From NCBI GenBank assembly GCA_008360955.1, contig LUCM01004861.1, positions 125,179-189,178 on the forward strand: 64,000 nucleotides of DNA. The letters are read 5' to 3'. Below are positions 1 through 64,000 of the stretch, one piece after another (the first letter of the stretch is position 1; each line of letters starts with the position of its first letter). Source of the DNA: Fasciolopsis buskii. Taxonomy: Eukaryota; Platyhelminthes; Trematoda; Plagiorchiida; Fasciolidae. The position numbers and the translations under genes are program-made. Below the pieces are notes generated by a model. The model made no database searches. It was not told where the DNA came from and saw nothing but the letters and a program-made list of their open reading frames with translations.

Positions 1-950
1 GTGGTCTGACTGCTTGTGCACTTCTATGACCCAAAGAACGAAATAAGATAGCTTAGCTCAAACCGAAGATTCAGCCATGTCTGGAAAGTCAGTGATTAGA
101 AGGCTGATGAAATGGTCTCCTGATCTTCCAGATTAAGGTTGGTTTGAGCTTATAACTCAATCGAAAAAATGAGGGGAAGATTAATTAGTCTAAATAAAAG
201 GATTTCCACTTAGCCACTACTCACCGACTTGAGTACAGATTCTTTTTAGAACCAAAGCTTTTGACTGAGAATCCTAGTCGTTCTTCCTAGGTACGGGGTG
301 AGTTTGCAGCACCAGTTCATAAACCCGCAATAACCACAGAAACGGTGAATTCCATACTGCATCGGCCGTCGGGACGGATAATCCGAAGCGCCTCGTCCAT
401 TGCTTTGAGCAGCGTACGCAGTAATAAATATACCTCTGCTCAGAGCTTTCATGCTGGGTTGATTATCCGCTGCCTAGTGGATGATAATTTCAAGTCCAAG
501 GCTCTGGTTGTTTCCAAACGAAAACCCACTATGCAGTGAACTGTCGATCACATGAACACCTTCAGTATCCTTTCTATGGAGAATCTTTATAGTTTCTATT
601 CTTGCGATATGAGGGCCATAGAAGATGCCACGGAGAACTGCAGCTCCATATAGTTCTTTCTATGGCAGTGTTAGTGGAAGAGAATCGAATAAATAAGGTG
701 CGTTATTTAAGCCTAAGTGCTAAATTCACTTAGCTGTCTTCAATGCCATTACGCTAAACCAGATAGAGCAGCAATTTGCCCTAGCTAGGACCTTTGAAAC
801 TTTTGCAATAAATGTAAGCTTCACCCTCGAAATGTGCATACAAGATTCAGCTTCTATTATAACTCCTCACAGCTTAGATGCGATCCCACTTTCTCGCCTT
901 TTTGGGTATCAGGTGATCCGATTTCCATGGCTCACGGTCAGGTTGACGTT
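1..950. other. No gene recognised; left flank of RTE element
   Basis: AT-rich sequence with stop codons scattered in all six frames. The open frames here are at most about 70 codons and resemble no family I know. The 5' end of the RTE LINE could begin somewhere in the last 100-200 bases, but I cannot see a boundary or target-site duplication. Confidence 0.5.
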
Positions 951-979
951 GGGATCGATCTGAGCAAACCCACCGGAGT

Positions 980-1500
980 GCACCGTTAGGCTGGATCCCA
1001 GTCAATAATCATTTGTATCCAGCTCAGTTGGATGTTTCTGTACGTGTTACTAGCGTTTGACTGAAGCGATGATATCCTCTCATCTTACCCGCATGGGTCC
1101 ACCGACTGCCGCACTCCTGAGGTAAAAAACAAGCTCCATCGGGATTGATCCTGATTGCTCCGGCATGTCCATTGAGCCAGCTTTATGGTCTTTGCTGGTG
1201 ATTTTAAGGCCCAACGAATCTTATTAATGGGGCCAAAAGGGAAAGGGAACGACACATCGGATGCCAGTTTTTTCTGAGTCGATGAAATCGACAACGGTAA
1301 ATTACATACCCAATTCTGTTAACATAAAAGGCTATTTCTGCAGAACACAAACCCATGCACTTAATATCGACAACAGCTTACCTGGGGCCCTTTTTCTTCT
1401 TCATAGTTTTGGACTTAGATTAAGTACATCGTCAGTGGTCACAGGTGGAGTGGACCATTCTAGGATTGCCGACCATTCAGACCCTTACATGTGAATGCAG
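980..1500 (+). pseudogene. RTE endonuclease domain, frameshifted remnant
   Basis: Translation gives WIPVNNHLYPAQLDVSVRV near 995-1050, then VFAGDFKAQ at 1188-1214, matching the V(V/I)AGDFNAQ block of RTE/APE endonucleases, where the Asp is part of the active site. Further on come DNGKL and RLFLQNTNPCT (about 1290-1360) and IKYIVSGHRWSGPF (1420-1461), which corresponds to the IDHI..S.RWRG block. In that block the Asp-His pair is replaced by Lys-Tyr, so the nuclease would be dead. Stop codons interrupt the blocks (for example before VDEIDNGK). The domain is normally about 220-250 residues, and roughly 170 codons' worth is visible. Part of the RTE element that continues downstream. Confidence 0.75.
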
Positions 1501-1699
1501 GTGATATTAGTTCGATCTCACTTTTGCTTGCAACTAGTCTGTGGTCACTCCAATAGGAAGACTACCCGTCCTGTGAAGGTGATTCTAAATGATAATGACC
1601 GATTTCAGTCCCATTCAGAGCTTACTGTGCAGCTATCATAAAAGCGAAATTTCCAGGGCCCAAGGGAACATTGGAAGCAGGTCAAAGAAGCCCCACACC

Positions 1700-2220
1700 C
1701 AACACCAGTTAACAAACAGAAAAGATTGATTTCCTCGATGTCGGTTACTCTGTTGAATACCCGCAGTTCCATTCGAAGGGATGGATATGGAAGAGTACTG
1801 GCTAATCCCGGGAAATTAACCTACCAGGATCCTCAGAAAGAACCCCGAACAGTGGTGTATAGCAAAGTGCAACAAAACGGGAAAGTTAGGGGCTGTCGGA
1901 AATGGTTTCGAACTTTGACGACTGATTAGGAATGATGGTTAACGGAAAATAAGCGTAAGCGATGTGATCAGGGATCACCATGGCAAACTGATTCGTTCTC
2001 AGGAGATTCGGCTGGAGGACTGGTGAAAACGATTTAAGGGGTAATTTCGTTAGTCCAGTGTCACAAAGGAGTTGCTGCTTATAGCTGCAGTTGAATTAAT
2101 GCAGATGGATATCGGTCCTTTATAATATTTGAACGCCATCAGGAAATAAGGATTTCTGAGAGCACATATGGCAGCTGGATCAGATGGACTGGCACGGTCC
2201 TTCTTCAAAGACGATGGTTG
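1700..2220 (+). pseudogene. RTE linker between endonuclease and RT, frameshifted remnant
   Basis: An open stretch at 1726-1929 reads ISSMSVTLLNTRSSIRRDG and continues into a Lys/Arg-rich helix-like region ending KWFRTLTTD, like the linker that precedes the RT in flatworm RTE proteins. After a stop and frame change, VIRDHHGKLIRSQEIRLEDW (1964-2023) matches the block usually read as V...DG.L......RL.RW. At 2168-2216 MAAGSDGLARSFFKDDG matches the K(A/S)PGPDGLP...FK block at the start of the RT domain. Order and spacing agree with the RT remnant that follows. The pieces are in at least two frames, so no continuous protein is made. Confidence 0.7.
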
Positions 2221-2479
2221 AATTACCGTCGGAGTTAACAAAAATTTTGGCATCAATCTGAGGAGGAGAACTGGTTCCTAGGGCCTCGTGTAAATTTCTT
2301 TGGGCGATTAGTGTAGGTAACGTATGAATTAACTTGGTGAGTATCCTATCCCAAGCGCTTTGGGGCATTATCTTCAGTCGGTCGTGCAGTATTTTGGCGT
2401 TATGTTTCGTCACAAAGTAAGCCAGAAAAGTTCATTCCACTTTTCCGATATGCGTATGCGGACAGCCGAAGACGAATTC

Positions 2480-3380
2480 ATGCAAACAATGATCTTTCAC
2501 TTGAGTTCACACGAGAAGCGCTTTTATTCTGGGTTGCATCCTTTCACATTTTCTCTTCGACTTTGTCATTGAGATGTTAATGGAAACAGCCCTATCCTCA
2601 TGTGCAAATACTGGAATTGACATTGCCTCAGACATGATGTCTGACTTAGAATATGTGGATAACGTTGTGTTATTGAGTGAAGATTCAGGTAATTTGGTTT
2701 CTTTTCTCCATCGGCTCAGCGATGGCATAGAATGTCTGGTATATGTTTTGCATCTTCTGAGTGTAAAATGTTGTTGCATGACTGGACTAAATTGGCTCAA
2801 AGCTTATTTTGCTCCTTCAGTGGTTGAGTGGGATAAAGTTGACAGATTCGGTTGTTTGGGCAGTTACATCCCACCCGGTAGTCGTACCTTGGACGAAAGG
2901 TCTGCGCGGATACGGAAGGCTCGAATTGCGTCCAATCATTTGAGACATTTGTGGCTTAGGCGCGACATCCGGTTATCAATCAAAGGTCAAGTGTACGCAA
3001 CAGCATTGAGATCAGTATTGCTCTACGCATCCGAAACATGACCGCCGACGGGAAAAATTTGCGGAGACAGCTGTTTGGACACCATTGTCTTCCTGTGGCT
3101 GGTAACTCAGAGGTTAGCTATAAGACACAGGGTTATAGGGTCCAATCTTTAGAAGAAGTACTGAATGTGGGTAGATTAGGGTGGTAGGGACCAAAGGACG
3201 ACTCTCCTGTTGTAGGGTTTTCTATGAAGCAGGTAATGGTTAAAAAATGAGGTGGTAGGGTCAGTTGATGAAATGACAAAAAGGTATGAAAAGTTTAACC
3301 AGTAGACTAGCTTGCACAGGTGCAGTTAGATCCCCGCATTGGGCCCCACGGGTTCCTGAAGCCACGATGCAAATATTTAC
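2480..3380 (+). pseudogene. RTE reverse transcriptase and C-terminal domain, remnant
   Basis: The longest open piece (2574-3041, about 155 codons) is a reverse transcriptase palm and thumb. FDFVIEMLMETAL lies just upstream at 2549-2587, in line with the PF.FN..I..L block. DLEYVDNVVLL (about 2643-2675) is the catalytic LEYADD box, in which the metal-binding Asp pair has become Val-Asp-Asn. IRKARIASNHLRHLWLRRDI and RSVLLYASET (2905-3040) are the conserved thumb blocks. After a stop, VQSLEEVLNVGRLGW (about 3150-3185) and a WAPR block near 3345 are the remains of the C-terminal LRWLGH and GWGPRD motifs. The polymerase centre is mutated and the frame broken, so it is inactive. Confidence 0.85.
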
Positions 3381-3389
3381 GCTCCACCA

Positions 3390-6300
3390 CCAGTATCGCT
3401 TTTATTTTCTGAATCTTTTTTCTATATAGCTCTTCAGCCTATCATTTTGCAGTTGATCTCGCACTAAGCTTGTTCTCTTTCTTTTTTTTCAATAGACAGT
3501 GCTATGAGGTAGGTGGCAAAAACAAAGCATGTTGGTGAAAGATTAATGGTCACAGGGACAGACAAATGAAAGCCACAAGAGATGCATATGTCTGGTGGCT
3601 TTCTTTTCAGTCAGCTCCTGCGTACTAACTTTCCTATTCGATCAAGTACTTTTAGTCGGGACAGGTGATCACATCAGTCGGATGCATGCACAATGCATTT
3701 TGCTGCACAAACTGATTGAGGCTCGCTCATCGGTAGATTTTCGAGGGTGATATATTTGTTTCCCTGAGCAACCGTTTGTATGTCTGCGCATGTATCTCCA
3801 CAGCCAAAAGGTCTTTCCGGCACTTACGAGCATTCGCGATTGATACACATCACCTACTTACCCAGGTTGACAATTTCCCCGGATAGACGACTGCACACCG
3901 ACAGATCATAGCACTTGTTTGTGTTTCTGCAGACCATCTAATTTGAAGCCAAGTGGTCCTTCTTGAGGTGGTTTATAATGGTATATAAATACGGGAACTT
4001 CTTTCTGATTCAAGATAAAAGAATCTACTCAACACCAGCAGATTATCTCAGTAACGTAACGAATAACCGCTGGCAAAAGGCCCCGTCAGGCTCAATCGCG
4101 GGCGAAATTGGGAATGACAAACATCGCATTTGTTCATTATAACCTCATATATATTGTGTTCATATTGTGGCGATCTGATGTTCTGAAAGTAATGGTGTTA
4201 AGTGAGTCCTAGCTTGGCTCCATTTTCCAGCAGTTAGTTTACTTAGTGAGACCAAGTTACGTGGAAGAAATTATCAGACAATTGCTACACATATTAAGGC
4301 GTTCAAGTCTATCTTTAAAAAGGGCGTTGTTTTCCAATCCAAACTCGTTCGCCTTCTGGCAAGAATAACTTTGCCAACTGATGTTCTCTAGAAACCAAGG
4401 CATGAATCACTTGGGAACAGTGAGAATTGTTTTGTGACAGCAAAAAGGAAAAGAGACGTCTACGCTTATATTTAACCCGACAATTGCTGGTGCGTTCGGG
4501 TTCCGATTTCCTATGAGCGGCTCCCACTAATTATAATGAAAACAAACAAATAGAACAGGCACCAAATTTATCCTTTAGTAGACTAAAACACTTTTTACTG
4601 GTGTTCCCCGGTTGGCACTCGCTGTTCGATCATTCCGTTGGCTAATTTGGCCCATTATTATTGACTGACTTTAACATGCCGTTTTTTTCTCGCCCAGTTG
4701 ATCGACTGACGTTGTGCAATATCATCGCATTTGTGCTGAACTTTGTCAACGATAATGGATATGACGAGTCATCATATCCTACTCTTACAAAAATTACCGT
4801 ACATTGACGGGGGAAGAAAAGAAAAGTGTAAAGAACTACTGGAAAGCCAATAAAATAACAACAAATGATGAACAGACCCGTTTCTAGTGCAATGAGCTGC
4901 TTGGTATTATTCGCAATTTATCCTGTACAACTGGCCTGTCAGGTGGTTGATTTTCAACCCTCCTTTTTCTTCTGCATGCTAGGCGTGCGTGTCCGTGGTG
5001 TGTCTTAAAAACTGATTGATTGTAAGTAGAGGTTCGCAAGTCCGTAGCCGACCACTTTTTGCGATTACCCGCGCAAGCATGCATAGCCGCTTCGCGCATA
5101 AGAGATCGATGACCAATAATCAGCCACCCCGTCTTTCGTTTGGAGGAAGTTAGCGGCAACTATGTACTGCACAGGAGTAATAATAAGAACGATTTTATTA
5201 GGTACTTAAAGTAATTTGACTATAGGATTTTTTCAAGTGGTCGAAGATGAATACAACTTACGAGAGATGACGCAAGCTTAAGCGTGTAAAAAGTATTAGA
5301 AAATACTGGAAGAAGCATTAATGTGGCAGACTCCAATTATATCAGCTGACTTCACTAAATAGTTTAGAAATTATCGTGGTTCAAAATATGGCTACGAAAA
5401 GAGCATACTTGTCCAAGTGTGGTACAGTAGAGGCCAACAAAGATATACTATGAGCAGTCGGAAGGATTATTTGGGTCACCCAAGACGAAAATGGCATCCT
5501 CAAGGCTTTAGTTCTTCTCGATTCGGGCATTTCAACAATATCCGGCAACAGAAGTTATTCCGTCGGATTTTATTATTCAGACACTTCTGATGCCCTAGGG
5601 CTCCAGATTTCAGCTATATAGTGAGAAGACTAAATCTATACTGGAACGTCAATTTTTGTACAAGTCCTACATTTTCAGTCCTAAACATAATAAAAGAAAC
5701 GAAAACTAACCACGATTGAATTCTACTACCCCTTGATTCATGGAATAATCAGCTAGCCTTGAGATCAGTCGTCACAGCATTGGGCTTTGCTTTTTTAAAG
5801 CCGCTTCTGGGTATGGGTGAGAAAAGAGACCGAGTCAAACCTCAAATACTATTATCGTAACCTGACTGGAATTGGATTAGTGCTTCAAATGACCGCATAT
5901 GTACTCCCCATTTTTGTCCAAACGAGGAATCGGATTTTCCTAAATTTTATCAGTTACTTTGAAATCAGAGCTTCATGCTGCCCGTGAAATTCGTACCGTG
6001 GAACGTTATTCAACTTTCGACACAGCTAAGTTGTGAATAGTAAATTTAACTTATTCGAGCATGACATACGGCTATTTGATATTAAAAAAAATAATAATAA
6101 GACAAACTGATGTTTCTTTACGCGGTTTTATCCTCTGGCATTCTGGATACAATTTAGTCCTGTCAGTTCGCTCACTCCGTGAGCAGAGCAAGCTTCATGA
6201 CTGAGTACTAAAGGTACGTTATCATTTGGGTGATTGAAACATTCTTTCTACTCCAGTTCATGTCTCTGGTGACAGACCCCAATTCGTTTCATTTGAACAC

Positions 6301-8820
6301 AATTTTTGCTACTCACTCTTGCAGATGCAATCCTAACGCAGTCTCTGTGTTAGATGGATTTTAGCTCATAACGAACGGTTTCCAGTACACTTAAGTGTGA
6401 ATCGATTGCTGGTATGCCATTGTGCTGTTTTGAAAATCTGTGTTCTAAAAATGGTAGACGCAAATTTCCCGTACAAACCAATAGGAAATTTTCAACGGAC
6501 CATTCATTTTTATTGCCAAATTTATGATGAAATTCTTGAACCCATTTATTCTCATCCCTAACGTCAATCATTCTGCTGAAATGTATGGTTACAGACAAGC
6601 AGGCTTCAAGGTCGTATTCACAACCCATGCTTTCCATCGGCTGATTCACGAGTTTGCTGCGTTTTCCAATGGAATTTCCTACTCCTAATCTCGAAGTACA
6701 CGGCAAAAGTAACTCTAGTGTATGCTACAGTAGTTCTGTGCTTGAAAATATGTGAGGTATAACCGTAGGGTTTTGACAACCACCAGGTAAGATGCTAATC
6801 ACCAAGACTGCAAACCAAAAGAATAAGCAAAGAGCCAATGGTTCCAACGCTCTCGCAAACTTCAGGGGAAAAACTCACTCGGAAGCCATGCCTGGCCGTC
6901 GATGTGTCCTAAAACTAGAACGAAGCTAACACCGAGCCAAGATGACAAGAGCTAGGGGTTCAGCTGTCCACAAGCAGAATAGTGGAAATTGGTGCAAGTC
7001 AAGTGAAATTGTAGCAAGAGAACAAACAACATTATCAATCTTGTAGCAGTATGTTGCTAAAAAAATGCTTCACAGTGCCAAGCTGCACTGATTTCTCAAG
7101 TCAGTGAAGTACCTCGGTAAGGAATTCTGCACCACCATACCTTTAGCTCGATGGAGACTTGGAAAGAAACTGGCGGAAATAAGAACCAAAATAACTTGGC
7201 TCAAAATTGTCTTCGTCTATGGAGTTGTCATCCTCCTTCTAAAAGTTCGGTCGGTAAAATTATTTGGCTATCCGTTGTTGATACGGGAAATCACTTGACG
7301 CTGTCCGGTTGGAGATGCATAAACTTGGTTGAGGTTAGAAATTCATTGCCCGGTGTAAAAGAAAACTTGGAAAATGCCAGAGTTTCTTTTGCTGTCGCTG
7401 TGATATTTTCCAGGACTGAATAACCATTACTCGATATTTCCAATTGAAGCACATCTAATTGGTGTTTCGCTTTCACTGATATCACAGTTGTTTCTTATCC
7501 TGCCTCTAGGAGGTTGGTGGACACACCCTGGCCATGGAGAGCTTCCAGGTGGAACGAGGAACCGGATTTTTCGTAGTGCAAAAAAAAACCATGCACATTT
7601 TGCCTATACAAAAGGGAGAATATCATTAACATTTAGTTATCACAGTCACTGCCCTCGAACCGATTTTAAGCAGACGAATACCTGTTGTTGCAAAAATACT
7701 GCTCAGGTAGTGTGAGGTTCATCAGGATGAAAAAGCTATCTCCTTTCAAGTCATTTTCTTTTGCCATCTATGTATGCAGGCTACATCAAAATGACGATTG
7801 GCTGGTATAAGTTCTGTTAACCCTGGAGACATCTCAGTCTGGCTACAGGTGGCTATCACATGCCTTAAGTTGGTTGTTGGCCTACAGCTTTCCAGATGAT
7901 CTTGGGTTTAAAACAGCCCATGTTGATGGAATTTACCGAGTGTCTTCTCGTTGTGAAAGTGTTCTCATTGAAAGCAGATGAAGAAATCGAATGTTTCACC
8001 CTCTCCATCGGGTTGGCCGGTAATCAGTCTCATGCGGATGACTAAACTCTGATTCAAAACCAATCACGAGTGGCTTATGATGTCTACTGCACTGTGATCT
8101 CCAGCACGTAGCGATGTATGTATGGTGGGCATCCATGGGGTCTAGACCAACTGGAGGAGAGTAAGAACAAGGGATTCATTTATCAGTTCCCAGTGTGTTT
8201 CGAGACCCTCATATCAACATGCTGCCTGAAATGTTGGACACACTGGTGAAAGACTTTGTGTAGGGTCACACTGTCGAAACTTACACCTCGATCTTGACAA
8301 CCTAGTGAAATCAGATCCCCTGAGGAGTAGAGAATGTTGCTGGATAACTAGTGATATCGAGCTGTGGATTGGAGGAGACCATGTTTGTAGTGAACTCTGG
8401 AGAATGTTTCTTGTTCTGTCGTTTGTTTCTAGTTTTCTCCTTTGCCGTCGTTTTCTGATGGTTTTTGATCTGCGCAGAAACTCACGTCGACCAAGTCAGT
8501 TCTCTTGAAAAGATTTTGGTGACCAAAGCTAGCGTTATTTGTTTTTTGAAAACGATTCCACTTCCGGTGTAATAAGTTGAAAATTCTGTCATCGATTTCG
8601 GTTACTCTCTGGTTTGTTGCAAAGATATGAAAATGTAAGACAGTCACTCAACTGCCCATCCAGTTAGACTATGTTAGCCGATGTTTTATTGTCATTTATT
8701 GCATGATTTTGTATTGTGTTGGACTTTTGCGTACATAGTTATCCACCTTTCAGTCAAAGAGGATGTCCTCGCCAAGTTAGCAGAACAAAATGCCGGAAAT
8801 AAAAGCATAGCGAATAATAA
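3390..8820. other. No gene recognised (3.4-8.8 kb)
   Basis: Mostly AT-rich sequence with dense stops. The longest open stretches are 6350-6706 (-, 118 codons), 4884-5159 (-, 91 codons) and 7151-7423 (+, 90 codons). None shows a motif, signal peptide or compositional bias I can tie to a family, and their lengths are what chance allows here. Single short exons of a host gene could be hidden, but no chain of exons with consistent splice sites stood out. Confidence 0.45.
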
Positions 8821-8831
8821 ACATTTGAAAT

Positions 8832-9130
8832 TCACGAGAGATTGTGTAGAAAATTAGTGAGAACTCCGACTAGATAGGGGACAGTTGAGTTCCTACAGAT
8901 ATTTATGCCAGAGGATATGGAGCCGAACGAAGAACGTGTCCCGGCATGAGAACGGCATTTAGAAAGGTCATTGTTTAGGGGAAGGGACCGATCCGAAAGA
9001 ATTTTGTGCAAAATTTTCGCACGCCAACAGATGCACGTCACAGTTTGGTTCAGAGTTCTTTCAGTGGTATGCAGAATACACCACTGATAATTGACAAACC
9101 ACAACGAAAGGTTCCGAAGTCTTTCTTTTA
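8832..9130 (-). pseudogene. LINE C-terminal tail (post-RT domain), remnant
   Basis: The 3' part of the same - strand LINE protein. One frame (8832-9212) reads ERTLNQTVTCICWRAKILHK, then LPLNNDLSKCRSHAGTRSSF and finally NSTVPYLVGVLTNFLHNLS before the stop. In Jockey/CR1-like elements the RT is followed by a thumb region with LY..HPL..L.......R and a short end with T.R..NSFVPY. The match is by block order, not strong identity. The preceding LLYCPTVTFFWSTKRKTSEP block lies in another frame (9061-9339), so at least one indel separates them. Confidence 0.65.
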
Positions 9131-9170
9131 GTAGACCAGAAAAAAGTGACAGTGGGACAATAAAGAAGAA

Positions 9171-9193
9171 AGAGAGAGAGAAAGAGAGAGAGG
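9171..9193 (+). repeat. GA-rich simple repeat inside the LINE
   Basis: An almost pure AG run (agagagagag, aaagagagag, aggg) within the LINE remnant. On the coding (-) strand it reads CT and encodes alternating Ser/Leu, so it probably grew after the element died. Confidence 0.8.
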
Positions 9194-9313
9194 GAAAAAC
9201 ACTGGCAAGCAAATGAGGAGGCAGTGTTTTGGTTGACCTGAAAATGCCACAGGCTTTTCATATTAAATGTGTTCTGAGATATTTTACACAATTGGAAATG
9301 TGAGGGGACCATC

Positions 9314-9870
9314 TTAAGTTTTATCAATGGTAATTCCAAAGTGTTTGGCGGAATCTATCCTACTGAGTGATTCCGTGTTGAAAGAAGGGTCAGGCGGGTA
9401 AGCACACTGAGAAAAAGTAAACGAACATTCAACCCATTCTGACAAATTACGATTTAAGCCAAAAAGAAGAGAAAAATCATGAGTGAAAGACAAGTTGTTG
9501 GAAAAGTTCAGGAAATCTTCAGTTCCAGATACAGACTGACAGAGAGCAACGCCATCTGCATATTTGAATAATTGATCAGGGGAACTAGCGTGTAAGTCGC
9601 TGATGTATGTTGAAAACAAATAAGGGGAAAGGACAGCTTCTTGAAGTATTCCAGAATTATTTGTAAACGGAGCAGATTTGTTTCTTCCCTAAGTTCTGTT
9701 GGTGTAGTAGTCTGACAGCCACGCCGAGAGGCTGTTGGGACAGCCGAACCGTTCAAGTTTGCGAAGAAGAAAAGACCGTGTAAAAGAGTCGAATGCAGAG
9801 AAAGAATCTAAGAAAGCGGATCGAACAGGTTCATTGGATGCATCCAAGGATTTGGTGGTGCTATGAACCA
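9314..9870 (-). pseudogene. LINE reverse transcriptase palm domain, mutated
   Basis: Two overlapping open frames on the - strand cover this region (9508-9756 and 9314-9619), but the RT blocks cross between frames. The primer-grip and template-grip blocks are recognisable: GILQEAVLSPYLF, where most family members have G(V/I)PQG(S/A)VLSP.LF, and LFKYADGVALCQSVSG, where the catalytic pair normally reads Ala-Asp-Asp. Here the second Asp is Gly, which removes a metal ligand. RIDSAKHFGITIDKT (9314-9358) is the block that follows the palm (..KYLGV.ID..L.W). An in-frame stop follows DYYTNRT. The copy is inactive and its start is lost in the gap. Confidence 0.8.
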
Positions 9871-9874
9871 GGGA

Positions 9875-10425
9875 NNNNNNNNNNNNNNNNNNNNNNNNNN
9901 NNNNNNNNNNNNNNNNNNNNNNNNNNNNNNNNNNNNNNNNNNNNNNNNNNNNNNNNNNNNNNNNNNNNNNNNNNNNNNNNNNNNNNNNNNNNNNNNNNNN
10001 NNNNNNNNNNNNNNNNNNNNNNNNNNNNNNNNNNNNNNNNNNNNNNNNNNNNNNNNNNNNNNNNNNNNNNNNNNNNNNNNNNNNNNNNNNNNNNNNNNNN
10101 NNNNNNNNNNNNNNNNNNNNNNNNNNNNNNNNNNNNNNNNNNNNNNNNNNNNNNNNNNNNNNNNNNNNNNNNNNNNNNNNNNNNNNNNNNNNNNNNNNNN
10201 NNNNNNNNNNNNNNNNNNNNNNNNNNNNNNNNNNNNNNNNNNNNNNNNNNNNNNNNNNNNNNNNNNNNNNNNNNNNNNNNNNNNNNNNNNNNNNNNNNNN
10301 NNNNNNNNNNNNNNNNNNNNNNNNNNNNNNNNNNNNNNNNNNNNNNNNNNNNNNNNNNNNNNNNNNNNNNNNNNNNNNNNNNNNNNNNNNNNNNNNNNNN
10401 NNNNNNNNNNNNNNNNNNNNNNNNN
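9875..10425. other. Assembly gap (551 N)
   Basis: A continuous run of N. It interrupts the - strand LINE whose RT reaches the left edge; the right edge does not continue an obvious LINE protein. Open frames spanning it are artefacts of translating N. Confidence 1.
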
Positions 10426-11638
10426 TTTTGTGAACCCCGTAATTTGCAGAAGTTTTCGTTCCAACTCCTTAAGATCTTCAGTTTGGGTGAAGCAATTGGG
10501 TCGTTACAGAGAAAGTGTTTCTAAGGGACAAAAAATATATAAAATAGACTGAGTGTATTTACAAAATGGTTGGCATAATCATCCTAAAATTTTAAAGAAA
10601 ACCACGAATTTGCATGAAAATTTCTTCCTCAATAAAAAATTATACTTTTTGATTTGGTTAGACACCTTGAAAGATTAGAACGCTGTCTGGGAAAACTTTG
10701 GGTTCTAAAAGTAACAGACAATGACCAGTAGTTTAAATTGGAACACGTAGTTTAAGGTAAAATAAATCGGTATGACTGATACTACTTCTATCTCGGGTTG
10801 TGGAGATTGATCGATCAGTCAAATCACACACGATTTTGGGGATTTGTCGAGGTGCAATCACCTGCGATGATATGTAGATTATCATCCACCACCGGAACCA
10901 GGAAAGGCAAAACAGAATCGAAAAAGATAAAGTATCATTTGTGTGCAAAAAGGAATGCATATGTGCACCTATGTCAAGCAAGCTTACGATGACACTGTTT
11001 ATCCGAGTAGTTAATACCAGAAAATGAATACGAATAAACTGGTTCAGACTCGCTTGATCAAGAGGACTTAACGTATGTAATCACACCACCCCCGGTTTTC
11101 TTATCACTAGCTGTCCACTCGGTATACATTTGAGCCTTAGACGGATATTAGGGCATCCGTAATATGACTTCAACCGTAACTCCTGAATGCAAACCACACA
11201 AATATGAACATGTATTCGGAAGCGATGAATAGAAGATAGACTCAGTAGTTTTGTGAAGAGAGAGTGTATGTTAGTGCTCAGTAAGGCCGGAACAGACGTT
11301 CTGGCTGGGGTGCATTTAAGAGCAAGTTGCCAACCGGCACCAATACGTCTTTGCGGTTTTTGTGATTTGAATAGCACATAAAGCGCAGAGCACAGAAAAT
11401 ATATCTGGTAAGAAATCCATAAAGTCTTTCCTCTGCTAACCGCAGATCCAGCAACTCCCTGAAGTAATTTGATACGCCATAGTTACATGCCTCTTGCTGC
11501 CCATTCAAAGTTCAGGGTTAACGTCATCCAAAGGAAAAAGCGATGTTTAAATTACGCAATTGGTTTATCTTAAGAGGGATGCATGTAGTTAATAAGCCAG
11601 GTGGATCTTAGACATATAAGGCCCATATTGCAAAATGC
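10426..11638. other. No gene recognised
   Basis: AT-rich, with open frames of at most about 98 codons (11081-11377, -) that show no recognisable motif. No continuation of the LINE protein from the left of the gap is visible, so the element's 5' part is either inside the gap or missing. Confidence 0.45.
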
Positions 11639-11656
11639 ACCGCAATGCATTGCGGT
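11639..11656. repeat. Perfect 18-bp palindrome
   Basis: ACCGCAATGCATTGCGGT equals its own reverse complement. Just outside lie TTGCA (left, about 11627) and TGCAA (right, about 11667), which can extend the pairing after mismatches. It could be the core of a small foldback element or a protein-binding site. The palindrome is certain; its function is unknown. Confidence 0.85.
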
Positions 11657-11659
11657 TTA

Positions 11660-12834
11660 ATGAGGTGCAATAAACTGTGATACAACACAATAGCTTCGCC
11701 TTCCACAGAAGAGCCGGCCATCACATCATCATTGACCACCATGTTTCTGGTGATCCAAAGTTAGTGATGGACAATGCACTGTGTCATGTGGTGATAATGT
11801 TCAACTAGCCTACAGTACCCATCTCGAAGTCCCCTGGGGCTAATTTTCCATACTTATTCATCATCACCATTTTCTAGCCCCAGTTATCGTGTTGCGATTA
11901 TGCTCTGGTGATAATTTACAACCGTGATGGAGCAGCTGTGCCCTCATTCAACAGTTTCTAGTGATAATTTAGGCATTGATAATGCATGGCAAAGCGTGAT
12001 AAATCAAAGTTAACAGTAGGATTGGGGGGAATGACATCATGTCGATTAACATATCCGTAAGGGGAGCAGAACGAAAATAAAATGCCTAGTTTTGTTGTCT
12101 TACGAAATAATGAGGCAACCAGGAAATTTCTTTCCAGATATCTTAGCGATCTAATAACTACTGAAAAAAGTTGCTGTCATTTTGGGCCAAGTGCATCAAC
12201 ATAAGTTGGAACAGGCGCTTAAAAACCGAAACCAATGACCCACAAATCTACGAGTCACGGGTTTACCAGTGTACTGGCATTTCTGCCTACAAATTGCATA
12301 AAGTTGTGGCCAAAATCTGTAAAATTCATTCTGTTTTTCCTAGCATGGAGTCTGATCACGTGTTTAGTAATATCTACACAAAATCGATTTTGGCCCCTTT
12401 TAGTCCTCGTTTATAGGAGCAAATAATGGCAACTAATCCGTTCAGATTTTGCAGTCAACATAGCCGGGATGATTCCTGTTATGAAAGTCATTAACACATT
12501 TCATATTTCTGTAATCGCATTGATTAATCGCACGATGGGTGCACGTCTGCTATATCGGCCTCGGATTAGCAATAGCTGGAAACAGAATGAATGTAACGAC
12601 AGTGAAACATATTAGGAAAAATTCGCCACTGGCTGGGTAAATACATCAGATCCCTGTATCCAATATGCACACATGATTTTTTCGCCAGCATCAAAAATCT
12701 GAATATCGGAAGGGGAGAAGGAAATCTAGAACTTTATCCTGAAAGTATTTGGTAAATTATGGCAGACTGCCAAATAGCAAAAGACACTAAGTAATTTGGC
12801 AAACAGAGATTATGTCTGAATATCCGGATTGCTG
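11660..12834. other. No gene; small inverted repeat at 11834-11883
   Basis: CTGGGGCTA (11834-11842) is repeated in reverse complement as TAGCCCCAG (11875-11883), giving a 9-bp stem with a 32-base loop. The motif GTGATAAT or a close variant recurs several times between 11790 and 12000. I see no open frame with a recognisable product. Confidence 0.5.
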
Positions 12835-12960
12835 GACTTAGTGGTCAAGTGGTTCGTATCGTCTTTTGCACCTGACAGTTGCTGATTCAAATCCCACTGC
12901 CACTGGGCACTTTCTCATTTCTACTTTATCAAGCATGGCCACCTTTCCCTGGCTATTGTA
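12835..12960 (+). repeat. tRNA-like Pol III promoter boxes, possible SINE
   Basis: TGGTCAAGTGG (12842-12852) fits the A box of tRNA genes and GATTCAAATCC (12884-12894) fits the B box, with tRNA-like spacing. The flanking bases do not fold into an acceptor stem or T stem, so it is not a working tRNA gene. A tRNA-derived SINE head or an old tRNA pseudogene would explain it. Chance is possible. Confidence 0.35.
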
Positions 12961-15900
12961 AAGATAAAAAGCTTAGCTTACTTGAAAAACAATACTGTTT
13001 TAAAAGGTCAGGTATGTCAACCGCTGGAATCCACCGTAACTTATGGATCAATCTAACGACACTGTCCGTCAACTAAATAACCGTTTTTTCACAATGGATT
13101 CGGAAATTCCGCGGTTATAGCTAGTCTTCTTCGTGGAACGAAGGCTTGCCCATTAGTGATTAATATCCACAGAACCACGTTTGGAAACCATGTGAAGACT
13201 CTCTCGGAACAATAGACTAAACCTAGCCGATGCGTATTGTTTCAGACTTGGTTGCCACTTGGGGTCGTTGGCTCAAGTTAACAGCAACTTCCCCGAAACA
13301 GCTTGCTCAGCTTACTATTATAAGGAACTTCAACTCGGTATTCCTAAGCTGGAAGACCAAATTCAGAAATTCTATTGTGCATCTAAACGAATTATTCCCC
13401 AAATTACTTTTCAGCTAGAGCAGTGGATCATCCGATAAAAACGCAAACAAATGTGATCAGACAGGGATATTTTTTATCGTCCATATTTAACCGCTAAGGC
13501 AACCGACGCCTTAAGCCCTTAGCTGACAATGTTACATAATTTTGGTGGAATCGGTCCTACATACATCTCTGTTGTGTAACATTTATCAACTGGACCGAAT
13601 GAAAGAATACTACCGATTTAACAAAATTGGTTGAAATAGGTGAAAGAAAAACGTGAAAACTTTATTCACATTTCAACTTTTTTCCGGTCAAAAACAGAAT
13701 ATGCGGATGGGGATGGGCAGATATTCTTGCCTTCCAAAGTGTTCTAATAGTTTCCATTTATCAAGTTTAGTGTAACTTTCTCGACCCTTGTCCGTTACCA
13801 CCCAGTAGTTTTGATTGGACATACTATTATGCTAAAGCTCGCAAAATTCACTATGGCATTGCATAGTTTCGTGCACGTAATCTGTCAATATTTTATTGCC
13901 AATTCTGTATACCAAAATTCGCCGACTGCGCGGCCGAGTTTGTTTACCATTCATATTGAACAGAAAGGAAATTAAAAAAAAATGAAAATCGACTGTAGTT
14001 CTTGAATGGAAAGGAATCAAAATTGGAAAAATTCTGTCTTTAAATTTATTCATTCGTATGAGAATAAGTCTGCCCGAAATCGATAGGGAACCTAAGTCCC
14101 TTCAAATGTGAAATGAATATGACCCAGTGGGACTTCACAGTTCTGGTGAGCGGGGTTTGATCAGGCAGCTGCCATCATCGTCATCATTTTTGTTGAAGTA
14201 AAACTTGGAGGTCATGAGTTCGATTCTAGAAGCCATATGAGACACCTGTTCATTTGGTGCATATTTACTCTAAGAACTGCTATTATTTGCTGAAATTCTC
14301 TTAAAGCGCAACGGAGTTGTCTCCAATTGTACCGAAGTCTCGGTATGTTGTGTGAAGTTATTTGAAATTTCGATATATGAAAGCACTTAAGGATTGGGAA
14401 AGTTTTTGCTGGCACATCATATGCTTTCGCTACCAAGCTACAGTATCATATTTCAAAACCCTGAATTTTAGACCAATTATTTGGATTTTGAAAAGCAACA
14501 ACAGAATCTCTGGACTTTTTATATTTTATCTATTGTCTCCTACACATTTTCTAGAACGCTCAGTAATGATTTACAAGATTGTGTCCATCGCTAGTTATGT
14601 AGCGTTGAAATGGAAAGTGGCCGGCATCGGTCGTGCGCAAACGGGATCATATTGACAGCTTCAAAAACTCCGAATTGTATTATTTATTCCCGGAGATACT
14701 TGATTGCATCTACTCTGGTACATTCCGCAAACAGGATTTCGCGAATTTGTCCCTCATTGCGATCTGGAGATTATCTTGAGAAAACAGTGCCGTAAATCAT
14801 GGCGATTGTCATATTTATCATGTCGAATCTTTGTCATATTCTGTGCTGACCGTAAAATTTTTCACAAATCCAGTGCCTGTACTCCTTATTAGATCCTTAT
14901 CTTGGATCGGCGATGATTTTACACCCATCGTACTGTTTCAAAAGCATGATGAATGAGTAGAGACTTTATTCCCTAATCGAAAATTAACGTCGCCAAAGAC
15001 CCGGATCATTCCATTGGAAGATCCAAGTTGATTTTTCAACCTTCCATTGAGAGCAGATAAATTACAAGTGGGACACGGAAACACGACTCGATTAATCGGA
15101 TGGATAATCAATTTTCCCAAACTACTGTTTGGGTTTCGACAACTGAAAACACCTCCAGGCAAACCTACTGGCCCAACAACAGTATGTATAGCCGGTATGT
15201 CATCGGCTTACTCCCTGACCATTTCGAACGGGAAGGTTCGTAGAAAATGGTACATATGTATCAGAATGCGCGTAACCAGACATTTGACTCCAATGCTGCT
15301 AACGGTTTTTTGCCTCGGCAGTTGCGGATGTGTTGGTGGGTAGGTGTCCGTGTACATTCGTCTGCTGATTGCAAGGATTGTCGTATAGTTGTTTGTTAGT
15401 TTGTTTGTTCGTTCCACCACTCGCTCGATCACTCGTTGATTCGCTTGTTCGCTTTTTTCAGTGTTGTTAATCTAATCATTCAATCCGCTAGTATTGGAAT
15501 ATTGCCCTTAGATTCTTGTCTGACAACTTGTCTGTTACTGCTACTCCTCCTCCACGTGCTCGTGTGACAAAACCAACTGACGTCGTTCTCAAGCTCTTCT
15601 CTCAAACAAAGGAATTTCTCATACTTGGCTAGTTTATATGTGACGCACACAAAACTGAGTACACGTTTGTGTATGAAATTACTGTGCACAAACTATAACT
15701 GGTTGTGGGTTAAACAGTCCGTCTAGAAAAGCCGCAATCGATCACTGGCGTTTCAATCCATTATCGCAAACAGCGTCATAACCGTAGTTAATAGGTTCAT
15801 GTGGCTACCTGCCCGACGCGTCAGTTTAGCTTCAGCCATTCTTTCGATTGTTTGCTCCTATCAACTCATTTAAAAGTAGTATACTTCTACTACAGTTGAT

Positions 15901-18900
15901 ATTTATTATTTCTCTTTCTTTCTCTCCGTCTATGTTCGTTATTACCACTCTTAGACAAATGCCGTAAATAAACAGCTTTAAACCGAAATTAACCGGGGAA
16001 TGAATTTTGCGATACCAGTTCATTGGATGGGGAATAAAATCTTTTGTTGACTAAACTAATCACCAGAGGCCCTACTTTTGGCTAGGTAAACATCAACTCT
16101 CCCGAAAGAATACCAATTTTCTAAGCTGAATTTCAGATCAATCTTTATTTCATTCAATTTCAGTTAACTGCAGAATGATATGCTCGCTAGGATTACAACT
16201 TATTCTAGCTAGAAGGTCATGTTATGATTCCTCTGTTATTTTGTCTGCAAGACTTCTTCCAATATCTTCCGCTCCTACGGAAATGCCATCCTCACTTAGA
16301 AGTTGTTCAGCTGATGCTCAAAGACATGCAGCCTTCTGAATCCACAGGCAGATATGGGCACTACCGTATATGGTGTTGACTGACAGCCTTCTCGGTTAGC
16401 TTATGGGCTAGTATTTGCCGCTTATTAAGCCTCGTCCCCAAATAGACTGGTGATTCAGCGGTCAGCATTATGGTGCTTCAGTTTGAAGTCAGCGGGCTCA
16501 GATCATTACATCGATCGAATTATTCACTTGACAGCCCTATGTTAGCCGCAATCCGCTTCCTGGAAGGCAACGTACATTTTCATATGGTTAAAGAGGGAAA
16601 TGAAAAATGAAGCGCTCATTCCGTTGTGTCGATCATTTCATTTCGGAAGTGACGGATGAGAGACAACCAGCGGTTGGGATACGATTTCATACTAAAGTTC
16701 TTCGGTAGATGGTTATTCAGCACAGAATGTTTAGTAGCCTCGTCCAAGTTGATTCACCGTACACATCACTTTATACTCGGCTTGCATCCTTCTGGCGAGC
16801 CAGAGATTGCTTATCAAATCCCACTTTGAATTTGGAAAATAGGCTTTCAAGTGAACTTGCCGTTCCCTTCACCTACTTGTCATAATCCAGTTTTTGGACT
16901 TCCCCGTCGTTGTGTACATTGACTAAGATTCACCCTTTCAACACGACTCATTTATTCATCCCGGCATTCGGCCGTAGCTCTGAAAGATGCGGTCTGCTTT
17001 TTCATTCAATAGAATTACAACTCATTTGCAGCATGTTGCCTGCTGATCACAGTTGACGATCGGACCAGTCTCTTATAGTAGGTTTGGGAATAAATAAAGC
17101 TGAAGGAGAATCAGACAAAGTCCTACATTCGTCTCCCTTGTCAATGATGATGGAGTTAACCACAGTCCAAAGGTGTTAAACATTTACTGGAGGCGCTTGT
17201 GGAAATCCGTGGTGTTAGGTTCCTCATGGTTGAGGGCCAAACTCCAAAGTCTAAGACGCTTGCGCCGCAATTTGAGAGCCACGAGCCGTTAGTTCTCCAT
17301 GGAATCTGACTCAAGTTAAGCTAAATACCTTAATATTTCCATTCACACGACTGAAAGTCTAGCACCGAGCAGTAAATTACTAGATATGGCAGTTCACAAC
17401 TTTATCGCACGCTTTCCGTGCTGTTGATCCACACAAATTTTTGATCTCTAAAATCAGTAACACTTCCGGGTAATCATGAAAAGGAGGAGAAGTCTGTGTT
17501 GTGCACTTCGCCAGCAAACTTTACCGAACGTATTCTTACTGATGAAATTGCCGCAAGTTTGAAACTAACTCTTCAGCCTCAGTTGGAATTTTACCAACTG
17601 TAGTCTTGTACATTTTATTTAACAACTTAATTAATTTATCCAAATTTTGCAGTGGTGAGGCAGATTTCAATGACAGAATTCACTACTGGATGTTTGTTTT
17701 CTAGTCAAGAAGTTTTGGTGTATAAATAAGTTTCGAACATAATAATCCGAGTCGGGTACCAAGAGAACAAACCGGTCGGTATTGTGCGCATGTACCTCAG
17801 TAAAATTAAGCCAGGAATTCAAACACACCGAGCTTCTTTTTGTTTTTTTTTTGTTGGACCGAATTCCGTGTTACTCCAAATATCGTATGATTTCTAATCA
17901 AATCTCACCTCATCTCATCACTCCACCCCACCCTCGTATCCGGTCGTCGTGTTATCTGTTCACCTTCTTCGCCTGCGCGACATCTGACCGAAGTAGTTCG
18001 GAGTCCAATCAGGCGAGAAATACGCCGAGAATGGCAGCATATGAACAAGGAGGTTTGTATTCGTAAATGACTGCGGGCAGATTGTGAATGTTTCTATTCA
18101 GACCGGAACAGGGTTAGGGTAACAGTTGATGTGAAAATTTGACATGATTTTTCCGCGGTACACTATTTGTCATGATACGAAAGTTACACTCAAAACAAGA
18201 CAGAAATCAAAGGTCAGACGGAAACAGGAAAGTTAAAAAACAATACCGTGGAACTGAGAAAGCACGATATTAGGTCTCGTTGAATTCAGCGTATTTATTC
18301 ACAAGAGGGAGCAGCTTCTGATGGGACAGCCTTCCGCAATTCTAATTAGGTTTGAATACTAATCTTTGGATGATATTTTTGCAAGTTTCACTAGTTTTTG
18401 TCAGGTGGTCAGACCGACAGGATAGCGGGAAAACATGAAAATGCCCTGCTATTTTTCTGTTTTATGTCATGAAAACACTGACGGACGAAATCCCCATTTC
18501 AAGCTAGTCGATTCTACACGCAATCGAAGTAAAGTACTTTTTCAGTCGAAGGTCTGTCCATCGCTAACGTAAAAATCTAACTGATTTATAAGTTGTGTTG
18601 AACTGTACCGTTTACACACCACCGACCCTGGAAATCAAGCAGAATCTGGGAAATGTAGCAATAAAGGATCCAACTTTTGCAAAGCCATACAGTGGTGATT
18701 TTGCAATGAACGCAAATATATATATACATAAACTTTCAAAGTATCAGTTCACCTTTCCAGCGGTAAATAGAGTTAGCACCGAGGATGGTTAGCCACGGCC
18801 CCACTAACCAGCATACAGTGACATCAAATGCTTGGAGGAGATGACCTATTTGTTCACGTTACTATCTCTATTAATTGGTTTAAAATTCTACTTTGGCTTC

Positions 18901-19424
18901 ACTTGTCACCTACTCGGTAGTTTGTTCTGTTTTACTCGATAACTGGAAACTTTCGACAGATCGGACCGATTCCTTCGCTTGACCGTTTCACTCACCTTTA
19001 TACCTCTGTTTATAGCTTGCTCTAGACTCGGAATTTTGCTGTCCATGTTCTCTCTGTTTACGCCGCGTAGGCTGTCTTCGTTGGTATCTACCGTCCGAGT
19101 TTAGTTTTCTCTCCTTTAGACTGACGGAACTTGATTGACTTTTTCACTAAAGATACTGTCAGAAGATATGTTGAGAAATGACGTTCTATTCGAATTTGTA
19201 ATATTTTACCTAAATCCGTGGAATGAATGATCGGTATTGTCGAATGACGAGTACAGCTGATGGCTTCAGCCAGAAAAAAACAACCAAAAACTGAGGAAAA
19301 CAAGTGCCGTTATGAATTCGATGAAAAAAATTTTTCCTTCAGCGGACTTAATTGCTGATCGAAATCGTGACTGAGTTTTTGTCACACTACCCCGTACTGC
19401 ACATATTAGCAACATCCTATTATC
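12961..19424. other. No gene recognised (13-19.4 kb)
   Basis: Long AT-rich stretch with no frame much over 100 codons. 17782-18066 (+, 94 codons) and 15047-15343 (+, 98 codons) are the longest open pieces and carry no recognisable domain. Lines around 15350-15480 are rich in TTGTTTGTT-like words. I found no retrotransposon blocks here. Confidence 0.45.
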
Positions 19425-19484
19425 TTTATCATCATTATTATTATTAATACTTCAATCATTATTAGTACTGATAATAATAATAAG
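19425..19484. repeat. Imperfect ATT/AAT trinucleotide repeat
   Basis: Interrupted runs of ATC/ATT on the left and ATAATAATAATAA on the right. The - strand frame through it (19406-19684) looks like a membrane protein only because the repeat encodes Ile, Leu and Met. Confidence 0.75.
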
Positions 19485-20564
19485 GTCATCGTAATCAACA
19501 CCGTCAATAGTATCAAAGCAACGGCAAAAATAGTAATGGAACCTAGTGGGAATCTTTGAATCACAGCGTAAAGAAATAACTCAAAAAATTTACATGGAGC
19601 AATAAAGATTGCAAGCAAAACAGTGCAAGCCCATGTGACTTGAATACATTTGTCGGGGCATATCATAATCTGATACAAATGCATCGTTCAGACAAGCTAT
19701 AGGGCCAACACAGTTTTTTCTCCCAAACACTTTGAAGAAACTTTCTCGGTCGACAACTATTGCTTCTGCGCTTTCTGTCGTTGATACAAATCAACATAAG
19801 TTACTGTTTTTTGTGAAAGTGGAACAGGATCAACGCGAACTGATGCATCTGGGCATCAAAAGGTCAACCTCTCATTTGATCCCAAGCATCTGGTGAATAA
19901 ACCTAGTTGCCAAGGTGGGAAATTGTACCCGACACCCCCTGTTCTATGGATAGGGGAGCCTACCAACAGCGGTGATCTGTTCAATTTTGATAATGACAAC
20001 ACCACCATTCGTCGTCATCACTATCGTCGCCCCTGGGGATCCAAAACACGAATCACCATTTGTGTTCTGCCGCTGGCGACAAGTTCTTCTCCCATTTGGC
20101 TTAACGTCCATTTCTCTCTCGTTCGGTCTCACGTGCGACAGTTCGTACTGGTCTTACCTGGCACGGTCCCATTCCCCACTCTCATCGTCCGGGTGGACAT
20201 CGTCTACGGTATCCTCCTTTGTGGCTTTCCTACAGCATTGAATTGTTGCCCAATTAAAGGATTGAAAAATGCCATCAGCTCTTTTCAGTAGGATTGGAAC
20301 GAAAAATCCCTACAACCTTTATTATGGCGATTGTAGCGAAGTTCATTTTCTGTTTCCCTAGGTTCAACTTGTCGTGTAATTGGACCGACAACAGTGTTTC
20401 TTTGTTGTTCACACGTTCACCACAGTAGTTTCTCTTTTCCACTTTGCTTCTCACGTCAAGTTCAGTTCACAAAGCATAAACTGATTCTCACCCGATCAGC
20501 GCACATAAGTGTGTGCCGTGTATAGCTCCAGGCTAAGTGATTATCGCGTCGTCAAGGTAGTAAC

Positions 20565-20873
20565 TTGGACTACGCATTCGTTCAGATCACAGTTGTCATT
20601 ATCAAAGGATCGAGCACGGTGTTGACAACAAAATATGGCGTTATGAAAACAGCCTGTTTCCTTTTTCTGATCACCTGTTTAGGAGTGCTCAATCTTGTGG
20701 TCTTTTTTCTGTCGGATGAACAAATTCAAACTGTAATATTCTGCTGTTTAATTGCTCTATTAAGGTCATGTGTCAGTGTGATTCTTATGCATTGGCAAGG
20801 GGTACCTATCAAATGGGCATTTCTTCCATGGGTAACGGATAAACGGTTGGATAATTGCAAAGAAAGACCATAA
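20565..20873 (+). CDS. Possible small hydrophobic or secreted peptide exon, unrecognised
   Basis: The open frame runs from 20565 to the stop at 20871-20873. An internal ATG at 20643 starts MKTACFLFLITCLGVLNLVV, which looks like a signal peptide (Lys near the start, about 18 hydrophobic residues). It is followed by a second hydrophobic stretch (VIFCCLIALL) and a Cys- and Trp-containing tail, 76 codons in all from this ATG. Flatworms do have genes whose first exon encodes little more than a signal peptide, but I see no supported downstream exon chain. A chance frame in AT-rich DNA is the main alternative. No family is recognised. Confidence 0.15.
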   Translation: MDYAFVQITVVIIKGSSTVLTTKYGVMKTACFLFLITCLGVLNLVVFFLSDEQIQTVIFCCLIALLRSCVSVILMHWQGVPIKWAFLPWVTDKRLDNCKERP

Positions 20874-21290
20874 CGTAATAATAGTCCATTTAGCCCATCA
20901 ACAAAATGACTAATATGCTGTAAGCCGATATTCTGAAGTTGCAGCCGAACTGGCTTGTGTAAGGCCAATTTTAAACAAACCTGAGACATGACACGCCATG
21001 TACACGTAAATTTTTGTGCCCTTGATGTAAGGTGCAGCAATTTTTGTGTCAGGTGGCAGTTTGCGTGGTGATGACCTCACGGTATCTTATGGAAGAATCG
21101 TTTTTGGAGCATGTGAAAACTCCCTAGACATAAATCCGGTTAATTTTTACACTGCTCCGAATTACGGTGGCACCAGTCTTGTAGAGTCAGACTACCAATT
21201 GGACATTCACATCAGGGTGATAGAAACTGGTAAGATACGCCGTTGATTCGCCTCCAATAGAGGGTATTAACTACAAAATCTGTATGTTGC

Positions 21291-22091
21291 TTTAACGCAA
21301 TCCAGTATCTGAATATGGTTTACTATGAACCATAAAATCGACCCGGATGATGCGTTTTGACTCATTCGCCAATTTTGACTGGTGAATTTATGACACATCA
21401 ATGTAAGCCGTTGATAAACACGACAAAGTGGTAGTCTAATCCAGAATCCTTCAAAAATTCCGGTTAGTCGTATATTCAGACAACCTCAGAAGACAACTAA
21501 CTTTTAGTAATGATTTTCCAACTAGTGAACCCAGATGAGCAGTGCACTTCGCAGTGAAAGTATCAGCATTACTAGTAGTACTAGTAGTAGTACGAGTAGT
21601 TTTGGTAATAGTATCAGTAATATTGGTATTACTATTAATACTACTACTGCTATTATAACTAGTAGCAGCACTAATTGAATAGCAATCATTTATCAGAGAA
21701 GAGACAGCGGACCGCTGTGGGTCTCTACATAAAAGGATTCCCGCTAATTAGAATGTCAACGTCAGTCATGATTCTGAGCTAGAGATATTCAAATACATTT
21801 AAAGATGGAAACTGATGAAGACCTGTGAATTGCAAATCGAGGTCGCAAATGTGAATTTAAATTAGTGTAAAATTCCACGAAATTAACGAAAGAAATATCG
21901 GTTCGATCAGGTTTTTAGATGCATTTGAAGGAAAAGAACCGAAACATGGCAACTGCATATGCCCAGAAAAACTTGCAAAGATTAAAAATATTCGCCTACT
22001 CCCGATTCTAATCACAAATTCAGTTCGGCCATTTTTCGTACTAGAAAACATCCTTTTCACGAGCTGTCTGCTAAACTACACAATGTATATA
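21291..22091 (+). repeat. Copy 1 of an 800-base direct duplication
   Basis: Begins TTTAACGCAATCCAG and ends at the single N. The same sequence recurs in the same order from 22093 with only a handful of substitutions and small indels. It contains an impure ACT/AGT trinucleotide tract (about 21565-21665), where most of the differences fall. No protein is recognised. The frames at 21857-22060 and 22660-22863 (-) are the same sequence in the two copies. Confidence 0.95.
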
Positions 22092-22092
22092 N
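22092..22092. other. Single-N assembly join
   Basis: One N exactly at the junction of the two direct copies. A one-base N is the usual mark of an ambiguous join or gap closure, not of biology. Confidence 0.95.
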
Positions 22093-22893
22093 TTTAACGC
22101 AATCCAGTATCTGAATATGGTTTACTATGAACCATAAAATCGACCCGGATGATGCGTTTTGACTCATTCGCCAATTTTGACTGGTGAATTTATGACACAT
22201 CAATGTAAGCCGTTGATAAACACGACAAAGTGGTAGTCTAATCCAGAATCCTTCAAAAATTCCGGTTAGTCGTATATTCAGACAACCTCAGAAGACAACT
22301 AACTTTTAGTAATGATTTTCCAACTAGTGAACCCAGATGAGCAGTGCACTTCGCAGTGAAAGTATCAGCATTACTAGTAGTACTAGTAGTATTACGAGTA
22401 GTTTTGGTAATAGTATCAGTAATATTGGTATTACTATTAATACTACTACTGCTATTATAATTAGTAGCAGCACTAATGTGAATAGCAATCATTTATCAGA
22501 GAAGAGACAGCGGACCGCTGTGGGTCTCTACATAAAAGGATTCCCGCTAATTAGAATGTCAACGTCAGTCATGATTCTGAGCTAGAGATATTCAAATACA
22601 TTTAAAGATGGAAACTGATGAAGACCTGTGAATTGCAAATCGAGGTCGCAAATGTGAATTTAAATTAGTGTAAAATTCCACGAAATTAACGAAAGAAATA
22701 TCGGTTCGATCAGGTTTTTAGATGCATTTGAAGGAAAAGAACCGAAACATGGCAACTGCATATGCCCAGAAAAACTTGCAAAGATTAAAAATATTCGCCT
22801 ACTCCCGATTCTAATCACAAATTCAGTTCGGCCATTTTTCGTACTAGAAGACATACTTTTCACGAGCTGTCTGCTAAACTACACAATGTATAT
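22093..22893 (+). repeat. Copy 2 of the 800-base direct duplication
   Basis: Matches 21291-22091 base for base over nearly all its length and ends in ACACAATGTATATA, after which new sequence begins. Differences include changes in the ACT/AGT tract, a two-base change near 22477, and two single-base changes near 22850. The length offset between copies is 802 bases. Confidence 0.95.
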
Positions 22894-23997
22894 AAGGTGA
22901 CAAGTTTGACTGTTTTCGGCCTAATAAAAGGAAATGAACATAAGAGTTGATCGGTCTGATTGAAACGATTCACTGGGCTTTATATTGTCAATTTCAAATC
23001 TCAGTTGCTTGATGAAGTAGGAGATGCGCTCATTACAAGTGTCTAGAGGATAATGTGTACTACTTTCTTTCTCGCTGCTTCGTTAGTTTATTCGTCCTTC
23101 GTATGTTTTTTCACACTGGCACATTTGGGAGAGTAGTTATCACAGAACATAGACGAATTAGCGAAAACTGAAAGGGAAGTTAGGATGAAAGCCTTTTCAG
23201 TGTGTTGCCAAAATCACTAAGACGAATGAATAGCACTCATTCGGAACTAGATTCGAAGCATTTCCGTACTAGCACGGTGCACAATTTGCAGTTACTTGGG
23301 CTATAAAAACAGTTATTATCGAACATTTGTTTCTAGGACTGGATCACTGTTGCCATTCAATTAAAATATCCATCTGCTATCAGATCAGTTATATAACTTA
23401 ATGAATAAGAATCGTCCCAGTTTTATTTTAGCCACTTGCAAAGGCTCACAGTACCAGACCACTTCTTTTTGAATTCTGGCCAGGCATATCTTGGGTTAGT
23501 TGCTCCACCTCAAGAAAACAGATCGGTTACCGAACACAAGTAATTCAGCCCCACTGTAAGGCAGTTCAGACAGTTTGATGGTAAGGCCCGTGGAACCCCT
23601 CTGTCAAGATTTGTGTCCCGGTCGGAGTTTATATGGGTGCAAACGACTAGGCTAGTTTCATCCGAACAGGACGAAGAATGCTGGCAGCGCAATGGTATCC
23701 ATCTTGGGCTTTGGACATAAACGTTGTGGATTCGGGTCCGGCTCTCACCAGCCACTTTCCAAGTTCAGAAACCCACTAGTGAAAACAGACCTCTTCAAGA
23801 GAACAATCTAAACTGAGGTTTCTTCATCAGAAGAAACAAGATTATAATGTTAGTATTTCCTTGGTTTTCAGTCGCCTGATTGATTTTGGTCACAAAACTG
23901 TGGTGAACTATCCCCAAATAAATTAAGCTTCGATTTAGGTAGCTCAGGTTTGATATGGGGAGCTGGAAACAACCCTCTGTCTACGGTAAAACTTCAA

Positions 23998-24039
23998 TGG
24001 TCACGGTATCGGCAAGCTGAAGGCCATTGGTTCGATCCC
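23998..24039 (+). repeat. tRNA-like A and B boxes, possible SINE head
   Basis: TGGTCACGGTATCGG near 23998 resembles an A box and GGTTCGATCCC (24029-24039) is a good B box. The spacing is short but acceptable. No cloverleaf can be drawn with matching acceptor arms, so I do not call a tRNA gene. Confidence 0.3.
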
Positions 24040-24585
24040 ACCCTAGACGGTTGTTTTTGGCAGCGAAAACCCTAAGCAGAAGTTTGGTTATTCACAACTT
24101 CTGCATCATCGTGTTATTTACAAATACCACAGATAACGACATTTTAGCTGAAGCAGACAAGTAAAAAGTTCTGTAGTTTGGTTCCATCCGTTTGATTCAA
24201 TCAAATCACACTGGGAATTCTGTCTTGAAGGCAAAGCGCGAATCCAGCGACAAGTTATCTCTTGATGCATCTAATGTCGGTATAAAATAAATCGCAGAAT
24301 CTCCACGAAAAGTTGCACTGATTAGAATATGTGAACTGATTCCGATAAATTTTACAAACCAATGGTCTTGATTTCTGGTTCGGATTCTTGATAGGAAAAT
24401 ACTGTTCTCACTCAACCCAAATACACTTACTTGTAATACGCGTAACTAGTGGAGATTTAACTGTCATGCATATCTGTGGCATTTTTGACCCAATATATCG
24501 AAATGCAGTCACTGAAAAAGCTATAGGTTGCAGTTACATTTCCAGCCTGTTGCTACCTTTACCGGCGTTGCAATGTATTTGACGA

Positions 24586-25086
24586 TTACACGTTCCATCG
24601 TTTCTTCGTTGGATTTTTTACCTTCTGTACGTATAGTTCACTGCGCTGTAAACAAAGGTCCATGTTATCCAGGGTTTTCAACTCCAATTCCTGGCCCATC
24701 ACTGCAAGACGAAGCATTTTACAATGAAAGGATATTTGACTTGACCTTTTCCAGTGATTCACCATACGTTGCATTGAACTGTCGAGAATCAGCTCGGTTA
24801 CCTCAATCGCTAAGATGTCAGACTCGCAGTCGTTCTTCCTGTTTGCGTGAGACAGTTCTAGCCAGATCGATGTGCATTTCAGATGATTGCTGACAAGGAT
24901 GAAACAATTGTACAGTGCTCCAATAGTTCTCAGAGGGAAGTAGGATGTTGACACTATATGAGGAGTCAATGGAGAAAATATAATTATTTCAGCTCTCTTC
25001 TTAGTGGAGGGATTCCAGTCAAAAAGACATGTGGAGATGTGTTTGGTGATAGGTCCAACTCCGTCATTTGGCTTGGAGGAGTTCAC
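24586..25086 (-). CDS. Longest uninterrupted frame in the gene-poor part, unrecognised
   Basis: A 166-codon open frame on the - strand, starting MNSSKPNDGVGPITKHIST and ending KNPTKKRWNV. The opposite strand is also open over 24528-24893, which weakens the case for coding. I see no catalytic motif, zinc finger, signal peptide or repeat. The protein is mixed in composition, with a Ser/Lys-rich start. It could be a decayed transposon frame, a single exon, or chance; I do not assign a function. Confidence 0.2.
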   Translation of the reverse strand: MNSSKPNDGVGPITKHISTCLFDWNPSTKKRAEIIIFSPLTPHIVSTSYFPLRTIGALYNCFILVSNHLKCTSIWLELSHANRKNDCESDILAIEVTELILDSSMQRMVNHWKRSSQISFHCKMLRLAVMGQELELKTLDNMDLCLQRSELYVQKVKNPTKKRWNV

Positions 25087-27574
25087 ATAAATGACATTGT
25101 AACTGCTTTACCTATCCCAAGCGTCCTGTGCATTTGAGTGGTCATTAAAAGGAACCACCCGCACGAACTCTACCATTTCTGTGGTTGCCACGTGACATGA
25201 CAGTAACCGTTAGGGGGAAGGTTAATGGACTAGCTTATGACTTGTCGAACAATCTGTTACTCACGTGAGATGTTCGCGCGGTACAGTGCTCTCACACGGC
25301 GATTTGAATGTGGTAGATGATCTCGAGTGAGACGATGATTACCGGCGAGGTCAGTATGTGACACAACTTTGATAACCCGTATCTTTATCATAGACTGTTT
25401 GCTTGCACTCCCTAATACGAGCACGCGCATGTGAGATACCGTTTGAGAGCTGTTGCATCAACCGCTTTAAGTTGCGGGCCATTTTTCATCGCACACAGAT
25501 GCAGTTGACAGCGCCAATCCTATCCCAAACTTTCGAGGGTTAGAGCATGAGACCTCCGGGGTGTGGACGAAGTAGCACATCAACCAGACAATAATGACAG
25601 TAGATGATTCAGTCTATTTCTTGTTGCCATGCTGTTTGAAACCCCATCCTTTTTGACTTAACTATAAACCACTCTGTAATCATGTTTGAGTGGTTGGTTA
25701 TAACAACAAGCACAGTAATAAATTATATTCAGTTTGGTTTACATTCCTTCTCATGATGTCTTGTGGGAAGGAAAGCAGGCTTTGCTGAGGTGTGTTGGTG
25801 CTTTTGGTTTCGTGGTTAGCGGTTGGACTGAGCAGTTAAAGGAATGTTATCAGATTGAGGGAAAGACACACGAAAAAAAAGAGAAATACACGAACCGCCG
25901 ACCAAAACTTTTCATTGACGTCTACTTCAACGAAGCATTACGGAATACTGGTGGTTCTGTGTGACCTTAGCCCTGGATGATGCCAAGCTTGGTCTGTTGT
26001 CGCACATACAACTTTAGGGCATTCGAGACAACGTCGGTTTCTTTGTAAATTTTCCGCGGCAAATTATTGATTTAACTTGGGTTATTTCTTGCTGTGGAAC
26101 TAGTCGTTGTAACTTTAGTCGAATGATGCAAAAAAATGAGATCACCGTCCCTGAACAAGCACCTCAGTTTATGTAGTACTAATCGAACATTTATGAGGGT
26201 GATTAATTGCATGCATTGTGTGTAAAAAACCAGAGTGTATCATACAAGCGACACAGTTTTGATCAAGCACCATACATCCTCGTCGTCATCCTCTTGTCAG
26301 CTAATTATATAGACCTGTTTTGGATTCAATAAATGAAATCTGTACCATGAAGTGTACCAAACCAGTTATATGATTCAACACGAAATATCGTATTTTATGT
26401 GTACCATTCTGTTTCCTGTTGTCTCATTATCAGTAAAAGTTACCATTTCCTTCTGATTTGTAATATTCTTGAAGACAAATGGGGCTAATTGGCACTTCAC
26501 AATGACGAAGCAAACTACGTTTCAGATTAATGATTCATAATCACAAAAAGTGGTTTCTCTGGCATTGTTTTAACCCGCACTATTTTGAGTTCGAAGACCT
26601 TCAGCATCACTGGCCTTCAGAAACTAAAATCGATCGGAATTTGAAAATCGTTGTTAATGCTTCAAGAGAAGAAGTGGATAAACGAAGCAAAAATTTATGC
26701 AATACAAAATTAATTATGTGCTTGATTGATGCTATATTGGTTGATCGATTCCCTTCGAATTACACCCTGCACTTGCAGAACCCAAGTTATCCAATCATTC
26801 TTACACTCATGATGTCGCATTCTTATCAGAACCCCTTAGTGTTACTTGTTCACTACATCCAGGTTTTGAAACCGCTTCAGTCACCTGGTAGATGTGTACC
26901 AATAAATCACTAAAAATCTTAGTTGTATTTGCATAAAAGTTAAAGGTGAATTAAACCAGAATTGTTGTGTCGGAAGTGACGCTGTTCTTTTCCTACATTG
27001 GTTGCTGAGTACCAGAGCCTGATAGGATTGCCGGCGATTTCTAGATGGTCATACATTGCAGGAAATTTGCCTATTGAATGGATAGAAACGATGAGATAAT
27101 GAGTCATCGTACAAAAGTGGCATTAAATCCCAGAAAACCTTGTTGTCTTCTGATTGTAGTCGAAACCATTAATGAAGGGAGACGAAACACCCTTTATTAC
27201 TATTTGACCATTAAGCAATAATTTTTAGCACCGATTCTAACAGTTAGAAAGAGAATGTTGAGGAAAGTTGTTTTATTTAATGCATGATGCAAGAATCTGG
27301 TAGAAAGAGCATGCTCCCTAGTCATCTGGACCCACTACAAGCAGCGGAGCCGATAACCAAGAACGTGAGACTTGGAGCGTCACAGAATCACACACGGCCC
27401 CTAAAAGTCAGGTGTGTTAATGAGTCGGGTGCCAGCACATCGTCGTTTACTACCAGCCAAGGTCGTTTTCAACTTCTGATATTCTTGTCGGTGTGCCATA
27501 AGAAATGTACTCAGGTTAATGAAGTATACGGCGAAGAGATCTCCTTTAGTCACTCTTATGCTACTGACTTTCGC

Positions 27575-27585
27575 CCTCTCTCTCT

Positions 27586-27627
<42 letters not shown>
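27575..27627. repeat. (CT)n followed by (TA)n microsatellite
   Basis: A short CT run (about 27575-27586) leads into about 39 bases of uninterrupted TA (27589-27627). Open frames across it encode only Tyr-Ile repeats and are not genes. Confidence 0.95.
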
Positions 27628-27631
<4 letters not shown>

Positions 27632-30600
27632 CAGGAATGGTGGCACATGAAATTTCTGTGCAATTTCTGAAAGGGGTGCACAATCATTCCGTTCCGTTAC
27701 GAGATGTGGTCAAATCATGCAAATGGATCTTGCTAGGAAACAAATGATAATGAATTCCTAGCACTGACTCGCTCCGTGAAATCTTACTCAGACTTTATAA
27801 AAAAATCATTTGCTTGTACTGGTTAATGAACCAAAAAGGGAATTAGCTGGTGTGGGTAGACCGACTGGTTGGTCCAGGGCCTTCATACAGAACTGTGTGT
27901 AGAACAGGTACAAACGACGGTCCACATGCATGACAACCAGACAAACAGCATGATAAAACCAGATGCCGTTTAAAATTGAAGGCGTCTCATTGATAAATCT
28001 CTGTCACAATTCTTGGTAGTTTTCGGTTCACCGATATCTCTTTCGTTTGTCGCCTAACAGTGCTCCGCAAAGCATCCCAAGAGCGAGATAAAAGCAGTCC
28101 CGATTCCCTTCTTCTCTCTCTCACACGAACACAGGTACACTTAGACTCACACACCGGAGCACACGCACATCCTTCTGCACATTCGCATTTTTACTCATCA
28201 AATAATTGAAACACTTTGCAACGGAAGTGCTGCTTAATAAGTGTTGCAATTTCCCACTTACACAAACACACACAGTCACGGACACATAGGTGCGCAAAAA
28301 GTGAACGCAAATATCATAGTGCCTAATGCGTTTGTTTCCTTCACAGAATTCCCTCTTCGATTCGTACTGTGCTACTTAATACAGCTAAGGCTTCTACACA
28401 ACCGACACGCACTTTTTTCTTGTGACCAACCCACACGCGCAAGCAAGTCTGCATTTAGTTGCTAATTCAAAAGTTTCCCCACCCATATAGGTGCGGTGCA
28501 TAAGTGGGAACGACTATCCTGTGAACAAACAGGTTATCTGCGCAAGAGAAACCGAAGGATATCCATGGGCATATCGTGTGTTGAACGAGACTGGCTATTT
28601 TTGAGGTCCACAGACTGCCTGGTTCCGGTCGGTCAACATTTAGGGCGTTGACCATGCTACTACCAATTGGAGCATCAATGCGGAGATTTATCTGGATTCT
28701 TACCTGTTCCCCTCCTTCCCTTATATCGCCTCAACTTATCCATCTGCCCACTCCAAACTTGGACCATAACGTGCCGTGCGCTAGTATTCACGTGTTCCGG
28801 CCAAAAGTGCACTGTTGCAGCGATAATAGCGTTTGGAAAAATTTTTGGCCAGGCTGTTGAATATACGGGGCTGAGATGTACGGTTAAGAGCATACATTCA
28901 ACTAACCTACATCTCAGATCTACCTGTTCCGGTACGCACCCAACCCGCAAACAGTTTGTTTTTTTGGTTATCCTGGACTTGGAAATTAATCCCGAGGTAT
29001 CGACTGTCCCACCCGCCCAAAACGATGGGCGAAAGCAAGCGCAGCAACACAGACGTGGTGAGAGAACTGTGTAAATTTCCAACTTGTGTTCCCTTCCCGC
29101 CCATCGGATAAATTTCTAACTGATATCATTTACCACGTTGTACACGATGATGCTGTTGTTGATGACGATAATGATGACGAGGTGAACGCCGTGAACGGCT
29201 GTATCAGCAGGCAAGTTGTGCTCTGTAAAACTCTTGTCCCACTGGCGACCGTATGCGATCGAACGGGAACGGGTGCAGAATTCGGATTGACATTTACTTC
29301 CGTCGTTTAGTTCCTCAGTTTACCGCTTAGTTCTTCTACAGCATAAGGACAGGTATGTGGGCACATGGGGGACTAGGGTGGTGTCAGTAATGCTGGTGGT
29401 GGTGGGACATTCCGCTCTACTCTGCTTGCCCATACAAAGTAAATGGAGAGGTACTGCGTTAGTATGGTACTAATTTCCCTTAGAATGAGTGTCAAAAGCT
29501 CACCCACTCAACCATGTTAACAAGGCGTATTGACTCAGATGGTGAGATCGTGAAAGTTCAAACTTTGGAGATAGAGGGAAAATCCTATGAAAACCATTTC
29601 GACAATCCCTTCCGTTTTCCTTTGCTTTTTGCTTACATTGACCACCTTGCACGTCGCCAGCATTTCAGCCCCCTCGTCGGTGGCCTTGGCTTGAGTACTT
29701 CAAATTGACTTGGACTATCCACCCTACGGCTGATTAGGCAAGCTGACCACGACAAGCACGTTGACAGGGTCAGACTCCAGTGTTCCACTGTATCTCATTA
29801 TGCACGCAATATGTTGCCCGCACCGGGGAGAAAGTCTGGAGATAGACCTTTGCATACAGTGAACAATAAGAGTGTGCAGTGCAACCAAGAAGCGGGTTCA
29901 TCTGCAGAAGAGACTGTACTCAGTTAAATATTAGAGAATATTTGTTTCGTTAGTTTGTTAAGGTGACCTCAATAAAAGAGAATCCAAGCAACGGGTAATT
30001 ATTTATTCCCTGTGTCCGACGGTGTTTGCCTAGATGAGTCAGAGAAAATTCGTTTCTTCACAAATTTCGCATTCATGTCTGTGGTGATTGCCCAATTTTT
30101 TGGAAACAGTTCACCCGCATCAGACCGCAATAGAACAGTTCTCGGTTTTGAAATGGAGAGAATTTTTATTCAATCATGTAGTATGAAGCGAAAACGCCTG
30201 TGTGAGCTGCTCCTCTCGGTCCATGGGTTATCATCTATCGGTGTCTTAGATGTCACAAAAATGTTAATCTTTCTGCATGTGTAAGTTTTTTGTCATTTCC
30301 GCTAAAACATCCACTTGATTTCATGCGCACGATTTACGTAAATTTTTTGTCTGGAAACTGTGTAGGAGAATCTCGCGGGTTAATTTTTCTCTTTAGAATG
30401 TAAGCTTATTAAATATCGCCTAGCAGTTTGGATTGAAATTTACTTTACTATACCCTCAATGAATCAACTCCGAAAAGCAAGGCGACTATTCTGACAAAAG
30501 GCGAGTGCTGTGCCGTTGAAAAGCAAAATCTATCTACTCTTGATGTAAACACCAGATTACGCGATTATTCTGAGCGGTAGTTTCGATTTCCAAACTTGAT

Positions 30601-33600
30601 CTATAAGTTAATTGAATAGCACCCCGGAAGGAGATTGGCGCCCATGAAATTCATCACGTGTGTTGTTAGTCTGACAAAACTAGCTGAAAAACACTTCTTT
30701 GAAGAGCAGTTTATATTAGAGTATCCCCAGTTCAGTCCAGATCCATCAAAATAGTGAAGCACTTAATAACTTTTAATGACTAATTTAAAAATATTAGGTA
30801 ATTAGTGCAGAATTATTCAATTGTGTTTACTCTATCGAGGTGAGCTACAAAGCGTCCAGGTGCTTTTTAAACACTTGTAACGTTTATCTGCTAGTGGAAA
30901 GGTCACATTTCAGCAAATAAAATGAATAATTACTATCTGAAATGAGATTTGAATTAAGTACCGATTAAAAGAAATCCGTCGCAAACAACGAGGTCTCCAA
31001 GAATTCCTCAACTGGCCACATCACCCTTAACCAGTTTACAAAGTGTATGAGATGAACCGTGTTAAAGGTCTGTCCCAATAAATCTAGCTCAAAGACTCAA
31101 CTGTCTTTTGACTGTCATTTTACAAATACTAATGCATAGTTTACATAGTTTTTCTGACGAAAACTCGTAAAAGCAACACGGGGCCCGTTGATGTTAATCC
31201 GAGATAGTCAATACTTGAGTCGCAGGCTCTAGTCCCCATTGATGGCACTAGTACATTTGTCTTCTTCATTCCAAAAGGCTATGCAGGTCTTTCGCACAGC
31301 TCTTGGTTTTTGATTAAGAGCTGCTCAGGACCTGATCAGGGCCTCCCAGTTATTAGAGTGAAAATTATCATACATACCGAAAAGAATGGATGAATAAATT
31401 TAATCCAAAATTGGCTGCAGCCCTATACTGGCTGCTTTTAATTTTACTTTAACATAAATATGACCAATAAAAAGGTTAGCGGGTTCGATGGAACATTGCC
31501 AACCGTAGACTGCGACTGAATTCCAAGTTCTTGCAGAGTGTCATCCAAGTCTGCCGAGTGCAGACTGATAGCAGATAGAAGCGTTCTTATCTTCGCCGAC
31601 GCCAGTGTTGTCCCGCTTCAACCGACCACCAGCACCGTAGCATCAATGGAAACAGGGCTTGGTGTAATGTTTTTTCGGGATGACTCTGTATCTCTAAGAC
31701 AAATCTGTGCACAGACTGCAAATGAACTAAGATAATATCGGATCGAGAAAGCCGCTTTTTCTCTGACTATCCACAGACTATTCCAGCAAGGAACATTCAT
31801 GAGCCGTGATTCGCGGACTTGAAACTTACTTGAAATTTTACTCGGCTTACTCGTGCATCTAACTCAATGTAGTCCGAAATTGGGAACATGTACCACAACA
31901 CTGTTTTATCTTTCTTTTCTTGTTTCACTTTGGCCGAGGTGACAAGAATGATCCTATCTGGGTTGGGGGCAACGTAATCGATATAACCGTCATGTCGATT
32001 GGGAAATGAGTAGCGAGTGTTGAATAGAAATTCTCTGTTCTAACTTAGCCTTGCTTCCAACGACACTTATGGGCAAATTTTTGCCTGTTGTTCGCAATGC
32101 CATTGATAATGGTCTCCTATTCGCCTTGGCCACTCAGAATTCCGGCTCCTTTTGACATGGTCTCATTAAGCCGCAAACTAGACTGACATTGGTCTACTCA
32201 GTCGCATGTTGACCTATTCGCATTGCTGTGGGTGACTTTCGGTTTGTCACGTTCACTTGAGATTCATAACAGTGGTAGATGATGGTGTTGAAATGAATTG
32301 ATCTTAATCAATTTTGACCCGTTGGGCGGAAAAATGCTGAGGTTTATTAAAATCAATGGAATTTTCATGATTGATTTACTCAGAATTGCACTGCACGCGT
32401 CTTCCAACAACTAGCCTAGTGTTGGTAAAATGTAGTGTAAAGTAAAACAACCCACTGAGGCTTAAATATCCACGGCAGAAACTGGCTGCAAAACTGACTC
32501 CGTAATATTGAAGAAAACACTGGGAGATGAATGTTCCGGACAGAGTATAAAATGCCTAGCAATGTCTGAAGGCTTTCGTTTGAAAACATTTCCCCGGCTG
32601 ATTTGTACTGCTGAAATCGCACTATTCAAAAAAATAACGAGTTCAGAAAGCATTTGGAATATTAAAAAATGTTTTTCCGTCACACATTTTCAGGACGCAT
32701 TTACGGGCCCGAATGACCTTAAAATTCCAGGTTTTACCCTTAAACTGGGGTTATTTACAACCCAGTAGCCTTGGAAACGTCACATGTATTGCTTTCCAAT
32801 ATCACGGAAATGAGTCTACGACTACTCAGACGAATTTGAATGTCCGACAAGTCCAATACTATGTGCTACACTTTGTTTATTATCTGTTTTATGACTGTAA
32901 ACCAAATAAACTTTCCACTGGGCAGCTGTCACTGAAAGTAAATGTAAGACTTAAAACCGCATTTACTGCTGTACTAAGAAAGTAAGGCCATGGACACTGG
33001 TTTTCAGCCGCGGTATTTCGCTGTTTTGATTAAAACCAAAAAGGGGAAAATAGACTTTCTACAGAACGAATTATCTTATCTACTCCTGGTGATCGTTTGA
33101 GTTGGTCCTTTGGTGCTTATGGGATATACCCTCAATCCGAAAAGCCAGTGATGACAGACTACTCTTTTCCGGTTCCCGGGCATTCCATTATTTAGAGACC
33201 ATTGGAATCTTGTTTGCCCTACTTCATTCGGTAAACAAGCTTCCGTTTTCAGCGCAATTGAAGGTTAGACCGTTGAAATTATTTTAAGTAGCCTTTTCAC
33301 TAGGCTATCACGCAATCTTCGAACAAAACACATATTGCTGGTCTTTCCTACCGATAAGATCGAAGCTAAAAGTACTGCGAGGAAACAAGTCCCTGAATTT
33401 TCCTTACCAAACCGACATGTATTCCAAATTACTTGTTAAAACAAACTGACAAAACTACATAGAAATTAAACACATACCTAGCTAGTTACTACTGATTTCT
33501 TATGCTTCATGAGTAATTATCTTGTTTTGCGGCTATAGTGTGAATGCCTATTTTCAAGAAAGCTTGTTTTTGGTACATTCCAGGCCTTATTCAAATATTT

Positions 33601-36600
33601 GTAATTCAACTATAATAGGAAATTGATTCTTAACAGAAGTACAGTTCATGTATAAGAAATTGCGAATAATTCCTTGAATGAAAGCCATAGGACAAGATGG
33701 CAACAGCAACACCAATAACGCAGACAACAGGGACACCACAGAGTTTTGACGTGACAAAATCGGGAGGATTTCATTGTGGTCTTCACCACTAAATTCCGGA
33801 ATTATATCAGAACTTCCCAGGCCTCTCATCGAGCTGGCTCACTGAGATTTCGTTCTCACCCTTCTGAAATGTAAATCATCTTAGATCTCCGTATTTGTGC
33901 ATCATTGCTGCAAGTTGCATGAAGTGGTTGTACGTCATCCCACATTCCGCCAGTAGATACAAAGAAGCCACAAGTTTAAAAAAGGGGCATTTTCTGCACA
34001 AAGTCGAAAAGTATGGACATACAGTCGAATTATTCTGACTTCGAGTCGGGGACGGGATAGTTTTGGAGATTTATAACAAGTCACTGAAGTGGAAAATTTG
34101 GATGGTTATTCGAACTTAAAGAAAGATGATGGCAAAGCTCAGGGAAAGAAGAAACACCTGGCACAAGATAACTTCCGACGGAATGCCGTCGCCCCCTTTC
34201 AGTCTACCTTACCTATACGGTGAGGCTCTCAGGTTAGATTTCACTCAGTAAAAATGGCTAAACTGATTCGGGTAAGCTTTTTCAATTTTTGAATACATTC
34301 TCAGCTGACTACTAGCAGATTTATAGGCTTGCCGCACACTCAGCAGTCCGTGCTTACTACAATCAAGCCTGTCAGTGATGGCGACTATACGGTATTATTT
34401 ACCGAATTCGGTTATGGAAAAACGGTGTTGATTACTTGCCCAGCATTCTCTTTCACTCTCTCTCTCTCTCGTTCCGTAGGTGTTCGGCTAGTCAAATGAG
34501 ACTTAGCCGATCAATAGGTTTTGTAAGACAAATTAGTCCGTAATCAAGTTATTAGGCGAATAAAGGCGAATTGATTTATCTGAACTAAGTAGGTTTCTCT
34601 ATTCTCCTTCTTACCGAGTGTCGATTCACTGAGAACACACCCCTATAACGCATTTTCACTCCTATCCTGCGTCATCGCAATTCAGCACCGTTTCAATAGT
34701 TATCCGAAAAACTGTAAACTACAATGATTCATTGTCTACTAACTTAATCAACTGGAAGTGAATGCGCAACTCATACTTCTCAGTTGCAGAAAAGAGGTTC
34801 ATTATAGGTAACTGAGAAGCTGACAGTGAGTTTTGTTGAAATTCCATAGAATTCGGTGGCTGAGAACTCCCCCAAAGTAAAAATACAAGTTGCTTCCTGT
34901 AGATAGTCTTTTATCCATTGTCTGATAAATAATACATGCTATGCAAAATGACGATCAATGACTTACTGTCAATCGGCTCGAAATGGGATACACAATTCGG
35001 ACAAACCATTGACAGTCGAACATCTTACCTGTTAGCTTGATTAGTCCCAACAAAAATTAAACATCTCTTCAATGGCTCGTGGTTTCTTAATGATGGCTTG
35101 AGCGCTGACATGGCATAGTGACTATTTCCTTGCGCAAATAACAATTTGCTTTTAATGGAATGCGCTTTCCGCTCTTCTCGAGTATCACGTATTTTTTTGA
35201 TAGGTGAACTTTTTATACACTCGCGCAAGTGTGCATGTACCTGTTTAGGTCAACATTTCACAATTGTACACAGTCATTTCACGATCTAGACTTAAAATGT
35301 TGCTTCGTATCTTTCCTATTGCTGAATCATTCGGATGTTTAAGGCGAAATTTTGCTCTTCGAATAAAGCGATGAAATTAGCACATATAAACAATGAAAAA
35401 TTGATTATTTCGGAAACCATACTTTGACAACTTCGCTCATTCGCTTAAGGCCAATCTATTTGACTAGACAGCTCCATTTAGTTTGCAAAAATGGAGTATT
35501 CGGCGATTCAGTTCGTTAAGGTGATTCATCAGACAGTTGGTTAATAACTGTTCAACTGAAATTTAGAACACTGATTTGTTTGGGAATAAGCCTTGCTTGT
35601 TTTGTCACACTAATTAAGGAATTGTTAGATCAGGTTCCACGACAGTCTATTTTATTTTCCTCTCTGTCGGCTGACTGAGACATCGAACCAACTTGTCTCA
35701 TACCTGATTAATTCAGAGTTCCTTCTGGAGAGAAATTTAATTTCTCAAATTGACAGACCTGATGTAGTCCGGAGTGGATCGATGACGTGTTGTATCATGT
35801 ACTGTGCAATGCATAGAAGACGTTTACCAAAATTGGGGAATTTTAATTGTAAGTTATGGTGAACCGACGTTTCGATGGCCAATGTCAGCCTTACCAAGGC
35901 TGGGTTGAAATTTGCATGTTAGTTTCTTTTATAGAATGGAGTTTTCCAGTCACGAAATCGCTGGGAATAATTTATGATAAGAAGCAGATAACTTTTCTTA
36001 ACACTTTAGCTGGTCCTGTGAAGAACCATGACAAGTACGCAAACGGCATTGACGGTCGTTGGGATTTGGAAACAACTAATGCTAATTTTAGTACTAATGA
36101 GTAGCACAATGAGGTTCAAAAATTAGCTGTGATACCCGTCCTCTTCTCGGGGTACTGGTTATCCTAGGGCAATGCTCACTTCAGCTTAGCATATCCTGTA
36201 ACGAAGACGGTCAGCGAATAGGCAAGCCGCAACTAACATAACCGAGAAAGCCTTTCTGAGTGCGAGCATGTAGCAGGACCATTTTTCGTAGACGAATCAG
36301 CTTATCTTAACGAGATGGTGAGCTCAGAGGGCAACCAACTGAGTATATTGATACTTGATGTATCGTCCAGAAAACTGTCATATTCAGTGGATGTCGATTA
36401 ATAAACACTTTGCTGAGACATAAAATCGGCACTGATGGCGGGCAGAATTTCCGTAGACCGACAGAAGTCAGAAACAAAGCCGTACAATATCGGGAATAGG
36501 AAACCAACCGAATGAACGAGCATTTTATTGCAGCATAAAGCCTGTGCAAGAGTAGCGTTCAGGTCACGGCAACTAAACCAGTCAAGTAATACATTTACTG

Positions 36601-36964
36601 AGAAACGTGAGCAGAAAATAAGAGTGGGGAGCAGAAAATGGGATTTGATTTCGAGGTACTTCGCGAGTATTTCTTTGCGGACAGCATGTTTGGTCACTAC
36701 AATGCACCCAATTTCAGCACAGGCTAAACTATACACAAAAGCGAACCAGTAAATCTAACGGTGATGAAGTATTGGATTTTTTCAGACAGATTTTGGAACT
36801 CCAGTGATATGCTAAGGAAGGTTTGAAGCTGAAATGAATTGTCCGAGTATATCTTAGGCACAAATGAATTACCATATGCGTGTAAATAGATAAATTTCAG
36901 CAGAATCTGCTCTCATTTTTAATTCCCCTTTTTGATAACAGCAACGCACTTCATTTCTCAGGAG
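27628..36964. other. No gene recognised (27.6-37 kb)
   Basis: The region holds CA-rich stretches (about 28110-28290), a GAT/GAC-rich tract (29145-29185), and the interval 28667-29082, where both strands stay open for about 135 codons. That interval is GC-richer than its surroundings and might be an old exon or repeat, but neither translation matches a family I know. The rest is AT-rich with short open frames only. Confidence 0.4.
34456..34470. repeat. Short (CT)n repeat
   Basis: Fifteen bases of pure CT. Nothing else is notable nearby. Confidence 0.8.
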
Positions 36965-37115
36965 TGGGGCCGTGGCCAGCTAGTGGCTGCCGAATAAAGA
37001 AGTTGGTGCGCAGCGAAGGATTCGACCCGATGCTCTCCACGTCAAAACACCACGACCTAATCCGATGGGTTGCCTGGCTAATCGCCTACTGTGGCTTGCA
37101 TTATTAAAAAAATGT
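36965..37115 (+). repeat. tRNA-derived SINE-like segment with A-rich tail
   Basis: TGGCCAGCTAGTGG (36973-36986) resembles an A box and GGATTCGACCC (37018-37028) a B box, about 45 bases apart. The segment is GC-richer than its flanks and runs into an A-rich end (TTAAAAAAATG, about 37105-37115). That is the layout of a tRNA-derived SINE. No flanking target duplication was found by eye. Confidence 0.4.
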
Positions 37116-40100
37116 ATTATCAGAGAACTTGACAGCTATTCGACTTTCCGCTTATCATGGGTTACTTTTAGACCGTGGCTTATAGATTAGTTTTGATCTC
37201 TTCGTATCTTCGCGCAGTTTTCCTGGATTCGTTGGTACACTCGCTGTTTATATTTTCCGGCAAACATTTCTGCAGGGCTTACGGGTATCCAGGAGAAAAG
37301 TGCAAGTAGGAAATAATGAAATCTTCCTTTATCTAAATAAGTTGAGATAGATGGTACCACTTCAGGTCGACAATTCAAGAGAAGATATTCATTCTAGACA
37401 AACGTATTGGGTGAACAGTTTGAACATTACTAACTTTTTTGTGAACAGTGCCTGCGGAGGAAAAAAAACAGCCTAGACACGGGGTTACAAAAAATCGACC
37501 GTGATGAACTTGCTTAACTGACCTTGCTGAGACAACCAAGCCTTCCATTAGACTGTATGCATCCACGATTTTGTACATCAGGCATAAATAAGTTGAGCAG
37601 TTTCTTGCTTCAGAATTTTAATATCTATCCAAAAAATGAAAGATTTTGAAACCAAATTCCAAGATCAGGGAGACCGAATTCACAAACACTTGGTCAATCT
37701 GAATCCAAAGCATTGTGTATCGTAATCAACAAAGTTCAGATCTAGGGCTATCTACGTTTTTTCATTGTACATGTGCTTCCTCAGGCAGCTTGGATTTTTC
37801 TTGGTTCAATGCAAATAAAGTGGTGCATGCACTACCCTTGCAGGAAATTCCGTAATTTGTTTGCTGTATATGATGATTAGGTCATTGTAGTCGAGATGGC
37901 TGTGGTAAGACAGCCAGTCAGTCAATATCAAATAACTTTTTTAATTGACTTCTTCCGGTATCTGGTCATCGACCGACTATTTTGCAGTCTCGTTCCATCG
38001 GTTGCTGCGGATTTATCCCAGAGAAGGTTTTTCTTTCCCAAGGATTTATTAGAAATGATTTATTGATTGATTCTTTTAATGAGGTTTGCTACTGGCATTT
38101 AATTTTGTTTAGTAAAGTTGTAACTCGTTGATGTTCCGATGTTCAGTACATAACGAGTTGATTTTCCGGGACCAGAACATCAACTGCAATCCCTATATTT
38201 CATTAAGTTCTTGTGCCAGCTCTGTAAAATGCATGTCGACCATCGTCCCACGCTATTGCTGCTCATCTTTACCTTGGAATTGTCGGACATCGGCTGAGAA
38301 GGGATAAAGAACGGGAATAAATTTGGAGCTCGAAATCATTGAAAAAAGTGCGAACTCGATGACAATGGCCTTAAGTGCTTGATTGCGTAATTCAATACAT
38401 CCAATCGGCATTTTTGTAGATGCCTAACTGTGCACATACTGCACTTCTTTTGGAACTGGATGTCCCCCACCCTAATGACTTGGGACAAACTTATTCACAT
38501 GCCAAGCACAGGGCATTTTTATGGTATATTCATGGATTTACGTGGCCAACTTCACTGATACCATGTCTGAGGATACAGTGAAAGTCCATCTCGAACTAAC
38601 TGGACAATTCCCCATTGAGAAAAACATGGCAAAACTTCATGAAGTCAGCTTCAGTGGAGCAAAGAATGCTCCTGTTATCCCATCCTTGACTGCATCACAG
38701 GAACAAATTATTAGTGCAAACGATTCCGTTCACTGACTTCCATTTCATTACCTTATATCCTTAGTGGACGATTCGCTTGAACAAGTGATTCACATGATTC
38801 AGACTTCTAGTTGTCCTGTGGTAACTCTTCGATTTCCTCGTAGTTGATTCACCATCTCAAATGCAGTCTCGATCATGTCATTAGAATTTTGGATTATCAT
38901 CTCCATGTGGACAGTATATCGTCAGCTGTTCCGACTCTCGAAACCTATTCACGACAGGAATCTCCAGCACAACAATGAAGTCACTTTATCGGCATTTCCT
39001 AATCCTGTGGTAGAATTTTAAACCAGACACGTCCCAGTTGATAGGTTTCCTAGTAAACAAACCCCATTAGCTGATTGTTGATTTTAATTTGGATACGAAA
39101 TTAGCGATCTGAACCAACCCCACACAGTACACTCCAAGTGCTTGAACGAGTGTCGGGGCGCCCACCCGGCAACCTAGTCTATTTGTTCAGCATTTGAGTA
39201 GGATGAATTGTTCGCTTCGCCGAAGAACCGGTTCAAATCGCAATCAATAGCTCACATAATATTAAGATTCACGAAAATTGGGGACAGGTTTCTGCTGACT
39301 TTCGCAATTACGTTTTTTTCTTTATTTGACAACAAAATGGCGGCAGAGTACTCATGTAAGATCAATAAATGAATGCGAAATAGAGGGGTTCCGTGGAATT
39401 TCAACAATATACCACTGGCATGGGGAGTTGAATATTCTAGTAATTTAATTTTTCTTGATTTCATGAACATCCGTCAGTTTGGCTTCTACGATGATGATTG
39501 GTTGTCGCGTGATTTGAGTCTGACCTACTCGCTTGAGACAGACCTACCAAAAGTCACCGCTAGCAAACTGTTGCAATTCGTATGAACAAATTTAACAGAG
39601 GGAAAGTGAAGTTAGATGAGCAAACTGCTGATGAGGAGGGAAACCAATGATAAATAGAGTGGCTTAGTCCCACTAGCCTTATCGTGGTTATCAGTACTTA
39701 AATTTCGCACAAAAAGCGGGCATTTTGTCAGGGCTAATGATACTCAGCGCATTCATTGATAAAAACCCCATTACTTATCTTTTGGTCTACGAGATTTTGC
39801 CAAAGGCTGCATAGATCCAAATGCGAAGTTATGGTCGACTTCTGAGGAGCCTGGACTGCATATATGGACCTAGCTCATGCTTCAATACCGCAACTGTTCT
39901 TCCCGATGAGCTTCAAAGCCACTCCGAAAAGTTGTCGGCGCATTTTACGAAGCTTGCAAGTCACAATGCACAATGGTTCTGCTTTCATCGGCATCCGTTC
40001 TGGAGGACACCTTCTCAGCTTTAAGTTTTAGAACTCAGCTTGCCATAAATTTCTTGAAACTTAAACTGAAATACCGGTCGAATAGTAGGTGAATACCTAT

Positions 40101-43100
40101 TTACAATGTTGCTCCAACTCGGGAGGCTAATCCGGGATGATACATCCTGGTCTTAAAACTCAATAACTTCAAGGTTGTTTTCATGGTTTCATCACATTCT
40201 AACATGAAGTGGGTAGCAACCAACATTAAAAAGTTCCCAAATTAGTCCGCAATGATACTCATTTAAAAATCCCGATTGTACATTTTGTGTAGATTGTAAT
40301 CATAGTAAACTTATACTCTAACGCTAGTTTGTGCCAAAAACTAAACTTTCAGAACAAATTGTACAATTTCCGTCTTCTTGAAGGGCCTACCTGGTTAAGC
40401 ATTTTCTCAACAACTTTTGAGGTATCTTTGGTGATTATACGGGAGCAGCTCAAACTCTGATGACCAATCAATAATTATTGTACTAAATTCCGATCCCAAT
40501 ATTTACTGGTAAACAAAATACCATCTCGAACTAAGCAACAAAATACACCCCGAGACAAGTGAGCAGAAAAAAGATCCTGGTAAATAGCCTGACTTCCCAA
40601 TGCCAGACGCGACATTTTGGACGAATCATAACTAAAGGTGCCAGCAGTGAAATTCAGTGGTTTTGTCACTCTGGAAGTATTGGAAAAATATAGGTTTCCA
40701 GCCTACTTCGGCGAAAACGAATACGAAATACGAGAAGGGGTGGCACTAGGGACAATTCGTTCAAGACGTCCCTACCAATATCCATTTTACAGATAACTTT
40801 TGCCTTTTGGGAAAACACAGAACAAGCAAGTGAATTAAAAAGATGTCGGACCAAATAAATACTGTCACCAATTTTGCATTTGGTAAATCAGCATTCGAGA
40901 GACCTTCCCCGTGAACCGCAAATCAAACCCATAAGTCCCCGTAGATGTGACAGAGCACCTGGCACCTTATCCATTCACCAATCGATGCATCGTTTGTCCG
41001 GTTTCGGCAGAGAAGACTAAATCGCCAGTGCTTCCCATTCCTTGAAAGCTAACCGCAATCGAAAAGGATGTTAGTGATACCCTGGGTGGCACTTGCAACT
41101 TTGAATAAAGTTTTGTACGCAGAACAGGAACCGTTTGTCAAAACTGTCCCTCTGAGACTTTGACATGAAAAATACATTGCCGCTTTCTACATAACTAATT
41201 TCAAAATACGGATGCTTCAAAAATGTCGCAAAACCTTCTAGTGGAAACCTCGACGGAGTTACCATCTGAATTGGACAAGACCCTTTGATGAAGAATTCTA
41301 ATCAGGCTCGGTGAATAGTCACGGAATTTTCTCATTAGCAGGTCCCAACTGTAGAATTGCAAAAACCACTTCCCCAGTTTACCACTTAAAGTTGATGTGA
41401 TCGGCCATTCAAGTCTGCTAGGTACCCGAAGCACATTCCAGCTATTCGCTGTAGTAGTTTCCTGAACAGCGGAATCCCAAAATGAAAGTCAGAATATTTG
41501 CGTGGAATTTTGAACGCATGACTGATAATCTGCTTGTGATAAGTAGTCCGGAGGATATATATTCTTTTGTGGTTAGTTTTATATTTCGGTAAACATTATA
41601 AAGTTTATATGGTTCTCTCGGTCTTTGAAGAAGCTCTAACTCTGCGGGAGCATCAGTGACGCGCCTCAGATTTTGAGGAATTAGACTCTTGTTACCTTCC
41701 TGTGAAAAATGACCGCATCTAGTCTTATGAAATTTGGCAGCTAACATTAATTCATGTAAGAGTCGGTAGACTAAGGCGATGTTATCATTGTGACAACAAG
41801 ACTAACGGTTATCAGTGTGTGTGTTGTCCTCTTGACTGGAGCTCTGCTACCCTAGTGTTACATTAGCTATATGACGAATAGTTGATATGAGAGAGCAGTG
41901 TTTGGATTGGTCACCAGCTGACGAGTTACGTGTCTTCAATGTGTACCTAGGTTTGCGTTTAAATTGAAATTGTCAGCATCTGATCAATTAACTCCCTGCG
42001 TCAATGTTGTTCTGACCTGTTAGCTCTCGGTTTTAACAGTGTAGCAAGTGAGATCGGTGACAGTTTCATTCAGTCGATGCACAATTAACGAGAGCCAATT
42101 CAGCGACTGAAACAAGCGTTATTAGGACAATAGTAGAGACAAGCATAGCCATTTGAGCTGTTGATTCAGGAAACCACGGCCATCCAGGCCAGTAGGTACA
42201 AAATAACATTGAAATAAGAACGCGCAGTTAAAGGATCATTGACCGTCGAAACTCAGAAATTCACGCATGATACTGAAAGCGGCATAACCTTTGTGTCGTG
42301 GTGCAAACCTTACGACGCTGGTTGATGCCAACTTCGATGAAGCAGTGCAAGTCCGCCTGCTCCAGAACACAGGTAGCAGTGCAGCTAAATCTTAACGGAT
42401 CATTATACTGGATTTCAGCCTCTCTGCTCTCCTCAGAGAGCGGACCTGAAAACTTAATATAGGCCGCAACTACATTAGATAAACGAAGTAGTGTGTTCTT
42501 ACTTACACTCACACAGTCAATCGGGAATGCGAGTGATTTTTGTTGGAAAAACTGACTGTTGACCGAAGTAAACCACTGACTTTGTCTAATGTCTAACTTT
42601 CTCAAAAGATAAGAACATAATTGCTTGGTCGACTGGACTCATCAGAATAGACTTCACTCCATTGTCCCACCAGTAAATGCGTAAGAGGCATTAACCCCAG
42701 GAAGGATGCGGAAGTGCCTTAGCAGGTACGGGCAAATATGCATATGGACAAGATTTTGAAATTAGATAGGTATCGAGTAAAACCTAAATGGAGCCAACCT
42801 TTTAGAGGCCATAATCAACGTCCTGTATGGTGAAAGCTGAAATTTTGTGAAACTTTAACAATTTTATCATTGCATCTGTGGACATTGTGGTCAACTAGAT
42901 CAAACTTACTCATTGGTAACGTAACGTGATAGGTGTGACCGACGTGTGCGCAGAAAGATCACAGTGCCATTTTTGTTCCATTATGATCCCGTAAGTCCAA
43001 GAGTTTCCATGCCCATTCAATAAAGTGCTCATTAGTTAGTTCATCACGATTTCTCATTCCCTTGGCATGCTGCTCAAAATTCAGTTATTTGCCTACTAGT

Positions 43101-46100
43101 ACATTTACTTTTGCATCGCCTAAGGTGAGATTTAGACTACCCCTCAAGCCAAGGACATAATGTTGACCAGATACTGTTCATTGTGAAAGATCAGTCCGAC
43201 CTCAAATCATCTGTTGCTGTACCAGGCATTATTTATGGTTTACAGGCATACAAACAGGAGAACAGACTGGGAGGGACAACTGTACAAATACCTGAAAGTT
43301 TTGGTGTACTGCTTGCTAAGCCTAACTTCAATTCAGTATGCCGCGGATGTGATGTAAGTAACCTGCAAGAGCATAGACACTTTACAGAGCCTTTGCATTT
43401 CAGTAACAATCCCGTGAATTCATAAATTCCATGATCATGCGATAAAACGTCCAGTCGTTATTTAATGACGATCTTACATTCTGCTAGAGAATCTACTGAT
43501 TCCCTTTCTGTTATTTTTCGCAAATACATCTATTAGGACTTCGAAGGCTGTTAAATTTTGTACTGAAAACTTTCAACAACGAAATGTATTAGTACAGGAA
43601 ACACCATTAGTTCAGAACGCCTCGGATGTTGATCTGCTTTCTGCGATAATCTGAAAAAGAATGTTAAAGACATCTGCCTCGCACGACATAATTCTCATGA
43701 GTTTAGTGGCACCTTATCACGATATGATAATGTTTAATTTAGTCGCTGAAAAATCAGTGTACTTCGTGGATGCTGGAGATGGTTTTCAGATATTTCACAC
43801 GTTAGACATTTGGTGAGAATTGGTATCCCTCTATTAATTGAATTTATAATGCACAAAGTAAAATCCCATCAGACTTTGGGTACATCGATGGTCGTTGTAT
43901 TCCTAACATTGTTCTATGATAGCTATCAGTCAGCCACCAAAGTTCAAAGAGTGCGAAATTCTTGGAACTACCTTCATCAGATGCCAAAGTTGTTTCGGTC
44001 CACTGTCAAATGCACCTACTGTATGTCCCTTGCACAGTTGCAGGTTGTGTTTCTTTAGGAGGCCCTTTAATTTTACAGATTGTAAAATTGATCAATAAAC
44101 ACTTTCCCAAAGCGGTATGTGCAATTGCAACTTGAAACAATGGTGATAAGTGTTGGAGCACTCTGTGCACCACTGTCCCGAGTAAAGGTATTCATTATTC
44201 ATGAGAATGCTTCATGTTTTTTCGGGTAGAGCAAACTCTCAGTGACTACATGATATTTTAAAGAGATTCAATCAGTTTTAGACGCTACACTTTTGATAAA
44301 ATTGCTTGGCATGAAATGCAAGCCTCACTTAAATGCTTCACGTTTCAATTCGTGTAAGTATTTCGGATTCGTTGATGTTTCAGTGTACGCCCCGTTAACT
44401 GGCAGACAAAGGGGACAGCATGCAACAGCCATTTTTGAGCCAAACCAGGGGAAGAGAGGGAGAGGTTCAGCGATTACATGCATTTATAACAGAAGTATCA
44501 CATGACTAGTGTTGTAGCTTCCATATAAGAATCCCAGTTTCAGATTAAATGTAAACGATTCCCCATTCAACGAGAGATTTTGAAGTTGATGCGAGGCAAA
44601 TCTACAAGATGAAGCATTTCTGTATGTAATGTGACTGGTTTTCACAAGCTGAACTAGCAACTTAAAGAGGCAAAAACTAGATCAAAAAGCAGAATAGAAA
44701 TACATCAGCTAACCCACTTAAGAATATTTTCGCAAAACCTACTCAGAGTTGCACACAACGTTTACCGTAGCAACAGACTGAGACGTCTAATGATATCTTC
44801 TGTCCTTGGCTAGGTAGACATGAAAGAAATACATGAAAGAGGCACCTTGGCAGGGATGACAGTATGCTTCTATGGTCATATGTTCCGTGTTATCATTTCA
44901 GGCCTCATCTGCCACGAAATACATGCAATTTCAGTCGCACAAAATGCAAAGGAAAACATGCCGTGGCGCTTGTGAAAAGACAGTTTGAGCTTGCAACAGA
45001 TGTACTATATAATTTGAATCAGCGGGACTTTACGGTGTCAGGGTGAATAGTTTTGATCATTTAACCTTAGATTTCACGAGTATTTTTCTCGCGTTTACAA
45101 CAAAACAATGGTGATGGATTAATGCATATCATATCATATTTAGCATTTTAAAATTAGACTTTCTTGTTTCCCTAAGGTGGCAAATTGCAAGCGGTCTCCG
45201 TCTTGAGAATATGTTAACCCTATCTTCTGAGAATAAAGACCGGCACTTTATTAGGACCATCTAGCGCTGCTGCACTGTGTGAAAATGCGCGTGAAAATTA
45301 CGTAAAACTTTATTCCATTTATTCACCAGTTCCCGCTTCACTCTTGAATATTAACTCAACCCTTTCCCACCAAACGAATGATCTACACAAACTATCCCCA
45401 AAGAAAATATTCAACTTACTCGGAAAGCTAATGCCGTTTTATGGAAATGGGCTGAGAACCCGAGGAAAACAGTTCGACGTTGGTTACTCAGTTTTGCCGT
45501 TTGGATTTGTGATCTGCGATCCTTGCAGACAACCATGCAAGTTGTTAAATTTAGTCCACATCTTAAGATCTCGTCTGAACTCGCCACGTAATTCATTGGC
45601 TGTTTATTTTGAGAAAAATAAAAAGGCCATAACGTGCGCTTCAACGTAATGATTGTTTTTATGCAGGAACACATACACACAGAGAACAATATTTAAAAAA
45701 ACATTTTCATGGTAAACGATCACCTATGGGTGAAAGAACATAAAAGTGCCCATCAGTTAACCATGAGGTCATTCGGACAAGTCGCCAAATTTTTTATTGG
45801 ACCCTTTCCGTCTTTTGATATCCGCATTCTTGAATGCTGTGAACGGGAAACAACCGTTAACGTCACTTTGTTTGATGACATATTGGGCCAAAAATTGTTG
45901 ATGTCACGTAAACGCAGATGCATATTCTGTCCTACAATACACAGCTATTTATAACGTTATGGGGATCACTCTGAAATTTCTTGCTTTTGACGTACCACTG
46001 ATAAGTCACTAATGCTCACTTTTTTGTTCCCTCTCTCCGTTGTTACAGATGTTCGTCTTGCCTGAATGTGCCCTTGGTAGCACTACGGTTGTATTGTATC

Positions 46101-47239
46101 ATTCTTGGATTACGGATGGAAGATTTTAAAAGCAGATGTGCCACCTCCGCCTAACTGCGAACCGAAAATTCATAAACCATTCTGTAGGCCTTCCCTGATT
46201 TTGTTATTATGCAGACAATCAAGAAGGCGACGGCAGATGCCAGAAAATGCTATAAGATTTATAAAATTGTTTTCAGTGGACAGAATAAATTTAGCGGAAT
46301 TTCAAGAGAAAGAAAACAGTGAACTACACATTCGTTTTCATGCTTAGCAACCTACGCCAAATCCCTACTCCATTAGTGGACACCACTGATGAACAAGAGC
46401 GATCGTTTAAAAAGTACAATGAATACTCCTGCTGAAATGCCACCTTCGCCACCTTTGCAGTTTAGTGAATTTGTTTAAAGCAAAGTGCAACAGGTCATAA
46501 AGGCCACAATAAATAGGAAGCAGTGCAACACAGCCTAATTGTGTTAGTTCTCTATCACAGGACGGATAAAAAACCTTAGACTTCTAATAATACATGAAGT
46601 AATTGGGGCCCTTATGCTGGCAGATGGCGAAAACATTTGAGATGAAGTGGCGCAGGACATAAGCATGCTCCACGATATGCTGAAACAACGCCCATTTTAA
46701 CGGTAAGATTATCTAACATGATGGCACTGTAGCAATAAATGCTGGCAGTCAAACTCCTGGACAAAAGCATTGGCGGAAACGTAGCAAACAATTAAAAAAC
46801 TGGTGATCGTGGACAATTAGAGTTGTTATTTAACGTAAGGGGCAGTTCAGGGAGTCACCGTACCAGAACTACATTGGAAACTATCTTTTTCGAAGACGTC
46901 GTGGTATAGCCGAATTGGCTGTAGGTTAATGGAAAGCTTCCATTGTGTAACAGTCAGCTTTGACGGGTGATAGTCACTCTATGCTTTACGTTCACTATCG
47001 GAGGCTGTTCAGAAAAACATTCCAAAGGACATCAAAAATTTGCTTACTTTAATAATGCGACGACGGGTCCATTGTTCGAGACCTAAAGAAAGTGTATCTG
47101 GACAAGTTAACGGTGTGAGCATTATTTAGGATACAGTTGAGCGTTCCAGGTGGAAAAATTATTAAATACTGTTGACCAGGACTAGTTTTCAAATAAAACA
47201 CACTTACGCCTATAAATGTGTACAAGCATTCACATGTAT
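37116..47239. other. No gene recognised (37.1-47.2 kb)
   Basis: Ten kilobases of AT-rich sequence with no transposon blocks that I can identify. Between 40475 and 42605 six of the longer open frames are all on the - strand (40475-40669, 40666-40854, 41071-41265, 41201-41434, 41442-41747, 42261-42605), which could mean a very old decayed gene on that strand; none has a known motif. 38521-38736 (+) is an isolated 71-codon frame. Near 39224 a B-box-like GGTTCAAATC occurs without a clear A box. Confidence 0.4.
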
Positions 47240-47262
47240 TATATAAATATATATATATATAT
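47240..47262. repeat. AT microsatellite
   Basis: Alternating AT/TA run with one interruption (ATATAAATATATATATATAT). Similar short AT tracts recur at 47995-48018. Confidence 0.8.
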
Positions 47263-48119
47263 TGACATCTGTAGGTGGAAAACGAATGTAAACGTAATTA
47301 GTGAAGATTGACTTTAACCAATCAAATTTCACTCTACGAATGAAGATAAATTAAACAATGCATAACGGCACCCTGACAGTCGAACCAACCAACTCTGAGC
47401 CACATCAACTTAGAACTACTTAAGCAAACGAGAGACCAGGAACTTCCCAAAATAAATCAAAGGTAAGTCATCTCAGGTGGCCATTAAAAATTCTAGGTGA
47501 TATTCTTAACAAAACGCTTAACAGTGGAGCTGTTGCTCCCATTTTCACTCACAAATACTGCTATTTCTGACTTAAAGAAAACCTTGTGTGATTGACTGTG
47601 TCACAAGTCCAAACAGAATGAGTTTTTGGCACCTGTTAGGTTGTTGCCGCATTTTATACATATTTTACCAAGGGGGTGCAGCCGAAATTAAATTTTTCTG
47701 AATAACCACTTTCAGGATGGAAAGAGAGTACTGGGGTGTCGCCTTAAGCTTCATGGGTAAGTCGTTAGATCGATTTATATCAACCCAAATATATGCATAT
47801 ACACACGTAATCAACCATTCGAAGCATGCTTGCACATGTAAATGTACGCAGATGTGTCCACATTCAGGTCTCGTACATACATACATATATTTAATTTGTG
47901 CTTAGATATATCAACTTTATATAAGCGTATTGAGGTAATTCTTCCCGTGATTACAAATATAACAATTTGTCCACTGATGCTCCAACATATATATGCATAT
48001 ATATATATAAATATATATGTGTAACAAAGACACATCTCTATTGTTAATCCAAGTAGCACTGACACTAAGTACGTCTATATGGTTATCCATTTAAACACCT
48101 ATGTATCTACATATACTTG

Positions 48120-48395
48120 CACTTGTACAAGTATAGTATGTTTGGACGGGGGACCACCGAGCGAACATACCAGATGAAAGGCAATAACCATGAAGCTGTT
48201 CTTCTGCTTTATGGGAAATTCTTTTCACTCATCCAGATATCACTTACATTTCTATCTACTCTAGGGGCACTCCTCCCTCTTCCTTACTGTTGGCTCGGCC
48301 CAAATGACAAAGAATTTTCAGTGAACTACGATTGTGGTTCTTCTGTGAACTCTTCAACGAAAAGCTCCTAAGCACAATCTTAACATTGCAAGTTA
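48120..48395 (+). repeat. Diverged unit of a 300-base repeat family
   Basis: The first half (GGCAATAACC at about 48180, TTTTCACTCATCCAGATATC at about 48223) and second half (TGTTGGCTCGGCCCAAATGAC at about 48288 onward, then a GAACTCTTCAACGA block) line up in order with the better-preserved units at 48861-49325. It ends against the TA microsatellite. No protein is evident. The family is unknown to me. Confidence 0.7.
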
Positions 48396-48403
48396 GATTT
48401 TGG

Positions 48404-48406
<3 letters not shown>

Positions 48407-48448
<42 letters not shown>
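48407..48448. repeat. (TA)n microsatellite
   Basis: About 42 bases of uninterrupted TA, placed exactly between two units of the 300-base repeat family that point in opposite directions. Confidence 0.95.
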
Positions 48449-48450
<2 letters not shown>

Positions 48451-48751
48451 CAGCAAGTATTATCTGGATGAGTGAACAAAATTTGCCCGGGAGCACACGA
48501 CCGGTTTGGCGGTTATGTCACTTCGTATGTAATGCTACCCGGTTGCTCTTAGTCAAACCATCCAACAAAAAAAACAAGAAAAAAATTGTAACTCCGAATT
48601 GATTGATACTTTCTCACCAGAATCGAATCTGTATCAAAAGAAGTGTGCATGGAAGCTCTTCGTCGAAGAGTCCACAGAAGAATCACAACTGTGATTCGTT
48701 GATAATTGTTTGTCAGTTGGGCTGAGCCAACCTTAGGAGCGAAGGCAGAAT
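48451..48751 (-). repeat. 300-base repeat unit, inverted; left arm of a long hairpin
   Basis: Read on the - strand from 48751 downward this gives the second-half block (CCTAAGGTTGGCTCAGCCCA, then the CTTCGACGAAGAGCTTCC block), a linker, and the first-half block with GGTCGTGTGCTCCCGGGCAA, ending in AGATAATACTTGCTGCTT. The same order occurs on the + strand at 48861-49160, so the two form an inverted repeat of about 300 bases around a spacer of about 110 bases. The linker differs most between the arms. Confidence 0.85.
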
Positions 48752-48756
48752 GCCCC

Positions 48757-48836
48757 AGAGCGACAATAACCGCGAAACCGGTCGTGTACTCCCGGGCAAA
48801 TTTTGTTCACTCATCCCAGATAATATTGTTGCTTCG
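48757..48836 (+). repeat. First-half block of the repeat family, in hairpin loop
   Basis: CGACAATAACCGCGAAACC followed by GGTCGTGTACTCCCGGGCAA and TTTTGTTCACTCATCC: a further copy of the conserved first-half block, placed in the spacer between the inverted arms and joined directly to the second-half block of the right arm. Confidence 0.85.
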
Positions 48837-48860
48837 TTATCTATATCACATGTATATTGT

Positions 48861-49160
48861 GGCGCATCTCTGCCCTCGTTCCTAAGGTTGGCTCAGCACC
48901 AACTGACAAACAATTATCAACTAATCACAGTTGTCATTCTTCTGTCCACTCTTCGATGAACAGCTTCCATGCACACTCCTTTTGATACAGATTCGATTCT
49001 GGTGAGAAATATCAATCAATTCGGAGTGTACAAGTATGTGGATGTTTGGACAAGGGAGCACCGGGTACGCATACCTGACGAGTGACAATAACCGCCAAAC
49101 CGGTCGTGTGCTCCCGGGCAAATTTTGTTCACTCATCCAGATAATACTTGCTGCTTCTAT
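48861..49160 (+). repeat. 300-base repeat unit; right arm of a long hairpin
   Basis: Second-half block (TAAGGTTGGCTCAGC, AATTATCAACTAATCACAG, GATACAGATTCGATTCTGG, CAATCAATTCGGAG), linker, then first-half block (AACCGCCAAACCGGTC, GGTCGTGTGCTCCCGGGCAA, AGATAATACTTGCTGCTT). It is nearly identical to the reverse complement of 48451-48751 outside the linker. Confidence 0.85.
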
Positions 49161-49349
49161 ATATACATATGTATATTGTGGCGCATTCTGCCCTCGTTCC
49201 TAAGGTTGGCTCAGCCCAACTGACAAACAATTATCAATGAATCACATTTGTGGTTCTCCTGTGGACTCTTCGACGAAGAACTTCCATGCACACTCCTGAC
49301 ACCACAAATTCGATTCTGCCGAGAAACATATATATGTATATATATAGCC
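49161..49349 (+). repeat. Second-half block of the repeat family plus AT repeat
   Basis: CCTAAGGTTGGCTCAGCCCA and TCTTCGACGAAGAACTTCC repeat the second-half block once more, in tandem with the unit to the left. It ends with GCCGAGAAACATATATATG and a short AT repeat, the same type of edge as the TA run on the other side of the cluster. Confidence 0.8.
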
Positions 49350-52025
49350 TTTGTATTATGTAATCCTCAGCGGTTTTATGGTTTGCAGATTTGCCATGTT
49401 CTGCTTTGTTGAGTTGGGATCTCCTATGCGACCTCTGCGAAAAGTGCATTTTAGTGTAATTTTGTTGTTCGTTTAAGTACAAGCATTTGCACGCATTTTT
49501 CAAAGCATACTTTTGTTTTATGTATTTTTTGGTACAAACATAATTCTCAGCATGTGTACAAGCATTTGTTTGTTTTGTGTTCGTTTTAGAATGAGCAATT
49601 CATAGACAGGTACTTCACCCCCTTATTGTTTTAAGGAAACCTGATTTCAGACCTCCTTTTCAAAACAACCTTATGGATGTCACAGTGGGACGAGGGATCT
49701 GAGTGACAAAAAATTTTGAAGCTGTGGCGATGCCACGTTACGTAAACAGCAACAGTGGAGTCCGAAATCACATTTTCCTTTCGGGCTTGCTTGGCTGGTT
49801 TATGTTGAAATGATCACAGTCTACAACACAGCTGATACCCCTGAAATGGCGGACTAAGAACAGCTGTGTGACGAAGGTGACAACAGAAAGTTTGTCCGCG
49901 TGATATGCATCCTGTCAGATCATTAGTGACAACATTTTCACTGCCTCCCTATCCAGGCCGATCAGCTCCCTGGGTTAGTTAACCGGCTGTAGGGAGATCT
50001 GTTTCAAGCAACCAGCGAACTGCAAATGAAGAACACATTTTGCGCTCACATTAACGTAGACTCTTAAGCAGAGCCACTGTCTGATATGTTTGCAATTTCG
50101 AGAATTGGCATGAAGCGGGGTAAAGAAGAGCTTTAGTCTCTATTCAAGTGCATAGTTTTGTGCTGCATGATTTCAGGACAGCTAAACACAATAAAGGAAT
50201 GCAAAAAAACATAACTGCTAACGTCATCTACAATCACGTCCAAATTTCAGCTGATGTTACTCTAACACCAACTTCAGTGACAGCCCATGGATAGTTTGAC
50301 CGCAGCAATTACAGGTGTCAACGTTAATTATACGGATTTGTGCAGAAGGGATATCGCAGTTTGGACACTAAACGGTTGTTTAAGATTAAGAAGTACGCTA
50401 TGCGTTGGTTTAACTAACCCAGGGACGTGGTAAAGCCTGACAAATCCAGAGGTGAATGATAGATTTATGTTTCAGTAGTGTGTATGTGTATATATGCCTG
50501 CATACCTTTTTATATGAGCGTTCCTATTATTAAAAACCAGTAATATCCAGTTAAATGCATCGATTGTGAACTACAATGACAAGCAGTTGTATAATTTTGC
50601 GGAATGAAACCCTCAAATGTTGACGCCGGTGAATTTGATGCGCAAGTGTGAAGAAAAAGAGACGAAATAAACAAACAAATAAGCAGCACAGGTGGCATCT
50701 AAAAACCCTAAACCAGTCCCCTTGTGAAACGCTTTTAAATTTAACTGCTTATATCCAACTTCCTATTAAAGCTGTCGCAGAAAATTAGGGACTGCATAAT
50801 TTTTGCTTCGTTTTCACTACTCCCAAAGGATAAAACAAAAGGCATGCATGCACGCTCTGTAGTTCCTCCACTGACGTACTGTGATAGGAGAAAGTTCCTA
50901 TGCACTTAGAGAGTAAATAACGGGAAAATCTTGGCACTTTTCTTCGAGACCATAAATTTTGCAGGTTTTAGTGAGGTCTAACTATGATCACTTGGTCAGG
51001 TGACTAGGGTAGCATGCCCTAAAACAACCATCTTCGAAAGGGTTAGAATACCGACATGAAAAATACAAAACTAGAAGAAACCAACACGAGCTAAAGCCCA
51101 GTAAACGTACCAGCCAGCTTCAAATATTACACAACCGAACCACTGTGTTAGTAGACATGATGCACGCGACACAGCTTCCCCCGGAAGCACACTGTTCCCA
51201 GTGTTCCATGATTCCCCCAACACACCTTCGATTAGTCGAGCTCATTGGAATTATTTTCCCGCTGCAAAACATCGAGTATGCGGTTAGCAAATTCAGTGTG
51301 GGGCTCTCTTGGCCACATAAACTGATTACAAGGCCTGCCCTAATTTCCGTTCTTTCACCCAGCTTAGGACAGGCCGTCTCCGTAAACATATGTCGGATCA
51401 CAAAGTTCCAATATACCTACACAAGCGTACCTTTTAATCTTTTCAAGGTTCCTTTGGCATGTTTGTGGCTTCTGTCTACTATGGCCTTAATTATGCGCCG
51501 GTAGTAATGATTAATGAGGCAGCAGTCAGGGAAGTAGCAAAACACTTGAACAGTGAACTGGGACATGCATGTTCAGTGGCATCGATCTTTCAGAGAAAAT
51601 CGACTGTTCTCGGACATCACTTTCTCTAATATCTACTTTGAAGCTGGACATCTATTCTGTGACACTTATTTGGTTGCGTTTGTTTTATCGCAAGTAAGAT
51701 CTACACATTTCCGCTTATTACTGCTTCCGAAAGTCCCTACCTTCAAATCACTTCGCTCCCACGACACCTCTCTGCTGTGGTTTACAACCTAGCTTACCGC
51801 TGTACAGGCTCTGCATCGACGCCACGGTATATACAATTCAGTTCTCGCATATGATTCCCGGCTCATTTCTTCTCTACTCTGTCGACTGAGGGGCTTAGTC
51901 AATCGCTGCATCAAAGCAGGATAGAAGGAAGATTTGGGGTAGCACGTTGATGGCCTTCTACACAGGTATTAAAAAAGTGGGAGTCGCAAGAATATAGCAG
52001 TCTTGATGGCCGCGAATACATCGTG
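49350..52025. other. No gene recognised (49.4-52 kb)
   Basis: AT-rich DNA. 51145-51504 (+, 119 codons) and 51120-51401 (-, 93 codons) overlap on opposite strands and show no motif. The interval 51800-52025 directly upstream of the integrase remnant might hold earlier gypsy sequence (RNase H or zinc-finger region), but I could not identify it. Confidence 0.4.
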
Positions 52026-52600
52026 GACGATCAAAGTTTTGTAATGAGTGTGAGATTTGCGGAAGTTATAAAGGCCCAAAACATCACAGCCGGGCTCTTT
52101 TGCAAACAATGACCGCAGGTCAACCCAGTGAGATGGCAGATGCAAAGGGACCTCTATCAGACACGCTGATGGATCGCAGGTTCACACTGGTGCCTGCGGA
52201 CCATTCCACAAAATGGTGCGAGTGCATTCAGTTGAAAAATATTTATGCAGCGACAAAAAACGGATGCACTACTGGATAAATGGATTCTCAATCAAGGGAC
52301 CCGGACAAGTACACTCAGATGCAGATGAAATTCGACAGCACGTTATTGAAGGAACTGTGTATAGCTTTAGACATGCGTAAGACTGGAACAACAACTAACC
52401 ATTCCAAAGGTAACGGTCGTCCATACAGGACGAAAGGCTCACTAAACGAGCTGTTAAAAATCTTCGCCGCCACCGACCCATAAGAAAGGGACCAAGCACT
52501 ACCGCGCTGCCTCCTTGCCTACAGTACCACTAATCAACGATCTACGGGACAAACACCGCGATTCCTGTTGGTCGACAAAATATAAGACTCTGAAACGAAA
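52026..52600 (+). mobile_element. Ty3/gypsy LTR retrotransposon fragment
   Basis: Only the integrase part of a pol gene can be recognised (next entry). No protease, RT or RNase H blocks were found upstream and no matching long terminal repeats were found by eye on either side, so this is a truncated or deeply decayed insertion. A gypsy-type element, not Copia or BEL, is indicated by the order and wording of the integrase blocks. Confidence 0.75.
52043..52585 (+). pseudogene. Ty3/gypsy integrase, one frame with three stops
   Basis: Integrase inserts retrotransposon DNA into the host genome. CNECEICGSYKGPKHHSRALL (52043 onward, partly) is the end of the HHCC zinc-binding region; ADAKGPLSDTL has the first catalytic Asp; PADHSTKWCECIQL is the typical DH.TKW block. 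After a stop at 52277-52279 the frame continues with LKELCIALDMRKTGTT and the SKGNGRPYR block, then LPRCLLAYSTTNQRSTGQTP (52500-52560). The second catalytic Asp and the Glu of the usual NG.(V)ER block are both replaced. Stops at 52277, 52481 and 52583 fall in one reading frame, with no frameshift between them. The protein cannot be functional. Confidence 0.85.
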
Positions 52601-53665
52601 CTGACTTCCGCCAATCAACCTACGGTGGTTGCTGGTCACCTAATGCATATCGAGGTTAATCAACGGATGAGGAACCAAATGGCTTGTATTGAGTTGGAAG
52701 CGGCACACTGATATCAGAAAGGCTGCTGTGATCAAGTTACTTTGCCGCCCATCTCCAAACAGTCGATCGAGCGCAGTGTCACAGGACACAAACGGTACTG
52801 GGGTGCCAACCAGCAGCATTAGGGATGACACAGACCATACGTGATCAAAAAATACCATACGAAGAAAGCTGCTTGATCCAGGATATCACAACCGCTTTCG
52901 TAGCTCTTTTCAACCAGCTGAAATGATACTTGCAAGAACCCTGGTAGGACAATAGGCTAGTGAGGGACAGTAACAGCCTTCCAGAATTGGACAAAGAGCT
53001 TGAAGTACCCGGTGAAACAGTTTTAGCTAGGCGGTCAGGGACGACGCCTTAAGGAGAAGGGAGTCATATAGAGTGAAAATGAAGGGGGTAAATCGGCGTA
53101 ACCGTTGACACTCAGGTATCGCAGGTTGAGTGCAAAGGGCAAAATGGCACCCACGCGCAATATTGTAACTTTTGCGATGATTGTTATGCGCTTTTGTAGT
53201 GTTGCTACGTTTTATAACAACGCAACTTCAGTCGAGACCCCTGACGCACTACACCAGTTGAAGTCCTAGAGGACGGTGCAACCAGTCACTCGGTTTGAAC
53301 AGTTTTATCTCATTTTACCTTCGTGGGGTCTTTGTTTGCAGTATGTCATAAGGTTATTCTTGTGAGCGACGATATTCACGTATCTAGAGTTTTATTCCTT
53401 TGCGGCTATATCATTTCGTGCTGTGAAAGCTTATTTTGTGCCTATTTTCTGAAACCAGATCCCGAATATTTGGAAAGGCATAAACACAGGGTAAAATAGA
53501 TGAATTATATTTACTTGAATTTCTTACGCTTAAGATTAACGAACATACAGAAGAAATAGGCAGTGGTAGTGACGAAATTTCCACCTTGAAAAGTCGCTCC
53601 CGTGAAGCCAAATGCGATCTGTTAGGAAAATGAAGTTCGGATGTTAGTGTGCATTTTTCGGACGA
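52601..53665. other. No gene recognised between gypsy remnant and MULE
   Basis: Some of 52601-53060 may be the C-terminal part of the gypsy pol gene, but no block is clear. 53140-53290 is moderately GC-rich and could be remnant LTR or another repeat. The rest is AT-rich with no gene. Confidence 0.4.
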
Positions 53666-53672
53666 TTGAGGA

Positions 53673-53680
53673 TATAAATA
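53673..53680 (+). promoter_or_regulatory. Possible TATA box of the MULE gene
   Basis: TATAAATA about 190 bases upstream of the proposed start codon at 53867. A good splice-acceptor-like TTTTTCGGTGTTTCAG ends at 53844, so a short 5' untranslated exon and intron is conceivable. In AT-rich DNA such a box also arises by chance. Confidence 0.25.
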
Positions 53681-53866
53681 GGTGTTTTACCAGAAATCGC
53701 TTCAGTTGCACACACAAGGCTGCCGTGGATTTTCTTGCGGACGTGACTACTGTCTGTATAGATGATTCAGATATTTTCTCACCTTATGTTCATTCAAGTT
53801 GTTCCGGTTTTTCGTAATTTTAATATGATTTTTCGGTGTTTCAGCCTTAATTGCTGACGGTACTTT

Positions 53867-54330
53867 ATGATTATCACAGTGTTAGCTCAGAGAATTGGCC
53901 CCGAGAGCATCCGCGCTCTCTTCTCCCCTCGCTCCAAATGTTGCTGCGTCCACAAACGTCGCAGACTGCAAGTCAGTCGTCGGTAAGTCTTTTATTTTTT
54001 CAAGCAATAGTTATTTGCAGATTTCCAAATAGAAATTGCCCAGCCTTCGTCATGTTGTGTGCAGTTAGTAGGCAATCCGGGGTGGTCGGATGTTACCTGC
54101 AGTACCATCATTCCTTCTATCTGTCTCATGACCGTTATTACGCACGCAATCGCAGGCTAACCCCAGAGCAGGAGTCGCACGTAATCAGTGTAATGGACAT
54201 TTTTGGCAATGCCAGGGAAGTTTGCGGACACACCAGGGAAAGTTATAACCGGCTGGTGACAGTTCGCGACTTGAATAATGTTAGTCGTAATTTCATGTTG
54301 ACGACTACTGCAACGACGTTGTTCGCGTGA
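53867..54330 (+). pseudogene. MULE transposase N-terminal zinc region, two exons
   Basis: I place the start at ATG 53867. Exon 1 (53867-53982) reads MIITVLAQRIGPESIRALFS, then SKCCCVHKRRRLQVSRR. Removing the 38-base intron joins it in frame to exon 2, FPNRNCPAFVMLCAVSRQSG (54022 on), giving a Cys-rich, basic zinc region like the FAR1/FLYWCH-type N-terminus of MULE transposases. Exon 2 continues with a His pair (YHHSFYLSHDRYYARN), then RRLTPEQESHVISVM and VTVRDLNNV. The frame stops at 54328-54330, before the DDE core. About 45 bases upstream of the core other frames hold coding-like pieces (FHVDDYCNDVVRVRL), so a frameshift and possibly a deletion separate the parts. Without splicing, exon 2's frame stays open leftwards, but the Cys-rich block is lost. 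Confidence 0.65.
53983..54020 (+). other. Probable 38-nt intron in the MULE gene
   Basis: Starts GTAAGTCTTTTATTTTTTCA, with a perfect GTAAGT donor and a long pyrimidine tract, and ends TTATTTGCAG. Splicing joins a basic Cys-rich block to the next Cys block in frame (the codon is split CG|A). Flatworm genes often have introns of about 30-40 bases near their 5' ends, which supports both the intron and the host group. Confidence 0.65.
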
Positions 54331-54372
54331 GACTTATTGCGCTTACAGGATACCCCTAGTTTGCTCAACTGA

Positions 54373-55053
54373 GATGTAGTTAGGTCCGCGTTTTTCGTGC
54401 TGGATAGTTTTCGGGGGTTTTCAGCAGATGCGACCCACCAGATTAATTGCTGCGGGTATGTACCTTGGCACGCAGTGATGGTGCAAGATAGCCCGTTAGG
54501 TTGTGCACTATTTTGCACTCTGCTTCCGAACGAAAGCGGAGCAAGCTACCGCCGGGCGATTAGTGTCATAAAGAAAATGCTACCCTCAACTGACAAGGTG
54601 CAGACAATGGTCGTCGAGTGCAGCTTGGCGCAGCTAAACGCCTTTCAAGCTGCTTACCATGAAACCAGGGAAACATTTTGTCGGTTTCATGTTCTCTTGG
54701 ACACATGTCACTGGTGCGACAGCCTTCCAGTAAGTGTAGAAGGGGATGGAAGGCGTATTCATCAATGGATGCGCAATTTAGTTTTTGCATCGACGAAGGT
54801 AGACTTCGATGAATTTAAGGCGGTGATAGGCAGTCGTTGTCCACCTGCACTTACGTACCTGCAACGTGCATGGCTGCCGTATGTAGAAATTTAAACAAAT
54901 CACAGTGGTAAATGGTTCCTCAATTTTGGCATCATCACAATCAACAGGGTTGAGGTAGAAAATATACATTTAAAGCGTGATCTCTTAAAGAGATCCATGC
55001 CTTTCGATGTTTTTGCTGATAATGCGGTGCACGGAGGAGTCAGACGAGGCTAG
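54373..55053 (+). pseudogene. MULE transposase DDE catalytic core, one internal stop
   Basis: One frame runs from 54373 to 55053, broken only by TAA at 54892-54894. It reads DSFRGFSADATHQINCCGY, in which the Asp of the DAT block (54427-54429) is the first catalytic residue. GYVPWHAVMVQDSPLGCALF follows, then the block usually holding the second Asp, here VVECSLAQLNAFQAAY with Glu at 54616-54618. Next come FCRFHVL with the family's C..H pair (54679 and 54688), WMRNLVFAST, and after the stop TNHSGKWFLNF, INRVEVENIHLKRDLLKRS, matching the TNN.VEN.H..LK block. The core is near full length (about 227 codons). The Asp-to-Glu change and the stop suggest inactivity, though Glu could in principle still bind metal. 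Confidence 0.8.
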
Positions 55054-55244
55054 GCCTCGCCGCGCTGTTAAGGAATTTCTCGGGAGATACGTGCCACCCC
55101 GGAGTTTGGAGATGCATGCAGACCTGTTAGACAGAATTAGTCAGTTGTGCTGTCGAAGGACACCTTGCAGCATATAATTTGGTTTCCCTTTAGAAGGTTA
55201 GTTGCTTCTGGAACGTTGGTTGTTCAAGGTCCTGCGGCGCACAT

Positions 55245-55685
55245 GTGTTGATTGGCGTTCAGCCGTCATGCACGTGCACTTTCTGTAACCAATGGCCGTT
55301 GCCATGTAGCCACGTATTATGTGCATGGGCGTTCCTTAGATATGACGGACATTTGCGTGTCCGCATTGACCATAATGACGAGGCGCTAAGGAGTTTGTTT
55401 GGGGAATTGCAAAATACAGCTAGGTTGAGGGTGATGGATAAGAAATTGACTTTCATAGCAGTACATGGGGACGAAAATACTTTGGTGCATTCTGCCAGGG
55501 GAGCAGAAGTAAATGCATTCGTCGATTACCATGTTCGCATTAACAGGACACAGAGAATTAGGAAACCGGTTGACCTTAGTCCCAGCCCGTCTTCATCCGT
55601 TCAGGTGCCTACTTCTAGACGTAAAGATTCTGTTACTCTCAGGGAGACCGATGACGTTGACATGCAGCTTGTCAGTGATGCCTAA
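55245..55685 (+). pseudogene. MULE SWIM zinc-finger domain
   Basis: The frame contains SCTCTFCNQWPLPCSHVLCAW: Cys 55269, Cys 55275, Cys 55305 and His 55311 make the CxC...CxH pattern that defines SWIM fingers, which in MULE transposases follow the DDE core. After the finger come a helical part (ALRSLFGELQNTARLRV) and a Ser/Pro-rich, basic region (SPSPSSSVQVPTSRRKDSV) that looks like a flexible linker. A stop at 55683-55685 ends the frame, but the same frame reopens and leads into the PHD finger. The segment between the DDE core and this frame (55054-55244) is decayed; a piece reading AVKEFLGRYVPPRSLEMHAD is visible in another frame. Confidence 0.8.
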
Positions 55686-55715
55686 CAGTTAGTAAGCTTT
55701 AGGAAGCACGCATTC

Positions 55716-55953
55716 ATGACTTCTGCTGGCTGCAGACTACAGGAGTTGAAGAACCACAGTCAATGGGGGCCACCACCCTCGCCAACTACGCAGGACCTAG
55801 GCGTCGCATGCAGACAGGAGCGACTCTTTGCGGATTTGGATGTAACAACGAAATGGGTGAAGTGCGACGTATGCCATATTTGGATTCACTCCAATTGCGC
55901 TAACTAGATGGTCCAAGAGGTGTACGTCTGTGTGCATTGCCTGTCAGCAAGAG
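55716..55953 (+). pseudogene. PHD-type zinc finger downstream of the SWIM domain
   Basis: In the same frame as the SWIM segment, with one stop between them, KWVKCDVCHIWIHSNCAN is followed by a TAG (55905-55907) and then MVQEVYVCVHCLSAR. Ligands Cys 55863, Cys 55872, His 55887, Cys 55896, Cys 55929 and Cys 55938, with Trp before His, give the PHD pattern W.(K/Q)CD.C..W.H..C....Y.C..C. The first Cys pair may be CGFGC (55829-55843), which lies in another frame, so one indel is likely. PHD fingers usually bind histone H3 tails; that would be a targeting device for a transposase, but this is inference. A GAG/GTAGGT donor-like site follows at 55954. Not a MULE part I know well. Confidence 0.65.
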
Positions 55954-56294
55954 GTAGGTGACAAATCCATGCACGTCATGTCATTCAACAAGGTGAAAGG
56001 GGCATTCCATTCTCTTTGCCATTTTTAGTCCAGGTGGATCTGATGAGCCCAAGATCAAACAAGACGGAAGAAGTAGACCCAGAAGTGCAAGGAACAATGA
56101 CCGCGAGGAGACGGGATTGATGTGAATGCCGCCAGGGTCCCTTCAGCGCCACCACTGTCAGACTACTAACACCGACTTCCAAGACAGGTCATTACTGTGA
56201 TGACCTCATAGTAACAATTAGCCTGTTGGTATGTGAGTCTTCTTTCACGCACACAACAACGGTTGGGTTTCAGGGCCTCTTCTGCGGCGGAACA
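55954..56294. other. Spacer after the MULE gene
   Basis: 341 bases between the end of the PHD remnant and the first 221-base repeat arm. No poly-A signal cluster or clear boundary seen. If the repeat arm is the MULE's right terminal repeat, this is the element's 3' untranslated region. Confidence 0.4.
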
Positions 56295-56515
56295 TGGATT
56301 TATTCCTCCGAACCGCTTGTTTAACCGAACGTTGACCGCCAAGCGCGGTTGCCATTTGCGCGTTAATCACGCCTGCTTGGCTCGCAAGCTCATGATGAAA
56401 CATACTCAACATGCTACCGCTTCTGACTATATTTTTTGTACCGGTCAAGTGTCCAGGTTGCCAGTATTGCAATCGTACCGAGCCGAGTAGGAGTGACGCA
56501 CGAGTGGTCACAAAC
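56295..56515 (-). repeat. 221-base inverted repeat, left arm
   Basis: Identical, as far as I can read, to the reverse complement of 58331-58551. On the + strand it starts TGGATTTATTCCTCCGAACC and ends GAGTGGTCACAAAC; the flanks diverge at once on both sides. CpG-rich. No matching 8-10 base target duplication lies outside either pair of edges. Both strands remain open through it, which reflects composition and not a gene. Confidence 0.95.
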
Positions 56516-56904
56516 TTTCAGGGCCAGCAAACTTAATGCGCGATTCGCGGTAGGACAATCCGTTCAACAGTATATTCTTTTCTATTACGAGGAAGCTAGC
56601 AAACATATATTTATATATAGTGAAATTATGTACCAAAACACAAAAAGCTCATTTTCACCAAGACAGCCGCTAAATTGTACGGGTTTGGCATGCGAAATAA
56701 CATTTTCGATTTCAAACTCAGCCGTGAAAGCGTCACACGTTAAGCAAATGCTCATTAGTGCAGACAACACAGCACGCGTCACTTTTTTATTTTTCTGAAC
56801 AAAATGATAAATATTATCCTCTAAGCATCGCTTTCCCTTGTTAATTGTTTTTGCATGAATTTGCCAACTATTAACAGCATGCGTTTAACGTCGATCGTTA
56901 CCAG

Positions 56905-57216
56905 TTATCGCGGGGTGGGCGGTTTGCAATACTCGGTTATCGCGGATTGACGAGTTGCCTCTAACGATTTGAATGCCTGCAAAACATGGTCGTTTCGCGG
57001 AGTGGAGAATTCGTCAATACCGTAAGCAATCAGCGTCTTTTGGATAGCCCGGCTGTGTTCTTCGTGTCTTCTAACCCGCTCTGGGATCATTTGAGCCATG
57101 CACTGTGGCATTTGTTTTCCGCATTCCATGTTCGGCCTCTCTTGTTGAACGAACAAACCATCTGACGCTGAGGAGTGACCTAGTGAGTTCAATGGTGAAC
57201 TAAAAACGTTTCGCAA
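56905..57216 (-). CDS. Unrecognised 103-codon frame inside the inverted repeat
   Basis: An ATG-initiated frame on the - strand, MRNVFSSPLNSLGHSSAS onward, with a well-mixed, polar composition (QMIPERVRRHEEHSRAIQK, IDEFSTPRNDHVLQAFKSLE) that reads like protein, probably alpha-helical in its second half. It ends CKPPTPR followed by a stop. It lies between the two 221-base arms, so if those are terminal repeats it would be the element's cargo. I recognise no family. It could be an exon end of a decayed transposon gene. Confidence 0.35.
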   Translation of the reverse strand: MRNVFSSPLNSLGHSSASDGLFVQQERPNMECGKQMPQCMAQMIPERVRRHEEHSRAIQKTLIAYGIDEFSTPRNDHVLQAFKSLEATRQSAITEYCKPPTPR

Positions 57217-58330
57217 GCAGGAAGTTTGCGCCCGTCGGAAATGTCACGGTGTCCGTGGTAAATCCAATAGTGTTATGGGAAATGTATTAGGATGAGTTAC
57301 AATCAGGCAAAGGAGTGTACTATTCTCGGTTGTCGTGATTTTTACTTTTGTTTGATAATGCTGACCTCCACCATGCCCAGTACCGAGAAGCTGGCTAGTG
57401 GGTTTGTTCATCTACCGGTTAGATGTGAACTGCAAAAATAAACGTGCATTAACATCGATGGAACTTTAACGAAACTTTTCCGATAGATGCAGTGGGATTG
57501 TCGGACCACAACGACTACCCGAGGAGTTTTTGGGATTTCTTCCTCTTATGCGACAACAGTTTTTAACTAAAGGGGGCACAAGGGCAGTTTACATCATTCA
57601 AATATTTACAAATGAGGTATTTTCAGTAAATCCGCTTTGTCACCGGTCGTGAAAATGCTGTACAACTGAACGGACGTCACGGGTTTTTTGTGAACCCATG
57701 CACCCGGTAGAAATTTTGCACTGTATAATATGGCCATCAAAGGAGACACTGAATATTAACGTCACAAATTCCACTTATGAGGACGCAAAAACAATCAGAA
57801 ATGCAAATGTCAGCCGTGATAATATTGGATTAGTTTTCCCATTCGTCTTAATTTTTTTCCGGTTGTCGGGATGGTGAAACATGGTTAAAAGCTTTTAAAA
57901 TTTTAAAATGCTCATGAGGACTGATCGGTGGACGTCAACACTCCGATTAAATAGGATCAATAAGTCACAATGTGAAGTAGGGCAAGAGCATTTCCCTAGA
58001 ACGCCACGCTTGGAGGGATGGGTAAGATTACGATGATGCCAGCAACGTCGAATGCAATGGAAGAAAACCTGTCGGAAGTTAGCGCGGGTGGAATTTTGAG
58101 TGTGGCTCAATGATGACAATGAGAGTAGAATATGAGGAAGATTTAATCCCTTCCTCGATGTTTACATGGGACTCCATGCCCAAGATATCAAAGATTGCAG
58201 CGGACCATGAAATCGATTCTCCGGGTTGCTTGTATAACCAAATGCTGGCGGCACAGTGAGTTCGCCACATTCGCGCTGAAAAACGGAATGTTCTAACTTG
58301 GATCACGTATCATGTTTGCTTGCGCTTAAC
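57217..58330. other. Interior of the inverted-repeat interval, no gene recognised
   Basis: About 1.1 kb between the unknown frame and the right arm. Open frames are at most about 75 codons and unremarkable. No transposase block was found in 56516-58330. Confidence 0.45.
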
Positions 58331-58551
58331 GTTTGTGACCACTCGTGCGTCACTCCTACTCGGCTCGGTACGATTGCAATACTGGCAACCTGGACACTTG
58401 ACCGGTACAAAAAATATAGTCAGAAGCGGTAGCATGTTGAGTATGTTTCATCATGAGCTTGCGAGCCAAGCAGGCGTGATTAACGCGCAAATGGCAACCG
58501 CGCTTGGCGGTCAACGTTCGGTTAAACAAGCGGTTCGGAGGAATAAATCCA
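58331..58551 (+). repeat. 221-base inverted repeat, right arm
   Basis: Starts GTTTGTGACCACTCGTGCGT and ends GGAATAAATCCA. It is a full-length reverse-complement match of the left arm without a visible mismatch. The interval enclosed by the two arms including the arms is 2257 bases. Such length fits MULE terminal repeats (often 100-500 bases), but the arms could also be two independent insertions of a dispersed repeat. Confidence 0.95.
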
Positions 58552-59444
58552 CCTTCCTCTACAGGATCCTCCTCCTAGAATACCTTTGGAGAATGGCTTC
58601 GATTAAAACCATACGCAACAAGCTGGAAACTGGCGGATGTCTTGGGCCTTGTCATCGTTGGGCAATCGGAAATTTTGCCGCTCTGCTGGTGGTCCCGTGG
58701 GTTATTTTTCGGGAGCTGATCGTGCGCCGGACATCCAAGCTGGAAACCACCATTAGGAGGTGAACGTAAGAGGTGTCATCCCCCGGAAAAGTTGCGCCTT
58801 CATGCTGTTGCAGCCGAGCAACCCGCTAGATGTGCACCGGTCAGATCGGTGGATCAAACCACGTCCCACACCCACGAGACTCACCCTCGCCCAGAATATT
58901 CGCCATGCGCGGTTGAATGAGCGCCCGTTCTTGGGTTTTCTCCGTCCTCTGGTGCGCGCATGGTGTCGACCATGGGACCGATGACTGTCGTGCAGGAATC
59001 CGTGAAGTCTCCCCGGTCCTAGGATTTTTCTAAAAGAGGGTAAGACAGAGACAAACTGGTGGAAACGGTGCTCGTGAGCACCGGTGGATGTTCAACATAT
59101 TGCCGGTCACCCAACATCGGTCAGTCCTGTCCTTGTCGGTTTAACACGGGGGCCGCATGTCCATCGACGCATACATTATCGCGACAGGCTTGTTATCCTG
59201 TTCACAGCAGCTGTGCACTTGCAATCTTTGAGTATTCATTCGTCAGATGTAAAAATGGTGACCTAATCAGATAAAAAACGGGTTGCTTTACTTTTCGGCC
59301 GTCACGGCTGCTTCCCATAACCGGCACTCCTGGTACGATTGGTGGTGCCGTCGTATCGGTCTCACCCGTAGTTTCAACGAATGGTGTTGATAATATTTGA
59401 AATCGGCCGGGATTTGGGGGACTCATGAGATTGGAGGAGTTCAT
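58552..59444. other. GC-richer stretch, no gene recognised
   Basis: The frames 58320-58763 and 58760-58984 run on from the repeat arm but have no known motif. The composition is like the repeat arm (CpG-rich), so it may be the interior of another element of the same family. Confidence 0.4.
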
Positions 59445-59694
59445 CGTTTGACCTGCATTCTATCGTGGAGGGTTTGTTACGATCGATAGACAACGCGACC
59501 TGTCAGCGGGCAACGTCCAAAGTGAATGTTTTAGAAAGGCTTATTATCGTCGGAATTGGTGGAGTGCTGAGTATAATTTTGACAGGAACGTGCGAACGCG
59601 GCGTGTGTGAGCAGTGCGCAGATGGCAACCGCGCTTGTCGGTCAACGTTCGGGTAAACATGCGATCCGGAGGAATAATCCATGTTCGGGTACAC
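59445..59694 (+). repeat. Diverged third copy of the 221-base repeat
   Basis: Strong match over its last 75 bases: GCGCAGATGGCAACCGCGCT, then GGTCAACGTTCGG and GGAGGAATAATCCATGTTC. The rest aligns more weakly, with a GAGTATAATTTTGACAGG-type block in the right place and an insertion of about 20 bases. Same orientation as the 58331 arm. It shares the extra ATGTTC at its right edge with the left arm's outer flank, so the true repeat may be a few bases longer than 221. Confidence 0.75.
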
Positions 59695-60011
59695 ACTTGA
59701 AATCTTTAATGAGAAGCTGCAGGGCTGGCATATATACAATATTCTGGCTAGCCTACTGTTCAACTCTTATCCCTTTCTCATTGACATCTCCATTATTTCA
59801 TCAATTTGCTTGTTCACTCCTCCTGGTGAAATGGATGAGATGAAGAGTGAGTTATTCCCGGTACTGGAAAGCTAAGATGCAAGGGGTGCAGGGCGGATAT
59901 AGTGATCAGTATATTTATAAGCATGATTTCGGGAAATAATGGAACTTAAGGACGACGAACGTTCTCTCGCTTAAATTGTGTACATGGGCCATTTTTCTTG
60001 TTGTTTTATAG

Positions 60012-60494
60012 GTTACAGGACTTCTGCGGCAGACCAAAACGGAACTGGAAAAAAAATTGGAATTGTGGACGCCAAATCCTGCGTGTACCATCATAGGAAC
60101 TCTGGATACTCGATTGGCCGTTGAGCTCCTCACTGCCTTGTGGAAAGTGAAGTGAACTTTGCTTGTTGTGTCAGTACGCTATTGGTCTGAGACGTTGCGT
60201 TTGGTACGCCGTTGTTGCAGCTACTCTCGTTTTTCGCTTGTACGCAACAATACAACCGGTTGCACGTACCTTATTTGGGTAGGAGTCACAATAAGAAGGA
60301 TTATTCGGCGAGTAAACGCGACAGTATTGCTTGAAGTGCCATCAATTGGAGATCCGGCTTTGGACCGGAGGCGTTAGCGTGGGGGTCATCGTATTACTTC
60401 TCCCCGTCAGTTTTTACCTTCTGCGCTTAGCAACCATGACTGCGATGGCATTGGAGGCGGTAATTCACACCTGTACTATTGCTGCGAAAAGTAA
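60012..60494 (+). pseudogene. Unrecognised coding-like frame with two stops
   Basis: A single frame stays open for 161 codons except for TGA at 60153 and TAG at 60375. It opens directly after an acceptor-like TTGTTGTTTTATAG (ends 60011). It reads VTGLLRQTKTELEKKLELW, TLDTRLAVELLTALWKV, then SETLRLVRRCCSYSRFSLV and an Arg-rich part, and ends SNHDCDGIGGGNSHLYYCCE. The composition resembles protein (heptad-like Leu/Glu start, Cys/Arg-rich middle). I do not recognise a family. It follows the third 221-base repeat by about 320 bases, so it may be the coding part of an element bounded by that repeat. Confidence 0.35.
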
Positions 60495-61889
60495 AGAAAC
60501 AAACGTTAGGTTTGCGGTATTGCGGCTGGGTGTTTTCGCAGATCCAGGTCATTGTTAATGTGTAGGGTAACTACGAAATTAACGTTGCGGTTATCCGAAG
60601 TGTACAAATTTTTGTAGGTAACGACAATGGTGCGTGATTACTTTGGACTGGTTTAATGGATATGTCAATTTTATGTATAGATAGACTGAACAACGTAGAT
60701 ACCGAGGGTATATATGTATGCCTATGTAAAACGTGGATGCACTTAAAAAATTGTCCCCTCCTCGAAAGAATTCGATTCACCTATATCATGCGGCCTATCC
60801 TTCGACTTGTTATTTGCTCTTGCCTATGATTCCCGTCAATTTCTCGGAATAACCTGCCTGCTAGTTCGGATTTTATAGTTTAAACCAATGACGAAAGTAA
60901 CGTACCTTGTAACCATTGCCCGTTTTCTCTGAGCGCTGGCACAACCAATTACACGACTACTCAACCCGCCACTTTCTTACGGAACACTACTCGTGCAGTT
61001 GGCGAAGGTCGGAGTTTCATGTATCGATTCCGTCTAAGATCCCGGCGTCTGGTTCCTTTGCCAACAATGAGGAACCGAAACCAATAGGGTTGTTAATTGC
61101 TTATTGTCAAACCGAGCCAACTGATGACATGGTGATGCCGAACTAGGTACCGAGGCCAGTGAAATAGCAGCACTCTGTATCTCTCGAAGGCGAGGTGCAG
61201 ACATGGCAATGATCAGTTTTTGGGTAGCAATACGTTCGCAACTGTTGAGTAGCGCCTGTTTTAATTGAGTAATCTGGCAGCTGACGTTTCCCGTGATCCC
61301 ACGTGAACTGCAATGTATTTCCTAGACTGGCCGATAAGAACTATTCAATCGAGTTATGCATCCGGTGATGGAGCTTCCTTTTTGTTTTCTGCTTCGACTG
61401 GTCAAACAGTCAACAACATGAAGGTCGAGGGTTGGAATCCTCCCACCTCCGGTCGACTTCCCCATTTGGCCCTCTTCTGTCGGCCCCCTCCTTCCTTAAA
61501 ATGATGTACATTGTTTCATACATAAAAGAATTAAGGAGGGAAAATGTAAAAGTGCCTCACAGGACCAAAGCCATTCCTGAAATAGATAGCCTTATAGCCC
61601 CTTTTGTGGCTGAATGGACGGTTAAATGCTAGTGGCGACTGGAGATCTAGCTGATGTTGCAGCTACTTGAGCTCCGGAGAAGCAGCTAACTGTCCTTCAA
61701 CCACATGGGAAGGGTGGCAAACAAAGTTCTATGTATGGACTATGATTTTGGTGTTCAGAAGTATGGTTATAATGGTTATTAAACTTTGCGAGGGTGGCGT
61801 GAAAGGTGATGCAAGTAACTATATCCATTGGTTTGCCCTGCGGGTGAAGTAGCGGATCGCTGTGGCAACTCTGCTGCGAAGGCCCTTAA
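60495..61889. other. No gene recognised; composition returns to AT-rich
   Basis: Frames of at most about 76 codons, none with motifs. Near 61401-61441 TGGTCAAACAG and GGGTTGGAATCC look like weak Pol III A and B boxes, so a SINE remnant is possible. Confidence 0.4.
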
Positions 61890-62185
61890 AGGCGGACATT
61901 TTCTCTTGTGGGAATGTTATAGCAACGTAGTTTCAGAGCACATCAGTCCTACTTGTCCAGTTTTCTATTGGCTTGCAAATGCTGTTCGCGGACCAGCCAC
62001 ATAGTACACCTTGTGGATGCTATCCTTGTTTATATTAACAAGGCTTTTGATAAAGTGTCTCACAGACTACAGTTAAAGCTTAAGGAGCACTAATGGATCC
62101 AGAATCTGAGGGGACCTTCTCCTTGAGAGCTTTTAGTGAGATCATGAAAGGATCAGTATCAGACCAATTGGTTCCCCAGCTCGGG
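61890..62185 (+). mobile_element. Jockey/CR1-type LINE reverse transcriptase fragment
   Basis: VHLVDAILVYINKAFDKVSH followed by RLQLKLKEH and a stop (about 62005-62093) is the conserved RT block VD.I.(L/I)D.SKAFDKV.H.LL..KL. In active proteins the third residue after (L/I/V) is the catalytic Asp; here Tyr is present (VYINKAFD). After the stop, GSRI and a LLLESF piece match the next block (G....LL.WI..FL). Upstream 61920-62000 has weak resemblance to the preceding block. Only about 100 codons of the RT remain. Confidence 0.7.
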
Positions 62186-62589
62186 ATAAATGGTTCTTTA
62201 AAATGCATGGCTGACCCGTGTGTGTAGTGAAAGGGGTGCGTTCCATATTGTATAATGCTCCCTACGCAGGGAGGTGGATCTAGAATCCATAGTCTTTAAA
62301 ATTAGAATGTAAAACCGTGTAAGATTTAAATAGGTCAGGCAGATTGATCCGCAGGTCCAAGGATTGAACCTCTTACATTTATGAGGTGGCATACTCAATC
62401 CACACGACGAATGCTAATCGTTACAATTACAGCAGTATTTTTGAAATCAGACCTCTCATGCACGCCTAGGTCTCCAGACTTGGATCTTATCGATAAATTC
62501 CGTAATAATAACTTCTGACGAGATATCAGTAACAATCTTCAATCGACTATTAAGTGGGAACCCATGAAGAGTTAATTTCTCCGCTGACG
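62186..62589. other. No gene recognised
   Basis: Short frames on both strands (62198-62398, 62456-62659 on -) without motifs. The left part may be the decayed 3' continuation of the LINE fragment. Confidence 0.4.
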
Positions 62590-62840
62590 GAACCACGAGG
62601 TGCAAAGAGCGGCAATAACCGCGAAACCGGTCGTATGCTTCCGAGGGAACTTTGTTCATCCATCCGTATGCGAAACATGCTACTGAGAAAAACCAATACT
62701 TTCGATCTTTGTGTTCCCTTTCTAAAGGTTAGCCTTGCCTGACCGACGGACCATCATGTGATTCTTAAACGGTCTTATCATCCATTCACGGTCCTGACGA
62801 TTCAAATTAGATTCTAGCACGAGGCACTGACTTGTAAATC
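62590..62840 (+). repeat. Diverged distant copy of the 48-kb repeat family
   Basis: GGCAATAACCGCGAAACC and GGTCGTATGCTTCCGAGGGA, then TTTGTTCATCCATCC, match the first-half block at 48757-48836. The second half follows in order with larger drift (TAAAGGTTAGCCTTGCCTGA, then ATTCAAATTAGATTC). It shows the family is dispersed and not merely a local tandem array. Confidence 0.75.
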
Positions 62841-63559
62841 AGTGATTCTGTAACAACACAGTAATCATTCCTCTTCCACCGAAACTGCTTGCGATCAACA
62901 CAGATGGATTTTTTCAACGATTTTGAATACTGCCGTGTTTTGTAGCTAAGGTTGGGACTTTTCCGAGGGTGCTAGCAGTTAACATAGAAACAGCATTTTT
63001 TTATCTTTTGTCTTTTTACTTTCTTTATTAGTGGAATAACCATGTACATCATTTCTCAAGAAGAGGGTTGCGGCTAACAGAGGGGGAAGTTTTCGGGGTA
63101 CATTTTTCGGCGTTAAAATTATTAAAAGTAATCAGTTTCTCGTGAGTGGATGAAAGGTTAGCAATTTGAATGCCAAATCCACAGGCCACTCTGGTGGTAG
63201 ATGACACTTCGGTATCACCCGCCTTGTTACCACGCCTGATCTATTGGGACCTTATGTAGGTCTGTACCGTTCCAAGCTTCAGGATCACTGTGTAGTTAAC
63301 CCAAATGATTATGGGGCATGCATCCTCCAATACACTCATGCGTAAAGCTTGTAATAAAACATTCCCCCTTCGAGACACGATATCATCATCGTTCATCGTT
63401 CAACGTGAAACAGCAAGACAAGCCTCACTAACCGCTGCCTTTCCCCAGAGTTACACGTTTATATAAAGAGTGAATATCCAAGGGGAACAGGGAATAGACC
63501 TACACAGGCGGGAAAAGATAAGAATGCTGCTGCAGCCAACACACGAAACAGTCCAACTG
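62841..63559. other. No gene recognised
   Basis: AT-rich on the left, more balanced toward the LINE on the right. I see nothing I can support as a gene or repeat here. Confidence 0.45.
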
Positions 63560-64000
63560 TACAAGCGCACTATTTCAATCATTCTGATTCGATCGCCACT
63601 GTTCGCAATTTACTACCAAATCCTTCGGTGCATCCAAGCAGCTAGTTGATGGGTCTTTCGGACCCCGACCACGGAGACACGATACACCTACTTTGCCTAA
63701 GTTCGCCATGCGTTTTCCCATTCCACGTTGCTACGTCATCTACTGGCCTCCACACGGCTTCTTTCATTCCTTGGGAGGAATCCAAAATAGGGCACGATAT
63801 GGAAGACGAGTGTTCGACATACGCAACACGTGACCCAACCAACGCAGTCCGCGAAGCCTCATACGCTGAGATAAGGTATTTTCAGAAGTGGCATCTAGTA
63901 CTAGATTCCTGACATACACATTACTCACTCGGTCACTCCATCCACTATTAGCCATATTACGTAGACATCGGTGGTCGAAAACCTATGGAATCCATCACAC
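63560..64000 (-). mobile_element. RTE LINE C-terminal end, runs off the window
   Basis: On the - strand from the window edge: VFDHRCLRNMANSGWSDRVS (about 63925-63985), then VYVRNLVL, LRGLRWLGHVLRM (about 63820-63870) and LPYRALFW. After a stop come GGQ and MT pieces in a second frame (63642-63842), then the WSG and AAW blocks. This is the end of an RTE-type ORF, the same domain that is decayed at 3050-3380. The LRWLGHVLRM block is the best-preserved LINE motif in the window, but stops follow closely (63764) and frames shift. The RT would lie beyond the window's right edge. Confidence 0.85.

Follow-up and report, generated by a model that had tools for sequence, protein, structure and literature searches.

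What does a finger of the type that reads histones do at the end of a transposase, and does it belong to the transposase at all? The question is raised by a Mutator-like DNA transposon (MULE) on contig C2899, in a stretch of 64,000 nucleotides analysed here as a whole (the window), whose host is probably a flatworm. The initial annotation had described a MULE transposase gene at 53867-55953 with a DDE core, a SWIM finger and a PHD finger in this order on one strand, and this arrangement is borne out by Pfam matches, by motifs and by alignment with an open copy of the same element (L009). The gene does lie there, but the interval was slightly short: the remnant that aligns with L009, in three consecutive pieces, extends over 53659-55958 within an element of 53565-57021 (Table 1).

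The decayed copy in the window

The domains follow one another as N-terminal finger, DDE core, SWIM, linker and PHD, in a gene broken by two frameshifts and by nine in-frame stops along the path, those of the first remnant at 53815, 53821, 53848, 54328, 54370 and 54892 and those of the third at 55191, 55683 and 55905; an additional stop at 54986 falls within the overlap of the pieces. The SWIM and PHD segments had been described as sharing a frame and lying one stop apart, and they do: the separating stop is TAA 55683-55685, and a second one, TAG 55905-55907, interrupts the PHD itself. The two target-site duplications (TSDs) agree at 6 of 9 positions, the three mismatches being transitions (by inspection). 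The window copy is a dead Mutator-like DNA transposon.

Table 1. Features of the MULE copy in the window
Feature	Positions	Strand	Basis or remark
Left TSD ATAGGCAGT	53556..53564	.	decayed partner of GTAAGCAAT
Whole decayed MULE copy	53565..57021	+	ends by alignment to L009:2020-6281; edges shared by several copies
5' terminal inverted repeat (TIR)	53565..53584	+	20 bp; 17/20 match to the 3' TIR
Transposase remnant, L009 residues 5-470 (N-terminal finger region and DDE core)	53659..55014	+	alignment to L009
Possible tiny intron GTAAGT...TTGCAG, 38 nt	53983..54020	+	proposed from splice-like ends only
Cys/His-containing N-terminal finger	54058..54117	+	matches L009 residues about 140-161
MULE / ZSWIM1-3 RNase H-like (DDE) domain	54424..54696	+	Pfam match, known MULE motifs, alignment A2
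TINRVEVEN motif, presumed catalytic E	54937..54963	+	known motif, alignment A2
Transposase remnant, L009 residues 460-515, shifted frame	54980..55147	+	alignment to L009
Transposase remnant, L009 residues 513-829 (SWIM, linker, PHD), second shifted frame	55131..55958	+	alignment
SWIM finger CTCTFCNQWPLPCSHVL	55269..55319	+	motif; alignment A2
PHD finger, 7/8 ligands, TAG stop inside	55800..55940	+	motif; alignment to L009
3' TIR	57002..57021	-	20 bp
Right TSD GTAAGCAAT	57022..57030	.	decayed partner of ATAGGCAGT

The open reading frame 54373-54891, which holds the open part of the DDE core, matches both PF21056 (ZSWIM1-3_RNaseH-like; 3e-07, 30.9 bits, above the curated cut-off) and PF10551 (MULE; 3.9e-07, 30.9 bits against a cut-off of 27.6). 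Its catalytic residues are presumed from known MULE motifs and from alignment A2: D1 would be that of ADATHQ (54424-54441), the D2 position (VVECSLAQ, 54610-54633) carries E, so that the catalytic D2 has been changed in this copy, and TINRVEVEN is taken to contain the catalytic E. The SWIM finger is recognised by its fit to the CxC...CxH pattern; a Pfam scan of the window ORF that holds it reported no family, and the segment of the homologous protein P0001 aligned to it matches PF04434 with 21.0 bits against a cut-off of 19.6. At the N-terminal side, the L009 residues that correspond to the window's finger overlap the end of a ZSWIM3_N match (PF21599) at 50-159, and the L009 stretch resembling the possible intron keeps the frame.

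The PHD, read as KWVKCDVCHIWIHSNCAN*MVQEVYVCVHC at 55851-55940 with GVACRQER upstream at 55800-55823, has lost only its first cysteine, which is replaced by G. On its own it yields weak, partial Pfam matches under the cut-off (0.003 and 0.0067). Of the search with MULE, SWIM and PHD profiles that had been proposed for this gene, the DDE core came out above the cut-offs, but the window's SWIM frame remained unmatched and its PHD stayed below. The finger is nonetheless not a chance motif, because its alignment with the L009 PHD region shows 64% identity across 89 aa (E 5.8e-37), and that explanation was ruled out on these grounds.

Copies elsewhere in the genome

In the genome searched (703 Mb in 6974 contigs), PF10551 matches at least 93 places at E <= 0.001 (150 of 172 candidates scored). 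We retrieved 31 of these 93 loci with their flanks, as well as 8 shorter loci, 3 of which duplicate copies already retrieved, and compared 37 distinct copies, that of the window included. One of them, L009 on contig C1396, is open over 831 codons, with DDE, SWIM and PHD in a single frame between intact ends; Pfam finds in it ZSWIM3_N (3.1e-08), ZSWIM1-3_RNaseH (5.7e-16) and MULE (2e-12, 47.8 bits) and, below the cut-offs, PHD over the full length of the domain (0.0052) and SWIM (0.041). According to the edges of alignments between copies the element occupies L009:2020-6281; it has 20-bp TIRs matching at 17/20 positions (by inspection), and a perfect 9-bp duplication, GCAAATGAG, borders it on both sides. 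Among the 11 copies displayed, the window's included, exact duplications of 9 bp were seen in L009, L010, L016 and L020 and of 10 bp in L018, those of the remaining six being mismatched (by inspection).

Because the window copy has the same ends as L009, its PHD lies inside the mobile unit. The PHD region of L009 (91 residues) is found at no fewer than 150 genomic places (150 scored of 485 candidates), and at least 40 of the 93 MULE-domain hits are followed within 4 kb, on their own strand, by a PHD hit; the true number may be higher, because neither search scored all of its candidates. In 25 of these 40 pairs the spacing is 1268-1413 bp. At the level of the 37 copies, the PHD region matches at E <= 1e-15 in 21 (L009 included) and only weakly or in fragments in 8, and no match at E <= 1 was obtained in the other 8, some of which are shortened, deleted or run into N. 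The 589-codon frame of copy L010 covers DDE and SWIM and stops before the PHD, of which a scrambled remnant lies downstream. In the distant copy L014, whose identity to L009 is about 30%, 577 codons are open; a C4HC3 finger follows downstream in a frame different from that of the open DDE part, and the second of the two tryptophans discussed below is Ser in it. We note that L014 2585-4703 represents another MULE family, only distantly related. The initial 200 bp of L009 are matched at 98-100% in nine places, counting L009 itself, which suggests recent activity of one subfamily.

Several other sequence features were observed in passing. L003, L028 and places such as G000:C4703:5588-6286 appear to be internally deleted derivatives: much of the transposase in the middle seems to be gone, and the 5' end seems to be retained together with the 3' part that encodes the PHD. 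A dispersed repeat of about 280 bp is nested in the 3' part of the window's MULE (56289-56564, minus strand) and recurs in the window at 58282-58557 and, partially, at 59545-59686, with related stretches in L013, L015 and L008; repeats of about 50-150 bp, both direct and inverted, also cluster at 48138-49329 of the window. Between its transposase gene and its 3' end L009 carries an AT-rich, self-complementary repeat array (5327-5552), a near-simple TA sequence that recalls the minisatellite reported for Rehavkus. It has matches at the corresponding position of other copies and did not turn up in that of the window.

Relatives and conservation

Among the roughly 8000 candidates scored in each protein search, the decayed protein of the window found no homologue when used as a query, and a search of viral contigs was also without a match. 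Searches with L009 and with profile A1 were productive. Among the candidates scored, L009 recovered P0001 (648 aa, 33% identity, 2.7e-102) and, far more weakly, P0002 from Centaurea (942 aa, 22%, 5.3e-14), a protein named as an OTU-domain protein in which no C4HC3 finger was seen by eye; profile A1 recovered P0001 again and P0003 from the digenean fluke Dicrocoelium dendriticum (763 aa, 4.8e-139). This fluke relative, together with the initial annotation, is the basis for taking the host to be probably a flatworm. P0001 and P0003 are single open frames with the domain order of L009, end in a C4HC3 finger and share this finger-bearing architecture at 33-34% identity. The initial annotation had asked for intact homologues with the PHD continuous with the transposase, and L009, P0001 and P0003 are such proteins; both close relatives recovered carry the finger, and the frame of L010 ends before it.

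The eight PHD ligands and two tryptophans are invariant in all three of these proteins. Among themselves they are 43-54% identical across the DDE core and 33-50% across SWIM; for the PHD the figure is 40-43%, and for the linker 15-23%. At this level of comparison the PHD is conserved about as well as the SWIM finger. Within the genome, in 20 copies aligned at E <= 1e-15 with L009 as the reference, 180 of 199 ligand or cage cells are kept, as are 578 of 776 at the other PHD positions. The dN/dS ratios against L009, from a set that excluded L009 itself, the duplicate L005, the duplicates L004 and L006, L014 and pieces of less than 40% identity, are 0.19 for DDE, 0.30 for SWIM, 0.43 for PHD and 0.57 for the linker, the PHD not being sharply apart from the linker; since selection before insertion and decay after it are mixed in these values, they are only a weak sign of constraint. 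As read from the shared frames and ends, the PHD is part of the transposase.

Nature of the finger

The PHD segment of L009 taken alone scores 27.0 bits against the cut-off of 24 for the Pfam PHD family (PF00628), and PHD is matched at E <= 0.1 in all five segments examined, RING and C1 being weakly matched in 2/5 each. In the full-length proteins L009, P0001 and P0003 the same family scores 17.2, 22.4 and 15.6, under the cut-off of 24; therefore automatic annotation based on cut-offs would miss the finger, and PHD is indeed absent from the precomputed Pfam domains of P0001 and P0003. These scores suggest that the PHD ends of such transposases can be overlooked.

A profile of the five PHD segments, three of them from this genome, retrieved 19 sequences from the PDB at E <= 0.01; KDM5B (2ma5, which we take to be its PHD3; 1.6e-08) comes first and KDM5A (2kgg, 1.2e-07, with the same sequence as 2kgi) next. 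The invariant tryptophan pair of the transposases aligns with Trp18 and Trp28 of KDM5A PHD3 (alignment numbering), and in the account of 2KGI excerpted from PMC9814790 these two residues alone form the H3K4me3 cage. The predicted cage residues of the transposase PHD fit an H3K4me3 reader. AlphaFold models were poor (mean pLDDT 35.1 for two sequences and 54.9 for the window PHD alone), and Foldseek with the poor model of the window PHD listed many PHD and CW domains, none of them at E <= 0.001.

Insertion sites

Measured against the background at 100-400 bp, G+C content in 21 upstream flanks is higher by 0.097 in the 25 bp just outside the TSD (sign-flip p about 0.0003) and by 0.115 in the TSD itself (p about 0.002); 10 downstream flanks show a rise of 0.065 (p about 0.07). 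The flanks are partly dependent, L020 and L047 lying at nearly the same site. The sole target signal is this local rise in G+C, which lies within about 34 bp on the upstream side and is weaker downstream; no wider G+C shift was seen in the flanks. Such a rise is equally explained by a preference for DNA sequence. The maize Mu transposase is not known to have a PHD or other reader domain; if it has none, the insertion bias of that element needs no PHD. Mu insertion sites are described, in the excerpt of PMC2774946, as biased in composition and enriched in H3K4me3 regions.

What the finger may do

The anatomy of the protein suggests a transposase of the cut-and-paste type that would also make contact with chromatin. 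The N-terminal finger and SWIM could help to bind the terminal repeats and the DDE core would cut and join the DNA, while the PHD might anchor the complex to nucleosomes in which H3K4 is methylated or the H3 tails are unmodified, and thereby steer insertion toward open chromatin near active genes. Since the transposase ends in a finger of the histone-reader type, the element may choose its sites by the chromatin marks of the host. That the PHD reads histone H3 and biases insertion is a reading to which we give slightly better than an even chance. More tentatively, and with a good deal of doubt, one may envisage a flatworm MULE lineage whose catalytic chain itself includes an H3K4me3 reader, each molecule finding active promoters and inserting there, as a one-protein counterpart of RAG1/RAG2 that would have been conserved down to about one-third identity because the element thereby stays in expressed chromatin. 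A built-in, conserved reader-like finger makes histone-guided insertion directly testable.

The finger could instead be a zinc finger that contributes to structure or contacts DNA or protein, for example in multimerisation, at the element ends or with a host factor, and play no part in histone reading. We consider this possible, though not the explanation we would choose: the weak RING and C1 matches, the cage tryptophan missing in L014 and a targeting signal limited to local G+C all agree with it, as do the other accessory zinc fingers that Table 1 of PMC6446971 gives for several MULE groups; however, it does not account for the invariance of both KDM5A-type cage tryptophans in L009, P0001 and P0003, nor for the fact that the best solved-structure relative with a known cage in our comparison is an H3K4me3 reader. 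A quite different origin would be that the PHD belongs to an unrelated host gene, as the initial annotation had considered, or that it was recently captured from one by the window copy. MULEs tend to acquire fragments of host genes, according to the excerpt of PMC6446971, and the host genome does encode a KDM5-like PHD (contig C6435). On the other hand, the transposase finger is enclosed by the TIRs, occurs at the 150 or more genomic places mentioned above and is in frame in the three open relatives, which rules out a separate host gene; moreover, the first ligand pair of the C6435 finger is spaced differently (by inspection), so that the transposase finger is not a recent copy of it and recent capture of this host finger was discarded as well. 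Taken as a whole, a host-gene origin is extremely improbable.

A further question is whether the element should be regarded as a flatworm member of Rehavkus rather than as a new variant. As characterized in the excerpt of PMC6446971, Rehavkus departs from MULEs in having a PHD finger and, ahead of its 3' TIR, a minisatellite; it shares with the element studied here a MULE-like transposase with PHD in one ORF and the 9-bp TSD, and L009 in particular combines an AT-rich repeat array before its 3' end with a 9-bp TSD. However, the entry in Table 1 of the same source lists PHD only, without SWIM, from arthropods and annelids and with TIRs of 26-400 bp, whereas our element has a SWIM motif, 20-bp TIRs and strong ZSWIM1-3 and MULE matches, and its array is near-simple TA and was not found in the window copy. 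On this comparison, made by description only, membership in Rehavkus appears unlikely, and we prefer to treat the element as a variant of its own.

Comparison with known systems

The closest solved structures, the PHD fingers of KDM5A and KDM5B, resemble that of the transposase, down to the two-Trp cage of KDM5A PHD3, but they belong to host demethylases and differ in the spacing of the first ligand pair. The PHD of RAG2 reads H3K4me3 and works with a transposase-derived recombinase; there the finger resides on the partner protein RAG2, whereas here it is on the catalytic chain. With MULEs of the ZSWIM1/3 type the element shares the DDE core (PF10551/PF21056), SWIM, the 9-bp TSD and TIRs, to which it adds the C-terminal PHD, its TIRs being short (20 bp). 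Curupira and MULE-Ov are, like it, flatworm MULEs, and Curupira has SWIM and a 9-bp TSD (excerpts of PMC6446971 and PMC8293314); by description only, Curupira differs in being listed without TIRs and without PHD, and the present element has TIRs. Ginger1-9_HM from Hydra is a DNA transposase that also ends in a PHD, but with a Gypsy-integrase-like core and an Ulp1 domain (excerpt of PMC2836005); the legend of Fig. 1e in that source also names Mutator transposases in an Ulp1/PHD alignment, the excerpt stating no PHD for them.

The initial annotation had regarded a C-terminal PHD as non-standard for MULEs. This holds insofar as a MULE with both SWIM and PHD was not found described in the literature searched, which lay outside subscription papers and Repbase Reports, but it needs qualification, as Rehavkus is described with a PHD in the excerpt of PMC6446971. 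PHD fingers in DNA transposases have already been described (Rehavkus, PMC6446971; Ginger1-9_HM, PMC2836005), and the flatworm MULE with SWIM and PHD, compared with Rehavkus by description only, is a new variant rather than a new kind of transposon.
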